Shown here: piece after piece, positions 1 to 62,750 of the stretch | Layout: every line of letters begins with the position of its first letter | How positions within the stretch are numbered: position 1 is the stretch's first letter | Assembly (NCBI GenBank): GCA_022800815.1 | Contig: JAAWRC010000020.1 | Span: 1 to 62,750 of the forward strand | From: Lachnospiraceae bacterium | Lineage (GTDB): Bacteria; Bacillota; Clostridia; Lachnospirales; Lachnospiraceae | Length of the DNA stretch: 62,750 nt | Reading direction: 5' to 3' | Program-made: the position numbers and the translations under genes | Notes under the pieces: generated by a model | The model's input: only the letters and a program-made list of their open reading frames with translations | The model's database searches: none | What the model was told of the DNA's origin: nothing

Positions 1-173
1 GATCCATCCAAAGCCTGCTGCGCCAACCATTCCAACGAGCCCATAAGCGCAGAAACCGATCGGGCAGGGGCCCTCCCGTTTTCCATGGTCTCGTTTCCAC
101 GGCGCAGAGGGCTTTTCCTGGATGCAGTTGTCAGAATCCTTTCCGGGTTTTGCAGTTTCGCAATTGCCTGTTA
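1..173. repeat. Dispersed palindromic repeat, family 1, copy A (partial)
   Basis: Bases 1-25 are identical to 39130-39154, and the right end (about 152-170) carries the family terminus CAGTTTCGCAATTGCCTG. The middle holds GGCGCAGAGGGCTTTTCC and TCAGAATCCTTTCC, which also occur in copies at 6905-7042 and 28001-28078. The copy abuts the stop codon of the adjacent membrane protein gene. It may continue beyond the left edge, and about 70 bp in its middle are not shared with the other copies. Confidence 0.6.
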
Positions 174-1754
174 TCAGGCTTCCGCCTTTGCCTTCTTCCG
201 TCCTGCCAGGTTCGCCGCCGCCGTGATCACAAAGGCGATCACCAGGGCGATCAGCATGCAGAGGAAGAACAGAAAGCCCTTGCCCTCATTGGCCATGAAA
301 GGCGCCGCATAGGCCGGAAGGTACGCCGTCCCTCTCACGTTGAAGATCCCCACGAAGGCGCCGGACACGGTGGCCGCGATGAGGGCCCCGGCAAAGACCA
401 GCTTGTTGGCAAACATGAAGGGATAGGCCGCCTCCACGAAGGTGCCGAAGCCCACGTTGATGGCAAAGCCGGGAAGGGCCACCACCGCATCCCCCTTCTG
501 CCTGGGGAAGATCACGTTGGCCAGGGTAATGCCGGCCGAGACCATGACCAGCCCGGTCATGTCGATGGCTCCCAGGAAGCTGCTTCCGGTCACCTCCACC
601 TCCAGCATCACGATGGGCAGGATCGCCGCATGGTAGACGCCGCCCATGATGGCCGGCCAGATCAGAAGCCCTGCCAGGGCACCCGCCGCAATGGGGCTCA
701 CGGCGATGGCCGAGTCGATCAGGTAACGGATCCCGTCTCCAAGCCACAGGGCCGCCGGGGCGATCACATAGAGGCCGATCAGACCCGCAATCAGACCGGC
801 CAGGCCGCCGGCCGCAATGTTGGCCGTGGTCCCGGGCATCTTATGCTTCAAAGAAAAAGTCATGATATAGTACACGAGGACACCGGCCAGAAGACCCGTG
901 ATCAGGCCGCCCAGGATCCCGCCGTCCTTCGAGAGAACTCCCGTCACCACGCCGGCCACCACGCCGACCTCGCTGAAACCGGACACCTGCATGGAGGCGA
1001 TGGCCGCCACCACCACGGGAAGGGCCCCGATCAGGGTGTTGAATACCGTCTCCTCCATGGATTCAAGTCCCGGGATCCTTCCGATAGCCAGGCAGATGGC
1101 CATGGCGATAAAGGCCGGCATGGAGGTCATCATGATCCCCCGGAAATTGATCCGCTTCCACACGCTTCCCCCGGCCCGCTCCGCCGCTGCCGCCCCGGTG
1201 TTTCCGATCACCGGCATATACTTCATATCCCACTCTCTGGCAAGGGCCATGGTAAAGCCCACCGCCCTGGTCCGGTTGGTGGTCCCCGTGGTTCCCGAGG
1301 CGGAGATCACGTTGCAGCCCAGATCCCTGGCATTTGCGATGGAGGAGCCGCCCGTCCCCGCAATGGGAAGCTTTTTTTCGGCCGCCGCCGTGAGCGCCCG
1401 CCGATTGACTCCCTTCGGGTCGGCGCTCATCAGCATAATGCCGTCCACCTTTCCCTCCAAAATGGCCCGGGCAAGCTCCTCGTCCGCTTTTTCCGCCATC
1501 TTGTTGACCTCATCCAGAGTCCCCTCATACGCCTTCTCCGCTTTTCCGCCCTGCAGGGTGTAAAGCGCCGCCCCGGAATTTCCGGAGACGCTGTCCATGG
1601 AGCCGGAGGCTCCCACGAACTGTATGTAAGCCACCTCCATGCCTGCCGACTCCGTCTGCGCAAAGATTTCCTTCATCATAAGATCCACGTCGCTGCCGCC
1701 CTGGTTATACAGGTTGCCGCCGCTGCTCCCAATCACTGCGATCTGCTCTTTCAT
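174..1754 (-). CDS. PTS EIIC-like membrane protein with N-terminal glycine-rich soluble domain
   Basis: This 526-residue protein has two parts. Residues about 1-200 form a soluble, glycine-rich alpha/beta-like region (IAVIGSSGGNLYN, GTGGSSIANARDLG, SASGTTGTTNRTRA) of a type I cannot name. From about residue 205 there are many hydrophobic segments resembling the fructose-family EIIC permease domain, including GFGTFVEAAYPFMFANK where EIIC proteins carry their substrate-site loop. No EIIA or EIIB phosphotransfer domain is present in it or beside it, so PTS function is doubtful and facilitated or secondary transport is equally possible. It is divergent from the lactate operon and the two share an operator-rich intergenic region, so co-regulation is likely. 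A role in lactate or 2-hydroxyacid uptake is inference only. Confidence 0.6.
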   Translation of the reverse strand: MKEQIAVIGSSGGNLYNQGGSDVDLMMKEIFAQTESAGMEVAYIQFVGASGSMDSVSGNSGAALYTLQGGKAEKAYEGTLDEVNKMAEKADEELARAILEGKVDGIMLMSADPKGVNRRALTAAAEKKLPIAGTGGSSIANARDLGCNVISASGTTGTTNRTRAVGFTMALAREWDMKYMPVIGNTGAAAAERAGGSVWKRINFRGIMMTSMPAFIAMAICLAIGRIPGLESMEETVFNTLIGALPVVVAAIASMQVSGFSEVGVVAGVVTGVLSKDGGILGGLITGLLAGVLVYYIMTFSLKHKMPGTTANIAAGGLAGLIAGLIGLYVIAPAALWLGDGIRYLIDSAIAVSPIAAGALAGLLIWPAIMGGVYHAAILPIVMLEVEVTGSSFLGAIDMTGLVMVSAGITLANVIFPRQKGDAVVALPGFAINVGFGTFVEAAYPFMFANKLVFAGALIAATVSGAFVGIFNVRGTAYLPAYAAPFMANEGKGFLFFLCMLIALVIAFVITAAANLAGRKKAKAEA

Positions 1755-1944
1755 CCTCGTCTCCTTGTCCTATTTTGTCTTTTTGCCGCTTCTTGCTTTC
1801 CCTCTGTTGCCCTTTCGCCGCTCTTTTACTTTCCTTTCGTTGTCCTTTCCATGTTTTTCGCTTCCCACAGGTCCTATGCGGGCGTGATTTATTTATCGTA
1901 ATGCCTTGCTATCACTTTAATGTGTTAAATAAACATCCCACACT

Positions 1945-1972
1945 ATTATACACTTTTTTCCATGGTTTGCAA
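1945..1972 (-). promoter_or_regulatory. Promoter of the EIIC-like gene
   Basis: On the minus strand TTGCAA (1967-1972) is followed after 16 bp by TATAAT (1945-1950). This would start transcription near 1938, about 180 bases upstream of the start codon at 1754. The long leader has no obvious structure. Confidence 0.6.
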
Positions 1973-1992
1973 GAAGTTTTTTTCAGGCGTCC

Positions 1993-2009
1993 AATTAGGT
2001 CACCCAATT
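1993..2009. promoter_or_regulatory. Operator-like palindrome 1 (AATTnGGTnACCnAATT)
   Basis: The 17-bp sequence AATTAGGTCACCCAATT is a near-perfect palindrome centred on 2001. It resembles the ATTGGTnnnACCAAT type of site bound by the FadR/PdhR/LldR branch of GntR regulators. It lies between the two divergent promoters, about 20 bp upstream of the minus-strand -35 element. A regulator of that branch is encoded at 7077-7784. Confidence 0.6.
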
Positions 2010-2106
2010 AATATTCTTTCTCCCTCGCTTTGTTAATTATTTAGCATTTATTCCTATTTTTCTCGTATAAATACAATATAAAATGGAATATTTGCACAAA
2101 ATTCCC

Positions 2107-2134
2107 TTGCTATTTCCCTCTCAAGTGATATAAT
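2107..2134 (+). promoter_or_regulatory. Promoter of the lactate operon
   Basis: TTGCTA (2107-2112), a 16-bp spacer and a perfect TATAAT (2129-2134) predict a transcription start near 2141. That is directly at the edge of the second operator palindrome. Confidence 0.7.
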
Positions 2135-2141
2135 TATTATC

Positions 2142-2158
2142 AATTGGATGATCGAATC
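2142..2158. promoter_or_regulatory. Operator-like palindrome 2 at the lactate promoter start site
   Basis: AATTGGATGATCGAATC follows the same layout as the site at 1993-2009 (AATT, n, three bases, n, three complementary bases, n, AATY). It sits just downstream of the -10 element, a position typical of repression. Together the two sites suggest one dimeric repressor acting on both divergent transcripts. Confidence 0.6.
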
Positions 2159-2199
2159 AAAGCTTATTTTTACAATCTTAATCTATGGGAGGTAGCAAG

Positions 2200-3612
2200 A
2201 TGTACAACCAACTGACACCGGAGATCATCGACCAGATCAGGGCGGTGTCCGGACACGTTATTCTCGGAGAAGACATGAATCCGGATTACGCAAAGGACGA
2301 AATGCCCATCTACGGGACGCACATGCCGGATCTGGCCGTGCAGGCCAGGTCCACGGAGGAGGTGGCGGCCGTCATGAAGATCTGCTATGAGAACAACATC
2401 CCGGTCACGCCCAGAGGCGCCGGGACCGGGCTTGCCGGAGGGGCCGTCCCCCTTTACGGCGGCGTCCTCATGGACATCTCCAAAATGAACCGGATCAAGG
2501 GCTACGACCTGGAAAATTTCGTCGTGGAGATCGAGGCGGGCGTCCTTCTGAACGATCTGGCCGCCGACTGTAAAAAACAGGGCATGCTCTATCCGCCGGA
2601 TCCCGGTGAAAAATTCGCCTGCCTCGGCGGCAACGTGGCCACCAACGCCGGCGGCATGCGGGCCGTCAAGTACGGCACCACCAGAGATTACGTGCGGGCC
2701 ATGACCGTGGTCCTTCCCACCGGCGAGATCACCCATCTGGGGGCGACGGTCTCCAAGACCTCCTCCGGGTACTCCCTCCTGAATCTGATGATCGGCTCCG
2801 AGGGAACCCTGGGGATCATCACGGAGCTGACCATGAAGATCATTCCCGCCCCCAAGGTCAACGTCTCCCTGATCATTCCCTTCCGGGATCTGAATACGGC
2901 CCTCTCCACCGTGCCCAAATTCAAGATGGCCCACCTGGATCCCCAGGCCATCGAGTTCATGGAGCGGGAGATCGTCCTGTCCTCGGAGCGGTACGTGGGC
3001 AAGGCCGTGTTTCCCAGCGAGCTCTACGGCATCCAGATCGGCGCTTACCTGCTGGTCACCCTGGACGGGGAATCCGAGGAGGCGGTCGACGACCTGATCG
3101 AGCAGGCCGGAAACCTGGCCCTTGAGGCGGGCGCCATCGAGGTGCTGATCGCCGACACCCCCACCCGGATCAAAGACGCCTGGGCAGCCCGCTCCTCCTT
3201 CCTGGAGGCCATCATGGAGGAGACGAAGCTTTTGGACGAGTGCGACGTGGTGGTGCCGGTCAACAAGATCGCCGACTATCTGGAATTCGTCAACAAAGTC
3301 GGCCGGGAGTGCGGCCTGACCATCCGCTCCTTCGGCCATGCCGGAGACGGAAACATCCATATCTACCAGTGCTCCAACGACCTCTCGGAGGAAGAGTTCA
3401 AGAGAAAGGTGGACAAATTTTTTGATATCATCTACAAGAAAGCCACCGACTGCGGCGGCCTGGTGTCCGGGGAACACGGCATCGGCTCCGGCAAGGTGAA
3501 ATATCTGGCCCAGTCCGTGGGGGAGACCAACATGGCGCTCATGGAAGGGATCAAGCGGGTGTTCGACCCGAAGATGATCTTAAACCCCGGCAAGGTCTGT
3601 TACCGTCTGTAA
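2200..3612 (+). CDS. lctD: FAD-linked D-lactate/glycolate dehydrogenase (LctD/GlcD type)
   Basis: This 470-residue flavoprotein oxidises lactate (or another 2-hydroxyacid) to the 2-oxoacid. The N-terminal half has the FAD_binding_4 fold, with TPRGAGTGLAGGAVP and the IGSEGTLGIITELT loop. The C-terminal half is the FAD-oxidase C domain, with FGHAGDGNIHIY and SGEHGIGSGKVKYL. The start at 2200 is chosen because GGAGG lies 7 bases before it; an in-frame ATG at 2185 lacks such a site. It is first in an operon with etfB, etfA and a LarA gene, the same gene set as the Acetobacterium lactate locus. There LctD works with EtfBC to drive lactate oxidation by NAD through electron confurcation. Confidence 0.88.
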   Translation: MYNQLTPEIIDQIRAVSGHVILGEDMNPDYAKDEMPIYGTHMPDLAVQARSTEEVAAVMKICYENNIPVTPRGAGTGLAGGAVPLYGGVLMDISKMNRIKGYDLENFVVEIEAGVLLNDLAADCKKQGMLYPPDPGEKFACLGGNVATNAGGMRAVKYGTTRDYVRAMTVVLPTGEITHLGATVSKTSSGYSLLNLMIGSEGTLGIITELTMKIIPAPKVNVSLIIPFRDLNTALSTVPKFKMAHLDPQAIEFMEREIVLSSERYVGKAVFPSELYGIQIGAYLLVTLDGESEEAVDDLIEQAGNLALEAGAIEVLIADTPTRIKDAWAARSSFLEAIMEETKLLDECDVVVPVNKIADYLEFVNKVGRECGLTIRSFGHAGDGNIHIYQCSNDLSEEEFKRKVDKFFDIIYKKATDCGGLVSGEHGIGSGKVKYLAQSVGETNMALMEGIKRVFDPKMILNPGKVCYRL

Positions 3613-3626
3613 AGGGAGGAATCGGA

Positions 3627-4430
3627 ATGAATATCTGTCTTTGTGTGAAACAAGTGCCTGATACCAACGAGATCCGGGTGGACCCGGTGACCCACACCCT
3701 GGTCCGAAAAGGCGTTCCCAGCATTGTGAACCCCTTTGACACCTATGCGGAAGAGGTGGGCGTCCGCCTGAAAGAAAAATCCGGCGGAAGGCTCGTCGTC
3801 ATCTCCATGGGGCCGCCCCAGGCGGCGGCCGCCATCAAATCCTGTCTGGCCGTGGGTGCGGATTCCGGTTACCTGATCTCCAGCAGGGCCTTCGGCGGCT
3901 CCGACACCCTGGCCACCAGCTACATCCTCTCTAAGGCCATCAAAGCCGTCGAGGAAAAAGAAGGATTGAAATTCGACCTGATCCTCTGCGGCAAGCAGGC
4001 CACCGACGGCGACACGGCCCAGGTGGGACCGGAGATCGCAGAGCACCTTAGCCTGCCCCAGGTGACCTGTGCCCTGGACATCGTGGAAAAGGACGGACAC
4101 ATTCAGGTCAAGCGGGAGCAGGACACCGGCTACGACATGATCTCTGTGAAGCTGCCGGCTGTGGTGACGGTGGTCCGCCTCCCCTATGAGCCCCGCTATC
4201 CCACCCTGAAAACCAGGACGGAGGCCAGGAAGAAGGAGATTTCCCTCCTGACGGAAAAGGACATCCCCTCCATCGACGTAAGCCTCTGCGGGTTAAAGGG
4301 CTCCCCCACCAGAGTCAAGGGCACCTACACGCCGGTGCGGGAGAAAAAGGGCGTGAAGCTTATGGGAATGGATGCGGCGAAGGCGGCCGGGGAGCTGGTA
4401 CGGCTACTCTCAGACGAAAAACTTTTGTAG
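3627..4430 (+). CDS. etfB: Electron transfer flavoprotein beta subunit, bifurcating type
   Basis: The 267-residue EtfB begins MNICLCVKQVPDTNEIRVDP and has an intact fold of the usual length. The segment GKQATDGDTAQVGPEIAEHL matches the signature of Etfs that bind a second FAD in the beta subunit. Classical non-bifurcating Etfs carry an AMP-type motif there. This supports a confurcating role with LctD, although biochemical proof is needed. A strong GGGAGG site precedes the ATG, and the gene starts 14 bases after lctD. Confidence 0.9.
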   Translation: MNICLCVKQVPDTNEIRVDPVTHTLVRKGVPSIVNPFDTYAEEVGVRLKEKSGGRLVVISMGPPQAAAAIKSCLAVGADSGYLISSRAFGGSDTLATSYILSKAIKAVEEKEGLKFDLILCGKQATDGDTAQVGPEIAEHLSLPQVTCALDIVEKDGHIQVKREQDTGYDMISVKLPAVVTVVRLPYEPRYPTLKTRTEARKKEISLLTEKDIPSIDVSLCGLKGSPTRVKGTYTPVREKKGVKLMGMDAAKAAGELVRLLSDEKLL

Positions 4431-4444
4431 GGAGGCGAAAACAT

Positions 4445-5452
4445 ATGAACAATCTGAGTGATCACAAGAATATATGGGTGTTTATCGAGACAGAATGCGG
4501 CAAAGCCAAGAACGTCGGTTACGAGCTTCTGCATGCGGCAAAGCCCCTGGCCGAGAAAAAGGGCTGTCCTCTGGTGGCCGTGGTGATCGGAAAGGACGTG
4601 GAGGGTGCAGCGAAGGACGCCATCTGCTACGGGGCCGACTCCGCCATTTTGGTGGACGGGCCGGAATATGAATATTATACCACGGACGCCTTCGCAAAGG
4701 CCCTCATCACCCTGGTGCAGAAATACAAGCCGGAAACCCTGATGATCGGGGCCACCACCAACGGCCGGGACATGGGTCCCAGGGTCTCCTGCCATCTGAA
4801 AACCGGCCTGACCGCCGACTGCACGGCCATCGACATCGACGAGGAGACGGGAAACGTGGCCTGGACCAGGCCCACCTTCGGCGGAAATCTGATGGCCACC
4901 ATCATGTGCCCCGACAGCCGTCCCCAGATGGGGACCGTCCGGCCCGGCGTGTTCAAAAAGGGTGTTTACGACCAGGACCGCACCGGAGAGATCGTGAGAG
5001 AAGAGATCCACGTGGCGCCGGAGGAGATCCGCACCACCCTGGTGGAGCGGGTCAACGAGATCGTCGAGGCCGTGAACTTAAGCGAGGCCGAGATCATCGT
5101 CTCAGGCGGCCGGGGCGTGGGGAGCGCAGAGAATTTTAAGCTCATCGAGGGTCTGGCGGAGGTCCTCGGAGGCACCGTGGGCTGCAGCAGGGCCGTCGTG
5201 GACGCAGGCTGGCTGCCCTACGCCCACCAGGTGGGACAGTCCGGAAAGACCGTGGCCCCCAAGCTCTACTTCGCCGTCGGCATCTCCGGCGCCATCCAGC
5301 ATCTGGCCGGCATCTCCGGTGCGGACACGGTGATCGCCGTCAACAAGGATGCGGACGCCCCCATCTTCGGCGTGGCCGATTACGGCATCGTCGGCGATCT
5401 GAACGAGGTCATGCCCGCCCTCACCGAGGCCCTGAAGGCCCGTCAGTCATAA
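4445..5452 (+). CDS. etfA: Electron transfer flavoprotein alpha subunit
   Basis: The 335-residue EtfA pairs with the preceding EtfB. The C-terminal FAD domain is clear ([20 protein letters not shown], then [20 protein letters not shown], then [20 protein letters not shown]). It starts directly with the Etf N-terminal domain and has no N-terminal ferredoxin-like domain with cysteine clusters, an extension I recall for the Acetobacterium LctC. Electron hand-off to ferredoxin may therefore differ here. It sits 14 bases after etfB behind a GGGAGG site. Confidence 0.9.
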
Positions 5453-5463
5453 GGAGGACGCCC

Positions 5464-6759
5464 ATGGAAATCCGATTACCCTTTTCCAGGGAAGGCATGA
5501 CGCTGCACCTGGACGAAAAACTGGACTTTGAGGTGTTAGAATCCTTCATCGAGTCCATGCTCAGAGAATCAGACTCCGAGGATGAGATCGTCCGAAAAGC
5601 CATAACCCGCCCCATCGGCTCTCCGAGGCTCTCCGAGCTCTCCGCCGGAAAGGAGAAGGTGGTGATTATCTGCTCCGACCACACCAGGCCGGTCCCCAGC
5701 AGGCACATCATCCCCTTTATGCTGAAGGAGATCCGGGAGGGGAACCCGGATGCGGACATCACTCTTCTCATCGCCACCGGCTTCCACCGGGCGACCACCA
5801 GGGAGGAACTGATAAATAAATTCGGCGAAGAAACCGTCGCCAGGGAAAAAATCGTAATTCACGACAGCCGTGACATGGCGGCCATGACAAACCTGGGGAT
5901 CCTCCCCTCCGGCGCTCCCCTCCTCATCAACCGGATCGCCGCCGAGGCCGACCTTTTAGTCAGCGAGGGCTTCATCGAGACCCATTTCTTCGCCGGCTTT
6001 TCCGGCGGGAGAAAGAGCGTGCTGCCCGGCATCTCCAGCCAGGTCACCGTCCTCGGGAACCACTGCTCGGCCTTCATCGACTCCCCCAAAAGCCGCACCG
6101 GGATCCTTGAAGGGAACCCCATCCACAGGGACATGGTCGCCGCCTGCAAAATGGCAGGGCTCCGCTACATCGTGAACGTCATCATTGATTCAGACAAAAG
6201 GATCGTCCATGCGGTGGCCGGGGATGCCATAGAAGCCCACGAAGCCGGCTGCAGCTTTCTCAGGGAATACTGCCTGGTGAGACCGAAGCGCCTGGCGGAC
6301 ATCGCCATTTCCACCAACGGGGGTTATCCCCTGGACCAGAACATGTACCAGTCCGTCAAAGGCATGACGGCCGCCGAAGCCGCCCTGAAGGACGGCGGGA
6401 TCCTGATCATGGCAGCCGACTGCAACGACGGCCACGGCGGGGAAGGCTTTTACGAGGCCCTCAAAAACTGCGAGAGCCCGCAGGCCCTGATGGAGGAAAT
6501 CTTAAAGGTCCCCCAGAACGAGACAAAGCCCGACCAGTGGGAGTACCAGATCCAGAGCCGCATCCTCATGCACCACCGAGTCATCTATGTCATGTGCGGA
6601 GAATCCCGCACCATGGCAGAGGAGATGGGCTTTGAGACCGCCTCCGACGTAAACGAGGCTCTTTCCATGGCCCTGGCCCGAAAAGGCCCGGGGGCCCATA
6701 TCACCGTCATCCCGGACGGAGTGTCCGTCATGGTGGGAAAGCCGGAGGAACCAAAGTAA
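5464..6759 (+). CDS. larA: LarA-type lactate racemase (nickel-pincer)
   Basis: This 431-residue LarA family protein is of full length. Family hallmarks include the N-terminal domain with SDHTRPVPS, the ATGFHRATTREEL segment with a ligand-region histidine, and the THFFAGFSGGRKSVLPGISS block containing the active-site His and Lys region. It would interconvert L- and D-lactate so that both can feed the upstream LctD. No larB, larC or larE cofactor genes are in this window, so the pincer cofactor must be made from elsewhere in the genome. RBS AAGGAGG is 6 bases before the ATG, and the gene starts 11 bases after etfA. LarA homologues acting on other 2-hydroxyacids are known, so exact substrate specificity is uncertain. 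Confidence 0.85.
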   Translation: MEIRLPFSREGMTLHLDEKLDFEVLESFIESMLRESDSEDEIVRKAITRPIGSPRLSELSAGKEKVVIICSDHTRPVPSRHIIPFMLKEIREGNPDADITLLIATGFHRATTREELINKFGEETVAREKIVIHDSRDMAAMTNLGILPSGAPLLINRIAAEADLLVSEGFIETHFFAGFSGGRKSVLPGISSQVTVLGNHCSAFIDSPKSRTGILEGNPIHRDMVAACKMAGLRYIVNVIIDSDKRIVHAVAGDAIEAHEAGCSFLREYCLVRPKRLADIAISTNGGYPLDQNMYQSVKGMTAAEAALKDGGILIMAADCNDGHGGEGFYEALKNCESPQALMEEILKVPQNETKPDQWEYQIQSRILMHHRVIYVMCGESRTMAEEMGFETASDVNEALSMALARKGPGAHITVIPDGVSVMVGKPEEPK

Positions 6760-6900
6760 ACGACAAAAATATTTGCCGTTTACTATAAACCCTCCGGAGG
6801 GGCGCACGATTTTCGTAAGGTAAATTCTGCGCTTATGCGCAGCAAAAATCGGCGCAGCAGACACCATAAAGAAAAGATTTATGTCGCCTGCTATATATAA
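6757..6900. other. Cluster of hairpins after larA
   Basis: The larA stop codon forms one arm of a hairpin (TAAACGaCAAA / TTTGcCGTTTA, 6757-6782). Further on are CCCTCCGGAGGG, then CGATTTT paired with AAAATCG enclosing GCGC-TTAT-GCGC, then CATAAA / TTTATG. No T-tract follows, so simple intrinsic termination is not evident. The stretch GCGCAGCAAAAATCGGCGCAG recalls part of the structured element at 8823-8998 read on the opposite strand. Confidence 0.5.
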
Positions 6901-6904
6901 AATA

Positions 6905-7042
6905 CAGGTAATTGCGAACCCAAAAATATATGGAAAGGATTCTGACGATTTCTTCCAGGAAAAGCCGAATGTTTGGCGCAGCAGGCTTTGGATGGAAGCA
7001 ATCGTCAGAATCCGTCCTACAGTTTCGAGTTTCGCAATTACC
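6905..7042. repeat. Dispersed palindromic repeat, family 1, copy B (long form)
   Basis: The ends are CAGGTAATTGCGAA (6905) and TTTCGCAATTACCG (to 7042). Inside, GGATTCTGACGATT (from about 6937) pairs perfectly with AATCGTCAGAATCC (about 6999-7012). The loop contains TTCCAGGAAAAGCC and TTTGGCGCAGCAGGCTTTGG, which recur at 1-33 and 39125-39154. No coding capacity is evident. It separates larA from the GntR regulator. Confidence 0.65.
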
Positions 7043-7076
7043 GTCCTAAACTTTTGCTGCGAAAGGCGGACTCACA

Positions 7077-7784
7077 GTGGAACGAACCAGAGAAAACGGA
7101 AAAACCTACGAATCCTTATTCAACTATTTTTCAGAACAGATTTTAGCCGGAAACCTGAAACTTAACGACAAGCTCCCCACCGAGCGGGAGATCGCCGAGA
7201 AGCACGGCATCAGCCGCAACTCGGTCCGGGAAACCATGCACATGCTGGAGATCATGGGCCTCATCGAGTGCGTGCAGGGAAGCGGCAATTACATCCGCTG
7301 CGATCCCATGTCCTACATGCTGCGCTCGGCCAACATGATCATGGCCCTCATGGAAACGGATCCCTCCGAAATATTTTATCTCCGAAACGGCAATGAATAT
7401 GCGGCCGTCAAGCTGGCCATCTCCCACGCAACAAAGGAGGAGCTTGAGAACATGCGGCACGTCCTTCTGGAAATGGAGCAGCCCATGAGTGCGAAAGCCA
7501 GCGCCAGGCTGGACGTGGAGTTCCATCACAGACTGGTCGCCGCTTCCCACAACCGGATCCTGATCTTATACAACTCCATGTTGAACAGCCTGTTGGATCA
7601 GTTCATCGAAAATTTCCGCACCCGGATTCTTATGAGTAAGACAAGGGCCGAGGCCCTCCGGCGTTCCCATTGGGGAATCTACGAGGGCGTGGCAGACAGG
7701 GATCTCCCCGCCGCCCTGAAAGCCCTTGACCGTCATTTTCAGATCGTCGGGGAGCAGATTAAAAAGATCACCCAAAAGTCATGA
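7077..7784 (+). CDS. FadR-subfamily GntR transcriptional regulator
   Basis: The 235-residue protein has an N-terminal winged helix of GntR type (KLPTEREIAEKHGISRNSVRETMHMLEIMGLIE), followed by a helical FCD effector domain with the metal/ligand histidines expected in LDVEFHHRL and in the C-terminal helix (DRHFQIVGEQI). FCD regulators commonly sense small carboxylates such as lactate. Its position after the lactate operon and the PdhR/LldR-like palindromes at 1993 and 2142 make it the likely lactate-responsive regulator of the divergent pair. The start is GTG. It is separated from larA by a repeat element and may have its own transcript. Confidence 0.85.
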   Translation: MERTRENGKTYESLFNYFSEQILAGNLKLNDKLPTEREIAEKHGISRNSVRETMHMLEIMGLIECVQGSGNYIRCDPMSYMLRSANMIMALMETDPSEIFYLRNGNEYAAVKLAISHATKEELENMRHVLLEMEQPMSAKASARLDVEFHHRLVAASHNRILILYNSMLNSLLDQFIENFRTRILMSKTRAEALRRSHWGIYEGVADRDLPAALKALDRHFQIVGEQIKKITQKS

Positions 7785-7910
7785 ACACCCGGAGGATGAA
7801 CAGAAAACGGGAGAGGATGTTGCGCTTTTTCTGCAAATTTGTTAAACTATATCAAAAGGACATCCGTGGACACAGTTGATAGAAACAGCTTTTGGATATT
7901 CTCATGAATT

Positions 7911-7931
7911 TTTCATTTCGTGAAATACAAT
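7911..7931 (+). promoter_or_regulatory. Palindrome and -10 element upstream of the RpiR gene
   Basis: TTTCATTTCGTGAAA (7911-7925) is a 5+5+5 palindrome abutting TACAAT (7926-7931), a good -10 sequence. RpiR-family regulators often bind such TGAAA-type inverted repeats, so autoregulation is plausible. No convincing -35 was found at the correct distance. Confidence 0.4.
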
Positions 7932-7965
7932 ATTAGCTACCAACTTTCAGAGGGGGACGTTTTTT

Positions 7966-8784
7966 ATGGCGTTGGATCAGATCCGCAGACATTACGGTGA
8001 AATGTTTCAGGCTGAAAAAAAAGCGGCCGATTACATCCTGGAAAATCCTTCCAGGGTCATCGGTCTTTCTCTTGCAAGTCTCGCAAAGGAAAGCGGGACC
8101 AGCGACGCCACCATCATACGCATGTGCAGGCATGTCGGCTTCTCCGGTTTTTACCAGTTGAAGATCAGCCTCGCCAGCACCCTTGGAAAAGCCGCCGCCA
8201 TGAAAAACATGGAGAACGCCTACCCGGAAAACGTCACGGAGTTTTTCAATCTGGTTGCGGAACGAGTCAGAGAACTTCCCATGCATATTTCCCCGGAACT
8301 TCTGCACACCTGTTCCGAATTGATCTCCCATGCGGAGTGCGTGTACCTGTCCGCCTGGGGCAATACTGGAGAGGTTGCCTCCGATTTTGCCCACAGACTT
8401 GCAAGAAAGGGGATCAAAAGCTTCACCTCCGACGTGCCTGAGTTTTCCACCCGTTCCCTGGCCCTCGGAAATGCGAGGGACGTCCTGGTGGCCATCAGTC
8501 ATTCCGGGGGGACCATCCACGTAATCCAGTCGCTCCAGATCGCAAAAAAACTGGGAATGAAAACCATTCTGATTACTGCCGCCGAATCTTCCGAGGCGGG
8601 CAGGCAGGCGGACCACGTCCTCTGCGCCGGCGTCCGGGATTATCCCTTTCAGGACCTGGGCAATGCCTCCCACCTGTTTGAATACCTGATCGTCGACGCA
8701 CTCCTCTATTTCATGGAGGAGGACGAAGACAGAAATCAGAAGGGCGACTACACGGAATTCATCATGGCAGACGCCAAATATTAA
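7966..8784 (+). CDS. RpiR/MurR family transcriptional regulator (1)
   Basis: This 272-residue protein has an N-terminal HTH_6 domain (AKESGTSDATIIRMCRHVGFSGFYQLK) and a C-terminal SIS sugar-phosphate-binding domain (VYLSAWGNTGEVASDFAHRLARKGIKSF, VAISHSGGTIHVIQSLQIAKKLG). It faces the large minus-strand sugar operon from its 3' side. It is a close relative of the RpiR protein at 20686-21510, so the operon is flanked by two similar regulators. The effector is probably a sugar phosphate of that pathway. An AGAGGGGG ribosome site precedes the ATG. Confidence 0.85.
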   Translation: MALDQIRRHYGEMFQAEKKAADYILENPSRVIGLSLASLAKESGTSDATIIRMCRHVGFSGFYQLKISLASTLGKAAAMKNMENAYPENVTEFFNLVAERVRELPMHISPELLHTCSELISHAECVYLSAWGNTGEVASDFAHRLARKGIKSFTSDVPEFSTRSLALGNARDVLVAISHSGGTIHVIQSLQIAKKLGMKTILITAAESSEAGRQADHVLCAGVRDYPFQDLGNASHLFEYLIVDALLYFMEEDEDRNQKGDYTEFIMADAKY

Positions 8785-9033
8785 AATTTTTCCACCTGTG
8801 CGGTTGAAGGTTTTACATGTCTCCGTCAGGGAGCAGCCGTTTTCGCAGACACGTCGATTTTTTCATTTTGCTGCGCCGCCTATTGCCATCGAACCGGCTT
8901 CCATCAAAGCGGGTCAGCCGGTTCGATGGCGCTATGCTCGCAAAATCTGCAAAATCTGCCTATCGTCTGCTTCAAACGGCTGCTCCCTGACGAAGACAGA
9001 ATACAATATTCTAACCGCACAGGTGGAAATTTT
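8785..9033. repeat. Structured element family 2, copy 1 (candidate structured RNA)
   Basis: The whole gap between the convergent RpiR and aldolase genes folds into nested helices. The outermost is TTTCCACCTGTGCGGTT with AACCGCACAGGTGGAAA. Next come CGTCAGGGAGCAGCCGTTT (8824-8842) with its exact complement, GCAGAC with GTCTGC, GATTTT with AAAATC, ATTTTGC with GCAAAAT, and a terminal stem CATCGAACCGGCT with AGCCGGTTCGATG. Unpaired blocks TGCGCCGCCTATTGC, CCATCAAA-GCGGGTC and GCGCTATGCTC recur almost unchanged at 44849-45023, while the helix sequences differ and still pair. Strand of action is unknown. It could also act as a bidirectional transcription barrier. Confidence 0.6.
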
Positions 9034-9882
9034 TTATGCTTTCTGATTGCTCCCGCACACCAGGATTCTGCCTTTTACATATTCTTTTACCTTCTCCCGG
9101 CCCGCACCGCCGTATTTTTTCGGGTCAAAGACCTTCGGATTTGCCGCCAGGCATTCTTTTACGCCGTCTGTAAAGGCGATCCGCAGGTCCGTGGCGTAAT
9201 TCACTTTGCAGATCCCTCTTTCAATACACTCACGTACGGTCTCGTCCGGCACGCCGGAAGTTCCATGAAGCACCAGTGGAACCTCCACCACCTTCCGGAT
9301 TTCGGAAAGCCGGTCGACGTCCAGCCTGGGAATCCCCTTGTAGACTCCGTGGGCTGTCCCGATTGCCACCGCCAGGGAATCAACCTCCGTCCGCTCTGCA
9401 AATTCCGCAGCTTCCTCCGGCACGGTATAGCCGCCGTCTCCGCCGTCCAGGCTGTCTTCCTTACCCCCGACCTTTCCAAGCTCCGCTTCCACCGGAATCC
9501 CCGCCGAATGGCACACCTCCACTACCCGCCTTGTGATCTCCACGTTCTCCTCGAACACATGGTGGGAACCGTCGATCATAATCGAGGTATAGCCGTTTCG
9601 AAAGGCCTTCACTGCCAGCTCAAAGCTGTTTCCGTGGTCCAGATGGATGGCCACCGGAATCCGGGCGCCTTCGGCCGCTGCCTTTACATTGGCGAAATAA
9701 AATTCCGGCCCCGCATAGTTTAAGGTAGAAGGCGTGGTCTGCATGATCACCGGGGCGCCAAGCTCCTCGGCCGCCGCAATGACCGCCTGCACCATCTCCA
9801 TATTTTCCACATTGAAGGCTCCCACCGCATAACCTCCGGCCTGTGCGTCAAGGAGCATTTTCTTCGTCGTAACTAAAGCCAT
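9034..9882 (-). CDS. gatY: Class II (zinc) tagatose/fructose-bisphosphate aldolase, GatY/KbaY type
   Basis: The 282-residue class II aldolase has zinc-site motifs IHLDHG, the GTAHGVYKG histidine and VLHGTSGVPD, plus the NYATDLR substrate loop. It cleaves a ketohexose 1,6-bisphosphate to glycerone phosphate and glyceraldehyde 3-phosphate. The adjacent GatZ-like subunit (49 bases upstream) favours tagatose 1,6-bisphosphate as substrate over the glycolytic fructose form, though sequence alone does not settle this. It is the last gene of the sugar operon. Confidence 0.82.
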   Translation of the reverse strand: MALVTTKKMLLDAQAGGYAVGAFNVENMEMVQAVIAAAEELGAPVIMQTTPSTLNYAGPEFYFANVKAAAEGARIPVAIHLDHGNSFELAVKAFRNGYTSIMIDGSHHVFEENVEITRRVVEVCHSAGIPVEAELGKVGGKEDSLDGGDGGYTVPEEAAEFAERTEVDSLAVAIGTAHGVYKGIPRLDVDRLSEIRKVVEVPLVLHGTSGVPDETVRECIERGICKVNYATDLRIAFTDGVKECLAANPKVFDPKKYGGAGREKVKEYVKGRILVCGSNQKA

Positions 9883-9930
9883 CTCTTCCCTCCTGTTCTG
9901 ATTCTGAAAATCCAGGGTGCCAGGAGCCGT

Positions 9931-11235
9931 TCAGCGTCCAGGGCGCTCCCCGGCTCCACGAAGCATGTTCTGATAATACCGGTCCATCACACACTGGATC
10001 TTATGTTCAATGAGCGCCTCCGGCTCCGGGGTGAGCCTTCCCTCCCGTATCAGCTCGTACTGCACCGGGAGAAACTGGCTGAGCAGGTACGGCGGAATCG
10101 GCCTCCCGGACAGATTCCGAATCAGCCTGGCTCTGGCTTTTTTCACCGCCGTCTGGCTGAAATAATACCTTGACCGGTCGGAATAGCTGTATTTTCGTTT
10201 CAATCTCAGTTCCTGCGGACTCCCATGATAATACCTGCTCCAGTAATCCGGCTTCGCTTCCATCATAGTTTCCTCAAGGACCTCCCGGAAATGGGAAGGC
10301 GCAAATCCCCAGACGTCCTTAAGCTCTTCCTCGATCATTGCCAGGGCAAACAGCGCCTCCCTGTGGGCGAAGGTAAGTTCCGGCCCCACCTTTAAGATTC
10401 CCACGCCGGCCGCCACCATCTGACGAAGGCAGAGTGGAGTCTGATAATCAGAAGAATGGCTCTCAAATACCAGCGGGGCATGTTTTTTCAGACATTCGGC
10501 AAGGGGCTTCGCCGCCTCATGGTTAAAATCGTAGACATTATCCTCGGAAAATTCCAGGCCGATCTGGGCCACCACCGCAACCGTATCTTCCCATACCTTC
10601 TCAAGGCCATGGTTCAGAAACGCATGTTTAAAACAGAGAATCGTCTGCTCCAGCGCCTGTGGCGCCGTCACCCGCATGACCTCTTTTTCCTCCGTGCCGC
10701 CGGGGACCGGGACCTCGCTTCCGATCACGTAAACCGGCCGGAAGGTCCAGACCGTGTCCTGTTTCGTCTCCTCGTAGGTCTTCTCCGCCGCCTCTGCCAG
10801 ATGCGCCGCCCTTTCGGCGATGAGTTCGTCCCCGAAGGCCTCCGACGAATCCCCCTTCAGGGGCATCGTCGGGTCCAGATGAATTTTCCGGAATCCCGCC
10901 GCCACATATTGGCGTACCAGCTCCTCGGAGCGGGCCATCGCTTCCTCCGCTGCAAGGTCCTGCCACACGAAAGGGCCGAGATGATCCCCGCTCAAAATCA
11001 CTTTTTCCTTCGGAAATCCGATCTCCTCCGCAAAACCGCTCACCAGGTCCGCATAATCCATTGGCCTCATGCCCGTGTAGCCGCCGAACTGATTCACCTG
11101 ATTGACCGTTGCCTCACAGATAAAGTAGGCCTTCTGATCCTTTGCATATTTCATGCACGCCTTAAGCACCACCGGGTCGGAGCCCGTCGCAGAAAAACAC
11201 GCCGTCTTTGTCAACTCCTTCAACGGATTTTCCAT
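9931..11235 (-). CDS. gatZ: Tagatose-1,6-bisphosphate aldolase non-catalytic subunit (GatZ/KbaZ)
   Basis: This 434-residue protein matches the GatZ/KbaZ family, a TIM-barrel partner needed for full stability and activity of GatY/KbaY. Recognisable stretches are the FICEATVNQVNQFGGYTGM motif, the SGDHLGPFVW loop and KIHLDPTMPLKGD. It lies between the PfkB kinase (7-base gap) and gatY. A GatYZ pair next to a PfkB kinase is the classical tagatose-6-phosphate branch. Confidence 0.87.
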   Translation of the reverse strand: MENPLKELTKTACFSATGSDPVVLKACMKYAKDQKAYFICEATVNQVNQFGGYTGMRPMDYADLVSGFAEEIGFPKEKVILSGDHLGPFVWQDLAAEEAMARSEELVRQYVAAGFRKIHLDPTMPLKGDSSEAFGDELIAERAAHLAEAAEKTYEETKQDTVWTFRPVYVIGSEVPVPGGTEEKEVMRVTAPQALEQTILCFKHAFLNHGLEKVWEDTVAVVAQIGLEFSEDNVYDFNHEAAKPLAECLKKHAPLVFESHSSDYQTPLCLRQMVAAGVGILKVGPELTFAHREALFALAMIEEELKDVWGFAPSHFREVLEETMMEAKPDYWSRYYHGSPQELRLKRKYSYSDRSRYYFSQTAVKKARARLIRNLSGRPIPPYLLSQFLPVQYELIREGRLTPEPEALIEHKIQCVMDRYYQNMLRGAGERPGR

Positions 11236-11242
11236 TCTCTTC

Positions 11243-12181
11243 TCACGCTCCTTTTTCGATCATTTCCCTCACGGTCTCTTTGGAAATGTTCCCTTCCATG
11301 GGACCAAAGGCCGCCGTGTTGAGCGCCCCCGCCGCAGCCGCCATTTTCATGACCTCCTCCATCGGTTTCCCCTCCAAAAGTCCGCACAGGAAAGCGCCGT
11401 CGTAGCTGTCCCCGGCTCCCGTCGCATCCTTCGCCTCCACCTGGTAGATTCCCATTTGATATACGCCGTCCCTGGTGTGGACAGTACATCCCCTGCTGCC
11501 CTGCTTGAGCGCCAGAACTTCCAGCTTGGGATTTTTAAAGCAGGCTTCCACCGCCTTCTCGATGGTTTTTTCCCCGGTGAGCAGCAAAAGTTCCTCCTCC
11601 CCCGGAAGAAAGACGCTGGTGTTTTCCAGCACATGCCGGACCGTGTCGAACACAGACGGGTCATGGAGCAGCTCCGTGCGGATATTCGGATCAAAGGAAA
11701 CCTTCCCGCCTTTTCTAAGGACGCTATCCATGACTTTCAGGATCTCCCCCGCAAAGGTTTCCTCCGCCATCAGGGAACAACCCATGACATGAAGGAATTT
11801 CACGTCCCCCAGTTCCTCTGCGGACGGCGCCTCGCACTGGACCGCCGCCGAATTTCCCATGTGGAAAATATATTTTCTGGAACCGTCCTCGAAATACGTC
11901 ACGAAAGCAACCCCCGTGGAGGTCGTCTCGCTCTCCCTCACAAATCTAGTATCCACGCCGTCTTTTCCAAGCCTCTCCAGGAGACATTTCCCGAAACCGT
12001 CCTTTCCCACGCCCCCGATGATTCCGCAGCTATGCCCCAGCCTGGCTACGGTATCGATACAGATCGCCGGAGCGCCGCTGGGAAACGGTCCCCGGAACAC
12101 TCCCTCCACGTCCATGTCGCACCCGGCCTCCGGGCGCATGATCTCCACCAGCATTTCCCCCATGATCCATACTTCTGCCAT
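11243..12181 (-). CDS. PfkB-family sugar or sugar-phosphate kinase
   Basis: The 312-residue PfkB/ribokinase-fold protein carries the catalytic signature DATGAGDSYDGAFLCGLL near its C-terminus and an N-terminal substrate region with GGVGKDGFGKCLLERLGKDGVDT. The start at 12181 (MAEVWIMGEML) follows GGGAGG at a good distance; an earlier in-frame start at 12256 has no such site. Beside GatZ and GatY, the simplest role is phosphorylation of tagatose 6-phosphate to the 1,6-bisphosphate. Sequence does not exclude a fructokinase or 2-keto-3-deoxygluconate kinase activity. Confidence 0.8.
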   Translation of the reverse strand: MAEVWIMGEMLVEIMRPEAGCDMDVEGVFRGPFPSGAPAICIDTVARLGHSCGIIGGVGKDGFGKCLLERLGKDGVDTRFVRESETTSTGVAFVTYFEDGSRKYIFHMGNSAAVQCEAPSAEELGDVKFLHVMGCSLMAEETFAGEILKVMDSVLRKGGKVSFDPNIRTELLHDPSVFDTVRHVLENTSVFLPGEEELLLLTGEKTIEKAVEACFKNPKLEVLALKQGSRGCTVHTRDGVYQMGIYQVEAKDATGAGDSYDGAFLCGLLEGKPMEEVMKMAAAAGALNTAAFGPMEGNISKETVREMIEKGA

Positions 12182-12278
12182 ACCTTTTCCTCCCTGTCGA
12201 ATATAGAAAGGCCAAAAGGCATTTGATCCTCTGTGAAACCACAACCAGAATCCCATGGCCTCCTGGCCCCGTAACGAT

Positions 12279-13145
12279 TTATGCGAACGTCTCTCGTAAG
12301 AAACGGACTGCGTCCGCCAGATAACGGTCCATTTTGGCGCCGTCCGCGCCGCCGCTCAGATCTCTCCATACCTTGCAGTCATTGCCCACGGGACCGCCCG
12401 CAAGAAGGAAGGGCTCCATGACCACGGCGCCGTCGTAATGGATCTCATGAAGGGCCTTTCCGATCCTGACCCAGGGAATGTTCTTTCCCATGCCTGGAAG
12501 CTTCCTGTTGGCCTCGCCCACATGCACATGTCCCAGCCTGTCTCCCGCCTGATAGAAGGCTCCCACAAGATCGTCCTCCTCGATGTTTGCGTGGAAGGTG
12601 TCGATCAAAAGCTTCATGGAAGGACTTCCCACGTCATCCAGATATTTCAGCCCCTCGTCCACGGTGTTGACCAGGTAGGACTCAAAGCGGTTCAAAACCT
12701 CCTGACACAGAGACACCCCCTCTGCCTCCGCCACTTTGGCGACCTCCTTCATACTTTCCACGGACCGGCCCCAGTTGCCGGGCTTGTCCGTATCGGTAAA
12801 GTCGCAGGGCCAGTAAGAATACATGGCGCCGATAAAGGTCTTTGCGTCGATTCGCTTCATTCTCCGGATGATTGCGGAAAGCTGTTCGATTCCCGCCTTT
12901 CGGATCTGCGGGTCCCTGGACGCCAGATCCTTGTCCTTGGCCGGGCCAATGTTCAGGGTGATCTCCATGTCATACTCGTTTTTCAGGGCACGAAGCTCCG
13001 AAAGCGCTGCATCGCCAAGCTCCAGGATATGGGTCGCTCCCATCTCCAAAACATCGCAGCCCGCATCCTTCATCCGCTTCAAGGTCGCCGGATAATCGCA
13101 GTTCCATTCCGTTCCCCAATAAGAATACAAACTTCCAAATTTCAT
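12279..13145 (-). CDS. Ketose 3-epimerase (D-allulose/D-tagatose 3-epimerase family)
   Basis: The 288-residue TIM-barrel protein strongly resembles clostridial D-allulose (psicose) 3-epimerases. It shares GSLYSYWGTEW at the start, the AMYSYWPCDF loop, the catalytic glutamate in QEVLNRFESYLVNT, the metal ligand in LIDTFHANIEEDD, GHVHVGEANRKLPG, and the second catalytic glutamate in GAVVMEPFL. Such enzymes use Mn or Co and epimerise C3 of free ketohexoses, and some act on phosphates. In this operon it could feed a rare hexose into fructose or tagatose phosphates. Confidence 0.82.
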   Translation of the reverse strand: MKFGSLYSYWGTEWNCDYPATLKRMKDAGCDVLEMGATHILELGDAALSELRALKNEYDMEITLNIGPAKDKDLASRDPQIRKAGIEQLSAIIRRMKRIDAKTFIGAMYSYWPCDFTDTDKPGNWGRSVESMKEVAKVAEAEGVSLCQEVLNRFESYLVNTVDEGLKYLDDVGSPSMKLLIDTFHANIEEDDLVGAFYQAGDRLGHVHVGEANRKLPGMGKNIPWVRIGKALHEIHYDGAVVMEPFLLAGGPVGNDCKVWRDLSGGADGAKMDRYLADAVRFLRETFA

Positions 13146-13175
13146 CGCCTCTCCTCCATTTCTTCCGCCTTCGGC

Positions 13176-13736
13176 CTATTCCAGATTTGCGTGTCTTGTA
13201 AACGCCCGGTCTGTGGGGATTCCCGCCCGTTTTGCCAGGGGCAGCACCAGTGCGTCCCCAAGGAGCAGCACGCTCTGCTCAAACATACTTCCTCCCGGAA
13301 GGATCGGCCGCTCCATCCCCGCATAGTCCACCTTGTCCGTAAAAGCCGGAATCTCCACCAGGACGTCCGCAAGCCTTGCCAGGGTGGACGTTCTTTTGAT
13401 GGTCAGTACCCCAATCGTTCCGCCGATCTTCTTTGCCTTTTCGGCCACCCCCACCAGGCTTCCCGTCTCTCCGGAGCCGGAGCCCAAAATCAGGAGGTCC
13501 TCTTTTTCAAAGGCCGGCGTGGTCGTATCGCCCACCACGTAAGACTCAAAGCCCAGATGCATAAGCCTCATGGCAATGCAGCGAAGCATCAGCATGGACC
13601 GGCCTGCACCATACACATAAACCTTCTTTGCCTTGCAGATGGCTTCCATCAGAACCTCCACCTGGCTCTCCTCAATCCCCTCCAGCGTTCTGGAAAGTTC
13701 CCTCGCCGCCGCAGCGGCAGTCTCTGTCACGTTCAT
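13176..13736 (-). CDS. hxlB: 6-phospho-3-hexuloisomerase (SIS domain)
   Basis: The 186-residue single-SIS-domain protein has the length and motifs of phosphohexuloisomerase (VYVYGAGRSMLMLRCIAMRLMHLGFESYVVGD, LGSGSGETGSLVGVAEKAKKIG). It would convert D-arabino-3-hexulose 6-phosphate to fructose 6-phosphate. The start at 13736 follows GGGAG by 5 bases. It lies directly after the hexulose-6-phosphate synthase gene (24-base gap), and the pair is the two-enzyme core of the ribulose monophosphate pathway. A paralogous SIS protein is encoded at 19053-19628. Confidence 0.8.
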   Translation of the reverse strand: MNVTETAAAAARELSRTLEGIEESQVEVLMEAICKAKKVYVYGAGRSMLMLRCIAMRLMHLGFESYVVGDTTTPAFEKEDLLILGSGSGETGSLVGVAEKAKKIGGTIGVLTIKRTSTLARLADVLVEIPAFTDKVDYAGMERPILPGGSMFEQSVLLLGDALVLPLAKRAGIPTDRAFTRHANLE

Positions 13737-13760
13737 CGTCTCTCCCGTCCACACGGCCCC

Positions 13761-14408
13761 TCACTGGTTCGCCGTGCTGTTGTATTCATCCATGATCCTG
13801 CGCATTTTAGCCGCAGTTTCCCTCATGTCCGGCTGGTTATAGATCCCTCCTCCGGAAATGATGACCTGCGCCGGGCTTTTCACCGCCTCGGCAAAGGTTT
13901 CCAGCTTGATCCCTCCGGCAATCGCCTTCGCACAGTTCACCCCGTCCAGCTTCCGAAGCTCCTCGATGGGGTCCACGCCCGTCGCCTGGATATCATATCC
14001 CACGTGGACGCAGACATAGTCCGGTCCCATGGCCTCCACTTCTTTTCCCCTGGCCGGAATATCCTTTACAGAGCACATGTCCACCAGAACCTTTGCGCCG
14101 TGCTCCTTTGCAAGACGGATCGCCGCCTTTATGGTTGCGTCCTGGGATACCGCCAGCACGGAAATCATATCGGCTCCTGCCTCCAATACGGACTTCGGGA
14201 CCTGGTCCCCGCCGTCCATGACCTTGATGTCGGCAAAGACGATCTTGTCCGGGTATTTTTCCTTGACCGCCTTCACCACATGGGCTCCCTCCGCAATAAT
14301 AAGCGGAGTGCCAAGCTCAATAATGTCCACATACTCCCCCACCTGTTCCAGCACCCGTAAGGCGTCCTCCGTGTGGAACAGATCCAGGGCAATCTGCAAT
14401 AATTTCAT
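13761..14408 (-). CDS. hxlA: 3-hexulose-6-phosphate synthase
   Basis: The 215-residue protein belongs to the orotidine monophosphate decarboxylase suprafamily. It has ALDLFHTEDALRVLEQVGEYVDIIELGTP, the metal and catalytic block FADIKVMDGGD, VLVDMCSVKDI, and VCVHVGYDIQATG, which resembles HPS rather than 3-keto-L-gulonate-6-phosphate decarboxylase. HPS joins ribulose 5-phosphate and formaldehyde reversibly to 3-hexulose 6-phosphate. Inside a sugar-catabolic operon it may run backwards to make ribulose 5-phosphate, detoxify formaldehyde, or act on a related ketose phosphate. Confidence 0.8.
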   Translation of the reverse strand: MKLLQIALDLFHTEDALRVLEQVGEYVDIIELGTPLIIAEGAHVVKAVKEKYPDKIVFADIKVMDGGDQVPKSVLEAGADMISVLAVSQDATIKAAIRLAKEHGAKVLVDMCSVKDIPARGKEVEAMGPDYVCVHVGYDIQATGVDPIEELRKLDGVNCAKAIAGGIKLETFAEAVKSPAQVIISGGGIYNQPDMRETAAKMRRIMDEYNSTANQ

Positions 14409-14449
14409 GGTCTTTCTCCTTGTCTTTTTTCTACTAAACGTTTGCGCTT

Positions 14450-15280
14450 TTACCGCACCAGCTCCCCTTGAAGGGTCAGCATGGACATGATCTCGTCCAC
14501 GTAGGCGTCCGGTTTTCCGAGGAAGGTGAAGGCCGCCGGATTTTCCCGGAAGCTCTGATAGATGGGAAGGCCGAATTTCACGCCGAGGGCCGGATTTTCC
14601 TTCACCGTCGCAAATTTGGGAGCGGGAAGAGCGCCGTAGCGTTCGTTTTTTCTGAGTCTAATCTCCCTGTTTTCCCTCGTCACGTAGTAAGCCATCCCAT
14701 GGAAATACTTCACCGGTCCATAGTTGACCGGACAGGGTTTATAGGCCAAATTGGAAAATACCAGCGGTCCCTCTCCGATGTTGCAGGAGCAGTGTCCGTA
14801 ATTCGGAGGAACCAGGATCGTTTCCCCCTCGTGGACCGTCGCAAAAATCAGATCATCCACCTTTACGTTTCCCGGATCTTCCTCATCAAAATTTGCGGAT
14901 TTCTGCAAAATATACAGGGCGGTCCCCTTTATGACCTCGTACACCTCCCCATAGGTATTGATCTTTTCCGGATTCCATCCGTGGTAATGACCGGAGGTCT
15001 TTTTTACTTCTCCATTCACTTCACCCGGCATGATAATCGTGATGTCATACTGGAAATCGTACTGATCCAAAAGCGCCTGGTCTTCCGGATAGGCAATCCC
15101 CCGGTACACGTCGTAGCAAATTTCGTCTTTTACAAGCGCCCTTTCATCCGCCAGAAGCCCCTGCATTTTTTCCAGCTCTTTTCTGCCGAAGCCCTTCATT
15201 GTCAAAAGGGCGCTGATTGCCATGACATGGTTTCCCTCGTCCAGATAAAGAGGAAGGCCGCTGTTTTTAAGTTCTAACAT
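14450..15280 (-). CDS. Cupin-type glucose-6-phosphate isomerase
   Basis: The 276-residue protein matches the archaeal-type cupin phosphoglucose isomerase, not the classical PGI fold. The metal-binding motifs are TSGHYHGWNPEKINTYGEVYEV and the second-site VPPNYGHCSCN. It would interconvert an aldose 6-phosphate and a ketose 6-phosphate, normally glucose and fructose. In this context it may handle a different aldohexose phosphate. The start at 15280 is preferred because AAGGAG lies 7 bases before it; the ATG at 15286 directly abuts the site. Confidence 0.78.
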   Translation of the reverse strand: MLELKNSGLPLYLDEGNHVMAISALLTMKGFGRKELEKMQGLLADERALVKDEICYDVYRGIAYPEDQALLDQYDFQYDITIIMPGEVNGEVKKTSGHYHGWNPEKINTYGEVYEVIKGTALYILQKSANFDEEDPGNVKVDDLIFATVHEGETILVPPNYGHCSCNIGEGPLVFSNLAYKPCPVNYGPVKYFHGMAYYVTRENREIRLRKNERYGALPAPKFATVKENPALGVKFGLPIYQSFRENPAAFTFLGKPDAYVDEIMSMLTLQGELVR

Positions 15281-15301
15281 TTCCATTCTCCTTCCAGTTA
15301 A

Positions 15302-15332
15302 GACGCCCCGCCTTCCAGGGAAGGCGGGACGT
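15302..15332 (-). other. Stem-loop between binding-protein and isomerase genes
   Basis: CCCGCCTTCC pairs with GGAAGGCGGG around a minimal loop, flanked by GACG and CGTC. It lies immediately 3' of the periplasmic binding-protein gene on the minus strand and lacks a long T-tract. Such stem-loops commonly protect the abundant binding-protein mRNA or partly terminate transcription, which would lower expression of the downstream catabolic genes. Confidence 0.55.
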
Positions 15333-15403
15333 CCATTCTCCCGTTTGTCCGGAAGCTTTCTGCTTTCCTGTTTTGTGATGTCTGCACCGGCAGACAGGTC
15401 CGT

Positions 15404-16483
15404 TTAGTCGATGAAATTCTTTACGTTGTCAATGGTAACCAGCTCGAAAGGAATAATCTCCTCTCTGTTTGCAAGGGTTTCTCCCTTGGCCAGAGCAATC
15501 GCCATCTCAACAGCCGTCGCACCCTGGGTCGTACCATCCTGACGCACGGATGCGCCGAGCTCGCCGTCCGCTACCATGGCAAGGGCCGCCTCTGTCGCGT
15601 CTACGCCGATAACCACAATGTCCTCTCTGTTAGCCTCGATACAGGCAAGTCTTACGGCAACCGCCATGTCGTCATTGTCACATACGATCGCCGTCAGTTC
15701 GTCGCCGTAGAGGTTGATCCAGTCCTGGGCGAACTTGGAAGCCTTGTCTGCCAGCCATTCTGCGGACTGCTCTTCCAGCATTTCCCATCCGGACTGCTGA
15801 TCCATCACGTTATGGATTCCCTGAGTTCTATTGATGGCCGCCGTGTTTCCAATTACGCCCTGGGCGTGGCAGTATTTTCCAGTCTCGCCGCACTGTTCCA
15901 GAATGTAGTTCGCCATGATTTCACCGGCTTCCACGTCGTCGGACTGGGCAAGGCCTTCGCACTCGTCCGCATTGCTGGTCAGCGAGTTCACAAGTACCAC
16001 CGGGATACCGGCATCATGCAGGATGTCCACTGCGGGAGCGGAACCATCCAGCTCCGCAGGCTGAATGATGACTGCGTCCACGCCAAGGTTTACCAGGTCG
16101 TTCGCCTGGGAGACCTGGACAGAAGGGTCGGTCTGGCCGTCAAAGAGATAATACTCTTTGATCACGCCGTCTGCCTTTGCCTTTTCCAGAACCGCCTCGC
16201 CGCCCCGGTTGATGACGATTTCAAATGCGTTTGTCTGATTCTTCTGGAGCCAGCCAATGGTGATCTCCCCGTCGCCGGCTGCCGCTTTCGTTTCTGCCGC
16301 TTCTGTCTCTGCCGCCTCCGTTTCCGCCGCTTCTGTCTCTGCCGCCTCCGTTTCCGCCGCTTCTGTCTCTGCCGCCTTCGTTTCTGCCGCCTTCGTTTCC
16401 TCACTGTCGGAACCGTTTCCGCACGCCGCAAGGCCAAGAACCATGGCCGCCGCAACCACTGCTGCAAAAATCTTTTTCTTCAT
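15404..16483 (-). CDS. Sugar ABC transporter substrate-binding lipoprotein (RbsB type)
   Basis: The 359-residue exported protein has a hydrophobic signal ending in the lipobox LGLAAC, then a low-complexity linker of about nine ETxAA-type units (residues about 28-69), then a Peripla_BP_4 sugar-binding domain (IGWLQKNQTNAFEIVINRGGEAVLEKAK, DAVIIQPAELDGSAPAVD, CDNDDMAVAVRLACIEA, GVDATEAALAMVADGE). It delivers a sugar to the permease and ATPase encoded upstream. The linker is encoded by a tandem repeat of about 15/30 bp and may vary in length between strains. The ligand is unknown. Confidence 0.9.
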   Translation of the reverse strand: MKKKIFAAVVAAAMVLGLAACGNGSDSEETKAAETKAAETEAAETEAAETEAAETEAAETEAAETKAAAGDGEITIGWLQKNQTNAFEIVINRGGEAVLEKAKADGVIKEYYLFDGQTDPSVQVSQANDLVNLGVDAVIIQPAELDGSAPAVDILHDAGIPVVLVNSLTSNADECEGLAQSDDVEAGEIMANYILEQCGETGKYCHAQGVIGNTAAINRTQGIHNVMDQQSGWEMLEEQSAEWLADKASKFAQDWINLYGDELTAIVCDNDDMAVAVRLACIEANREDIVVIGVDATEAALAMVADGELGASVRQDGTTQGATAVEMAIALAKGETLANREEIIPFELVTIDNVKNFID

Positions 16484-16543
16484 GTCTTTTCCTCCTTGTA
16501 CATGACATTTCTATTCTTACACCGCCCTATTGCGGAATAAGTC

Positions 16544-17524
16544 TCAGTTCTTCTTTTTATTGAGGAACATGTCCAGCATGACCGCTCCGATGATCAGGAC
16601 GCCCTTCGTGATGGTCTGCCAGTAGGAACTGACCCTTAAGAGGTTCATGCCGTTGTAAATTACGCCGATGATCACAATGCCGATCATGGTGCCGGGAATC
16701 GTGGAGACGCCTCCGGCAAAGGACGTGCCGCCGATGACGCAGGCCGCAATGGCGTCCGTCTCATAACCCTCGCCGATGTTTGGCTGGGCCGCATTGATAC
16801 GGCTGGTCAGAATCACGCCCGCCACCGCCGCACAGACGCCCATCCACACAAAGGAAAGGACGCGGGTCCGGAACACCTTGACGCCGGAAGCTCTTGCCGC
16901 ATTGATATTTCCGCCGACTGCATAGATATGGCGGCCGAATTTCGTCATATGTAACAGTACGAAGGCGATTACCGCCATGACTAAGAAAATCAAAATGGAA
17001 TAGGGAACCACTCCAAAGAGCTTGCCCAGACCGATCTGGCGGAAGTTCTTGTTGGTCAGCGTCTTGGTGGCGCCGTCGGAAATGATGTATCCGGTGCCCC
17101 GGATCACAAGCTGGGTCGCCAGGGTGACGACAAAGGGGAACATGTTAAACTTCGCAATCAATACGCCGTTTAACAGTCCGAACAGGCCGCACATCAAAAC
17201 GGAAACCGCCGCCGCCACGAAAATACTGCTCGTGTACTCAAACACCACGCCGATCACCACGCTGGTCAGCGCCAGCATGGAGCCGATGGAAAGGTCAATG
17301 CCGCCCGCCGTAATGACGAACACCATGCCCAGGGCCAGCACGCCGTTTACGGATATCTGCTGCAAAATACTGATCACGTTGCCGGACGTGCGGAATGTAG
17401 GGGACGCAATGCACATGAAAACGATCATCGCCAGAAGGATGATGGCGATTCCATATTTTTTCATAAACACGTCCTGGGACATTCCAAAAATCTTTCTGTT
17501 CTTTTTCGTCTTTGTCTCTGTCAT
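16544..17524 (-). CDS. Sugar ABC transporter permease (RbsC type)
   Basis: The 326-residue multi-spanning protein is a BPD_transp_2 permease (ribose/allose/galactoside class). It has GVLALGMVFVITAGGIDLSIGSMLAL, the conserved FAVGG-like IYAVGGNINAARASGVKV loop, and VIGGTSFAGGVSTIPGTMIG that contacts the ATPase. It follows the ATPase gene by 9 bases. One permease gene is expected because two copies form the channel. Confidence 0.92.
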   Translation of the reverse strand: MTETKTKKNRKIFGMSQDVFMKKYGIAIILLAMIVFMCIASPTFRTSGNVISILQQISVNGVLALGMVFVITAGGIDLSIGSMLALTSVVIGVVFEYTSSIFVAAAVSVLMCGLFGLLNGVLIAKFNMFPFVVTLATQLVIRGTGYIISDGATKTLTNKNFRQIGLGKLFGVVPYSILIFLVMAVIAFVLLHMTKFGRHIYAVGGNINAARASGVKVFRTRVLSFVWMGVCAAVAGVILTSRINAAQPNIGEGYETDAIAACVIGGTSFAGGVSTIPGTMIGIVIIGVIYNGMNLLRVSSYWQTITKGVLIIGAVMLDMFLNKKKN

Positions 17525-17533
17525 GACTGCCTC

Positions 17534-19036
17534 CTATTTCCCACCAAATTCTTTTTCCAGGATTACTTTCTGATCTACGGTACCGCTTAAAATTTCTTCT
17601 CTGAGAATCTCCCCGTTGATTCTTCCCTCGTGATAAATCAACAGTCTGTCGCTCATTCCCATCACCTCCGGAAGTTCGGAAGAAATCATGATAATCGCCA
17701 TTCCCTGCGCCGCAAACTGACACATGAGCGCATGGATCTCTGATTTCGCTCCCACGTCCACACCCCTTGTGGGTTCGTCCAGGATTAATACCTTGGGGTT
17801 CGCCATGATCCATTTGGAGAGAACCACCTTCTGTTGATTTCCGCCGGAAAGGGAGTACGCCTCTGATTCAATGCTTGCCGCCTTGACTGTCAGTTTCTTC
17901 GAGACCTCCTCGACCTCCCTGCGTTCCCTGGACTGATTTAAGAACAGCCCCTTCTGGTGCTTGGAAAGATTCGGAAGAGAAATGTTTTCCCGGATCGAGC
18001 GGTGAAGACAGAGGCCGAAATCCTTCCGGTCCTCATTGACCATGGCGATTCCAAGCTTCACCGCCTCGTAAGGGTCTTTGATTTTGATCTCTTTCCCTTC
18101 CAGATAAAGCTTTCCGCTCTCCAGGGGGTCCAGCCCGAAAATCGCCCGCATGGTTTCACTCCGCCCGGAGCCAACCAGGCCGGAAAAGCCCAGAATCTCC
18201 CCCGCATGGACTTCAAAGCTGATGTCCGTAAATCCTTTTCCCGTAAGGCCCTCCACCCGAAATACCACGTCGCCGATCTCGCAGTCCGTTTTCGGGAACA
18301 CGTTTCCTATCTTCCGGCCCACCATCATGGAGATCAGATCCTCTCGGCTCACCTCTCCCATCGCCCTGGTTCCCACGTAGGTTCCATCCCGGAAAATGGA
18401 GACCGTATCGCAGATTTCAAAGATCTCCTCCATCCGGTGGGATATGTAGATAATGGCCACTCCTTTTTCTTTCAGGCCCCGGATGGTGGTAAACAGCCGC
18501 TCCGTCTCCTCACTGTCCAGCGACGAGGTAGGCTCGTCCATAATAATGACTCTGGCATTACAGGACACGGCACGTATGATTTCCACCATCTGCGCCTCCG
18601 CCAGGGTCAAATCCTCCATAAGAGTTGTGGCTTCCTCTTTAAATCCAAATTCTTCCAGAATCTTTTCCGTCTTCGCATTGGTCAGCTTCTTATTCAGGAA
18701 AGGCCCCCTGGTATCCTCTCTGTTTAAAAAGATACTCTCCGCAATGGAAAGATGGGGTTCCGGGTTCAGTTCCTGGTGAATCATGGATATCCCCTTTTTG
18801 ATCGCATCTGCCGGGTCTTTCACGAAATAGGGCTTCCCCTCGAAGGTGATGGTGCCAGAATCCTGTTTATGAAGACCGATAATGCATTTCATCAGTGTGG
18901 ATTTCCCCGCACCGTTTTCGCCAAGAAGCGCATGGACTTCTCCCTTTTTCAGATGAAACTCCACGTCCTTTAACGCCTGGGTCCCGCCGAACGCCTTCGA
19001 TATCCCTTCGCACTCCAAAATATACTCTTCCGCCAT
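17534..19036 (-). CDS. Sugar ABC transporter ATP-binding protein (RbsA/MglA type)
   Basis: The 500-residue protein carries two fused nucleotide-binding domains, as usual for monosaccharide importers. The N-terminal half has Walker A GENGAGKSTLM, signature LTLAEAQMVEI and Walker B VIIMDEPTSSL. The C-terminal half has the degenerate P-loop region GLVGSGRSETM, signature LSGGNQQKVVL and LILDEPTRGVD. It energises the permease and binding protein encoded downstream. Confidence 0.93.
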   Translation of the reverse strand: MAEEYILECEGISKAFGGTQALKDVEFHLKKGEVHALLGENGAGKSTLMKCIIGLHKQDSGTITFEGKPYFVKDPADAIKKGISMIHQELNPEPHLSIAESIFLNREDTRGPFLNKKLTNAKTEKILEEFGFKEEATTLMEDLTLAEAQMVEIIRAVSCNARVIIMDEPTSSLDSEETERLFTTIRGLKEKGVAIIYISHRMEEIFEICDTVSIFRDGTYVGTRAMGEVSREDLISMMVGRKIGNVFPKTDCEIGDVVFRVEGLTGKGFTDISFEVHAGEILGFSGLVGSGRSETMRAIFGLDPLESGKLYLEGKEIKIKDPYEAVKLGIAMVNEDRKDFGLCLHRSIRENISLPNLSKHQKGLFLNQSRERREVEEVSKKLTVKAASIESEAYSLSGGNQQKVVLSKWIMANPKVLILDEPTRGVDVGAKSEIHALMCQFAAQGMAIIMISSELPEVMGMSDRLLIYHEGRINGEILREEILSGTVDQKVILEKEFGGK

Positions 19037-19052
19037 GGCCGCTCTCCTTCCC

Positions 19053-19628
19053 CTATTCTACATTTCTGTGTCTGGCCTCCAGGTCGTCATAGGTCAGACC
19101 CATCTTCTCAACCAGAAGCATAATAATCACATCGCAAAGCATATACAAATGCTGTTCATACTGGTTTCCCATCATCTGGATCGTGGGAACCACGTCGTCT
19201 CTCCCCGCCAGATAGGCCGTCGCCCGGACAAACACCTTAAGGTCGGCAAACTCCTTCACGTGCCTCCCGTCCGGATTTCCCGTAAAGGTCAGGATCTTCC
19301 CGCCCGCCTGCTTTACTTTTTTTAGATAATACGCAAAAGAACCGACCTCTCCAAAACCTTCCGAGGTAATATAGAGATCCCCCGGACGGATGCCGACGCA
19401 GGTGTCGTCAAAAACCCAGTGAACCTTTTTTCCCAGGTGGGCCAGCCGCATGGCAAAGCCCCGCAGGGAAATCCCCTCCCTCCCTGCTGCAAACACAAAA
19501 ATCGTCTCCGCCTTTTCGATGGCTTCCATGGCCGCCGCCAGTTCTTCCATGTCAAGAAGCCCAAACACCTTTCGGTGTTCTTCTGCAATCTCGCCCGTGA
19601 TTTCCCGGTACCGTTTCTCCAGTTCCAT
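19053..19628 (-). CDS. SIS-domain sugar-phosphate isomerase-like protein (hexuloisomerase paralogue)
   Basis: The 191-residue single SIS domain (IFVFAAGREGISLRGFAMRLAHLGKKVHWVFDDT, SEGFGEVGSFAYYLKKVKQAGGKILTFTG) is close in length and layout to 6-phospho-3-hexuloisomerase. The phosphate-binding loop differs from that of the other SIS protein of this operon (GREG versus GRSM). The start at 19628 has GGAGGAGGAG just upstream. It stands between the ROK kinase and the transporter, so it probably isomerises the phosphorylated imported sugar. Confidence 0.7.
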   Translation of the reverse strand: MELEKRYREITGEIAEEHRKVFGLLDMEELAAAMEAIEKAETIFVFAAGREGISLRGFAMRLAHLGKKVHWVFDDTCVGIRPGDLYITSEGFGEVGSFAYYLKKVKQAGGKILTFTGNPDGRHVKEFADLKVFVRATAYLAGRDDVVPTIQMMGNQYEQHLYMLCDVIIMLLVEKMGLTYDDLEARHRNVE

Positions 19629-19690
19629 ACACTCTCCTCCTCCTGCATTTCCCTTATGTTCCCGCGCCTCTCTCGGACATTTACAGCCCT

Positions 19691-20656
19691 TTACAGGCCG
19701 GCCTCCTGCCCCGCCAGTGCGCAGGCTCCGTACATTCCGGCCCTGGCCCCCAGGGCCGCCCCTTTCACCGGGCACCAGCTTCTCTCACAGAGCACCATTT
19801 TTGCAGTTTTCTGGTTGACCGGTTCCAAAAGCAGCTCTCCCGCTCCGGAAATCCCGCCCCCAAGCAGAATCACCTCCGGATTGTACATCGTCATGATATT
19901 GGCAATGCCCACCGACAGGTAATGGACATAGCGTTCCCAAAGTTCCAGGCAGACCTCGTCCTTCTCACAGACGCCCCTCGGAATCATGCGGTTGTCATAG
20001 ACCCCGTGATTTTCTTTCACGTATCCGGCAAGAAGGGATTCCGGCCTCGCCGCCAGCATTTCCTTCGCACTGCGCTCCAACGCCGTGCCGGAGCAATAGC
20101 CCTCCAGGTGTCCTCTTCTTCCGCAGAGACAGATGGCTCCGCCCTCCGCAGATACGATCATATGTCCGGCCTCGCCGGCCATATTGGCGGCCCCGCCGAA
20201 AATTCTTCCATTGACCACCAAACCGCAGCCAACGCCTGTTCCCAGGGTAAGAAGCGCCAGACTGTCCGCCTTTTTTTCTGTCCCAAACTGATATTCCCCT
20301 AATGCATTGATATTTGCATCGTTGTCAATGAACGAAGGGGCGTGATAATGGCGGCCGATTTTTTCTGCCGGATTGAACCCGTCCCACCGAAGCTTCGCCA
20401 GATAGACAGTCCTGTTCGACCTTTTATCCACCGTTCCGGGAAGCCCCATTCCCACGGCGGCCACTGCCGGCGTTTCTATGCCTCTTTCTGCAAACATCCC
20501 GTCAAGCTCCAGAAGCATCCTGTCGCTGATGGCTTCATATCCAAGCTCCGCCATGGTCGGAACGGAAGTCTCCGCGATGACCCCATACCCCTCGTCCATG
20601 ATCATCATCTTGATATTCGTCCCGCCCACGTCAATCCCTATCAGATACCTGTGCAT
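19691..20656 (-). CDS. ROK-family sugar kinase
   Basis: The 321-residue protein has the N-terminal ATP-binding loop IGIDVGGTNIKMMIMD, the catalytic aspartate in FIDNDANINALGEY, TLGTGVGCGLVVNGR, and the ROK zinc motif in the form CLCGRRGHLEGYCSG. The last metal-site cysteine of the common CxCGxxGC pattern appears as histidine. It probably phosphorylates the imported hexose at O6. A pure regulator is unlikely because there is no DNA-binding domain. An allokinase or N-acyl-hexosamine kinase are alternatives. Confidence 0.85.
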   Translation of the reverse strand: MHRYLIGIDVGGTNIKMMIMDEGYGVIAETSVPTMAELGYEAISDRMLLELDGMFAERGIETPAVAAVGMGLPGTVDKRSNRTVYLAKLRWDGFNPAEKIGRHYHAPSFIDNDANINALGEYQFGTEKKADSLALLTLGTGVGCGLVVNGRIFGGAANMAGEAGHMIVSAEGGAICLCGRRGHLEGYCSGTALERSAKEMLAARPESLLAGYVKENHGVYDNRMIPRGVCEKDEVCLELWERYVHYLSVGIANIMTMYNPEVILLGGGISGAGELLLEPVNQKTAKMVLCERSWCPVKGAALGARAGMYGACALAGQEAGL

Positions 20657-20685
20657 CTTTGTTCTCCCTCCCCCTGCCTGAATCT

Positions 20686-21510
20686 TTACATTTTATATTG
20701 CGAAAGCACAAATTCCGTCCGGTCTCCTCTGGAAACCTGAGCTTCCTTGGACTTCATAAAATAGAGAATCGCATCAATAACCAAAAGCTCCGACACGTGG
20801 GATGCGCCCCCCAGATCCCCGAAAGGCTGTTCCTTCATATTTGTAAAAAGCACCCGGTCCGCAAGCTTCGCCGCATTGGAATCCTCCGTATCCGTAATCA
20901 GGATCGTTCTCACCTTCAATTCCTTTGCCAGCGTCAGAGCCTGGATTACGTGGATGGATTCCCCGGAATGGCTGATTCCAATTAACACGTCCTTCTCGCT
21001 GCAAAGCCCAAGACTGCGCATGGCGTACTCCGGTACGTCTGAGACAAAGCTGCGAATGCCGATCCTCGTAAGCCTGTGAGCAAAATCCGCCGCAATCGCC
21101 CCCGTATTTCCCCAGGCCAGTATATAAACAGTATCTGCCCCGGAAATCAGATCAATGCATTCCTGCAAAACCGGCATACTGATATTTTGGGGAATTTCCT
21201 CAATATTCCTTGCGACCGAGTCAAAAAAGTCAGTCACGTCTCTGGGTTTCGTTACTCTTGTCCCCCGAAATGCGCTGCGTTCCGGTTCCGTCATGAAACT
21301 GGCAATCCCGATCTTTAACTGATAAAAGCCGGAATAACCGATGTGCCTGCACATCCGGATGATAGTCGCATCGCTGGTCCCGCTCCGCTTCGCCAGTTCC
21401 GCCAGGCTCATATCCACGATCTCCCCCAAATGTTCCGTAATATAATCCGCCACCCTTTTTTCTGCTTGAGACATTTCGCTGTAATAACGTCTGATGGCAT
21501 TTAACACCAC
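20686..21510 (-). CDS. RpiR/MurR family transcriptional regulator (2)
   Basis: The 274-residue protein begins with an HTH_6 domain (AKRSGTSDATIIRMCRHIGYSGFYQLKIG) and ends with a SIS domain (VYILAWGNTGAIAADFAHRLTRIGIRSF, GISHSGESIHVIQALTLAKEL). It is the first gene of the sugar operon and the likely local regulator, sensing a sugar phosphate. The start is GTG with GGGAGG upstream. It shares long stretches with the RpiR protein at 7966-8784. Confidence 0.87.
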   Translation of the reverse strand: MVLNAIRRYYSEMSQAEKRVADYITEHLGEIVDMSLAELAKRSGTSDATIIRMCRHIGYSGFYQLKIGIASFMTEPERSAFRGTRVTKPRDVTDFFDSVARNIEEIPQNISMPVLQECIDLISGADTVYILAWGNTGAIAADFAHRLTRIGIRSFVSDVPEYAMRSLGLCSEKDVLIGISHSGESIHVIQALTLAKELKVRTILITDTEDSNAAKLADRVLFTNMKEQPFGDLGGASHVSELLVIDAILYFMKSKEAQVSRGDRTEFVLSQYKM

Positions 21511-21802
21511 AATATCATCCTCCCATCGAACCTATCATCTCAGACAAGAATTAATACTCCATAAAGTTTTACGATATATAATCATGCGGTCCTCTTTAGC
21601 GCCTTCCCGGAGCTTATTTCCCCTTTATTTTATCTATTTTGTTTAAATTCAGCAAAATATTTATGGTGTTTTTCGCTTTTCTGTTATCCTTATTATAAAG
21701 TTTCACTCCATATTTGTCAAGATATTTGTGAAGTTTTGCTTTTCCATTTTCTTCTATTTTCAAAGTTTTGCTTCTTATAAAGTATAACTTTACACAGGAA
21801 CA
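21511..21802. other. AT-rich intergenic region
   Basis: This region between the divergent-facing ends of the sugar operon promoter and feoB is clearly more AT-rich than its neighbours. It should hold the operon promoter, but I could not fix convincing -35/-10 elements. A 70-codon open frame across 21614-21826 has no ribosome site or recognisable product and runs into the terminator, so I do not call it a gene. Confidence 0.4.
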
Positions 21803-21856
21803 AAAAAAACCTGTGGAATTCAGCACTTTAAAAAGTTCTGAATTCCACAGGTTTTT
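21803..21856 (-). terminator. Rho-independent terminator of feoB
   Basis: A 17-bp stem (ACCTGTGGAATTCAG region paired with CTGAATTCCACAGGT) around a 14-base loop is followed on the minus strand by eight T residues. It lies 13 bases after the feoB stop codon. Confidence 0.85.
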
Positions 21857-21868
21857 CCCATTCTCAGG

Positions 21869-24316
21869 CTATGCTCTCACCTTTGCGGTCAGCGTCCCGC
21901 TCTCCTTATAAGGTCTGAACAGCATGTAAAGAATGCCTGCCGTCAGGACCGCCGCCGAGGCCGTGCCGAGGACGTTGACGCTTCCGGTGAAGAGAAGGCC
22001 AAGCTGGTACACGATAAAGGCGATCACGTAGGCGAACACACACTGATAACCGATGGCGAACCAGGTCCAATTCGCACTGTTCATCTCCCGCTTGATGGCG
22101 CCGATGGCCGCAAAGCAGGGGGCGCAGAGCAAGTTGAAGATCAGGAAGGAGTAGGCGGCCAGGGGCGTGAAGGCCATCCGCATATTGGCCCAGATCTGCC
22201 AGCCATTCTCCGCCACCTCGTCGAAGCCGCCGAAGAGCACGCCGAAGGTTCCCACTACGTTCTCCTTGGCGATCAGGCCGGTGACGGATGCCACGGCTCC
22301 CTGCCAGTGTCCCCAGCCCAGGGGCGCAAAGATCCAGGCGACGCCCTTTCCGACGAAGGCCAGAAGGCTCTCGTCCATCTCCACGGCGCCAAAGCCGTTC
22401 TCCCCAAAACCGTAGGAGGAAGTAAACCACACCAGGATGGTCGCCAGAAGGATGATGGTTCCGGCCTTCTTGATGAAGGACCACCCCCGCTCCCACATGG
22501 CCCTGAGGACGCTGCCCACGGTGGGCAGATGGTAGGCGGGAAGCTCCATGACGAAGGGAGCCGGATCCCCCGCAAACATCCTCGTCTTCTTTAACATGAC
22601 ACCGGAAAGGATGATGGCCGCAATGCCCACGAAGTAGGCGCTGGGGGCCACCCACCAGGCTCCGCCGAACATGGCCCCTGCGATCAGGGCGATGATGGGA
22701 AGCTTTGCCCCGCAGGGAATGAAGGTGGTGGTCATGATGGTCATCTTCCGGTCTCTGTCGTTCTCAATGGTCCTGGAGGCCATGATCCCGGGCACGCCGC
22801 AGCCCACGCCCACCAGCATCGGGATAAAAGATTTTCCGGAAAGGCCGAACTTGCGGAAGATCCGGTCCATGATGAAGGCGATCCTCGCCATGTAACCGCA
22901 GCTCTCCAGGAATGCCAGGAACAAAAACAGCACCAGCATCTGAGGCACGAAGCCAAGCACCGCCCCCACGCCGGCCACGATTCCGTCGATGATCAGGGCG
23001 TGGAGCCAGTCTGCGCAACCCACCGCATCAAGGCCGTTCTCGATGAGTCCGGGAATGCCGGGAACCCAGACGCCATAGCCGGCCGGGTCCGGCTCCTCCA
23101 TCTCTGCCGCCGCCAGATAGGCATCGTAGTCGACCGGGATTTCCTCCTCCACGTTACCCTCATCGTCATAGAGATACGCTGTGGTGGTGATGCCGGCTGC
23201 CAGAGTCTCGTCAAGCACCGTCTCCTCGTCCGTGGACGCCGCCTCGTCGACGGCTCCCGCCTCCTCCGCTGCCTCCAGGAAAGCCTCTTCAACGGCCGCA
23301 GGCACCGCATATTCCTCTGCCGCCGCCTCGTACTCGCCCCGGCCCATGCCGAAGAGATACCAGCCGTCGCCGAACACCCCGTCGTTGGCCCAGTCGGTGG
23401 CAATGGTCCCCACCGTGCTCACGGACACGTAGTAGACGACGAACATCACCAGGGCAAAAATCGGGAGGGCCAGGAACCGGTTGGTCACCACCCGGTCGAT
23501 CTTGTCGGAGACCGTGAGGCCCCCTGCGTTCTTTTTCTGATAGCAGCCCTTGATGATGGAGGCAATGTAGACATAACGCTCGTTGGTGATGATGCTCTCC
23601 GCATCGTCGTCCAGCTCCTTCTCCGCCGCCCGGATGTCCGTCTCGATGTGATCCAGCTTCTCTTTCTCCAGCTTCATCTGCTCCAGGACTTTTTCATCCC
23701 GCTCGAAGATCTTGATGGCGTACCACCGCTGCTGCTCCTCGGGCATGCTATGTACGGCCACCTCCTCGATATGGGCCAGGGCGTGCTCCACCGCCCCGGA
23801 AAAGCTGTGGGCCGGCACGGTCCTGGTCTCCGTCGCCGCTTTCACCGCCGCCTCGGCCGCCTCCATGGTCCCCGTTCCCTTTAAAGCTGAAATCTCCACC
23901 ACCTTGCAGCCCAGTCTCCTGGAAAGCTCCGCCGTGTTGATCTTGTCGCCGTTCTTCTCCACCACGTCCATCATATTGACGGCCACCACCACGGGGATCC
24001 CCAGCTCCACAAGCTGGGTGGTCAGATAAAGATTCCGCTCCAGATTCGTGCCGTCGATGATGTTGAGGATGGCATCGGGCCGTTCCGTGATCAGGTAATT
24101 TCTGGCCACCACCTCCTCCAAAGTGTAGGGAGAAAGGGAATAGATGCCCGGAAGGTCCATGATCTTCACGTCGTCATGCTTCTTTAACTTTCCCTCTTTT
24201 TTCTCCACCGTCACGCCGGGCCAGTTCCCCACAAACTGGTTGGAACCGGTCAGAGCATTGAATAATGTCGTCTTCCCGCTGTTGGGATTCCCCGCAAGGG
24301 CGATTTTCATACTCAT
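21869..24316 (-). CDS. feoB: Ferrous iron transporter FeoB
   Basis: This 815-residue FeoB has an N-terminal cytosolic G domain (GNPNSGKTTLFNALTG, then DLPGIYSLSPYT, then NMMDVVEKNGD), followed by a helical regulatory region and the membrane core with two Gate segments (SCGYMARIAFIMD, GVGCGVPGIMASRTIENDRDRKMTI, IPCGAKLPI). Between the first core helix and GIPGLIENGLDAV there is an acidic insert of about 90 residues (about 325-413) rich in Glu, Asp and Ala, longer than I expect for the family. It takes up Fe(II) with the two FeoA proteins encoded upstream. Confidence 0.95.
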   Translation of the reverse strand: MSMKIALAGNPNSGKTTLFNALTGSNQFVGNWPGVTVEKKEGKLKKHDDVKIMDLPGIYSLSPYTLEEVVARNYLITERPDAILNIIDGTNLERNLYLTTQLVELGIPVVVAVNMMDVVEKNGDKINTAELSRRLGCKVVEISALKGTGTMEAAEAAVKAATETRTVPAHSFSGAVEHALAHIEEVAVHSMPEEQQRWYAIKIFERDEKVLEQMKLEKEKLDHIETDIRAAEKELDDDAESIITNERYVYIASIIKGCYQKKNAGGLTVSDKIDRVVTNRFLALPIFALVMFVVYYVSVSTVGTIATDWANDGVFGDGWYLFGMGRGEYEAAAEEYAVPAAVEEAFLEAAEEAGAVDEAASTDEETVLDETLAAGITTTAYLYDDEGNVEEEIPVDYDAYLAAAEMEEPDPAGYGVWVPGIPGLIENGLDAVGCADWLHALIIDGIVAGVGAVLGFVPQMLVLFLFLAFLESCGYMARIAFIMDRIFRKFGLSGKSFIPMLVGVGCGVPGIMASRTIENDRDRKMTIMTTTFIPCGAKLPIIALIAGAMFGGAWWVAPSAYFVGIAAIILSGVMLKKTRMFAGDPAPFVMELPAYHLPTVGSVLRAMWERGWSFIKKAGTIILLATILVWFTSSYGFGENGFGAVEMDESLLAFVGKGVAWIFAPLGWGHWQGAVASVTGLIAKENVVGTFGVLFGGFDEVAENGWQIWANMRMAFTPLAAYSFLIFNLLCAPCFAAIGAIKREMNSANWTWFAIGYQCVFAYVIAFIVYQLGLLFTGSVNVLGTASAAVLTAGILYMLFRPYKESGTLTAKVRA

Positions 24317-24349
24317 AGCCTTTTATCCTTTCCATACATATTGGTCATC

Positions 24350-24410
24350 CGACAACTGCGAAACATAAAATTGGGAGAATATTCGACAAGCTTTTGAGTT
24401 TCGCAATTAA
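24350..24410. repeat. Dispersed palindromic repeat, family 1, copy C (short form)
   Basis: The copy begins CGACAACTGCGAAACATAAA and ends GAGTTTCGCAATTAA, with GAATATTCGACAAG in the middle. It closely matches the reverse complement of 42312-42375. It lies in the feoA-feoB gap. Confidence 0.6.
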
Positions 24411-24416
24411 TCAATA

Positions 24417-24430
24417 TTAGTTTTTCCTAA
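24417..24430. promoter_or_regulatory. DtxR-like iron box upstream of feoB
   Basis: TTAGTTTTTCCTAA (TTAG-N6-CTAA) lies between feoA and feoB. It matches the half-site spacing of the two boxes at 25075 and 25101, which suggests direct iron control of feoB as well. Confidence 0.45.
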
Positions 24431-24463
24431 CCATGCTTCCGAAAAATAAGTGCGCCCTGCGCC

Positions 24464-24685
24464 TCAGCCCACCTCGATCATTTCCGCATCCGCTTTCCGG
24501 AGAGAAAGCTCATATCCTCTCACCGTCACCTCCACCGGGTCCCCCAGGGGAGCCACCTTCCGCACGTAGATCTCCACGCCTCGGGTAATGCCCATGTCCA
24601 TGATCCTGCGCTTGACCGCTCCCTCCCCGTGAAGCTTCACCACGGTGGCGGTATCACCGATCTTTGCCTCTCTCAATGTCTTCAT
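24464..24685 (-). CDS. feoA: FeoA-type ferrous iron transport accessory protein (1)
   Basis: The 73-residue SH3-like protein shows the FeoA pattern throughout (KIGDTATVVKLHGEGAVKRRIMDMGITRGVEIYVRKVAPLGDPVEVTVRGYELSLRKADAEMI). FeoA binds FeoB and supports Fe(II) uptake. It lies between another FeoA gene and feoB in one transcription unit. The upstream GGAGG site supports the start. Confidence 0.92.
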   Translation of the reverse strand: MKTLREAKIGDTATVVKLHGEGAVKRRIMDMGITRGVEIYVRKVAPLGDPVEVTVRGYELSLRKADAEMIEVG

Positions 24686-24753
24686 ACCATGTCCTCCTTG
24701 TTTCTATGCATCTTTCCGGAGCATCCGGAGCAAGGCATCTCATGCCAAGCGCC

Positions 24754-24996
24754 TCATGCCAGCTCCTTCACACCGGTCTTCACCAAAATCTTTCCCGCCA
24801 TCTCCTTGCTGATGGCCACCCGGGACTCCTTCACGTTCACGATCAGGTTCCCGCCCATGGTGGAAATGACCGTCACCATCCCTCCCGAGACAAAGCCCAG
24901 GTTCTCTAAGTGCGCCCGCACCTCCGGCTTTCCTCCCACCCTCTGGATCATGCTCTCCTCTCCAATTGCTGCCAGTGTAAGCGGCATCCTCCTCAT
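24754..24996 (-). CDS. feoA: FeoA-type protein (2)
   Basis: The protein is about 80 residues from the chosen start (MRRMPLTLAAIGEESMIQRVGG). It has the FeoA core with LENLGFVSGGMVTVISTMGGNLIVNVKESRVAISKEMA. The reading frame is open upstream to 25068, but that start would be TTG without a ribosome site and would lie close to the promoter boxes. Paired FeoA genes before feoB are common in Clostridia. It is the first gene of the iron-controlled operon. Confidence 0.85.
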   Translation of the reverse strand: MRRMPLTLAAIGEESMIQRVGGKPEVRAHLENLGFVSGGMVTVISTMGGNLIVNVKESRVAISKEMAGKILVKTGVKELA

Positions 24997-25074
24997 CCCT
25001 TTCCCGTGACAAGCCTGCGCCATATTCATGGCAGACTTGTAGTAAGTTTCTGCTAACCTTTCTTGCAAAAGAAT

Positions 25075-25092
25075 GGTTAGCTTTTTCTAACC
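25075..25092. promoter_or_regulatory. DtxR-like iron box 1
   Basis: GGTTAGCTTTTTCTAACC is a perfect 6+6+6 inverted repeat just downstream of the feo promoter -10. It fits the TTAG-N6-CTAA design of DtxR/IdeR-type sites. The regulator gene itself is not in the window. Confidence 0.6.
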
Positions 25093-25098
25093 AAGTAT

Positions 25099-25127
25099 AT
25101 GTTAGCACTCTCTAACCTCTTTGTCAA
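25099..25127 (-). promoter_or_regulatory. feo operon promoter with embedded iron box 2
   Basis: On the minus strand TTGACA (25122-25127) and TAACAT (25099-25104) are spaced by 17 bp. GTTAGCACTCTCTAAC (25101-25116) fills the spacer and overlaps the -10, so a metal-loaded repressor bound there would block RNA polymerase. Confidence 0.6.
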
Positions 25128-25155
25128 CCATTTTTTCATAAATAAGAATAGCGGC

Positions 25156-25500
25156 TTACTTACCGCCATAATGGAAGCGGCACTGAGCGATCTCGATCTG
25201 TCCGTTGACGATCCGATAGACAAGGCGATTACTCTCGTCGATTCGGCGGCTCCACCATCCGGAAAAATTTCCTTTCAGAGGTTCCGGTTTTCATGCGCCT
25301 GTCCTTTGCCGGCTTCCAGATCTGCAACTGCTTTCCGCAAATGACGCTGGCTTTCCTCGCTGTAAAAAGGACCAGCCGAAATTTCAAAGGGTATTTTATT
25401 CTGCCGCACAGAAAAAATCTCCCCGCATACCATGGATAGCAGAGAGATCCCCCTCCGGATACTCCTGAATATGCGGAAGGCACGCACAAAATAAACCACC
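25156..25500 (-). pseudogene. Remnant of a RelB/DinJ antitoxin and YoeB-type toxin pair
   Basis: On the minus strand an antitoxin C-terminal piece (VRQNKIPFEISAGPFYSEESQRHLRKAVADLEAGKGQ in the frame near 25280-25400) runs directly into the C-terminal half of a YoeB/Txe toxin (EPLKGNFSGWWSRRIDESNRLVYRIVNGQIEIAQCRFHYGGK, stop at 25156). The antitoxin DNA-binding half and the toxin N-terminal half are missing. The junction looks like an internal deletion that joined the two genes in different frames. The remnant cannot encode an active pair. Confidence 0.65.
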
Positions 25501-25564
25501 ATTCAGCATTGCAGATACCACCATGAATGAAAGTGGTTTATTTTGAGCCTCCGGCGGATGCGCA

Positions 25565-25632
25565 AAAAATGGGAGAGGAAGATATCACTTCGTGATCCCA
25601 TTTTCGCGCTGTTCAGCGCCGGAGCGCTGAAC
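25565..25632. other. Two adjacent hairpins upstream of the DUF305 gene
   Basis: The first hairpin combines AAAATGGG with CCCATTTT and an inner ATCAC-TTC-GTGAT. The second is TTCAGCGC-CGGA-GCGCTGAA. They lie just before the ribosome site of the DUF305 gene without a T-tract, so they may form a structured 5' leader. Confidence 0.45.
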
Positions 25633-25671
25633 TTTCAAAGTAAACGCCCACAAGATCAAGGAGACTTACTC

Positions 25672-26253
25672 ATGGCAAACAGCGAACGCTTCTCTTTTGA
25701 CACGAAAGAATACCTGAACACCTTCTACTGCATTTTAGATCAGATGGTCCGGGAAATGACGACGGCCAACCTGGCGGAAAGCATCTCCAACAACTTCATC
25801 GTGCAGATGATCCCCCACCACCAGGCGGCCATCCAGATGTCTGAAAATCTTTTAAAGTACACGGACTGGTGCCCCTTAAAGACCATCGCCGAGCAGATCA
25901 TCGAGGAGCAGACCAAAGGCATCGCAGAGATGGAGGCCCTGCTGGGGGACTGCTCCTGCCTCCTAAACTGCGACAAGGACATCTGCCTCTACGACCGCCG
26001 CACCTGCCAGATCATGGAGGTCATGTTCACCGACATGGAATTCGCCAGACAGACGGATTCCATCGATGCCAATTTCATGTTTGAAATGATCCCCCACCAC
26101 TTAGGCGCCGTCTCCATGGCGGAAAACGCCCTCCACTACGAGGTCTGTGACGGTCTAGTTCCCATCCTGGAATCCATCATAACCTCCCAGAGGCGGGGCG
26201 TGCGCCAGATGCAGGGGCTGCTGCGCAGGATCGGGTACAGCATGCAGGCCTGA
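25672..26253 (+). CDS. DUF305 family protein with two HHxxA repeats
   Basis: The 193-residue protein has two ferritin-like DUF305 helical repeats, each with the motif MIPHHQAA / MIPHHLGA followed by a conserved methionine-rich helix. A cysteine-rich stretch (GDCSCLLNCDKDIC) links them. The start at 25672 has AAGGAGA upstream; an open frame extends 5' but lacks a site. DUF305 proteins are found near metal-handling genes, and the His/Met/Cys content would suit metal binding. No signal peptide is seen, so it is cytosolic. Function is unknown. Confidence 0.75.
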   Translation: MANSERFSFDTKEYLNTFYCILDQMVREMTTANLAESISNNFIVQMIPHHQAAIQMSENLLKYTDWCPLKTIAEQIIEEQTKGIAEMEALLGDCSCLLNCDKDICLYDRRTCQIMEVMFTDMEFARQTDSIDANFMFEMIPHHLGAVSMAENALHYEVCDGLVPILESIITSQRRGVRQMQGLLRRIGYSMQA

Positions 26254-26293
26254 ATGCGTGCGCCCTGCGCCGTTAAACGAAAATAACAATTCA

Positions 26294-26339
26294 AAAACAC
26301 AGCGGCAAGGCGGAGGATCCCCGCCGGCCGCTGTGTTTT
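26294..26339. terminator. Bidirectional terminator
   Basis: AAAACACAGCGGC pairs with GCCGCTGTGTTTT around a GC-rich inner stem (GGCGG / CCGCC). A- and T-runs flank it on both strands, and it lies between the convergent DUF305 and phosphoesterase genes. Confidence 0.8.
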
Positions 26340-26388
26340 CCGAATCTCCCACTACATGGGAACCGGATCAGGAAAACCGCTGGGACGG

Positions 26389-27564
26389 CTATGACTCCTG
26401 AGAAAGCTCAACAACCACGTACTCGCAGTGCTCTTCGGTCCGGAAAGGATATCCCCAGCCGGTGAAGCCGGAGGAAACGATGATCCGGCAATCCCCCTCC
26501 TGATATTCGCCGTAATTGAGGGTTCCGAACAGCTCCGAAAAGACGCCGATGGGCCACATCTGCCCCGCATGGGTGTGGCCGGAGAGAAGGAGGTCCACGC
26601 CCGCCGCCGCATTCTCCGCCGTCTCCACGGGCTGGTGGTCCGCCATGATCACAAACCGCTCTTTGTCGGCTCCCTCGAGGATTCCCTCCGGGGCGGCCCG
26701 GCCGGAAACATTCCCCCAGGCGGCATCCGCACGGCCGGCGAGCAGCAGGTCGTCCCCCAGTTCCACCGCCCCGTCCTCCAGGATCGTGATCCCGTTTTTC
26801 CGGATGGCGCCGGCCAGCTCGCTGTCCGCATAGGTCGGCCGTTCCGTGTAGGGCTGCCTGTCATGGTTGCCGTACACATAATAGACTCCATATCGGCTCC
26901 TGATACCGCCGAGCACCTGGAATACCTCCTCCATGTCCTCCTTCGAGGTGTTTTCCTCCACGATGTCCCCGGCCAAAACCACCAGGTCCGGTTCCTCCCC
27001 GCTGATCTCTTCGGCCTTCTCCCTGAGCAGCTCCTTGTCCTGGATCGTCCCATAGTGGGTGTCGGTGATGAGAACCAACCTGTACGCTTCGTCCAGTTCC
27101 TTCTCCGTCCCGACCCGGTATTCCGTCCGCACGATGCGGCCCATGTTGAAAGCCCCGTAACCGAGCATGACCGCCGTGATGAGCACCGGCAGAAGGCCGC
27201 ACCGGTAGAGAATTCCCACTGCCCGGAGCAGGCGGTTTTCTTCCCCGCACCGCTCCCGGTCCTCTCCCTCGTCTCCTTTTCCTTTCCCGTTCCCCCGCCT
27301 ACGAAATATCAACCGCAGCAGAGCCGCCGCCAGTTCCACCAAAAAAGCCACGGCCAGAAGGTGCAGGATCACCATGGTCCTGACGCTCCAGAAATTGCTG
27401 CAGAGGAGCGCAAAGACCAGGGCAAGAGCTCCGCTCAAAAGCCTCGCCCGCCTTCTCTCCACGTCCGGCCTCCAGAAAACCAGCACCCTTCTCACATAAA
27501 AATAAGAACATATTCCGGCAATCACCGCTGGCAATACCCGGAACATCAGATAATAAACGGCCAT
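26389..27564 (-). CDS. Membrane-anchored metallophosphoesterase (YkuE/YaeI-like)
   Basis: The 391-residue protein starts with three to four hydrophobic segments (residues about 1-135, interrupted by a charged stretch). It then carries a calcineurin-like phosphoesterase domain with the metal ligands ITDTHYG, VVLAGDIVEE, YGNHDRQ, MADHQPVE and LLSGHTHAGQMWP. Such proteins hydrolyse lipid or nucleotide phosphoesters at the membrane. The charged linker is rich in Gly, Lys and Glu. GGAGGACGGGA precedes the ATG, and the 3' part of a broken Uma2 gene lies immediately upstream. Confidence 0.85.
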   Translation of the reverse strand: MAVYYLMFRVLPAVIAGICSYFYVRRVLVFWRPDVERRRARLLSGALALVFALLCSNFWSVRTMVILHLLAVAFLVELAAALLRLIFRRRGNGKGKGDEGEDRERCGEENRLLRAVGILYRCGLLPVLITAVMLGYGAFNMGRIVRTEYRVGTEKELDEAYRLVLITDTHYGTIQDKELLREKAEEISGEEPDLVVLAGDIVEENTSKEDMEEVFQVLGGIRSRYGVYYVYGNHDRQPYTERPTYADSELAGAIRKNGITILEDGAVELGDDLLLAGRADAAWGNVSGRAAPEGILEGADKERFVIMADHQPVETAENAAAGVDLLLSGHTHAGQMWPIGVFSELFGTLNYGEYQEGDCRIIVSSGFTGWGYPFRTEEHCEYVVVELSQES

Positions 27565-27599
27565 TCCCGTCCTCCTGCTGTGAGTTTCTGCGCAGGGCA

Positions 27600-27970
27600 G
27601 CGCCCCGCCATAAATTTTCCAAAGAATAGACCGTGACCCGACGTTTCATCGGATCGACAATCCAATATTCCCTGACACCAGACATTCGGTACTTAGACAA
27701 TTTTGTAAGATAATCCATGGCCTTACTGCCTGGCGACACAATCTCGATCACCCAATCGGGAGCACCATTGCATCCCTGATCCGTTATTTCTTCCGCATCA
27801 CAGATAACGGACAGGTCCGGCTAATGCAAGTCAGAGACCAGCCTCTGATGTTTCGTGTTTGGCGGAGCCATGTAATATATTTTTCCGTCGATCAGTTCAG
27901 CGCGCTCTCCGTCCGGCAGGGCATAACTATCATCTATGGTATGAAACTCGGCTTTCCTCAATGCATCCAT
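27600..27970 (-). pseudogene. Broken Uma2-family (DUF820) nuclease-like gene
   Basis: The start MDALRKAEFHT has a good AAAGGAG site (27970). The frame reads RAELIDGKIYYMAPPNTKHQRLVSDLH, then hits TAG at the point where about 40 residues are missing. It resumes in frame with PDLSVICDAEEITDQGCNGAPDWVIEIVSPGSKAMDYLTKLSKYRMSGVREYWIVDPMKRRVTVYSLEN and then loses its C-terminus. The gene has an internal deletion and a 3' truncation. Uma2 proteins are PD-(D/E)XK-like. Confidence 0.75.
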
Positions 27971-28000
27971 AATACTCCTTTCCAGTCCCTCCTGTCTTCC

Positions 28001-28078
28001 CTCCACGGCGCAGAGGGCTTTTCCCGAAAATATTGTCAAAATATTCGACAAGTTCTCGAGTTTCGCAACCGCCTGCTT
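28001..28078. repeat. Dispersed palindromic repeat, family 1, copy D
   Basis: It contains CACGGCGCAGAGGGCTTTTCC as in copy A (about 100-117), then AATATTCGACAAG as in copy C, and ends GAGTTTCGCAACCGCCTG. It lies upstream of the broken Uma2 gene, and the 5' coding-like frame of that gene runs through it. Confidence 0.55.
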
Positions 28079-28237
28079 AATGATGAAAAAATGCTTTTAT
28101 CATCGTTTAATTTCATGACTATATTATATACTACTTTTTAGGACTTGGAAAGTGTAAAACAAATTCGATCCCGTATCCGGCAGTTCTGCATAACTTCTGC
28201 TTTTTATAAATAGCCGATAAAACTCAGCATGATCATA

Positions 28238-28266
28238 TGGTCACCCACTCATAAATATGGTACACT
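28238..28266 (+). promoter_or_regulatory. Promoter of the response regulator-ABC operon
   Basis: TGGTCA (28238-28243) and TACACT (28261-28266) are separated by 17 bp, about 48 bases before the start codon of the response regulator. Confidence 0.45.
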
Positions 28267-28314
28267 CATACAGGGAACATTTCTTTATATGTACAACCAT
28301 TTTAGGAGACCTGT

Positions 28315-28971
28315 ATGAAAACTATCGCAGTCATTGATGACGATATCCATATCGGAAATATGCTGGAGGAAATCCTTAGGCGGGAAGGCTACGGCACCCT
28401 GCGGGCTTATTCCGGCACGGAAGCCCTGCTCCTTCTTAATCGAGAACGGCCGGATCTCATCCTTCTGGATCTGATGCTCCCGGGACTTTCGGGGGATGAG
28501 GTCTTAAAAAAGATCCCCGGCATCCCGGTCATTGTCTTAAGTGCGAAAGCCGGCATCCAGGATAAGGTGGAGCTTCTCCTGGGCGGCGCCGCCGACTATA
28601 TGACGAAACCCTTTGACACCAGGGAGCTTCTGGCCCGCATCGCCGTGCAGCTTCGAAATGCCGCCGCCGCATCCTCCGGGCTGTTTACCTTCGGCACCCT
28701 GTCCCTGGACACGGAGAGCCGCAGCGTCTTTCTGGACGGTACGCCCGTCCACCTCACCAGAACGGAATACGCAATTATGAAACTCCTAATCCAGAATCCC
28801 GGACAGGTACTGACCAAATCCCTCCTTCTGGAGCGGATCAGCCCGGACACTCCAGACTGTACCGAAAGTTCTCTGAAAATTCACGTGAGCAATCTGCGCA
28901 AAAAACTGAGACAGGTGGACGGGGTCGACCACATCGAAGCCGTCTGGGGCATCGGATTCCGCCTGATTTGA
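28315..28971 (+). CDS. OmpR/PhoB-family response regulator
   Basis: The 218-residue protein has a receiver domain (VIDDDIHIGNMLEEIL, phosphoacceptor Asp in LILLDLMLPGLSG, Lys in YMTKPFDTREL) and a C-terminal winged helix (LTRTEYAIMKLLIQNPGQVLTKSLLLERI, SSLKIHVSNLRKKLRQVDGVDHIEAVWGIGFRL). It probably works with the histidine kinase encoded three genes downstream to control the ABC transporter between them. AGGAG precedes the ATG by 6 bases. Confidence 0.92.
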   Translation: MKTIAVIDDDIHIGNMLEEILRREGYGTLRAYSGTEALLLLNRERPDLILLDLMLPGLSGDEVLKKIPGIPVIVLSAKAGIQDKVELLLGGAADYMTKPFDTRELLARIAVQLRNAAAASSGLFTFGTLSLDTESRSVFLDGTPVHLTRTEYAIMKLLIQNPGQVLTKSLLLERISPDTPDCTESSLKIHVSNLRKKLRQVDGVDHIEAVWGIGFRLI

Positions 28972-28997
28972 CCGACAATTTTTCCCGAAAACCTTGA

Positions 28998-29117
28998 TTA
29001 GAAGAAAATTGCTTCCTGTCCATGTACCTCCGGAAGAACGCCCTGCCTGTCTGTGGCCGGACACAGACAGGCGGGGCGTTCCCAAACGATGCATGTTCGG
29101 ACAGGAAGCGATTTTCT
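28998..29117. other. Long imperfect inverted repeat in the gene gap
   Basis: The outer arms GAAAATTGCTTCCTGTCC and GGACAGGAAGCGATTTTC, and the inner arms GAACGCCCTGCCTGTCTGTG and CACAGACAGGCGGGGCGTTC, are almost perfectly complementary. The only differences are wobble-type changes. The whole makes a hairpin of about 120 bases between the response regulator and the ABC ATPase gene, so it could attenuate or stabilise the downstream message. Confidence 0.65.
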
Positions 29118-29129
29118 CCCTCCCCCATC

Positions 29130-29221
29130 ATCTTTACCTTTTCTTTACCCTTTCCTTTACCGTTTTCTTTACCATCCTGCGCTATTCTGGAGCCAGGATG
29201 CAAAACATCGTTGTTTTGCAT
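29130..29221 (+). other. CTTTACC tandem repeats followed by a hairpin
   Basis: Between 29130 and 29175 the motif CTTTACC occurs four to five times at intervals of about 10 bases. It is followed by a perfect hairpin, ATGCAAAACA-TCGT-TGTTTTGCAT (29198-29221), ending 30 bases before the ABC ATPase start codon. Helical-phase spacing of the repeats would suit a regulator array. Confidence 0.45.
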
Positions 29222-29251
29222 TTCACACGGATAAAAGGAGGTTTTGATCAT

Positions 29252-30166
29252 ATGGAATACGTATTGACAGCCGATTCTCTCACAAAGAAATATCGGCATT
29301 TCAGGGCCCTGGACCGTCTGTCCCTGCACATCCCGAAGGGCGCCATTTACGGCCTGGTGGGAAGGAACGGTGCGGGAAAGACCACGCTGATCCGCATTAT
29401 CTGCGGCCTGCAGGAGGCGACGGAAGGAGAATACGTCCTCTATGGAAAGCGCAGTACGGAGAAGGACCTTTACAAGTCCAGAAAGCGGATGGGGGCCGTG
29501 GTGGAAACGCCCTCCATCTATCTCGGCATGACGGCCGAGGAAAATTTGAAGGAGCAGTACCGGATCCTGGGAATGCCTTCCTTTGAGGGAATCAGGGAGC
29601 TTTTGGAACTGGTGGGCCTGGAGGACACCGGAAAGAAGAAAGCAAAGAATTTTTCCCTGGGGATGCGCCAGCGGCTGGGCATCGCCCTCGCCCTCTGCGG
29701 GGAGCCGGATTTTCTGGTACTGGACGAACCAGTCAACGGCCTGGACCCCCAGGGGATCATCGAGATGCGGGAGCTGATCCTAAAGCTCAACCGGGAACGG
29801 AAGATCACCTTTTTGATCTCCAGCCACATCCTGGACGAACTGGCCAGGCTGGCCACCCACTACGGCTTCGTGGACGGCGGCCGCATGGTCAAAGAGTTAA
29901 GTGCCAAGGAACTGGAGGAAGCCTGCCGCAAATGTATGCGGGTGGAGGTCACCGACGTGAAGGCCCTCTCCCGCACCCTGGATCAGATGGGTCTTGACTA
30001 CAACGTCATTTCCCACTCCCAGGCGGACATTTTCGCCCAGGTGAACCTCTCCGACCTGGTCCTGGCCCTGGACCGGGAAAACTGCCAGGTCCTCACGGCC
30101 ACGGAGCGGGACGAGAGCCTGGAGAGCTATTTTATCAGTCTGGTAGGAGGTGCAAGCCATGAATAG
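29252..30166 (+). CDS. ABC transporter ATP-binding protein
   Basis: The 304-residue ATPase of the antibiotic/lantibiotic export class has Walker A GLVGRNGAGKTTLIR, signature FSLGMRQRLGIALAL, Walker B FLVLDEPVNGLDPQG, and a switch histidine in ISSHILDEL. The start at 29252 follows AGGAGG by about 11 bases; the frame is open further 5' through the hairpin region without a site. It overlaps the following permease gene by 8 bases, which indicates translational coupling. Confidence 0.9.
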   Translation: MEYVLTADSLTKKYRHFRALDRLSLHIPKGAIYGLVGRNGAGKTTLIRIICGLQEATEGEYVLYGKRSTEKDLYKSRKRMGAVVETPSIYLGMTAEENLKEQYRILGMPSFEGIRELLELVGLEDTGKKKAKNFSLGMRQRLGIALALCGEPDFLVLDEPVNGLDPQGIIEMRELILKLNRERKITFLISSHILDELARLATHYGFVDGGRMVKELSAKELEEACRKCMRVEVTDVKALSRTLDQMGLDYNVISHSQADIFAQVNLSDLVLALDRENCQVLTATERDESLESYFISLVGGASHE

Positions 30167-30995
30167 GTTGTTGTCTGCGGGATTCGTCCGCCTGAAAAAA
30201 GAAAAGTTTCTCTGGATCGCCGTGATCTTCATGGCCCTCTTTGGAATTCTCATGTCCTACAACGCTTACCAGTATAAGCAGGAATATGGCCTGGAGCCTT
30301 CCCTCGGCCGGTCGCTCTTCGCCTACGGGCAGTTCGTCGGCATCCTCGCCTCCGTCTTTTCCGGCCTGTTCCTGGGCACGGAATACAGTGACGGAACCAT
30401 GCGGAACAAGCTGATCGCCGGACACAGGCGGATCACCGTCTATCTCTCCGGCCTGATCTTGAACGTGACTGCGGCCCTCCTGATGGTCCTCTCCTTCCAG
30501 CTCGCCCTCTTTGCTGCGGGTGCCCTGCTGCTGGGACTGGAACCGTTCTCCGTCGACACGGGATTCCTTCTCTTCCATCTGGCGGGAGGGTTTCTTCTGA
30601 CGGTGGCCTACTGTGCCATTTTCACCTTCATCAGCATGCTGGTCCAGAAACGGGCCGTCGCCTCCGTGACCGCCATTCTCGTTTCCTTCATTCTGCTGTT
30701 TGCCGGTGCCATCGTCCTGTCCCGCCTGTCTGAGCCGGAATATTACAGCAGCTACAACATCACCATGGATTCGGGAGACGTCGTGGAGACAGAACGGGAA
30801 CCCAATCCCCATTATCTCAGGGGAACGGAGCGGAAGGTCTATGAATTCCTTCTGGACTTCCTGCCCGGCGCCCAGTCCCTCCGCCTCTCCGAAGGCGGTC
30901 TGGACCACTGGCAGCCTCTGGCTTATTCCCTGCTCCTTGCGGTTTTCTTCACCGGCGGAGGAGTCCTGCTCTTTAAGAGAAAAAATCTGAACTAA
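30159..30995 (+). CDS. ABC-2 type permease
   Basis: The 278-residue membrane protein has about six hydrophobic segments in the ABC-2 arrangement, and the first cytoplasmic segment (SAGFVRLKKEKFLW) is typical. EYSDGTMRNKLIAGHRR is the coupling-helix-like motif shared with bacitracin and lantibiotic immunity permeases. The start at 30159 has AGGAGG at the right distance. It forms a transporter with the preceding ATPase, and the substrate is unknown. Confidence 0.85.
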   Translation: MNRLLSAGFVRLKKEKFLWIAVIFMALFGILMSYNAYQYKQEYGLEPSLGRSLFAYGQFVGILASVFSGLFLGTEYSDGTMRNKLIAGHRRITVYLSGLILNVTAALLMVLSFQLALFAAGALLLGLEPFSVDTGFLLFHLAGGFLLTVAYCAIFTFISMLVQKRAVASVTAILVSFILLFAGAIVLSRLSEPEYYSSYNITMDSGDVVETEREPNPHYLRGTERKVYEFLLDFLPGAQSLRLSEGGLDHWQPLAYSLLLAVFFTGGGVLLFKRKNLN

Positions 30996-31037
30996 ATCGG
31001 AAGGACGGCGGTCCGTCTTTTCCGGGGAGGGAATCTC

Positions 31038-31925
31038 ATGATCTGGCTTTCCTGTTTCTGCATCCTGCTGTGCCTGCTCCTTCTTGCCCTGATCTTCAAG
31101 GTTGCGGCTCTTCACCGGGGCACCGACGAGATCCGGCAGGAGCTTCTTTCCTGGTTTGACAGCGATACCAACACGGTCCTCACCCTCTCCTGCCGGGATC
31201 GGCACATGCGGCGGATGGCGGCTGACATCAATGGGGAGCTTCGCCGTCTGCGCGCCGTGCGGCTGACCTTTGAGCTGGGCGACCGGGAGCTGGGGGAATC
31301 CATCACCAACCTCTCCCACGACCTGCGCACGCCCCTCACCGCCATCCTGGGCTATCTGGATCTTCTGGATTATGTGGAAAAGCCGGAGCAGGTATCGCGA
31401 TATCTCTCCATGATCCGGAACCGGGCCGAGTTCTTAAGACAGCAGACCGAGGATCTGTTCGGCTATTCCGTTGTCAAATCCGTGCCCGAGGGGGAGGTCT
31501 CGCCTCTCTCTCTGAACCGGATGCTGGAGGAATGCCTGGCCTCCTACTACGGCGCCCTGACCGGTGCCGGGATCACGCCCGAGATCTCCCTCCCGGAACA
31601 GACGGTCACGAGGCACCTAAACCGTTCTTCCCTGACCAGGATCTTCGACAACATCATCGGCAATGCCTTAAAATACAGCGGCGGCGACCTCTCCGTGGTC
31701 ATGGACGAGGCCGGGACCATCGTCTTCTCCAACGAGGCGAAGGCGCTTGACCCGGTGACGGCCGGACGGCTCTTTGACCGGTACTACACCGTGGAGTCCG
31801 GACAGAGAGGCTCCGGGCTGGGCCTTTCCATCGCCAGGCTTTTGACGGAGCGGATGGGTGGGGAGATCTCTGCCGATTACCGGGAGGGACGGCTGTTCAT
31901 CACGCTGCGTTTTCCGGATGAGTGA
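31038..31925 (+). CDS. Sensor histidine kinase with one N-terminal membrane helix
   Basis: The 295-residue kinase has one N-terminal membrane helix (residues about 3-22), almost no external domain, then a HisKA domain with the phospho-accepting His in NLSHDLRTPLTAILGYLDLL and an HATPase domain (DNIIGNALKYSGGDLS, GSGLGLSIARLLTERMGG). Kinases this short usually sense through an associated ABC transporter. The order regulator-ATPase-permease-kinase in one operon fits transporter-dependent sensing of a peptide or other membrane-active agent. Confidence 0.88.
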   Translation: MIWLSCFCILLCLLLLALIFKVAALHRGTDEIRQELLSWFDSDTNTVLTLSCRDRHMRRMAADINGELRRLRAVRLTFELGDRELGESITNLSHDLRTPLTAILGYLDLLDYVEKPEQVSRYLSMIRNRAEFLRQQTEDLFGYSVVKSVPEGEVSPLSLNRMLEECLASYYGALTGAGITPEISLPEQTVTRHLNRSSLTRIFDNIIGNALKYSGGDLSVVMDEAGTIVFSNEAKALDPVTAGRLFDRYYTVESGQRGSGLGLSIARLLTERMGGEISADYREGRLFITLRFPDE

Positions 31926-31954
31926 AGATTTCCGGAAAGGCAAGGGCCTTCCGA

Positions 31955-32480
31955 TCACTTCTCCTTCTTTTCCGAAGCCTCTACCCCGGCCAGTTCCCGT
32001 TCCCTCGCTTCCCAGCCCGGGAAGGGCGTGCTCATGATGGCGTTCAGGTCAACTCCCTTTTTCTTCAGCCAGGCCATGCGGACAAAGAAGAACACGTACC
32101 AGACGCCGCCCCAGCATACAAGAGCAATCGTAACCGGCCCGCTTAGATTGACCGCCAGGGATCAGATCTGCCAGATGGACACCAGCGTCAACAGGGAGAA
32201 GGTGCCGAGCAGCACGCCGATCGGAATGTTGAAGGCCACGAGCATCCTGAAGGGACAGATACTCCGGATTGATGTTGGGAAAGCCGTGAACGATAAAGAT
32301 CAACAGCGCCACCACCAGAAGAACCACCATGACGTTCTGGACTGCGGCGTTTACCTTGGCTCCAAAGCAGGTGATCACCAAAAACAGGACGATGGCCAAT
32401 ACCCCCAGGACCCGTTTGTCGATCGGGAGATAGGTGCTGAAATATTGGGCGAACACCGTGGACAGGGATGCCAGCAGCAG
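31955..32480 (-). pseudogene. Fragments of an APC-type amino acid permease
   Basis: On the minus strand LASLSTVFAQYFSTYLPIDKRVLGVLAIVLFLVITCFGAKVNAAVQNVMVVLLVV and NINPEYL are followed in other frames by FNIPIGVLLGTFSLLTLVSIWQI and a permease tail (WYVFFFVRMAWLKKKGVDLNAIMSTPFPGWEARE, stop at 31955). The N-terminal half is missing, at least one frameshift and one stop occur, and the left part is fused to an aconitase-like fragment. It cannot make a working transporter. Confidence 0.7.
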
Positions 32481-32745
32481 GTGTGGGAATCCGTCCCCAC
32501 GGCGATGTCGCCCGGCCTGACATATCCGCTTTCCGGGATCAGCTGGCGGGCAACCCCCTGGACGTTGAAAAAATGCCGGATGCCGTAATCCTTCACGAAC
32601 GAAAAATTGGGGGCGAGCCATTCCGCCTGATGCAGGGAACTGGCCGGTGCCGCATGGTCCACCACGATAAAGATCTTCTCCGGATCCCACACCGGGACGC
32701 CAAGCCTCCGGAACGCCGGATAAAACAGGGGCCCAGTGCGCTGCA
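32481..32745 (-). pseudogene. Fragment of an aconitase/isopropylmalate-dehydratase family gene
   Basis: The minus-strand frame reads FRRLGVPVWDPEKIFIVVDHAAPASSLHQAEWLAP, then VKDYGIRHFFNVQGVARQLIPESGYVRPGDIAVGTDSHTC. This is the N-terminal part of a LeuC/aconitase-type domain, including the DSHTC motif with an Fe-S ligand. It breaks off directly into the permease fragment at about 32480, and its upstream side joins the PreA-like fragment at about 32745. Confidence 0.7.
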
Positions 32746-33689
32746 GGAACCGATGCGGGTACACCGGCCGCAGCCGGTACACCGCTCCCGGTCAAACCTG
32801 GGATACTCGTCGTACACCTCCAGATGATCCGGCGTGACGATGTAGGGCAGGGACAGACCTCTCACGTCGGCGAGGGTCTCGTAGCCTTCCTCCTCCATGA
32901 ACCGCAGCATGTTCTCGTTCATCTGCGCAATGCAGTCGAACCCGTCCCACAAAAGCTTCGTGCACATCTGGGTCAGGGTCGCCCCGTACATGATGGTCTC
33001 CACCGCATGTTCCCATTTGCTGATTCCGCCGCCGCCCGCAATCGTCAGCCCGGTTCCCCTGGCCGCATTGCAGATCATGCGGTTGGAATGCTGGCGGACC
33101 GCCGGTCCCACCAGGGCTCCCAGGGCGTTGTTTCCCAGGTTGCTCATGGCCGGTTTTCCCCGCCTGTAGATGTCAATGGGCGGGGCGGCCAGCTGGGCGC
33201 CGTTGATGGTGATCCCGTCGGCCCCCGCCTCCTCGATGGCCTTGGCAAACACCATGTGGTCCACGTTGGTCCCTGAAGCCTTCACCCACACGGGAATGGC
33301 CAGGAGAAGTTCAGCTCCAGCGCATTGGCTCCCGCCTCTTCCATCGCCCTTCCGATGGTAATCCAGCTTTCCAGGTCGTCGTCCCGTCCCGCCACGTTGG
33401 CAAAGAGCGGAATGTCCACGGCTTCCCTGGCTCTTTTGACCAGCTCCACCCCGGCTTCAAAGTCGTTGCGGATGTCGCTGGGATTGAAATTGTAGAGGCC
33501 CGGCGCCGCATACATCCTGCGGTAGCCCCGGATCGGCTGATGAAAAAGCGTCACCTTGGTGCTGACCGCTCCGACCCCGGCCCTCTCCAGGCTCTTAATC
33601 TTCTCCACCGTGTCGGTAACCGGGCCTGACGCCGCCACAATGGGACTTTTAAAAGTCATGTTTCCGATCGTCTGCGTAAGACTGCTCAT
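32745..33689 (-). pseudogene. Broken PreA-like dihydroorotate dehydrogenase family gene
   Basis: The first part (MSSLTQTIGNMTFKSPIVAASGP to GANALELNFS, about 33302-33689) and the second part (VWVKASGTNVDHMVFAKAIEEAGADGITING to FDRERCTGCGRC, about 32745-33291) lie in different frames. About 70 residues that should hold the Fe-S/FMN-binding middle are missing. The domain order matches the flavin-iron-sulphur subunit of dihydropyrimidine dehydrogenase (PreA). The end is cut in the middle of a 4Fe-4S motif. Confidence 0.75.
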
Positions 33690-33876
33690 CTTTCTTCCTC
33701 CTTCTCCTGTGTTTTTTCCTTCTGCAGCCTGATTTCTTTCTGCTGATTCCCCCTGATGGTTCCAGTATATCCGCCCTCAAGTTAACTAACAATTCGGATT
33801 CACGACCAGTTTCAACCATATATTGTCCTTATCTGTCAATATTAAACGAATTTTCTGTCTATCCACTTCAATCTAA

Positions 33877-33906
33877 CTGACAAAACAGACTGTTCTATGT
33901 TACAAT
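33877..33906 (+). promoter_or_regulatory. Relict promoter of a broken regulator gene
   Basis: CTGACA (33877-33882) and TACAAT (33901-33906) are spaced by 18 bp, upstream of the AraC-like fragment beginning at 33991. Confidence 0.35.
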
Positions 33907-33990
33907 GCTCTATATATCTGTCAGATTTCTGCGGCTGACGTCCTCCCATAAATACCCTGAAAAGCATTTATTTTTGCGGGAGGAAAAAGA

Positions 33991-34162
33991 ATGTCGAATG
34001 ACGGCACCATGCAAGAACTCAAAAACCGATTTATGCAGATTTCCTTCGGACCCCTGGATCTGGCCATCTACAACACGGTCTGCATGTCCCAGGCCAGCCT
34101 CCAACTCCGGCACAGCCACCCTTATTTTGAAATCCACCTTCCGCTAAAGGGGAACGCCATGT
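33991..34162 (+). pseudogene. N-terminal fragment of an AraC-type regulator
   Basis: The frame starts MSNDGTMQELKNRFMQISFGPLDLAIYNT and has a cupin-like segment (LRHSHPYFEIHLPLKGNAMFLLDG) with the histidine pair common to AraC N-terminal domains. It breaks off at about 34162. The C-terminal double HTH is absent, replaced by unrelated fragments. Confidence 0.55.
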
Positions 34163-34262
34163 TCCTCCTGGACGGGGGAGGTGTGGCCCCCGGCGAAGAT
34201 GCCCGTGAACAGCTCCGCAATGCTCCCCAGGCCGTAGCCCTTGTGGGAGCCGGTGTCCACGG
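34163..34262 (-). pseudogene. Short antisense fragment of a malate/L-lactate dehydrogenase (Ldh_2) gene
   Basis: Read on the minus strand, the 100 bases between the AraC-like and FCD-like pieces encode EFSVDTGSHKGYGLGSIAELFTGIFAGGHTSP. This matches the C-terminal active-site region (GSHKGYG) of the Ldh_2 family. It is inserted in opposite orientation to its neighbours. Confidence 0.6.
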
Positions 34263-34459
34263 AGAATTCCAAACTGCTCTCCCTGTTTGACAGCCTGTCG
34301 GACATGCTTTTTCTGTCAATCCGCTATGCCTATCAGCATACGCAGATGGCCAGGCCGCAGAATCTGGACGAACATCGGGCCATCCTTGACGCCGTGAGGG
34401 CCCAGGATCACGGGCAGGTGCAGAACCTGCTGTTCAGCCATTATGATAAACACCTGTAA
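34263..34459 (+). pseudogene. C-terminal fragment of an FCD-domain (FadR-type) regulator
   Basis: The frame gives LLSLFDSLSDMLFLSIRYAYQHTQMARPQNLDEHRAILDAVRAQDHGQVQNLLFSHYDKHL and a stop. The EHRAIL and final histidine-helix pattern are those of an FCD effector domain. The DNA-binding half is missing. Confidence 0.6.
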
Positions 34460-34469
34460 ATCAGCTAAA

Positions 34470-34495
34470 AGGGCCCGTCCATCCGGACGAGCCCC
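34470..34495 (-). terminator. Probable terminator of ackA
   Basis: GGGC-CCGTCC pairs with GGACG-GCCC around a four-base loop and is followed on the minus strand by TTTTA, about 35 bases after the ackA stop. Confidence 0.6.
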
Positions 34496-34529
34496 TCTTG
34501 TTATGCTTCTGCGATCACGGCACAGCTTT

Positions 34530-35723
34530 TTATTTCACCAGTGCGACCGTCTCCTGCATGATCGCCAGTTCCTCGTTGGTGGGAACCACGGCCACCTTCT
34601 TTGCGGAGTCGTCTGCGGAGATGACCACCTCTTTGCCGCGGCAGTTGTTCTTCGCTGCGTCGACCTTGATCCCCAGGTATCCGAAGTACTCGCAGATCTT
34701 CTCCCGGACCAGGGGTGCGTTCTCGCCGATGCCCGCCGTGAAGGCGATGGCGTCCACGCCGTTCATGGCCGCCACGTAGGAGCCGACGATCTTCGCCACC
34801 CGATAGCAGAAAATGTCGATGGCGTCCGCCGCCAGCTGGTTGCCGTCGCCCATGGCCTCCTCCAGGTCGCGGAAATCGCTGGAGAGGTTCTTGGTCAGGC
34901 CCAGCACGCCGGACTTCTTGTTGAGGATGTTGAGCATCTCGCTGACGCTCTTCCCTTCCTTATTGCAGATGTACTCCACCACGGCGGGATCGATGTCGCC
35001 GGAGCGAGTTCCCATCACAAGGCCCTCCAGGGGAGTCAAGCCCATGCTGGTGTCCACGCACTTGCCGTCCTTCACCGCACTGATGGAGGCGCCATTTCCG
35101 AGATGGCAGACGATGACCTTGGAATTTGCCGGATCCAGGCCCAGGAACTTGATGGTCTCCTTGGACACGAAGCTGTGGGAAGTTCCGTGGAAGCCGTATT
35201 TCCTGATGTGATATTTCTCATAGTACTCGTAAGGGATGCCGTACATGAAGGCCTTGGTGGGCATGGTCTGATGGAAGGCGGTGTCAAACACGGCCACGTT
35301 GGGCTTGCCGGGCATCAGTTTCTGGCAGGCGTAGATCCCCTTCAGATTGGCGGGATTGTGCAGGGGCCCGAGGTCGCAGCACTCCTCCACCACCTTAAGC
35401 ACCTCGTCCGTGATGATGCAGGACTGGGTGATCTTGGCACCGCCGTGGAGCACCCGGTGTCCGATGGCGTCCACCTCGTCCAGAGTCTTTAACACGCCGG
35501 TCTTCTCATTGACCAGGGCGTCCAGCACCATCTGGATGGCCTCGGTGTGGGTGGGCATGGGAGCCTCGGTCACTTCCTTCTCGCCACCCGCCGGCTGGTA
35601 GATCAGGCGGCCGTCGATGCCGATCCTCTCGCACAGGCCCTTGGCCTGGACCTGCTCCGTATCAGAATCGATGATCTGATATTTCAGAGAAGAGCTTCCG
35701 CAGTTGATGATCAATACTTTCAT
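34530..35723 (-). CDS. ackA: Acetate kinase
   Basis: The 397-residue acetate kinase is complete, from MKVLIINCGSSSLKYQII through GHRVVHGG-like GHRVLHGGAKI, FDTAFHQTMP, GFHGTSHSFV, HLGNGASISA and DTSMGLTPLEGL, to TAGIGENAP near the C-terminus. It converts acetyl phosphate and ADP to acetate and ATP, the final energy step of pyruvate fermentation. The start at 35723 has AGGAGG nearby, while the open frame extends to 35843 without a site. No phosphotransacetylase gene is adjacent. Confidence 0.95.
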   Translation of the reverse strand: MKVLIINCGSSSLKYQIIDSDTEQVQAKGLCERIGIDGRLIYQPAGGEKEVTEAPMPTHTEAIQMVLDALVNEKTGVLKTLDEVDAIGHRVLHGGAKITQSCIITDEVLKVVEECCDLGPLHNPANLKGIYACQKLMPGKPNVAVFDTAFHQTMPTKAFMYGIPYEYYEKYHIRKYGFHGTSHSFVSKETIKFLGLDPANSKVIVCHLGNGASISAVKDGKCVDTSMGLTPLEGLVMGTRSGDIDPAVVEYICNKEGKSVSEMLNILNKKSGVLGLTKNLSSDFRDLEEAMGDGNQLAADAIDIFCYRVAKIVGSYVAAMNGVDAIAFTAGIGENAPLVREKICEYFGYLGIKVDAAKNNCRGKEVVISADDSAKKVAVVPTNEELAIMQETVALVK

Positions 35724-35778
35724 GAATGGTTTCCTCCTGGTATATTCCGCATTTTTGTGCAAAAACACAATTATCTTT

Positions 35779-35807
35779 ATTTTATCGCTTTCCGGCTTTT
35801 CTGTAAA
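35779..35807 (-). promoter_or_regulatory. ackA promoter
   Basis: On the minus strand TTTACA (35802-35807) and TAAAAT (35779-35784) are spaced by 17 bp, giving a leader of about 50 bases. Confidence 0.6.
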
Positions 35808-35931
35808 GGACATTTTCCCCTGAGTTTCCGCATTTTCCCCCAAACTTTCTGTCCTGCGCAGGATCAGCCATAAACTTTTTCTGCCATATCTTTCTTTTCT
35901 ATAAACAATCCGTGAAATGTTCCCGCCCTCA

Positions 35932-35959
35932 TTGACTTTGCCGGATTATTTGTTATACT
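35932..35959 (+). promoter_or_regulatory. ftsH promoter
   Basis: TTGACT (35932-35937) and TATACT (35954-35959) are spaced by 16 bp, about 30 bases upstream of the chosen start codon. Confidence 0.65.
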
Positions 35960-35990
35960 ACATGTATCACAGATGCGCAAGGAGGAACCC

Positions 35991-37829
35991 ATGAAAGAAG
36001 TACAGCCCCCGAAAAAACCGATTTTGTTTTATTATTTAATCGCCCTGGTCGTCCTGCTCTTGCTCAATGCGCTGCTCTTCCCCAAGATGTTCAGCGCCAG
36101 GGTCACGGAGGTGGACTACGGAGAGTTCCTCTCCATGGTGGAGAGCGGCCAAGTCGGACAGGTCGAGATCAAGGCCAACGAGATCATCTTTTCCGACAAG
36201 GGCGTCACCCCGTCCTATTATAAGACCGGGACCATGAACGACACCAAGCTGATCGACCGGCTTTACGACGCCGGCATCACCACCTTCGGCACGCCCATCG
36301 TCGAGGAGGCCTCCCCGATCTTAACCTTTCTCTTAAGCTGGGTGGTCCCCATCTTCGTCTTCGTGCTCATCGGCCAGCTCCTCTCCAGGGCCATGATGAA
36401 GCGGATGGGCGGCACCACGGGCAATGCCATGAGCTTTGGGAAAAGTAACGCCAGAGTCTACGTGGAGTCCAAGACCGGCATCAAGTTTTCCGACGTGGCC
36501 GGGGAGGACGAGGCCAAGGAGCTTCTCCAGGAGATCGTGGATTTCCTCCACAATCCGAAAAAATATACGGAGATCGGGGCCAGGATGCCCAAGGGAGCCC
36601 TGCTCGTGGGCCCTCCCGGAACCGGTAAGACCCTGTTGGCAAAGGCCGTGGCCGGGGAAGCCGAGGTCCCCTTCTTCTCCATCTCCGGCTCGGAATTCGT
36701 GGAGATGTTCGTGGGCATGGGCGCCTCCAAGGTCCGCGACCTGTTCAAGCAGGCTGCCGACAAGGCTCCCTGCATCGTGTTCATCGACGAGATCGACACC
36801 ATCGGGAAGAAACGGGACGGAAACGGCTTTTCCGGGAACGACGAGCGGGAGCAGACCTTGAACCAGCTCCTCACGGAGATGGACGGCTTTGACGGCGCCA
36901 GCGGCGTGATGATCCTGGCCGCCACCAACCGGCCCGACTCCCTCGACCCGGCCCTGCTGCGGCCCGGCCGCTTCGACAGGCGGGTTCCCGTGGAACTCCC
37001 CGACCTTTCGGGCCGTGAGGCCATTTTAAAGGTCCACGCCAAAGACATCCGCCTGAGCGACAACGTGGACTTCATGGCCATCGCCAGGGCGGCCGCCGGC
37101 GCCAGCGGCGCGGAGCTGGCCAACATGGTCAACGAGGCCGCCCTCAGGGCCGTCCGGGACGGCAGGAAGATCGTCAGCCAGATGGACCTGGAGGAGAGCG
37201 TGGAGGTGGTCATCGCCGGATACCAGAAGAAAAACAAGCTGCTCTCCGACAAGGAGAAGCTCATCGTCTCCTACCACGAGATCGGCCACGCCCTGGTGGC
37301 GGCCCTGCAGACCAACTCCGCCCCGGTCACCAAGATCACCATCATCCCCCGCACCTCCGGCGCCCTTGGCTACACCATGCAGGTGGACCAGGATGAGAAA
37401 AACCTGATGTCCCGGGAGGAGCTTGAGAATAAGATCTCCACCCTGACCGGCGGCCGCGTGGCGGAGGACTTGATCTTCCACTCCGTCACCACCGGTGCCT
37501 CCAATGACATCGAGCAGGCCACCAAGGTGGCCAGGGCCATGATCACCCGCTACGGCATGGACGATTCCTTCGGCATGGTCGCCTTCGAGACCATCAAGAA
37601 CCAGTACCTGGGCGGCGACACGACGCTGGCCTGTTCCGAGACCACCTCGGCGAAGATCGACGAGACGGTGATCGCCCTGGTGAAGGCCCGGTACCAGAAG
37701 GCGGAGGAGCTCTTGAAGGGCAACATGCCCAAGCTCCACCAGCTGGCCAAATACCTCTACGACCATGAGACCATCACCGGCGACGAGTTCATGGAGATCC
37801 TGGGCGGCCCCCTGCCGGAAACCGTGTAA
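35991..37829 (+). CDS. ftsH: ATP-dependent zinc metalloprotease FtsH
   Basis: The 612-residue protein has an N-terminal membrane helix, a short external region, a second helix (about residues 105-125), then the AAA module (Walker A GPPGTGKTLLAKAVAGEA, Walker B IVFIDEIDTIG, the pore-loop FVEMFVGMGASKVRDLF, SRH region NRPDSLDPALLRPGRFDRR) and the peptidase domain with HEXXH in YHEIGHALV. It degrades membrane and regulatory proteins. The start at 35991 follows AAGGAGG; an ATG at 35973 has none. Many Clostridia carry more than one FtsH. Confidence 0.95.
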   Translation: MKEVQPPKKPILFYYLIALVVLLLLNALLFPKMFSARVTEVDYGEFLSMVESGQVGQVEIKANEIIFSDKGVTPSYYKTGTMNDTKLIDRLYDAGITTFGTPIVEEASPILTFLLSWVVPIFVFVLIGQLLSRAMMKRMGGTTGNAMSFGKSNARVYVESKTGIKFSDVAGEDEAKELLQEIVDFLHNPKKYTEIGARMPKGALLVGPPGTGKTLLAKAVAGEAEVPFFSISGSEFVEMFVGMGASKVRDLFKQAADKAPCIVFIDEIDTIGKKRDGNGFSGNDEREQTLNQLLTEMDGFDGASGVMILAATNRPDSLDPALLRPGRFDRRVPVELPDLSGREAILKVHAKDIRLSDNVDFMAIARAAAGASGAELANMVNEAALRAVRDGRKIVSQMDLEESVEVVIAGYQKKNKLLSDKEKLIVSYHEIGHALVAALQTNSAPVTKITIIPRTSGALGYTMQVDQDEKNLMSREELENKISTLTGGRVAEDLIFHSVTTGASNDIEQATKVARAMITRYGMDDSFGMVAFETIKNQYLGGDTTLACSETTSAKIDETVIALVKARYQKAEELLKGNMPKLHQLAKYLYDHETITGDEFMEILGGPLPETV

Positions 37830-37842
37830 GCCGTCCTGCTTA

Positions 37843-37871
37843 TTGACAACCTTTCCCTCCCCATATAAAAT
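37843..37871 (+). promoter_or_regulatory. Promoter of the DUF4317 gene
   Basis: TTGACA (37843-37848) and TAAAAT (37866-37871) are spaced by 17 bp, 13 bases after the ftsH stop codon. A piece resembling a family-1 repeat end (CAGGTAATCGCAAAG, 37877-37891) follows directly. Confidence 0.6.
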
Positions 37872-37945
37872 AGTCGCAGGTAATCGCAAAGATTCGGACA
37901 GGAGAAGACATTTCCCCTGCCGGTGACAGAAAGGGGAGCACCACC

Positions 37946-39091
37946 ATGAATAAAAAAGAAATCTCTGAGATAAAGAAGCAGTTCACCCAGGAGCACTGCG
38001 CCATCACCCGCATCTGCGGCTGTTACGTGGACGGGGAAGGGGAGCGGAAGGCGGATATGAAGGAAGCCTTCCTCTCCCTTCCGGAGGAGGAAATGTTCAA
38101 ATATTTTGAAATCCTCCGCAAAAATCTGTCGGGAACCCTGGGGAAGAACCTGATCAATCTGGAATTCCCCCTGGCTGCGGAAAACGAGGGCAGCACCCAC
38201 GACCTGCTCCTCCGCCTCCGGGAATCCGCCCTCACCGACGATATCCTTCTTGATACCTTTTACGACAAGCTCCTGGAAAGTCTGGACATGGAGGGGAACT
38301 TCCTGATCCTCCTGATCCATTCCGTCTATGACATTCCGGGAAAATCCACTGACGGGAGCGAGATGTTTGACGCCTCCGACGAGGTCTACAGCTACCTTCT
38401 CTGCACGGTCTGCCCGGTGAAGCTGGCCAAGCCGGGCCTCTGCTACAATGCGGAAGCCGGCGTGATCCAGAACCGGGTCCGGGACTGGCTGGTGGAGATG
38501 CCGGTGACCGGCTTCCTCTTTCCCGCCTTCCAGGACCGCAGCACCGACATCCACAGCCTGCTCCTTTACTCCAAGGACGCCAACCTGTTTCAGAACCGCC
38601 TGATCGAGGAGTTCCTTCGCTGCACCCTCCCGCTGGCCGCCGACAGCCAGAAGGAGACCTTCAACGCCCTGGTGGAGGAGACCCTGGGGGACGCCTGTGA
38701 TTTTGAGGCGGTGAGGGCCATCCATGAACAGCTGGCCGAGCGGTTGGAGGAGAACAAGGAAAACCCGGAGCCCCTGACCCTCTCAAAGTCCGAGGTCCGC
38801 TCTCTTCTCTCCGAAAACGGGGCCGACGAAGAAGGACTCTCCCATTTTGAGACCCGCTACGAGGAGGCTGCCGGCTCCGACGCCCCCATCCTGGCCTCCA
38901 ACGTAGTCAATTCCAGAAAATTTGAGATCCGCACTCCCGACGTCGTCGTGCAGGTGAAGCCGGAGCAGGCCGCCCTGGTGGAGACCCGCATCCTCGACGG
39001 CCGCCCCTTCCTGGTCATTCCCATGGAAGGACAGGTGGAGGTCAACGGGATCTGCATCCACACCGATGTGACCGCCGAAGAAGCCAGGTAA
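37946..39091 (+). CDS. DUF4317 family protein
   Basis: This 381-residue soluble protein starts MNKKEISEIKKQFT and contains ITRICGCYVDGEGERK, typical of DUF4317, a family largely limited to Firmicutes and of unknown function. No signal peptide or membrane helix is seen. The last codons run into a family-1 repeat end, and the stop TAA is part of the repeat terminus CAGGTAA. The original C-terminus may therefore have been altered. It has its own promoter after ftsH. Confidence 0.8.
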   Translation: MNKKEISEIKKQFTQEHCAITRICGCYVDGEGERKADMKEAFLSLPEEEMFKYFEILRKNLSGTLGKNLINLEFPLAAENEGSTHDLLLRLRESALTDDILLDTFYDKLLESLDMEGNFLILLIHSVYDIPGKSTDGSEMFDASDEVYSYLLCTVCPVKLAKPGLCYNAEAGVIQNRVRDWLVEMPVTGFLFPAFQDRSTDIHSLLLYSKDANLFQNRLIEEFLRCTLPLAADSQKETFNALVEETLGDACDFEAVRAIHEQLAERLEENKENPEPLTLSKSEVRSLLSENGADEEGLSHFETRYEEAAGSDAPILASNVVNSRKFEIRTPDVVVQVKPEQAALVETRILDGRPFLVIPMEGQVEVNGICIHTDVTAEEAR

Positions 39092-39155
39092 CCTCGAAAC
39101 TGAAAATTGTCAAGTGGATTCTGGCAATTGATCCATCCAAAGCCTGCTGCGCCAT
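39087..39155. repeat. Dispersed palindromic repeat, family 1, copy F (half element)
   Basis: It begins AGGTAACCTCGAAACTG, continues with ATTGTCAAGTGGATTCTGGC and ends GATCCATCCAAAGCCTGC-TGCGCCA, which is identical to 1-25. The string ATTGTCAAGTGG also occurs at the breakpoint of the ADP-ribosylglycohydrolase gene (62492-62503). Confidence 0.6.
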
Positions 39156-39637
39156 ATCAAACAACAAAGACATCCAGGTCCTGTCAAAAAAGACCTGGTT
39201 GAGGGAACGGCTGGACGAGGGGCTCGTATTCCTCAAAGGAGACGTCCGGGGAAAGTGCTTCATCGAATACCTCCCCGCCGAATATGCCTGGGCACCGGTC
39301 GAGGCGGACGGCTACATGTACATCGACTGTCTCTGGGTGTCCGGGCAGTTCAAAGGGCACGGATACTCGAACCTGCTGTTGGAACAGTGCATGAGGGACA
39401 GCGAAAAGAAAGGGAAAAAGGGGCTTGTCGTCCTCTCCTCCAAAAAGAAAGCGGGATTCCTCTCCGATCCCAAATACCTGAAATACAAAGGGTTCGAAAC
39501 GGTCGAAACGGCAGCCCCCCACTTTGAGCCAATGCCCCTTTACCACCTTTTCCTTATTTTATAATGGGGAATTTATCACACACGAAATCCTGCCGGAAAA
39601 GAAATTCGAGAAAATCCTCACAGACAAAGGACTGTAA
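39152..39637 (+). pseudogene. Broken GNAT/YoaP-type acetyltransferase gene
   Basis: After the repeat the frame continues ISNNKDIQVLSKKTWLRERLDEGLVFLKGDVRGKCFIEYLPAE, then the GNAT core WVSGQFKGHGYSNLLLEQCM. The native N-terminus has been replaced by the repeat. Near 39535 an internal deletion joins QCPFT to TTFSLFYNGEFITHEILPEKKFEKIL in another frame, which removes most of the YoaP-like C-terminal domain. An initiating TTG at 39199 could still yield a short product. Confidence 0.65.
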
Positions 39638-39642
39638 AACCT

Positions 39643-40012
39643 ATGGATATCTTAAACAGAGAACGGCTGGAAGCGCATTATCAAAAAATCCTGGAGGAAA
39701 ACCGGGAAACCATCCTGAAAGGCGGCGTCGGGGACGACCATCTTGTCCATCCCCAAAGGGATCCGGCGACAGCTCCGGAGAGCCATGAGGGAGCAGGGTC
39801 TCTTACTGGAAGAGCGATACGAAACCTTCTCGGCACATGTCACAGCCGCAAGAATTCCGGGGCGGCTGACCTCCCCGGAACCCTTTTTAAGCCAGATCGC
39901 AGACCGCAGGCCCTTTGGAGAGATGGAGGTCTCCTCCTTTGAGCTGGTCTTTCACAACTGGTATGATTCGAAAAAGAAACTGTTGGCCAGGATTGCGGCG
40001 GGACCTCTCTGA
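39643..40012 (+). pseudogene. Broken 2H phosphoesterase / 2'-5' RNA ligase-like gene
   Basis: The first part (MDILNRERLEAHYQKILEENRETILKGGVGDDHLVHP) and the last part (IPKGIRRQLRRAMREQGLLLEERYETFSAHVTAARI, then FELVFHNWYDSKKKLLARI, stop 40010-40012) are in different frames. The stretch carrying the first HxT motif is missing between them. The preserved HVTAARI is the second HxT-type motif of 2H enzymes. Confidence 0.55.
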
Positions 40013-40062
40013 AGCCGTCCCCCGCCGACACTCCAAACCCAGACAACGTACCCGCACCCGCA

Positions 40063-40837
40063 TCAATCCAGGTACAGTTCCATCGCCTTATAGCAATTCA
40101 CGGCCTTTGAGTCCGCCTCATTAAACCCTTCAGAAAAGGTTTGCAGACTGCCGGACGGGTCAACCACCAGATTGGTAAATGTCAAATATGCATCATAAAA
40201 CTCCTTCAATGCTTCATAGGCTTCCTCGTACTCTTCCTGCGGATTTGTCAGATCTTTCATCAAAGATTTCACTGTTTCCTGATTTGTCTCTATATCTTTT
40301 ATTTAGAACTGAATTCGGAGTCTAAAAAAAGGTAACTTAACGCCGTGTTAAAATCCGAACAAAAAATCCATTCGGCCGAGTATAGGGATCCGTAGCGTCG
40401 TCCCTCTCCTTGTAGATTGCATTATACCAGACCTGTTTTATCAGATTGCCACATGTCTCCGCATCTCCCGCACCAGATAACATCAAGAATGTTACCGTTT
40501 CCAGATTGTCCGCATACTCCTGGCTGATTCTTGCCGCCTCTTCTTCCGCCTGCTTCTTTCTATACTGCACGATGCCGACCGTGGCCGCAGCCGCTACAAC
40601 CAACAAGATCACCACTGCAATGATAATCTTTTTCCGTTTGCCGGGCTTTGCGCTGTCTGCATTCGCACTCTGGGGTGTTTCCGAAGCCCCCTCTTGCTCT
40701 CTTCCTCCAACGGGACAGCCGCATTTCGAACAGACAACTGCTCCTGTCTCCAGCTCGGCTCCACATTCCGCACAGTGCTTCCCCTCCACCGAAACGAGAT
40801 CCATTCCGCAATGCACACACTTTTCCTTATTTTTCAA
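40063..40837 (-). pseudogene. Zinc-ribbon membrane protein broken by two frameshifts
   Basis: The protein starts MKNKEKCVHCGMDLVSVEGKHCAECGAELE with two zinc ribbons (CxxC pairs), followed by one membrane helix (IIIAVVILLVVAAAATVGIV). After NGFFV a missing base shifts the frame. SDFNTALSYLFLDSEFSSK can be read in a second frame, and another missing base near 40313 leads to KDIETNQETVKSLMKDLTNPQEEYEEAYEALKEFYDAYLTFTNLVVDPS up to the stop at 40063. Two single-base deletions restore one continuous protein, so decay is recent (or these are sequencing errors). Confidence 0.75.
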
Positions 40838-40938
40838 GAATATTTTATGTTATTGGCACTTGTAGTATTTATCCTTCTGTTTTTCTGTTTTTTCAGAAAT
40901 ATTTCTTTTGTATGAAATAGACTCTCTAAATGTTATGG

Positions 40939-42288
40939 TCACAGAAACAGATTCGCAAACAGCACGATCAGCGGGATCGCAATGATGGTCCTCTCCATGA
41001 ACACCACGAACAGCTTCCAGAGATTTAAAGGGATCTCGCTCTTGATGATGATGGTCCCCACCTCCGTCAGGTAGATGATCTGCACCAGGGAGAGGACACC
41101 GATGACGAACTTGGTCTTCACCGACTGGATCCCCGTGATCAGGAGAGCCGGAATGAACATGTCCGTAAAGCCCACCAGGGTGGCGGGAGCCGCCGCAAAG
41201 GCCTCCGGCACGCCGAGGGCGGAGAGGAGCAGTCCCATGGGATAGGAAATCCACTGGAACACCGGCGTGTAGGTGGCGATGATCAGGGCCGCCGTACCCC
41301 AGGCCACCACGATGGGGATCAGGTCGAACAGCATTCCCACCACCACCTCCAGGCCGCTGGTGAACACCCCCTTCAGACCAAAGGTCTCCGCCCGCTCACA
41401 GCTGGATTCCAGCGCATAGGCGAGGCGGCTCTTCTCACTGGGCACCTCCTCGTTGATCTGCTTGCCCGCCTGCTCCTGATAGGTGTCCGGGAGAGTGCGG
41501 ATGGGCGGGATCCTGGCAATGATCACCGCCAGCAGGATCCCCACGATGCAGATACACAGATAAAAGGCCGGAAACAGGTTGGCGATCCCCATCGTGTCCG
41601 CAATTAACAGGCAGAAGGGAATGGACACCAGGGAGAAATTGGTCATGATGTAACCGGCCTCCCGCTTGGTGTAAAAGCCTTTCATGTACTGCTCCCTGGT
41701 CAGGATCACCGCCGCATTGGAGGCCCCGAACCAGGAGGCGATCAGGTCGATGGAGGCCCGGCCCGGCACCCGGAACAGCGGGCGGACCACCGGTTTTAAG
41801 AGCACGCCCAGAAATTCCATGATGCCGCAGTCCGTGAGGAAGGGCAGGATAAAGCTGAAGCTTAAGACGATGCAGAACAGGGTGGCGCACAGATCCACGA
41901 TGGTGGCTCCCGTGTCGGCGGAGATGATGAACTCCGGCCCCACGCCGAAGACCACCATGCAGGTAACGACGGCTCCCAGAACCTTGGACACCAGGTAGAA
42001 GGGCGTCGTGGAGAAGCCCCGTTTCAGGTAATGATTCTTGCGGATCCAGTCCGGCTTGCAGATAAAATCATAGACTGTCAGCACGGCGGAGACCACCATG
42101 ATCACCACCAGTATGTAAGAAAGGTTTCCGCCCAGCAGATTTTTTAAAAAGCCCTTGATGAAATCCAGCAGGGTTGTAAAGGACTCCCCCTGGGGGATCG
42201 GCACCAGGAACATCAGGATACCGAAGGCCGAGCCCAAGATAAACTTGAGCAGATTTTTCGTATTGACACTTTTCGACCGCATTCTCAT
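40939..42288 (-). CDS. YjiH-family membrane protein with Gate (nucleoside-recognition) domains
   Basis: The protein has about 449 residues and around ten hydrophobic segments. It matches the YjiH family (LKFILGSAFGILMFLVPIPQGESFTTLLDFI, SFILPFLTDCGIMEFLGVLLKPVVRPLFRVPGRASIDLIASWFGASNAAVILTREQY). Gate-domain proteins are presumed transporters, with unknown substrate. The start at 42288 or 42282 is preferred, as GAGAGGAG lies just upstream; the longer frame to 42312 begins inside a repeat. It is separated from the dehydrogenase gene by a short repeat element. Confidence 0.8.
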   Translation of the reverse strand: MRMRSKSVNTKNLLKFILGSAFGILMFLVPIPQGESFTTLLDFIKGFLKNLLGGNLSYILVVIMVVSAVLTVYDFICKPDWIRKNHYLKRGFSTTPFYLVSKVLGAVVTCMVVFGVGPEFIISADTGATIVDLCATLFCIVLSFSFILPFLTDCGIMEFLGVLLKPVVRPLFRVPGRASIDLIASWFGASNAAVILTREQYMKGFYTKREAGYIMTNFSLVSIPFCLLIADTMGIANLFPAFYLCICIVGILLAVIIARIPPIRTLPDTYQEQAGKQINEEVPSEKSRLAYALESSCERAETFGLKGVFTSGLEVVVGMLFDLIPIVVAWGTAALIIATYTPVFQWISYPMGLLLSALGVPEAFAAAPATLVGFTDMFIPALLITGIQSVKTKFVIGVLSLVQIIYLTEVGTIIIKSEIPLNLWKLFVVFMERTIIAIPLIVLFANLFL

Positions 42289-42311
42289 ACTCTCCTCTCG
42301 TTTTTTTCTCA

Positions 42312-42375
42312 CAGGCGATTGCCAACCACTAAACTTGCCGAATATTCCCGCAATTTTATATTTCGCAGTTGCCTG
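42312..42375. repeat. Dispersed palindromic repeat, family 1, copy G (short form)
   Basis: A complete 64-bp unit with inverted ends CAGGCGATTGC and GCAGTTGCCTG. The core (TAAACTTGCCGAATATTCCC-GCAATTTTATATTTCGCAG) matches the copy at 24350-24410 read on the other strand. It begins 3 bases after the stop codon of the dehydrogenase gene and reaches the ribosome site of the YjiH gene. Confidence 0.7.
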
Positions 42376-42378
42376 TTT

Positions 42379-43449
42379 TTATAGTACTTCCACCTCCACC
42401 ATGGCGTCATAGATCATCTTCTCCGTCACCGGATAGGGGATGTGGTTCATGTCCGGCTCTGTGACGATATCCTTTAGCACGGCGTTCAGCGCTTCCCGGT
42501 CAAGGGAGACCCCCATCTGTGCAAGAGTGGTCCGGATCCCAAGCTCTTTTAAGAACGCTTTGAGCCTGAGGGCCTCCTCCCGCTCCCCGTCAATGAGAAG
42601 CTGGACCAGCACCCCGTAAGCCACCACGTTCCCGTGAAGGTTCGCCTCCTCGAAGCCGGGAAGCAGCACCAGCCCGTAATAGACGGAGTGGGCGACGGCG
42701 CAGTTGTAATCGTCCAGCACCATCAGGGACACCAGCCCCGTGCTCACCACATTGGCGAGGACTGCCTGGGAAAGGGCGTGGCTCACCCGTCCCGCCTTAC
42801 AGTCGGAAAGGGCCCTGGCCCCGTGCTCCAAAAGCGGCCCGTAGCACATGTTGCTGATCTCCCGCCCCAGGGCGGAGCTGTGGGAAAGCTTGTCCCCCCT
42901 GGCCGCAAAATGGCACTCAAAATATTTACCGACGGTGTCCCCCATGCCCGCCTGTAGGTATTTGGCCGGCGCATGGGCAATGACGGTCAGGTCCAGGAAA
43001 CAGTGGCGGGCCGGACGGTCATAAAAATAAAAGCTGTCAAAGCTTCCGTCCTCCCGGTAGACTACCGACAGAGCCGTCGTGGCCGCACAGGTTGCCGGGA
43101 TGGTGGGGAAGGTGAATACCGGAAGCCCTGCCTCGTAGGCCGCCCCCTTCGCCGTATCCAGGGCTTTGCCCCCGCCCATCCCGAAGATCATGTCCGCCTT
43201 CTCCTCCTCCGCCCGTCCCGCAAGCCTGTGGATCCCCTCATAGGTACAATCCCCGTGAAAGACCTCCGTCACCAGGGAAAAGCCGCTTCCCGCAAGGGCA
43301 TTTTCAAGTCTTGGAAGCCCCGCCGCAAGGGCCTTCTCCCCGCCGCACAGAAGGATGCGGCTGCCGAAGGGGCCGCAGACGGCCGGAACCTCACCGTAAG
43401 GAGCCTCACCGATGGAATAATCACAAAAATAGATGGATTCTGTCTTCAT
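42379..43449 (-). CDS. Iron-containing alcohol dehydrogenase family protein (HcxA/GldA-like)
   Basis: The 356-residue protein has the NAD-binding motif GMGGGKALDTAK and PTIPATCAATTALSVVY, and the metal-site blocks MGDTVGKYFECHF and HSVYYGLVLLPGFEEANLHGNVVAYG. It resembles E. coli HcxA (YbdH), which reduces 2-oxoacids such as 2-oxobutanoate, more than typical glycerol dehydrogenase. It is 7 bases downstream of an aminotransferase gene. In E. coli, hcxA is next to the methionine aminotransferase gene ybdL, so a transaminase/2-oxoacid reductase pair is likely. Confidence 0.8.
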   Translation of the reverse strand: MKTESIYFCDYSIGEAPYGEVPAVCGPFGSRILLCGGEKALAAGLPRLENALAGSGFSLVTEVFHGDCTYEGIHRLAGRAEEEKADMIFGMGGGKALDTAKGAAYEAGLPVFTFPTIPATCAATTALSVVYREDGSFDSFYFYDRPARHCFLDLTVIAHAPAKYLQAGMGDTVGKYFECHFAARGDKLSHSSALGREISNMCYGPLLEHGARALSDCKAGRVSHALSQAVLANVVSTGLVSLMVLDDYNCAVAHSVYYGLVLLPGFEEANLHGNVVAYGVLVQLLIDGEREEALRLKAFLKELGIRTTLAQMGVSLDREALNAVLKDIVTEPDMNHIPYPVTEKMIYDAMVEVEVL

Positions 43450-43456
43450 TTTCTCC

Positions 43457-44644
43457 CTACTTCCCCGCCTTCAATAATTCCTGCAGCTTTCCCAGACGGG
43501 AAATGGCCTCGTCGATGGTGGCCTCCTCCCTGGCAAAATGGAGCCGGATCAGATGGTTGACCTCCTCCTTGAAAAAGCTGGAGCCGGGAACCGCCGCCAC
43601 GCCCACATTCCGGATCATCCATTCACAGAACTCCAGATCCGTATAGCCCGCAAACTGCGGCAGGTCCAAAAATTCCTGAATGTCGATCAGGACAAAATAG
43701 GTGCCCTGGGGGACGTTGTGCTTGAGGGCGATCCGGTCCAGCCCCTCCAGAAAATAATCCCGCTTCTTCGTATATGTTTCCAACAGCTTATCGTAATAGG
43801 ACTGGGGGAACAAAAGCCCCGTCACCGCCGCCTCCTGGAGGGGCGCCGCCGCTCCCACCGTCAGAAAGTCGTGGACCTTCTTCGCCCCCTCGATCACCTC
43901 CGCCGGCCCGATCAGGTATCCCAACCGCCAGCCGGTGATGGAGTAGGTCTTGGACAGGGAATTGCAGGTGATGGTGTGCTCATACATTCCCGGCAGGGAC
44001 GCCATGCAGGTGTGCCGGTACGGCGCATAGACCATGTGCTCATAGACCTCGTCGGTCACCACGAAGGCGTCATACTTCACCGCCAGCTCCCCGATGGCCG
44101 CAAGCTCCTCCCTGGAAAACACCTTTCCGCAGGGATTGGACGGATTACAGACAATGATCGCCTTCGCCCCCTCGGCAAAGCCCCTCTCCACAAGACCCAG
44201 GTCGAAGTCATACTCCGGCGGCACCAGGGGCACGTAGATCGGCTCCGCCCCCGACAGAATGGCGTCCGCCCCGTAATTCTCATAAAAAGGAGAAAACACC
44301 AGCACCTTGTCGCCCGGATTGCAGATGGTCATCATGGCGCACATCATGGCCTCCGTGCCTCCGCAGGTGACGACGATCTCCGTCTCCGGGTCGATCTGCC
44401 TTCCGATGGCCCTGCCCTGCTTTTTCGCCAGCGCCTCCCGGAAATTCTCTGCCCCGAAGGTCACCGAATACTGGTGAGGCCCCTCGTAGGCGGCCTTCGC
44501 CAGGGCATCCATGATCTCCTTCGGCGGGTCAAAGTCCGGAAATCCCTGGGACAGGTTGATGGCTCCGTGCTCATCGCTGATCCTCGTCATCCGGCGGATC
44601 ACCGAATCCGTAAAGCTCTGTACTCGTTCACTCAAAACCGGCAT
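43457..44644 (-). CDS. Class I/II pyridoxal-phosphate aminotransferase
   Basis: The 395-residue fold-type I aminotransferase has the cofactor lysine in TCNSLSKTYSITGWRLGYLIG, the aspartate in DAFVVTDEVYEHMVY, and the N-terminal INLSQGFPDFDPP typical of the kynurenine/methionine aminotransferase branch. The start at 44644 (MPVLSERVQSF) is chosen because AGAGG precedes it; the frame is open to 44749. It is co-transcribed with the HcxA-like dehydrogenase. Likely substrates are methionine or aromatic amino acids. Confidence 0.85.
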   Translation of the reverse strand: MPVLSERVQSFTDSVIRRMTRISDEHGAINLSQGFPDFDPPKEIMDALAKAAYEGPHQYSVTFGAENFREALAKKQGRAIGRQIDPETEIVVTCGGTEAMMCAMMTICNPGDKVLVFSPFYENYGADAILSGAEPIYVPLVPPEYDFDLGLVERGFAEGAKAIIVCNPSNPCGKVFSREELAAIGELAVKYDAFVVTDEVYEHMVYAPYRHTCMASLPGMYEHTITCNSLSKTYSITGWRLGYLIGPAEVIEGAKKVHDFLTVGAAAPLQEAAVTGLLFPQSYYDKLLETYTKKRDYFLEGLDRIALKHNVPQGTYFVLIDIQEFLDLPQFAGYTDLEFCEWMIRNVGVAAVPGSSFFKEEVNHLIRLHFAREEATIDEAISRLGKLQELLKAGK

Positions 44645-44783
44645 ATCATTTTTTCCTCTTTTCCTATTTATTTTATTTATACACGGGCAATGCCCCAAAG
44701 GCCGCCCGGCCCCCAAAGGGCACTTAACCCCTAAAAGATGCGCATGCATCTGCCGGGCACCTAAATCCCCTCTACAATCATAA

Positions 44784-44819
44784 ATGCACCTTCGCTCTGC
44801 GTCAAGAGTGAAGGTGCAT
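44784..44819. terminator. Hairpin between P-type ATPase and aminotransferase genes
   Basis: ATGCACCTTCGCTCT pairs with AGAGTGAAGGTGCAT around a six-base loop, with one mismatch. Only a weak T-run follows on the minus strand, so termination efficiency is uncertain. It lies next to structured element copy 2. Confidence 0.5.
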
Positions 44820-44848
44820 AAAAATACATTTTTACATTATATTTACGC

Positions 44849-45023
44849 CTGGGAGGCCGCCGTCATCCTGCGCAGACACGTCGGTTTTGCGGATTTTACT
44901 GCGCCGCCTATTGCAGACAATTCCACCTCCATCAAACCGGGTCGGCTGTAATTGTCTGCGCTATGCTCATAAAATCTGTAAAACCTTCCTATCATCTGCA
45001 CAGCATGGCGGCGGCCTCCCCGG
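44849..45023. repeat. Structured element family 2, copy 2 (candidate structured RNA)
   Basis: The outer stem GGGAGGCCGCCG pairs with CGGCGGCCTCCC. Inside, GCAGA pairs with TCTGC, GGTTTT with AAAACC, GATTTTA with TAAAATC, and the terminal stem GCAGACAATT with AATTGTCTGC. Compared with 8824-8998, blocks CGCAGACACGTCG, CTGCGCCGCCTATTGC, CCATCAAAnCGGGTC, GCGCTATGCTC and CCTATC are conserved. The helices have changed on both sides so that pairing is kept (for example GATTTT/AAAATC versus GGTTTT/AAAACC). It lies 20 bases after the P-type ATPase gene on that gene's strand. Confidence 0.6.
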
Positions 45024-45042
45024 ACAATCTATGTTGTCGCCG

Positions 45043-47835
45043 TCATCTCCCAAACCGGCGGCGCAGCCTCCGGAAAACCTCCTGCAGTCGGTCCAGCCCC
45101 GCCGTCAGGTAACGGAGCAGCGGCTCGGTGGCGATGGCGAAGAGCACGAAGAGCATGGCGCATTCTTTGGAGATGGCCTGGATGGCGAAAAGCTCCGGCA
45201 GGAACAGCCCTGCAAGGATCAGGCCTACCACGCAGCCGGCCCAAATCGCCATACGAAATTTGTTCATGGGCTGGCAGATCTTAAAGAGGATCATGAAGCC
45301 GACAATGGCGAGCAGCATGGTGGCCGACGTGGCCACGTCCCCCGCATCCACGTCGAAGGTTCCCGCAAAGATCACCAATGCTCCCACGGCAATCACGTCG
45401 GTCAGGCCTCCCGGCAGCGCCTTCCGGATGACATTGGACATGAAACGCCCCTGGATCCGCTCCTTGTTGGGCTGTAAGGCCAGAAAAAAGGCCGGCACGC
45501 CGATGGCGAACATGCTGATCAAGGAGATCTGCGCCGGTTCCAGCGGATAGGTGATCATGAACGCCACGGAAAACAGCGACAACAAAAGCGAGAAGATATT
45601 CTTCACCAGAAAGAGACTGGCCGACCGCTCGATGTTGTTGACCACCCGCCGCCCCTCCAGAACCACCTGGGGCATGCAGGAGAAATCCGAGTCCAAAAGG
45701 ACCACCTGGGAAGCCTGGGCCGCCGCCTCGCTTCCCGACGCCATGGCCACGCTGCAGTCGGCGTCCTTTAAGGCCAGCACGTCGTTGACCCCGTCGCCGG
45801 TCATGGCCACGGTCCTGCCCTGGAGCTTGAGGGTTCCCACGAACTGCCGCTTCTGGTCCGGCGTTACCCGGCCGAACACCGTGTAATCCCGCATGGCCTG
45901 GCTGACCGCCTCCGGCGTGGTCAGCGTAGAAGCATCCACATAGTTCTCCGCTCCCTTAACCCCGGCCTCCTTCGCCGCCTCCGATACGGTTAAGGGATTG
46001 TCCCCGGAGATTACCTTGATCTCCACCCCCTGCTCGGCAAAGTAGGCAAAGGTCTCCGGCGCCTCCTTGCGGATGGGATTGGCCAACAGCACGAAACCCA
46101 GGGGAACCACCTTCCCCGTGAGCGGCTTTCCGTCCGGCTCCCCGTCGTAGGAGCCGAACACCAGCACCCGGTAACCCTTCGCCGTGTGGTCCTCCACCTG
46201 GGGCCGCACCGCCTCGAAATCCTCCCGCAGGACAAACTCCGGCGCTCCCAGCACATAGGCCCCGTCCGCAAACACCACGCCGCTGTATTTGACCGCCGAG
46301 GAAAAAGGGATCACCCGGACCGGGCGGGCCCCCGTCCCTTCCGTAAAATACTCCTTGAGCGCCTCCATGGTAATATTGTCACTGCTCATGGCCTTCGCAA
46401 AATCCCCGAGAAGGGCCGGAAGGGATGCCGTCGTCCCTTCTCTCCAGCCGGGAGCCGGGACCACGTCCTTCACGCTCATCTTATTCTCCGTGATGGTCCC
46501 TGTCTTGTCCACGCAGAGCACGTCCACCCGGGCCAGCGTCTCGATGCTCTTCATGTCATGGAGCAGCACGCCGTTCTTCGCCAGGCGGATGGAACTGACC
46601 GCCAGGGCCACGCTGGTCAGCAAATACAGGCCCTCGGGGATCATGCCGATCACCGCTGCCACCATGGAGGTGATGCTGTCGGTGATGGTCTCCCCGTTAT
46701 ACACATAGCCCTGGACAAATAACACGATGGCGATGGGAATCAGGATGACCCCCACAACCTTGAGGATCTTGTCCAGGGAACGCATCATCTCCGACTGCTC
46801 TCCGGTCTTCATCTCCTTGGCCTGCATGGTCAGCTTCGAGATATAAGAGGCATTTCCCACCGCCGTAAGCCCCGCATGGCACTGTCCCGACACCACGAAG
46901 CTTCCGGAAATCAGGGGATCTCCCTTCCGCTTGGTGATCTCGTCGGACTCTCCCGTGAGGAGCGATTCATTGACCTGCACCTCCCCGGCGAGGACCACCG
47001 CGTCGGCACAGATCTGGTTGCCTCCCTTGAAGATCACCACGTCGTCCTGCACCAGTTCCTCCGAATTCACCGTCCAGACCCTGCCCTCCCGCACCACGGC
47101 CGCCTTCGGCGCACCCAGCATGTTCATCTTCTCCAGAACCTGCTTGGCCCGGATCTCCTGCACAATGCCGATCAGCGTATTGACCACGATGACCGGGAGG
47201 AACGTCAGGTTCCGGAAGGAGCCCACGGCACACAGGAGCGCCGTCAGGATTGCAAAGATCAAATTAAAATAGGTAAACAGGTTTCCCCGGATGATCTCAC
47301 CCGTGGTCCGGGAGGACGAATCCACCGCCTCGTTGGAAAGTCCCCTGGCCATCCGCTCCTCCACCTGCTCCCTGGTAAGCCCCGTTTTGTAGGATACGGC
47401 CGCCCCGTATCCGGCCTGGCCCGTCCGAAATCCACCCGGGCGCTCCCCTTCTCCCGGAAAGCCGTCCGACGCTTCCCGGTCCTGCCTCGAAAAAGCCGGG
47501 CTCGCCTCCTCCCGTCTCGACGGCCCCCGCCCCTCCGGCTTCGTCTCCGCCGTCATCCAGGCTGGCTTCTGTCTCTCGGACGCCGCCCCCATTCCCATCC
47601 GCCCGGACGGGTCCTGTCCCGTCGGCACCTCTCCCGCTTCCATGCGGCCGGACGGCTTCTGTTCCGTCAACGTCGGCCTGCGCCCCATCGGCATCAGCTC
47701 GATGGGCCCCCGTCCCTCCGGCGCCCGTCTCACGGGCTCCGATAACATCCTGGCCCTTGCCGCCTGAATCTCCTCCACCGGGATCCGCTCCGTCGCCGCC
47801 TCGTACTCTGTCTGTTCCATCTGCCGCCTGGCCAT
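45043..47835 (-). CDS. Cation-transporting P-type ATPase (CtpE-like)
   Basis: The 930-residue pump has the phosphorylation motif CVDKTGTITENK, actuator TGES in LLTGESDEITK, hinge TGDGVNDVLALKDADCSVAM and about ten membrane helices. The start of the core (GLSNEAVDSSSRTTGEIIRGNLFTYFNLIFAIL) resembles mycobacterial CtpE, a calcium-linked pump. No heavy-metal-binding domain is present. The first about 150 residues are a hydrophilic, Pro/Gly/Arg/Glu-rich extension with repeated PSGRM-like and EGRGP units, which is unusual for the family. GGGAGG precedes the ATG. Confidence 0.88.
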   Translation of the reverse strand: MARRQMEQTEYEAATERIPVEEIQAARARMLSEPVRRAPEGRGPIELMPMGRRPTLTEQKPSGRMEAGEVPTGQDPSGRMGMGAASERQKPAWMTAETKPEGRGPSRREEASPAFSRQDREASDGFPGEGERPGGFRTGQAGYGAAVSYKTGLTREQVEERMARGLSNEAVDSSSRTTGEIIRGNLFTYFNLIFAILTALLCAVGSFRNLTFLPVIVVNTLIGIVQEIRAKQVLEKMNMLGAPKAAVVREGRVWTVNSEELVQDDVVIFKGGNQICADAVVLAGEVQVNESLLTGESDEITKRKGDPLISGSFVVSGQCHAGLTAVGNASYISKLTMQAKEMKTGEQSEMMRSLDKILKVVGVILIPIAIVLFVQGYVYNGETITDSITSMVAAVIGMIPEGLYLLTSVALAVSSIRLAKNGVLLHDMKSIETLARVDVLCVDKTGTITENKMSVKDVVPAPGWREGTTASLPALLGDFAKAMSSDNITMEALKEYFTEGTGARPVRVIPFSSAVKYSGVVFADGAYVLGAPEFVLREDFEAVRPQVEDHTAKGYRVLVFGSYDGEPDGKPLTGKVVPLGFVLLANPIRKEAPETFAYFAEQGVEIKVISGDNPLTVSEAAKEAGVKGAENYVDASTLTTPEAVSQAMRDYTVFGRVTPDQKRQFVGTLKLQGRTVAMTGDGVNDVLALKDADCSVAMASGSEAAAQASQVVLLDSDFSCMPQVVLEGRRVVNNIERSASLFLVKNIFSLLLSLFSVAFMITYPLEPAQISLISMFAIGVPAFFLALQPNKERIQGRFMSNVIRKALPGGLTDVIAVGALVIFAGTFDVDAGDVATSATMLLAIVGFMILFKICQPMNKFRMAIWAGCVVGLILAGLFLPELFAIQAISKECAMLFVLFAIATEPLLRYLTAGLDRLQEVFRRLRRRFGR

Positions 47836-48122
47836 CGTAAAACCTCCCGAACCTTTATCCTGCGTGTATCCTACAAGACAATTCTCTATTTTTTTCCTAC
47901 ATCTAAAAATTATACACTTCCTTCCCGTTTTTTTCCATTAATAAACTATAAATTTTTCTTTAGGAAAAACATTCTGCGCCATGGTCCGCCGGAAGGGGAA
48001 CAGATTTTGGCGGTCAAGGAAATTCTTGATATTTGAAAAAAGATACGCTATATCATTAGCAGGGATTAACCCTTAATTTTTTCCAATGGGGGGAGTTTTT
48101 ATGCGATTCACAGAAAAGAAAA

Positions 48123-50009
48123 ATGACCGATGCCGTGGAGTCCAGGGCTGCCATTATTGACGAGTACGTGCTCTCCGCGGAGGAGTACATGACCGCCTTT
48201 GCGCTCGGCAGCGAGGTCCGTGACCTGCTCCTTGACCCGGAGGATCCGGCGCTTTTGGCGCAGGCCCAGAAGTATACGGAGGATTTCGCCGCCGTCAAGG
48301 GGATATTCGAGGGGCTTTACATCGCCACCCCGTCCACCCATGTGCTGACCCATACCTCTCAGAGCGCCATCGGCATGACCACCCGGTCGGGGGACTCCCT
48401 GAAAACCTTTCAGGATACGATCCTTGCCCGAAAAGAACTTACGAACCTGGGGATCATGAAGTCTCCCGGTACCGGCAGCATGATTCTGTCCATGTACTAT
48501 CCCATCTTTGAGGGACAGGAGTGCATCGGCTATGTGGGGAGCGGCGTCTATGCCAGCCATCTCATGGACTCCCTGCTGAACCTGGACATCAAGGGACTGC
48601 CGGACAGCGAGTACGTGTTCCTAAACGCGGACACGGGCATCTATCTCTATCACGAGGATGAGGAGCTTCTGAATACGGAGACCACCGACGAAGGATACCT
48701 GGAGATCATCCGGCGCATCCATGCGGACGGCGGTACCCAGGCCAGTACATATTCCTACCGGGACGAGAACGGGACCAGGCAGCCGGTGGTCTACAAATAT
48801 CTGAAGGACCGCGGCTGGATCTTCATGGTCCGGGATAACGCCTCGGAAGTATACGCCTCCGTGACGACCGTGCGCATTCTGGTAGGCGTTCTCTGCGCAG
48901 CCATGACTGCCGCCATCATCCTGGTCACGCTTTTGATCCTGCGCCGCGAGGGCAGGGACCTGATGACGGTAGAGCGGGCCATCGGACGCCTGGGGGATCT
49001 GAACCTCTCCGCCGACCAGGAGCTGGAGCCCTTTTATGACCGGTCAGACGAGGTCGGCATGATCGCCCAGACCACCCACCGGGTCTGCACTTGTCTGCGG
49101 AAGACCATCGACGACGTGGGCCGCATCCTGGGGGAGATGGCGGGCGGCAATCTTGCCATTGACGTTGCGGCGAATGAATCCTATTATATCGGTGACTTCA
49201 AGGCCCTGGCCGCCAGTCTCAAGTCCATCCATTCCAACCTGGTGGACATCATCCGCGACATTTCCCAGGTGGCCGGCCAGGTGGATACCAGTGCGGAACA
49301 GGTCTCTGCGGGCGCCGCAGCGCTCGCCCAGGGCACGACGGAGCAGGCCGCCTCTGTCGACGGGCTGATGAAAAACGTGACGGCCATCACCTCCCGCATC
49401 CAGACCAGCACCGTCCGCTGCGGCAGCGCCAGCGAACTGGTGGCCCGGGCCACCGGCTATGCGGACGAGGCAGACACGAAGATGGAACAGCTGACTGCGG
49501 CCACCGAGAACATCAACCAGTCCTCCGCCCAGATCGGCACCATCATCAAAACGATCGAGGACATTGCGTTCCAGACCAACATCCTGGCGCTGAACGCCGC
49601 CGTGGAGGCCGCCTGCGCCGGAAATGCGGGCAAGGGCTTCTCCGTCGTGGCGGACGAGGTCCGCAATCTGGCGGCCAAATCCGCCGAGGCCGCAAAAAAC
49701 ACCAACGACCTCATCAGCCGGTCCATCCAGAACGCCGAGACCGGGACGGAATCCACCGACCAGGCCGTCTCTGCCATGCAGGTCATCAACGACTGCATCC
49801 AGTCCATCAAGGCCCTGATGGATGAGATCGCCTCTGCCAGCGTCCAGCAGTCGGAGATGATCCTGCTGGTTGAAAACGAGATCAAGGAGATCTCCGCAGT
49901 GGTTCAGAATAACTCTTCGACCGTCGAGAAAAGCGCATCGGTCTCCAGTGAACTGTCCCAGCATGCAAGGACGTTAAACAGTCTCATCAGCCGCTTCCGC
50001 ATCCGCTAA
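48123..50009 (+). CDS. Methyl-accepting chemotaxis protein with damaged 5' end
   Basis: This 628-residue chemoreceptor has an extracellular dCache-like sensor (residues about 1-235), a membrane helix (VRILVGVLCAAMTAAIILVTLLIL), a HAMP-like region and the signalling domain with the hairpin tip IKTIEDIAFQTNILALNAAVEAACAGNAGKGFSVVADEVRNLA, where the usual Arg of AARAG is Cys. The first membrane helix expected before the sensor is missing. The ribosome site GGGGGGAG precedes another ATG at 48101 (MRFTEKKN), whose frame ends after 19 codons. The native N-terminus was probably lost by a deletion and frameshift, so function is doubtful. Confidence 0.75.
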   Translation: MTDAVESRAAIIDEYVLSAEEYMTAFALGSEVRDLLLDPEDPALLAQAQKYTEDFAAVKGIFEGLYIATPSTHVLTHTSQSAIGMTTRSGDSLKTFQDTILARKELTNLGIMKSPGTGSMILSMYYPIFEGQECIGYVGSGVYASHLMDSLLNLDIKGLPDSEYVFLNADTGIYLYHEDEELLNTETTDEGYLEIIRRIHADGGTQASTYSYRDENGTRQPVVYKYLKDRGWIFMVRDNASEVYASVTTVRILVGVLCAAMTAAIILVTLLILRREGRDLMTVERAIGRLGDLNLSADQELEPFYDRSDEVGMIAQTTHRVCTCLRKTIDDVGRILGEMAGGNLAIDVAANESYYIGDFKALAASLKSIHSNLVDIIRDISQVAGQVDTSAEQVSAGAAALAQGTTEQAASVDGLMKNVTAITSRIQTSTVRCGSASELVARATGYADEADTKMEQLTAATENINQSSAQIGTIIKTIEDIAFQTNILALNAAVEAACAGNAGKGFSVVADEVRNLAAKSAEAAKNTNDLISRSIQNAETGTESTDQAVSAMQVINDCIQSIKALMDEIASASVQQSEMILLVENEIKEISAVVQNNSSTVEKSASVSSELSQHARTLNSLISRFRIR

Positions 50010-50025
50010 GCGGCCTCCGGCCCTT

Positions 50026-50694
50026 TTAGCCGCCAAAGTATTCCAGCGCCCTCTGGTGGTTTTCCTTTCCCCGGACGGTGAGAAGAAATTTATTCGTTTC
50101 TTTTTTTCCCGTGAGCGTTTCCGCCTGGGCATAAGGCATGTAGATTTCCCCGGAGGGCGCATGGAGGGTGGCGGCCACCAGGCAGGGTCTCCACTCTTCC
50201 GCCCCTCCCGCTTCCCCAGTCAGGCAGTACTGCCACCGGATCTCTCCATACCGCTCCAGCAGTTCTCTCTGTTTTTCCCCCGAAGCCGGGTGGCCGTTCC
50301 GATCTGTCATCGCCGCCAGGCTCTCCTCGCCGATAAGGAGTGCCGGGGCAGTTCCGACGGGAACCTCCCCCGACCGGGACACCTGCTTTTCCAGCTGGTC
50401 CAGGTCCACCCCGATCAGGACGGCGTCCATCGTATACCCCTCCGCTTCCAGTCTCACCGGGACCTCGATCACCGGGTCAAGGGAGCAGAATCCCGGAATC
50501 TTCTCAAGCTCCTCCTCGAAGGCTTCCCCCCGCTCCACTCCCTCCAGGGAAACCACAGCCTGAAAAGGAATCCCCTCTGCCAAAAACCGCCAGAGCATCC
50601 GACCCCCAAAGGTGAGGACGTACACGGCCAGGCTTCCCGCAAGGATCAGACATATCGCGCCGCTCCCGGAGCGCTTCCGCTTTTTCCCTCTCAT
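50026..50694 (-). CDS. Membrane-anchored protein of unknown function
   Basis: The chosen start gives 222 residues: a basic N-terminus (MRGKKRKRSGSG), one membrane helix (AICLILAGSLAVYVLTFGG) and an external domain of about 190 residues containing VVSLEGVERGEAFEEELEKIPGF and YTMDAVLIGVDLDQLEKQ. It loosely recalls the external MacB-type domain of ABC systems, which I cannot confirm. The start at 50694 follows GGAGG by 9 bases; an earlier GTG at 50823 has a poor site. It is the last gene of the envelope/ABC operon. Confidence 0.55.
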   Translation of the reverse strand: MRGKKRKRSGSGAICLILAGSLAVYVLTFGGRMLWRFLAEGIPFQAVVSLEGVERGEAFEEELEKIPGFCSLDPVIEVPVRLEAEGYTMDAVLIGVDLDQLEKQVSRSGEVPVGTAPALLIGEESLAAMTDRNGHPASGEKQRELLERYGEIRWQYCLTGEAGGAEEWRPCLVAATLHAPSGEIYMPYAQAETLTGKKETNKFLLTVRGKENHQRALEYFGG

Positions 50695-50832
50695 CCTGCT
50701 CTTCCTCCTTCCTTTTTTCCGACATCCTTTTCCTGGCCTCCCCTGCTCCGACAGCTTTTTCCGGCTGTTTTCCGACGCCCCGATGCCAACGGTTCCTTGA
50801 TACGGCGCCGCGGGATTGTGCACGGCCCGGTA

Positions 50833-52569
50833 CTACCGCTTCCCGGCCTCCATCAGTAGCGCATTCTTTTTCCTGAGACGGAGGAGCAGCAGGAGAATCC
50901 AGAGCACAAGCCCGGCAAAGACCGCAGCAACCCCCGGCACCCACCAGGAATTGGTCTCCTCCGGTTCCTCCACCGCAAAGGACAGAACCTGCGCCTTTTT
51001 GATCTCCGTCCGGAAGGGCACGCTCTCCTCGTAAGTCTTGCCGTCCGCGTCCTCATACCGGAACGTGACCGTCCCCTCCACCGGCCCGTATTTTTCCCCG
51101 TCGCTCCCTCCCGGGTCGATTCCCGCAGTCTCCATGGCCCTCGTCCCCACGTAGACCCGCAGCGTCCCCTCGCCCGCGGCTCCCGCCTCCAGGTTTCCCA
51201 CGAATACCTCTCCGTCGGGGAACAGCCCCTCCGCCGACAGGCCGGCCTGCACGTTGTAGACGGGCGCTCGGCTCACATTGCAGGCTTTGACGGAAAGCTC
51301 CAGGGTATCGGAGGCGTAGAGAATCCCCGGTATCTCCCCCGTCAGACATTCCAGCTCCACCGGCTGCCTGACGAAAAGCGCCATGGTCTCCCGCCCGACG
51401 ATGGCGTTTCCCCTTTTGTCCTCATATTCAAATTCAAAGGCGATGGGAATTTCCCCGCCGGCCGCATCCGCCGCAGCCCTGAGACCCGTCTCCACCTGGA
51501 TGGCCTCCCCGGGAGCGGCCGATGCGAAATAAAAGGAATTTTGCGAGAACCGGAGCCCGGATTCTTCCGCCGACACAGATATTTTTAAATTGTAGAGGGA
51601 TTGTGAGCCGCTGCGATTTCGGAAGGTAACCTTGAGTGTCTCTTCGCTGCCGGCCACAATCTCCTTTCCGGGAAGAACGGCTGTCTCCATCAGGATCTTC
51701 GGCTGCCGGATCAGCTCCTCCCCGCCACCTGACAGGGCACTTCCTCCACCGCCCTCTCCGCCTCCGAAGCCCGCCGCTCCCGTTTCGCCACCCTCGCCGT
51801 TTTCTCCATTCTCGTTCCCCTCTCCCTTCTCCCCGTTCTGTTCTCCGCCCGCCTTATCCCCCGGCGCTTCCCCGGCTCCGTCTCCATCCGGGTCTTTTGT
51901 ATCCGTCTTGTCCCCTCCGCCAGGCGTTCCCGCTTCCGGGATGGAGAGAAGGAGCTGGCGCTTCCACAGAACCCGTTCCATCCCCTCCGTATAGCCGGCA
52001 GCCTGCACCGTCACGGCGCAGGAACCTCCGGCGGCCGTCCCGGAGAGGGGGAGCTCCATACAGTAAAGGTAGGTCTCCTGCTCCGCCTGGCCGGGCATTT
52101 CCGTCCCACCGGAAATCTCGGCCAAGCCAGGAACTTCCGCCCCGCCAAGGGGATCCGTCAGACCAGGAATTTCCGTCCCGTCGGCCGGTCCCACGCATAC
52201 CATCGTCCCGCCTTTCAGGGCATATCGCTTCTTCTCCACCGTTTTCTGATAATTTTTCGGCAGGAAGACGGATGTGGCCCCCTCGGGGAAGATCAGGCTG
52301 ACCGTCAGCCGGTCCCCCGCCAGCTCTCCGCTTGCGGTAAAGGGAACAACCAGGTACAGGACGCCGTCCCTCACCACCGGTTGATATCCCTCGGAGAAGC
52401 TCTGCTCCATCCCTTCATATTTATGGCGGCTGTCGATGTCGAGATGGACCCTCCCCTTCTCCGGCACCGTCTCTTTGGCCGCACTGGTTCGAAGCAAGCC
52501 CCCCGTCCAGATTATCACAAAAAATGCCGCCAGGACCCATCCCGCCCGGCGCCGGTCCCTTTGCTTCAT
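50833..52569 (-). CDS. Exported, C-terminally anchored protein with CARDB/NEW3-like repeats
   Basis: The 578-residue protein has a signal peptide (GWVLAAFFVIIWTGGLL), beta-rich regions, a Gly/Glu/Asn-rich low-complexity stretch (about residues 215-285), two immunoglobulin-like modules (MLVKVTFRNRSGSQSLYNLKIS-like text near 320 and LELSVKACNVSRAPVYNVQAG near 425) and a C-terminal membrane helix with a basic tail (SWWVPGVAAVFAGLVLWILLLLL). This is the build of a surface-exposed adaptor. It lies between an ABC ATPase and another anchored protein, so it may be an external part of the exporter. Confidence 0.6.
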   Translation of the reverse strand: MKQRDRRRAGWVLAAFFVIIWTGGLLRTSAAKETVPEKGRVHLDIDSRHKYEGMEQSFSEGYQPVVRDGVLYLVVPFTASGELAGDRLTVSLIFPEGATSVFLPKNYQKTVEKKRYALKGGTMVCVGPADGTEIPGLTDPLGGAEVPGLAEISGGTEMPGQAEQETYLYCMELPLSGTAAGGSCAVTVQAAGYTEGMERVLWKRQLLLSIPEAGTPGGGDKTDTKDPDGDGAGEAPGDKAGGEQNGEKGEGNENGENGEGGETGAAGFGGGEGGGGSALSGGGEELIRQPKILMETAVLPGKEIVAGSEETLKVTFRNRSGSQSLYNLKISVSAEESGLRFSQNSFYFASAAPGEAIQVETGLRAAADAAGGEIPIAFEFEYEDKRGNAIVGRETMALFVRQPVELECLTGEIPGILYASDTLELSVKACNVSRAPVYNVQAGLSAEGLFPDGEVFVGNLEAGAAGEGTLRVYVGTRAMETAGIDPGGSDGEKYGPVEGTVTFRYEDADGKTYEESVPFRTEIKKAQVLSFAVEEPEETNSWWVPGVAAVFAGLVLWILLLLLRLRKKNALLMEAGKR

Positions 52570-52597
52570 GTTTCATTCCTCCAATCCCCGCAACTGT

Positions 52598-53263
52598 TCA
52601 CACAGTCGCCGATTCTCCATGTTTTTCGGGATGCGTCAGCACCCCGCCGTCCATCTCGTACACCTCGTCGCATAAAACGCGGATGTCCTCCTCGTTGTGG
52701 CTGGCCAGCAGGATCGTCTTCCCCTCTCTCTTCAATTCCAGAAGGAGTCTCCTGATCTGGGCCACCCCATGTTTATCCAGCCCGTTGAAGGGTTCATCCA
52801 GCACCAGGAGCTTCGGGTCTTCCATGATGGCCTGGGCGATCCCCAGCCGCTGACGCATGCCCAGGGAATATTTCTCCACAGCTTTCTTCATGTCCGGGTC
52901 AAGGCCAACCTTCTCCATGGCCGTGCGGACCCCGGCTCCGCCGATCTTTTTCCTGAGGGCCGCCAGGATCTCCAGATTTTTCCTCCCGGTCAGATTGGTC
53001 AAAAAACCAGGCGACTCGATGATCACCCCCAGCTCCTCCGGGAAGTCCGCATCCCTTCCGATCCGCTTCCCGAACACCCGGACCGTTCCCGTGGTCGGCG
53101 TGAGAAAGCCGCAGATACATTTCATGAGAACCGTCTTCCCGGAGCCGTTGTTGCCCACGATCCCGTAGACCCGCCCCGCCTCCAGGGTAAGATTTACTTC
53201 CTTCAGAACCAGGTCCTCCCCGAAGCGCCTGGTCACGCCCGTAAGTTCCACACACGTCTCCAA
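52598..53263 (-). CDS. ABC transporter ATP-binding protein
   Basis: The 221-residue ATPase has Walker A GIVGNNGSGKTVLMKCICG, signature YSLGMRQRLGIAQAI, Walker B LLVLDEPFNGLDKHG and a switch region LLASHNEEDI. It lies in the operon with two membrane proteins (53598-55227) that probably form its channel. The intervening 334 bases hold only a folded element, with no gene. Confidence 0.9.
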   Translation of the reverse strand: METCVELTGVTRRFGEDLVLKEVNLTLEAGRVYGIVGNNGSGKTVLMKCICGFLTPTTGTVRVFGKRIGRDADFPEELGVIIESPGFLTNLTGRKNLEILAALRKKIGGAGVRTAMEKVGLDPDMKKAVEKYSLGMRQRLGIAQAIMEDPKLLVLDEPFNGLDKHGVAQIRRLLLELKREGKTILLASHNEEDIRVLCDEVYEMDGGVLTHPEKHGESATV

Positions 53264-53391
53264 AGTCTATCCTCCCTTCCATTCTCCTTCACCGAGGCTC
53301 TCGGTGGATTCCGGCGGCAAAAGCCTGCGCCCCTTGATGTCTCCGCCGGCCGGCGCCATCGTTTTGCCGCCTGTTCCGGACCGGGAACCTT

Positions 53392-53531
53392 GAATTTCTA
53401 AATGTTCTGATCCATCCTTTCGCAAGCAGCCTCGCAACCGGCTTATGATCCGCCGTCCATGGCGGCATAAGCCTTTTCCGGACGTCCTGTCCGGAAATTG
53501 CTGATCTTTCCCACAGAACATTAAGAAATTC
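53392..53531. other. Folded intergenic element in the envelope operon
   Basis: GAATTTCTAAATGTTCTG (53392-53409) pairs with CAGAACATTAAGAAATTC (53514-53531). The enclosed region holds two hairpins, GGCTTATG-TCCGCC / GGCGG-CATAAGCC (about 53440-53473) and TTCCGGAC / GTCCGGAA (53476-53495). The rest of the 53264-53597 gap shows no gene. It could be an intra-operon processing or attenuation site. Confidence 0.55.
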
Positions 53532-53597
53532 TAAGGTCCCCGGCCAGTCAGGGACATCAAAACATGGCGCCGACCGCCGGGGACTGCCGAGGGCATC

Positions 53598-54326
53598 TCA
53601 CACCTCCTCCACCCTCCCAAAAAGGATTCCCCCGTGAAGACTCACGGTCACGGCCAGAAAGAGGAGGAGGAAGAGCCACAGTCCCTCCTTCCCCGGTCCC
53701 CAGTCGGCGGTTCCCGCAACCCACTGGGGCGGGTACAGCCAGAGGGCCTCCGGAAAATACCGTTCCTGCAGAATCAGGCAGAAATAATAGCCCGCAAAGG
53801 GGAGACCGAAAGCCAGGTAGGCCGAGCGGAACAAAACCGCCGCAATTCCCCCCAGGGAAGCCAGGACCGCCCCCAGGATCCCTAAGCGAAGCAGGACGGC
53901 CACAGGTTCCCACACCATGGCAAAGGGGATCGCCCCCTTTTGCTCCAGGGGAAAGAACAGGAGAAAGTAGAGGAACAGGGTCAAAAGCCCGGCCGTCGCC
54001 CAGGGCAGGAAGCCCCCCAGGGCCACCGCGAGGATCTTGTTCTCCGTGTAGCTCCTTCTGTCCTGCCTGGGAAGGCAGGCCTTCAAAAATCCCCCCTTGG
54101 ACTCCGCCAGAAAGGAATCGCTCCAGGGCAGGACCGATACCAGGGGCAGAAGAAAGATGACGGCCCGGCAGCAAAAAGACCCTTTCGCCAGCGTGAGGAA
54201 ATTCCCGGCGGCCAGGCTCCCCTCCCCGGACGGCCAGGCCGTGCCGGAGAGGATGGCCGAGAGGCCGAGAAAAAACGAAGCCAGAAATCCCCGTCCGGCA
54301 GTCATCCGTTTCAGTTCACAGCCCAT
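53598..54326 (-). CDS. Membrane protein, probable ABC-2-type permease subunit
   Basis: The 242-residue protein has about six hydrophobic segments and no conserved motif I can name. Its place between an ABC-2-like permease and an ABC ATPase makes it a probable second channel subunit. The start at 54326 (MGCELKRMTAG) has AGGAGG 9 bases upstream and leaves a 13-base gap to the preceding gene; a longer frame from 54365 would overlap it. Confidence 0.6.
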   Translation of the reverse strand: MGCELKRMTAGRGFLASFFLGLSAILSGTAWPSGEGSLAAGNFLTLAKGSFCCRAVIFLLPLVSVLPWSDSFLAESKGGFLKACLPRQDRRSYTENKILAVALGGFLPWATAGLLTLFLYFLLFFPLEQKGAIPFAMVWEPVAVLLRLGILGAVLASLGGIAAVLFRSAYLAFGLPFAGYYFCLILQERYFPEALWLYPPQWVAGTADWGPGKEGLWLFLLLFLAVTVSLHGGILFGRVEEV

Positions 54327-54339
54327 CCTCCCATTCCTC

Positions 54340-55227
54340 CTAACTCTTTTCTCCAAGAAAGACAAAGCTGTAACGCCTCACCGCCCGCAGGGAAATCCCT
54401 GCAAGCAGGAGGATGAGCCCCGCAAACACAAGCCGGGACGCAGAAAGGGAGGGCAGGCGGTCATAGCCAAAGCTGTGCTTTCCGTAGGTGGCGTGGCTCA
54501 AGGGGCTCAGCCACCCGATCAACAGGTTCGCCCGGTATCCCTCGTATTCCCGCCACCCGAAGAGAGCTACGATCACGTCCCGGTTGAGCAAAAGCCCGTA
54601 CAGGCTGAACAAAAGCCCAAAGATCATGCCCCGGTTCTTTCCGCAGCGCAAGTTTCCCGCCAGAATGAGAAAGCTCAGGGTGAGGGCATAGAGAAACAAC
54701 AGTCCAAAAACCTGCGCCATGCAGCCATAGGGCGTGATGCTCTCCATGACCCCCACGGTGGAGGGCACCCCCAGCTCCGACCCCAGCTTCGAGTAGGCCA
54801 GCATGGCCGCCGTCTCGCTCCACACATCGCCCAGATAGCTGTATTTCCCACAGAGAAGGACCGTGGCCACGAAGAGGAAGCCGGTGTAGAGGAACACCAC
54901 CCCGGCCACGTAGAGCATCTGTCCCGCAAGCCATCTCCCCTTCGTGGTCCGATACAGGTAATAGGGCGTCATAGCGCTTGCCATGGGAAGGTCCGAGAAC
55001 AGCAAAAGCAGAAGGATGGAGCTAAGCAGGACGGAATAAGCGTCCCCGAAGGTCCAGAGGAAAGGCTCCGCAAGCTGCACGGGAGTCCCGTAAGCCTCGA
55101 TGACCTTCATGACCCTGCCGCTCAGCAGAAAACAGAGCACCAGGCCCAGAAGCAGGGTGAGGATCACCTTGGGATTCTTCAAAAATCCCCGGAAATTGAA
55201 CCGGGCCACGGCAAACACCTGTCCCAT
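54340..55227 (-). CDS. ABC-2-type permease
   Basis: The 295-residue protein has an N-terminal amphipathic segment (FAVARFNFRGFLKNPKVIL) and about six membrane helices, with the AMTPYYLYRTTKGRWLAGQML coupling-type region. It resembles permeases of Lachnospiraceae exporters. It starts 3 bases after the lipoprotein gene and is followed by a second membrane protein and an ATPase gene. Confidence 0.65.
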   Translation of the reverse strand: MGQVFAVARFNFRGFLKNPKVILTLLLGLVLCFLLSGRVMKVIEAYGTPVQLAEPFLWTFGDAYSVLLSSILLLLLFSDLPMASAMTPYYLYRTTKGRWLAGQMLYVAGVVFLYTGFLFVATVLLCGKYSYLGDVWSETAAMLAYSKLGSELGVPSTVGVMESITPYGCMAQVFGLLFLYALTLSFLILAGNLRCGKNRGMIFGLLFSLYGLLLNRDVIVALFGWREYEGYRANLLIGWLSPLSHATYGKHSFGYDRLPSLSASRLVFAGLILLLAGISLRAVRRYSFVFLGEKS

Positions 55228-55230
55228 GGG

Positions 55231-56742
55231 TTAATACCCCAGACCCCGGTTGATCACGCTCCCGTCCGCCGCATTGATGGTCAGAAAGCTCTGGTTGGGC
55301 GTCTTGGCGTTGTCCCTGCCCGGTACCTCGAAGCTCCCGAAGAAATCCCAGGCCGGGACCAGGACCCCCTGTCTGCTGTCGGTGGAAGGCTCGTAGATCC
55401 TGGTGTAGCCGAAGGCGATCCGGTCAATCCGGTAGGTTCTGGAATCCTCATAATTCAGCACGTCCGCATTCTGGATCTGCATCATCTTTTCGTAGATCGC
55501 CGTGACCTCCGAGAAGGGTAAAAGCTTCACATTCTCCGTCCGGACCTCCCCGATGTCGTACAGGTTGGTGAGATCCATCCGGTCGACTCCCTCCTTGGTC
55601 ACGTAGAAATCCAGCCGCTCATAACTCCAGGTCTCCGTGGTCCCCTCGATGTCCTCGTAGGCGCCGCCCTCATCGACGGTGTGGGTGATGGGAATCCCGG
55701 AAAGACGTCTGGCGTAATGGAGCAGATACCCCGCCTGGTTCTCCTCGTTCTCCCAAAAGTCCCCGCCTCCCTTTTCCTCCCAGGCCTGGCTCCTGAGGGC
55801 GTAATCCCAGGAGACCACGTCCATGTCCGAGATTCCCAGGGCCGACACCTTCTCGTCCGCCATTTCTTTGGCCTCCTCCAGGGAAATCTCTGCCTTCGTC
55901 TTGATTTCTTCCTCGTCCGGATAGGATAATTCTCCCCCTTCCATGTCCTGGTAAGCCCACCATTCCGGCTGCTCCAGGCCCGCATGGGCCGTATTCCCCA
56001 GCCGCTTCACCTGCAACCGCATGGGTGCGGGCCCGTAGGAGAAGATGTCATACTGGTAGAGCTTTCCGTCCCCGGTGTCCACGATCCCGGAAAAGGAATC
56101 CTCCATAACCTCCGTCTCCCCCATGCCGATCCCCACTTCCAGCCCGTACTGGGGGCGCACCTTCTTCCTCTCGGCCTCCTCCGGCGCATTTTCATAATCC
56201 TTCTTCGCCTGCTCGATCACACCGTAGATATCGTAGATATAATTTCCGTTCTCATCGGTTCCTTCCCGGTAAGGGTCCAGGTTCCCGGCCGCCACGTATC
56301 CCTCCATCTCCTCGATCCAGGCCCGGTAATCCTCCTTCGTCTTCTCCGTGTAGCTGTAATAATCATAAATGTCCGCCTCGCCGAAGAGCGCCTCCGTGAT
56401 GCGGTCGATCTCCTCCTGGCCGAAGGGATGCTGACTCACCGCAATGGTATCGACCTCTTCCGCCTCCGGAATCTCCACCTGGGCATCCGTGATGACCGTG
56501 AGCTTCCCCGTGGGATCTTTTGTCTCGCTCTCGTAATGCTCCGGCGCAGCCAGGATCTCCCGCAGGGTCTGCCCGCCGCCCGCCGACTCCGCCTCCTCGT
56601 AGCCGCCCCCGGCCGCCTCGCCTTTGAGTTTCACCACCGAGTCCTCCGGCGTCTTGGCACAGCCCCCAAGGAGACTCGCACAGAGCAGCACGCCGCAGGC
56701 TCCCGCCGCCCATCTCCTGCATCTCGTATGTTTTCGACTCAT
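55231..56742 (-). CDS. Large secreted lipoprotein (DUF6034-like)
   Basis: The 503-residue protein has a signal peptide ending in the lipobox LLGGCAKTP. The mature part is acidic and soluble, with QHPFGQEEIDRITEALFGEADIYDYYSYTEKTKEDY and a C-terminal FFGSFEVPG, SFLTINAADGSVINRG. It resembles lipoproteins annotated DUF6034 in Lachnospiraceae; I give the family name from memory. It is the first gene of the operon with the ABC components and directly follows the two-component genes. The upstream DNA carries a direct repeat shared with the regulator's own promoter. Confidence 0.65.
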   Translation of the reverse strand: MSRKHTRCRRWAAGACGVLLCASLLGGCAKTPEDSVVKLKGEAAGGGYEEAESAGGGQTLREILAAPEHYESETKDPTGKLTVITDAQVEIPEAEEVDTIAVSQHPFGQEEIDRITEALFGEADIYDYYSYTEKTKEDYRAWIEEMEGYVAAGNLDPYREGTDENGNYIYDIYGVIEQAKKDYENAPEEAERKKVRPQYGLEVGIGMGETEVMEDSFSGIVDTGDGKLYQYDIFSYGPAPMRLQVKRLGNTAHAGLEQPEWWAYQDMEGGELSYPDEEEIKTKAEISLEEAKEMADEKVSALGISDMDVVSWDYALRSQAWEEKGGGDFWENEENQAGYLLHYARRLSGIPITHTVDEGGAYEDIEGTTETWSYERLDFYVTKEGVDRMDLTNLYDIGEVRTENVKLLPFSEVTAIYEKMMQIQNADVLNYEDSRTYRIDRIAFGYTRIYEPSTDSRQGVLVPAWDFFGSFEVPGRDNAKTPNQSFLTINAADGSVINRGLGY

Positions 56743-56859
56743 AAAACTTCCTCCTCACTGCGGACAGGTGCCCGATCACTCCTGCTTCCCGGTTCCCCGT
56801 CCGCCGTTTTTTTCTGTCCCCAGCATACCGCAGGAGCTTTTGCCGAATCCGCCCCGAGT

Positions 56860-56876
56860 TGTAACCAAATTGTAGA
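56860..56876. promoter_or_regulatory. Response-regulator-type direct repeat upstream of the lipoprotein operon
   Basis: TGTAACCAAATTGTAGA contains two TGTAAC/TGTAGA half-sites 11 bp apart. The same arrangement occurs at 59106-59122 in front of the response regulator gene. One-turn direct repeats are the usual binding mode of OmpR/PhoB regulators. Confidence 0.5.
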
Positions 56877-56914
56877 TACCAGGGTCAAAAGGTCGGGAAT
56901 CCGTGGTATCGGTA

Positions 56915-58342
56915 TCATTCCCCCCACAGCATGGACACCTTCGTCCCCTCCCCCTCCCTGCTCTCGATGAGAAGCCTGGCGCCGTGAATCCCCGCAATCT
57001 GGCTGCAGAGGGCCAGGCCCAGGCCGCTCCCGCCCGCACTCCGCCCCCTGGCCTTGTCCACCATGTAGAAGGCCTCCGTCACCCGGCCGATCTCCCCCTC
57101 CGGGATCCCCCGGCCGAAATCCTCCACGTAGATCCCCCGTCTGTCCGCCGAGACCAGAATCCGCCCACCCTCCGTGGAAGCTTTGCAGGCGTTGTCCACC
57201 AGGTTGAGGAGCAGACTCTCCATCAGGTCCTCGTCCATGACATGGGAAAGCCTTTCCTCCGGCTCTTTCCTTTCCAGATCCACTTCCAGAGAAAGGTTCC
57301 TTTCCCGCAGTCGGAAGGCCGCAGAAGCCTCCAGCCGTCCGAACAGGCGGTCAATCTCCACTTCCTTCATGACCGCCCCCTCTCCTCCGTTCTCATAGAG
57401 GCCGGTCAGCTCCAGCATCTTTTCCGACAGCCTGGCAAGCCGCCTGGCCTCGTTCAAAATATAGGTGAGGGACTGTTCCCTCTGTTCCTCCCGAAGCCGC
57501 ACCGTGAGAAGCAGGTCCGCATTTCCGATCATGGCCGTGAGGGGGGTCTTCATCTCATGGGCCAGGCTCCCCAAAAGCTGCTTCTGCTTTTCATTGACCG
57601 TCCGCAGCGCCTCCACGTGCCGCTCCACCTCCCCGGCCATCCGGTTGAAGCTCTCCGTCACATCGCCAATCTCGTCCCTCCCCCGGACCTCGACCCGGCT
57701 TCCATATTCCCCGGCCGCAATCTCCGCTGCCCCGGATTTTAATTCTTCCAGAGGCTCAAGCATCCGGTAAATGCGCCGGTAAAGCAGGAACCCGACCAGG
57801 ACAAGCAGCACGGCGGCGGCGCCCGTCCCGTAAAAGACAAGCTTCCCCGCCCGCCTGTAGATGTCCGTCACATCCTGGACCACCGCAAAGCGGTAGCCCT
57901 CCGCCCCGAAGCCGGCATCCGCCCGGTAAAACAAGAGCAGCCTTCTCCCTCCCACCCGAAAGGGGCCTGTGGTGAACACCTCCACCTCCGATATCCGCTC
58001 CTCCCTGCGCAGCTTCTCCAAACGCTCCAGGTCAAGGTCGTAGGGAGTCAGGTTGCGGACCTCCTCCCTGTCCTTCCACAGCACTCCCATGCTGCCGAAC
58101 TGCTCTCTGAAGCCATTCAAAATAACAATGTCCCGGATATTTTCCTCCAGGACACCGATCTTTTCCTCCGCATATTTCTCCCGCAGCAATCTGGCATTCT
58201 CCTCCGCATGGACGGTTCCGTAACGCCTGGCCTCGGAGAGCCCCTGCCGCTTTACCTCCCAAACCGAGAAGGCCAAAAGCCCCGCCGCCAGCAGGAGCAT
58301 CCCCAAAGCCACCTGCAGATATAATTTCCGAAACAGCTTCAT
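56915..58342 (-). CDS. Sensor histidine kinase
   Basis: The 475-residue kinase has two membrane helices (about residues 8-28 and 170-195) around an external sensor, then HAMP (EIAAGEYGSRVEVRGRDEIGDVTESFNRMAGEV), a HisKA domain with the phospho-accepting His in LGSLAHEMKTPLTAMIGNADLL, and an HATPase domain (LLLNLVDNACKAS, VEDFGRGIPEGE, GGSGLGLALCSQIA). It overlaps the response regulator gene by 4 bases. Its target is probably the adjacent lipoprotein/ABC operon. Confidence 0.92.
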   Translation of the reverse strand: MKLFRKLYLQVALGMLLLAAGLLAFSVWEVKRQGLSEARRYGTVHAEENARLLREKYAEEKIGVLEENIRDIVILNGFREQFGSMGVLWKDREEVRNLTPYDLDLERLEKLRREERISEVEVFTTGPFRVGGRRLLLFYRADAGFGAEGYRFAVVQDVTDIYRRAGKLVFYGTGAAAVLLVLVGFLLYRRIYRMLEPLEELKSGAAEIAAGEYGSRVEVRGRDEIGDVTESFNRMAGEVERHVEALRTVNEKQKQLLGSLAHEMKTPLTAMIGNADLLLTVRLREEQREQSLTYILNEARRLARLSEKMLELTGLYENGGEGAVMKEVEIDRLFGRLEASAAFRLRERNLSLEVDLERKEPEERLSHVMDEDLMESLLLNLVDNACKASTEGGRILVSADRRGIYVEDFGRGIPEGEIGRVTEAFYMVDKARGRSAGGSGLGLALCSQIAGIHGARLLIESREGEGTKVSMLWGE

Positions 58343-59004
58343 TCCTCCACCTCCAGCCGGTATCCGATGCGGGGAACGGTCTTTATGACCTCCGAAAACC
58401 CCAGTTTCTTCCGAATCCGCCCCACATGGGCGTCCACGGTCCTGGTCTCCCCCTCAAACTCCACGCCCCATAATGCCGCCAGAAGCTGGGCCCTGGAAAC
58501 CGCCTTGTTCTTATTTCGAAGAAGCATCAGCAGACAGTCAAACTCCATGGGCTTTAAATACACAGCCTCCCCGCCCTTGGTCACCGTGCGCCCCGCTGGG
58601 TCGATGACCACGTTCCCGATGACCGTCACCGCATCCTGGGGCGCATGGCGCTCCAGCACTTTGTTGACCCGCACCAGAAGCTCCACCATCTCGAAGGGCT
58701 TCACCATGTAATCCTCCGCCCCGCCGGTGAGCCCACGGATCTTGTCCGGAAGCTCCCCCCTGGCCGTCAAGAAAATCACCGGCACCCCGTAGCCCACAAG
58801 CTCCGGCAGCAGGGCGAAGCCGTTCTTCCCCGGCAGCATCACGTCCACCACGGCGCATCCGTAGTCGTGCCGCTTCTTAAGGGCCGCCGAAGCCTCCGCC
58901 CCGTCAAAAAACGGATCCACCTCGTGGCCCGCCGCCTCAAGGCTCAGGCGGATCACGTCGTTGATGGCCACCTCGTCCTCGATTACCAGAATCCTCGCAC
59001 CCAT
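58339..59004 (-). CDS. OmpR/PhoB-family response regulator
   Basis: The 221-residue protein has a receiver domain (VIEDEVAINDVIRLSLEAAG, phosphoacceptor Asp in AVVDVMLPGKNG, Lys in YMVKPFEMVEL) and a winged helix (LKPMEFDCLLMLLRNKNKAVSRAQLLAAL, RTVDAHVGRIRKKLGFSEVIKTVPRIGYRLEV). Its upstream region has a TATAAT (59080-59085, minus strand) and a TGTAAC direct repeat in place of a good -35, so autoregulation is likely. Confidence 0.93.
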   Translation of the reverse strand: MGARILVIEDEVAINDVIRLSLEAAGHEVDPFFDGAEASAALKKRHDYGCAVVDVMLPGKNGFALLPELVGYGVPVIFLTARGELPDKIRGLTGGAEDYMVKPFEMVELLVRVNKVLERHAPQDAVTVIGNVVIDPAGRTVTKGGEAVYLKPMEFDCLLMLLRNKNKAVSRAQLLAALWGVEFEGETRTVDAHVGRIRKKLGFSEVIKTVPRIGYRLEVEE

Positions 59005-59037
59005 CCCCCGACACTCCTTTGACGCTTTGCTTTTATA

Positions 59038-59051
59038 CAGGCGATTGCCTG
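59038..59051. repeat. Family-1 repeat remnant, copy H
   Basis: CAGGCGATTGCCTG looks like the two ends of a family-1 element joined without its middle. It lies in the leader of the response regulator gene. Confidence 0.4.
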
Positions 59052-59105
59052 TTTCCTTTTATAAACAGAATATAGGTTCATTATACCATGGAAAACGGTC
59101 CCCGG

Positions 59106-59122
59106 TGTAACCGATTTGTAAC
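59106..59122. promoter_or_regulatory. Response-regulator-type direct repeat upstream of the two-component operon
   Basis: TGTAACCGATTTGTAAC has two identical TGTAAC half-sites with an 11-bp period. It lies 20 bases upstream of the minus-strand -10 TATAAT at 59080-59085, a position suited to activation. Confidence 0.55.
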
Positions 59123-59480
59123 GATTCCCGCAAGGTCGGTGAAAGCACAGGTCGACCACGATGGACAGCCCCTTTTTCTGCCGGCAAAGCTTGTGGCAGA
59201 GGCTGAAACCGCTGGTGTTAAAGATGATGTCTGGCTTTACCCCCTTACTCATGCACAGCTTCCGGAACATCTGATGGATCTGGAACGCCCTGCTCTCGAT
59301 GATCATCGGCTCGCCGTCCAGCTTCGGCCCTTCGATGCGGAATCCCACGTCAAAATTCCCCCGCTCCATCTCGTCATCCACATGGCAGTCCGGATATTCC
59401 ACATAGTCAATCCCCATGCCCGGGTGCCTCTCCTCAAACAGATGGATGAAGTAAAATCTGAGGATGAATTTCCCTGGATG
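59115..59480 (-). pseudogene. Remnant of a LysR-type regulator (effector domain)
   Basis: The minus-strand frame encodes FEERHPGMGIDYVEYPDCHVDDEMERGNFDVGFRIEGP, then IESRAFQIHQMFRKLCMSKGVKPDIIFNTSGFSLCHKLCRQKKGLSIVVDLC. This is typical of the substrate-binding domain of LysR regulators. The N-terminal HTH is missing and the C-terminus runs into the neighbouring promoter. The 59005-59497 gap contains nothing else that looks coding. Confidence 0.6.
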
Positions 59481-59497
59481 CAAAATCTGAGAGCGAA

Positions 59498-61216
59498 TCA
59501 AGCGCCCTTTCCGATCAGCACACGTTTCCCCTGAAAGGCGAATCCGTATTTGCGAATTCTCTCCTTCGGAATTCCCTTCGCCGTAAGGGCCGTCTCATAC
59601 TGTTTATCCGCAATCTGCTTAAGCGCCGCCGCCACCGTGTCGGAAAGCTCCGCCTCGTCCTCCGGATCCTGCACCTTGAATTCCAGGAGAATGGCGTCAT
59701 CCTCCCTTTTCCTCGGCTCCAGCATCACGTCATAGCGGCCAAAGCCGGATTCTCTGTTGGAGGTAAGCACGTATCGATTCCGCAGGGTCACCAAAAGACC
59801 CAGTACAAAGCCATGATAAAATCTTTCGGGTTCCGCCCCTGAGGGGCGGTTCCCTGTATCAAAGAAGCTAAAGGTCTCCTGTGCGATCCGGTTCATATAA
59901 AGGTTCATGGCTTTCACGTCGTCCGACAGAAACGCCTTGATAAATCCCTGATAGTTTCCCGGATTTTTCCGGAACCATCCGGCCACCATGGAGCGGAACA
60001 TCAACTCAACCTCTCTATTCGTAAGCCCCAGCTCGTGCCGCAGCTCCAGAAATCCATAATCCTCCTCATACTCTCCGCCTTCGTAGGTCTCACACCCGAA
60101 CACCCGCAAATAGCCGCTGGCCAAGAGAAGGCTCCAGACGGCCGTATCATTCCCCCCCAACTGATCGTAGACAAATTGCTCGTCCACGGCTACCATCAGA
60201 TGTTCCCCGGAAAGGAGCCGTTCAAAATCCTGCTTGATGCTGCCGTCCCCCTCCCTAAGAAGCTTCCCCACCAGGCTGTTGGAGCTGGTGTTGGCCCAGT
60301 AACATTTCAAATCTTTTTTATCCAGATAATTAATAATCGACCAGGGGTTGTAGATATCTGTGCGGCTTCCGAAGGTAAATCCGTCATACCAGTCCTTTAC
60401 CCCCTTCTTCTCGTCAGACAGGCCGAACTCATCCAGGGCTGCAAACACCTCTTCCTCCGTAAAACCGAAGCTGTCCTCATATCTTTTTGAAGTCGTCGTC
60501 ACCACCTCAAGATTATTCAGATCTGAAAAAATCGACTCTTTGCTAACCCTTGTAATACCCGTCATGACCGCCCGCTCCAGATAAGGATTGGTCTTAAAGG
60601 TTGAATTAAACAGGCTGCGCATGAAAACGACCATTTCCTTCCAATAGCCGTTCACATACGCCTCCTGCATGGGCGTGTCATATTCATCCAGCAAGATCAG
60701 CACCTTTTTCCCATAATATCTGGAAAGATACAGGGACAACTGGTTAAGGGAAAAGGTCGCCGTCACCTCCGCCATATTCTCCGCTACAGAATCAAAATAG
60801 TCCTGCTCTTTTGCGTCCAGCAGACCCTTCTCCTTCAGCAAAAACCCATATTTCGAATACAGGTTGACCAGAAGCTGGCAGATCCTCTGCACCGCCGAGG
60901 AATAGTCCCGCTCCTTTACGGCGGCAAAAGACAGACTGATCACCGGCCAGGTTCCCTGCATCCTGCGGTACTCTTCCCTCTCCCATATGGAAAGCCCCTC
61001 AAACAAATCTCCCCTGTCCCCATAGGCAACGGAAAAAAATTTTTCCAGCATACTCATATTCAGCGTCTTTCCAAACCTCCTGGGGCGGGTAATGAGAGTG
61101 ACGCTGTCCCCACTCTCCCACCATTCTCTGATAAAATCTGTCTTATCAATATAGAAATACCCGTTCTTTCTGATATCCTCAAAATCCTGATGTCCGATCG
61201 CAACTTTTCCCGCCAT
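59498..61216 (-). CDS. AAA-ATPase-like / PD-(D/E)XK nuclease family protein
   Basis: This 572-residue protein is of the kind abundant in Lachnospiraceae. The N-terminal AAA-ATPase-like domain (IGHQDFEDIRKNGYFYIDKTDFIREWW) has a variant P-loop, ITRPRRFGKTLNMSML, and a Walker B-like VLILLDEYDTPMQEAY. The C-terminal PD-(D/E)XK nuclease domain has GRYDVMLEPRKREDDAILLEFKVQ. These genes occur in many copies per genome. A role in defence or mobile-element biology has been proposed but not proven. An ATG at 61216 follows GGAGG. Confidence 0.85.
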   Translation of the reverse strand: MAGKVAIGHQDFEDIRKNGYFYIDKTDFIREWWESGDSVTLITRPRRFGKTLNMSMLEKFFSVAYGDRGDLFEGLSIWEREEYRRMQGTWPVISLSFAAVKERDYSSAVQRICQLLVNLYSKYGFLLKEKGLLDAKEQDYFDSVAENMAEVTATFSLNQLSLYLSRYYGKKVLILLDEYDTPMQEAYVNGYWKEMVVFMRSLFNSTFKTNPYLERAVMTGITRVSKESIFSDLNNLEVVTTTSKRYEDSFGFTEEEVFAALDEFGLSDEKKGVKDWYDGFTFGSRTDIYNPWSIINYLDKKDLKCYWANTSSNSLVGKLLREGDGSIKQDFERLLSGEHLMVAVDEQFVYDQLGGNDTAVWSLLLASGYLRVFGCETYEGGEYEEDYGFLELRHELGLTNREVELMFRSMVAGWFRKNPGNYQGFIKAFLSDDVKAMNLYMNRIAQETFSFFDTGNRPSGAEPERFYHGFVLGLLVTLRNRYVLTSNRESGFGRYDVMLEPRKREDDAILLEFKVQDPEDEAELSDTVAAALKQIADKQYETALTAKGIPKERIRKYGFAFQGKRVLIGKGA

Positions 61217-61286
61217 GGTTCCGCCTCCTCCTCATTCTTTTTTCAGTATATCTGATTTTGCGGGAAAATACAAACTTTTCAGTGGG

Positions 61287-62495
61287 TTAGACCTTGAATC
61301 TGGAAGAAATCCGGGCTGTGGCATCGAACAGGTCTGTTGTCAGTATAAAAGGCTCTGAGAACGCATTTACAACAATACCCTTCACATTTTTCTCATTATT
61401 TCTTGCCAGTATCATACATTCGAGGAAACTTTTCTGCACCTTGGAAAAACGCTCTCCGTACTCTCCCATTTCCTCTGCGGTGGCAAATACGGGAAAGAAG
61501 AAATCTTCGCCCTTTCGCAGAATATCCGGCACCAGCCTCATCAAATCCTTATTGGTAAAACGTTTTCCCACCAGCGTATCAGGGGTATCTCCCGCCTCTC
61601 TCACCATCCGTTCGGCCTCAGCATAATCGTGTTCACTTAAAATCGCATTACAGGGAACCCACACAAAGCTGTCCCGAAGAACCGCAAGAAGCGTATACAG
61701 ATTCTCTTTTCTCCTTTCCCACTGAAACATTCTCATGGCTTCCTTCAGCACAGACCCATCCATGAATCCATACGCCCTCCTGTCGGTTGCCGCATCAAAT
61801 TGGTCAAGGACGGCAAGCATGTCTTCCGGAAGCCTTCCTCTGCACTCCAGCTTGTCAATATCCGGCACCCCATAAAACGCCTCGGCAATACTTCCTGCAA
61901 TGCAGGTGAGCGTGTCGCAGTCACCGCCCAAAGACACCGCCGTCCGTATTACATCCTCAAAATCCACCCCCTCGAGGAATGCGGTTATGGCCTCCGGCAC
62001 CGTCTCCTGACAGGACTCCACATGACGATAGACCGGCCGGATCTCATCACAGGTTCCGGACAGATTGTACCCGAATTCCCAAACAATATAGTCCTTAATC
62101 CCATCCTTTGCACACCCATTTCTCGCCATGAAAATTGCGGAGGCAGCCGCCTCCGCTCCCTTGACACCCTCCGGATGGTTGTGCGTCACCTCCGCCGTCA
62201 GTCTTGCGTATCTCCTTGTCTCCTCAAGGCTTTCATATAACCATCCTGCTGCCGCCACTCGCATGGCAGAACCGTTGCCAAAGCTTCCGTAAGGCTTCGG
62301 TTCCTTCTCCTCTAGCCAAGCGCTAAAGGCCACGCCATACCCGGCATGGGGATACTTGCGCCCCCACCTCTGCATGGATGCCACAAGCTCCGCCCTCACC
62401 TCGTCATCCGATTTCCCGGTGCTGCCCATAAGGGCCTCCGCCACGGCGATGGTCATCACCGAATCGTCCGTATACTGGGAATCTTTGCCACATTG
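61287..62495 (-). pseudogene. 5'-truncated ADP-ribosylglycohydrolase fused to an SseB-like domain
   Basis: The frame reads QCGKDSQYTDDSVMTIAVAEALMGSTGKSDDE. The metal-binding TDDS of ADP-ribosylglycohydrolases is present, but the usual start (about 25-40 residues with GAIxGDxxG) is gone and an in-frame TGA precedes it at 62496-62498. The second metal motif, SLGGDCDTLTCIAGSIAEA, is intact. Residues after about 225 form an SseB N-terminal-like domain (FVWVPCNAILSEHD, FFPVFATAEEMGEYGERF). A product from the ATG at 62459 would lack TDD and so be inactive. The break coincides with ATTGTCAAGTGG, a family-1 repeat string. Confidence 0.75.
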
Positions 62496-62518
62496 TCAAG
62501 TGGTGAATTCAATTTTTC

Positions 62519-62547
62519 TTGCATATATTTTTACATTATGGCATAAT
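62519..62547 (+). promoter_or_regulatory. Promoter of the AbrB-type antitoxin gene
   Basis: TTGCAT (62519-62524) and CATAAT (62542-62547) are spaced by 17 bp. Confidence 0.6.
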
Positions 62548-62550
62548 ATA

Positions 62551-62567
62551 AGTAAGAAATTCTTACT
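62551..62567. promoter_or_regulatory. Operator-like palindrome before the antitoxin gene
   Basis: AGTAAGAAATTCTTACT is a perfect 8+1+8 palindrome just downstream of the -10 element. AbrB/MazE-type antitoxins normally repress their own promoter through such sites. Confidence 0.6.
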
Positions 62568-62585
62568 GGAAAGGGGCGTAAGCAA

Positions 62586-62750
62586 ATGAACACACAAATA
62601 TTGACAGTTTCTTCCAAAGGACAGATTTCATTGCCAGTCAGCATTCGAAAACTCCTGTCGATTGATACTGGTGATAAACTAGTTGCATATACTTCAGGGG
62701 ATGTTATCATGCTCAAAACTTTAAAGCTTCCTTCTGCTGAAGAATTTGAA
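62586..62750 (+). CDS. AbrB/SpoVT-fold antitoxin, partial (runs off the window)
   Basis: The frame starts MNTQILTVSSKGQISLPVSI, then RKLLSIDTGDKLVAYTSGDVIMLKTL. This is a clear swapped-hairpin AbrB domain with the SSKGQISLP motif, as in VapB/AbrB-family antitoxins. AAAGGGG precedes the ATG. The last 55 codons visible are intact and the C-terminal toxin-binding tail begins (KLPSAEEFE). A toxin gene, perhaps of the PIN/VapC type, would be expected just beyond the window. Confidence 0.8.
   Translation, partial: MNTQILTVSSKGQISLPVSIRKLLSIDTGDKLVAYTSGDVIMLKTLKLPSAEEFE

Follow-up and report, generated by a model that had tools for sequence, protein, structure and literature searches.

The hairpin at positions 8785-9033 of the window (the whole stretch of 62,750 nucleotides analysed here) is one of a family of non-coding hairpin repeats that lie scattered in genomes of Lachnospiraceae and are probably non-autonomous mobile DNA recognised by structure, a reading to which we give a probability of about one half. 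An earlier note on this DNA had described two structured intergenic stretches with shared unpaired blocks, and both the stretches and the quoted blocks are present, with cores at 8844-8970 and 44871-44999. The element had been called twice-occurring; copies 1 and 2 are instead members of a dispersed repeat family, with 34 matches of a covariance model in the own genome, and not an isolated pair. Both hairpins exist as claimed, but the extent given for copy 1 (8824-8998) is too short, the outer arms running over 8785-8843 and 8971-9033, and the pairs CATCGAACCGGCT/AGCCGGTTCGATG and GCAGACAATT/AATTGTCTGC, taken for the terminal stem, form the apical helix. The features of the two copies are the following.

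8785..9033: copy 1, whole quasi-palindrome; spans the gap between convergent genes and abuts the stops of ORF 7966-8784 (plus strand) and ORF 9034-9882 (minus strand)
8785..8843: copy 1, left outer arm of subfamily A, AATTTTTCCACCTGTGCGGTT...; also found in 6 other near-full-length copies of the own genome
8844..8970, minus strand: copy 1, conserved core; the mismatch bias points to the window minus strand as the folding strand
8851..8855: copy 1, loop 1, left side, ACGTC
8872..8884: copy 1, loop 2, left side, TGCGCCGCCTATT
8885..8930: copy 1, apical hairpin; variable helix 8885-8899 / 8916-8930, apical loop 8900-8915
8931..8939: copy 1, loop 2, right side, GCTATGCTC; the point at which ten related copies carry a nested insert of ~97 nt
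8957..8964: copy 1, loop 1, right side, TGCCTATC
8971..9033: copy 1, right outer arm, ...AACCGCACAGGTGGAAATTTT
44845..45025: copy 2, whole quasi-palindrome (this stretch served as query); lies downstream of the P-type ATPase gene 45043-47835 (minus strand)
44871..44999, minus strand: copy 2, conserved core; inverted in genome G010 at the same site, which is empty in five congeners

A copy of the repeat measures ~180-250 bp and is a quasi-palindrome, with a core of ~128 nt and three loop regions enclosed by outer arms. From the outside inwards, the order is outer arms, a short terminal core helix, loop 1 (consensus ACGTY / CCTATC), AT-rich middle helices, loop 2 (GCCGCCTAT / GCTATGCTC), an apical helix of ~15 bp and the apical loop. 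The outer arms, whose median extent is 36-61 nt depending on the genome group, are specific to each copy and yet ~91% complementary over ~26 bp in gapped alignments of 120 copies (orthologues included and hence not independent), against 65% in controls pairing the left and right arms of different copies. One long imperfect hairpin is predicted for copies 1 and 2 on either strand, with folding stronger than chance (z values of -14.7/-15.9 and -9.4/-7.4, respectively), as is expected of any palindrome. Copy 1 fills the interval between its flanking genes from stop codon to stop codon; these encode an RpiR/SIS-type regulator (7966-8784, plus strand) and a class II fructose-bisphosphate aldolase (9034-9882, minus strand). 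Copy 2 sits upstream of an aminotransferase gene (43457-44749, minus strand). In ten copies belonging to three core subfamilies (L042 and L048 of G000; L201-L206 and L108 of G004; L266 of G008), a two-hairpin element of ~97 nt, AAGGCACTAAAGC...GCTCATAACG, is nested at the same point of core loop 2, with ATGC on either side in L048. Pattern matches to this nested element, only part of which were checked for the presence of a core, number 3 in G000, 8 in G004, 1 in G006, 1 in G007 and 8 in G008, with none in seven other genomes.

The family is real and larger than first noted. By BLAST, copy 1 has at least 40 matches in the own genome and copy 2 has 33, counts in which matches overlap and both strands of the palindrome are included. 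The covariance-model search that the earlier note had proposed was made with a model (R1) built from an alignment of 22 own-genome cores (A1), without the truncated copies and without the insertion-bearing L007. Matches, among which a few opposite-strand hits may be counted, were found in 8 of 61 genomes; the 34 in the own genome lie within 3.4 Mb. Seven of the 11 genomes of the genus, the own one included, were matched (34, 39, 5, 14, 13, 56 and 16 times), four had none, and one genome of another genus had three. Across the Lachnospiraceae, with up to 8 candidates scored per genome, 26 of 397 genomes from 24 genera were matched at E up to 0.001, the strong subset (E < 1e-8) comprising 18 genomes from 16 genera. 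A pattern scan returned 23 stretches, all in Lachnospiraceae MAGs (uncultured Lachnotalea sp., iMGMC-385, RGIG423). Copy number per genome spans 1 to 56, and the element is absent from close congeners.

The statement that the element matches no known RNA class agrees with Rfam (release 15), which, for the whole window at the gathering score, gave no match on the element, the sole match being a TwoAYGGAY RNA elsewhere (53378-53546, minus strand, 97 bits). Copy 1 searched at E up to 10 returned four sub-threshold hits only, and 12 + 11 further loci searched at E up to 0.5 gave no match falling on an element; a T-box leader-like match at L336 3531-3848 reached 72.1 of 93 bits, under the gathering score. 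Nothing credible was found in plasmids, phages and viral contigs with the queries used, and one core from another genus had no match in plasmids or phages. Viral carriage was considered for two viral-contig pattern hits and rejected, both being without a model match and resembling coding DNA by reading. No earlier description was found in the literature searched, subscription papers being outside its scope. In two of its helices the pairing is retained while the sequence is not, which makes the element a variant among dispersed palindromic repeats.

The earlier note had seen helix changes with pairing kept, and the covariation does exceed nearly all controls. In A1, 95.3% of cells pair, against 82.9% in shuffled alignments and 29-47% with the partner slid; double changes occur in 23 of the 38 pairs, and double-changed cells outnumber one-sided ones by 115 to 15. 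Four of five covariation measures lie above every one of 500 shuffles; the exception, the number of further pair types, gave 39 against a shuffle mean of 40.0, and 383 of the 500 shuffles were as high. Among 25 distinct rows from other genera, 89.0% of cells pair against 63.0% when shuffled, with double changes in 33 of 38 pairs, 212 double-changed cells against 11 one-sided, and all five measures above all 500 shuffles, in an alignment fitted to the model, which favours it. Pairing is kept almost without wobble intermediates.

Strong covariation over 38 pairs, together with matches in many genera, would also be found if the repeats were a family of structured non-coding RNAs, made from the core's minus strand and working in trans or on mRNA. 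We regard this as rather unlikely; one-sided (G-U) changes are rare and double changes dominate. Template switching between inverted repeats is reported to homogenise arms and invert spacers (PMC8604942), and to create and maintain hairpins with multi-base compensatory changes (PMC8794818). Since template switching yields paired changes in one event, covariation is insufficient for an RNA here, and kept pairing does not by itself serve as the mark of selection for which it had been taken.

Probable traces of such a process are seen where copies occupy the same site in different species. Compared between species, the core is flipped against its flanks at 6 of 18 shared sites (17 groups plus L007/L204); at 11 the orientation is the same and at one it is unclear; five of the 11 (L018, L023, L032, L046 and L113) and one of the six (L070/L216) were judged from one flank. 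The pairs L064/L213, L070/L216 and L085/L226, shared by G007 and G008, are all three inverted, and a weaker fourth pair, L112/L242, left out of the 18, reads as having the same orientation. At the unclear site, that of L029, G004 carries two copies and the G006 copy reads as inverted, and at L113/L239 the cores belong to different subfamilies. When L032 is compared with L176, the right side of loop 2 looks replaced by the reverse complement of the opposite arm. As a separate observation, at L037 (1401-1900) and L188, ~500 bp over the element are identical in G000 and G004 between flanks of ~85% identity, a tract that reads as a recent exchange over the repeat.

Template switching during replication fits the core inversion, the arm copying and the excess of double changes, without any RNA. 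The hairpins described as maintained in this way in PMC8794818 and PMC8604942 share with our repeats multi-base compensatory changes, arm homogenisation and spacer inversion, but those papers concern RNA genes and yeast coding DNA, whereas here the process is proposed for a dispersed bacterial repeat. Switching within the quasi-palindrome would rewrite both arms together and flip the core, so that the stems would drift fast and stay paired.

The loops behave differently. Across 114 cores of the genus the loop blocks hardly vary in most of their columns, unlike the apical helix, a pattern that an RNA would also produce. Between copies of the same genome (six genomes, up to 300 pairs each, with regions picked after viewing the alignment), the difference is 5-12% in loop 1, 11-24% in loop 2 and 7-25% in the apical loop, against 3-23% in the middle helices (20-23% in four of the six genomes), 10-51% in the terminal helix, 24-45% in the apical helix and, in gapped alignment, 32-38% in the outer helix; loop 1 ranks first or second in conservation in all six genomes. 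Among 18 orthologous pairs, the changed positions are 57/712 in loops, 147/1566 in core stems and 167/871 in the outer stem; over recent time, the loops as defined are hardly slower than the core stems, and only the outer stem is faster. In other genera, all four loop blocks are kept within 1, 1, 2 and 2 mismatches in 11 of 25 copies and altered in the remaining 14. The apical and outer stems of other genera differ again within a similar frame, and do so even among the copies of one complete genome, G315; L339 is barely like the family, and L325 is without recognisable outer arms.

The mismatches left in the helices bear on which strand may be read. Over 105 distinct hairpins, the apical helix holds 89 mismatches that are wobbles on the minus strand (A-C on plus) and 15 that are G-U on plus; counted by position, type and genome, the figures are 46 against 13 (p = 2e-5, for events that are not independent), and by position and type only, 18 against 12. 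The outer stem has no strand bias (89 minus-strand wobbles, 75 G-U on plus), the middle helices of alignment A2 are about even in a hand tally (17 against 21), and other genera gave 1 against 4 in few cells, with 9 of 29 records left out as duplicate or unparsed. Given the lean of the apical mismatches to wobbles on one strand, the strand of the core that is read may be the minus strand, in folded form. This lean speaks for an RNA as well, the unbiased outer stem speaking against one. Taken together, the conserved loops of the genus and the apical bias suggest selection on a folded single strand.

This bears on a reading in which the repeat is a neutral relic: an old insertion no longer under selection, in which template switching alone keeps the arms paired. 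The flips, the copied arms and the shortened or half copies are in keeping with it, as are the similar rates of loops and core stems among orthologues and the altered loop blocks of other genera. Template switching by itself, however, would be expected to remove asymmetric loops and to act on every helix in the same way. Loop 1 nevertheless stays most or second most conserved, far more so within genomes than the helices of the apex and the outer arms, and only the core shows the mismatch bias. Selection therefore still seems needed, and we hold the relic to be improbable. For the preferred reading of a mobile repeat recognised by structure, the loops would be kept by a factor that recognises the folded strand 5'-GCAGACGATAGG...-3' (minus in the window), as ssDNA or RNA. 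In a more specific and only tentative form, the repeat would be identified by its loops and pairing, read on one folded strand by a non-Y1 factor, while template switching rewrites its stems at each site, leaving every chromosomal copy with paired stems of its own and a core that flips to and fro.

Gene context was compared for 111 copies with both neighbours in eight genomes (orthologues included, hence not independent, and genes taken from a simple longest-ORF caller): 49 lie between convergent genes, 58 between tandem genes and 4 between divergent ones, which puts the family mostly at the 3' ends of genes. Among the tandem cases, 27 follow the direction of the core and 31 run against it. 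An RNA acting in cis on the upstream mRNA is disfavoured, since its orientation would have to be preserved and the copies face either way, and the flipping of cores weighs likewise against the RNA reading. Orientation relative to genes not being kept, recognition would serve the spread of the repeat and not the neighbouring gene. A promoter-like site lies inside the copy 2 core on the minus strand (44920-44893, 9/12; region total 2 against 0.3 expected), which would favour an RNA, but the promoter scan gave none at copy 1; the lack of an Rfam match, the range of copy number and the absence from close congeners argue against the RNA too. Another promoter-like sequence, TTGACG-17-TATGAT (44805-44777), stands upstream of the aminotransferase gene, surrounded by a minus-strand palindrome at 44786-44817, GCACCTTC..CTC TTGACG..GAGCGAAGGTGC, which is conserved in congeners and may resemble MerR-type operators.

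The scarcity of divergent contexts (4/111) and arms reaching near stop codons could also mean that the host maintains a 3'-end module, a bidirectional terminator or mRNA-end hairpin of which the core is a by-product. To the eye, many outer repeats resemble terminators (A-tract, GC stem, T-tract), a form that the short derivatives preserve. A terminator, however, needs no core of ~128 nt with conserved loops, the corresponding gene end is without the element in congeners, and a simple scan, limited to loops of 3-8, found no terminator at copy 1 or copy 2. Avoidance of promoter regions would follow from the purging of harmful insertions as well. A host module of this kind seems to us less probable than an RNA, although the arms of a mobile repeat lying near 3' ends may also act as terminators in both directions. 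Short terminator-like hairpins, GGGGCTGTTGCAAAATAT...GCAACAGCCCC, recur in G008 and G007 (e.g., L251-L265), and in G008 the outer repeat GGGGCTGTTGCAAAATAT also makes ~45-bp hairpins without a core. These core-less hairpins with a shared outer repeat prompted the possibility that the core inserted into pre-existing terminator hairpins, which is weakened by two observations: four of five short forms of G007 read as internal deletions, and the empty copy 2 site of congeners has no matching hairpin.

The copy 2 site is occupied in G000, G004 and G010 (three species) and empty in G005, G006, G007, G008 and G002; G001 and G009 are unaligned there, and G003 is without an orthologous flank. At five sites, an intact G008 copy faces a shorter G007 form, four of these reading as internal deletions and one as a half copy; some of the deletions lie at short direct repeats, the direction of change being inferred. 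At L301/L251, L305/L260 and L310/L264, both species have a short or shortened form, and the half copies L008, L009 and L012 (G000) retain no more than the right arm with a portion of the core. Shared sites and shortened orthologues indicate that many copies are old and inherited, and that some lineages seem to be losing them.

Mobility is argued from the number of copies, their patchy distribution, the empty sites and an orientation that is unconstrained; no transposition event was observed. Of the two possibilities first raised, a structured RNA or a mobile palindrome, the palindrome fits better, being multicopy and patchy, with empty sites and core inversion, and the RNA fits less well. Direct repeats across the element showed no clear excess over mismatched controls that would mark a target-site duplication. 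At the L003 site, G004 retains a 15-nt element end, which is more like a deletion, and G005 is without it. Terminal inverted repeats are common to copies within subfamilies and differ between subfamilies, and a search with the end repeats in G006-G008, G000, G004 and G010 found no parent transposon with the same ends. A facing end pair 2.2 kb apart in G007, tried as an autonomous IS, was rejected, as it encloses ordinary genes, which by eye from their translations we take to be TsaA-like and permease-like. Among the neighbours of the element in 17 genomes of other genera, only ABC transporters recur in six or more. A Y1 transposase was also rejected as the mobiliser, since PF01797 does not track the element: it is found in three of eight element-bearing genomes, two of them by partial matches only (two partial in G000, one in G010, six in G035; 0 in G004, G005, G006, G007 and G008), and in one of four element-free congeners (four in G002).

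Integron attC sites have free stem sequences, and it is their pairing and unpaired bases that are recognised on one folded strand; the likeness is an analogy only, and copies of the repeat were not seen as cassette borders. Several families of small repeats are also comparable. BOX, RUP and SPRITE of Streptococcus pneumoniae, which their authors see as parasites that transpose slowly, are likewise small interspersed repeats with extensive secondary structure and many copies in few related species (PMC3049150); they are set apart, by description only, by the two variable complementary helices, the core inversion at some shared sites and the many genera found here. Prokaryotic MITEs (PMC10969869) are similarly non-coding and multicopy, with terminal inverted repeats, here shared inside subfamilies, but our repeats have neither a target-site duplication signal nor a parent transposon that could be found, and their outer arms vary among copies with similar cores. 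REP/REPIN elements moved by a Y1 transposase (TnpAREP) are dispersed extragenic palindromes as well, whose folded single strand is maybe recognised (PMC8266576, PMC3116915, PMC3733652). That the repeat is of this type is very improbable, given that REPs measure 20-40 bp (PMC3733652), far less than the element and its core, and that PF01797 is patchy and missing from five of the eight element-bearing genomes.

Covariation is normally taken as proof of a functional RNA, and RNA-discovery pipelines based on it would score this family as RNA. Here, in what looks like a natural instance, a mutation process of the DNA seems to have produced at least part of the covariation. Since genomes carry dozens of copies and many sites are shared, the family could be used to measure template switching in bacteria, through both arm copying and core inversion. 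It also points to a factor that may recognise folded strands in Lachnospiraceae.
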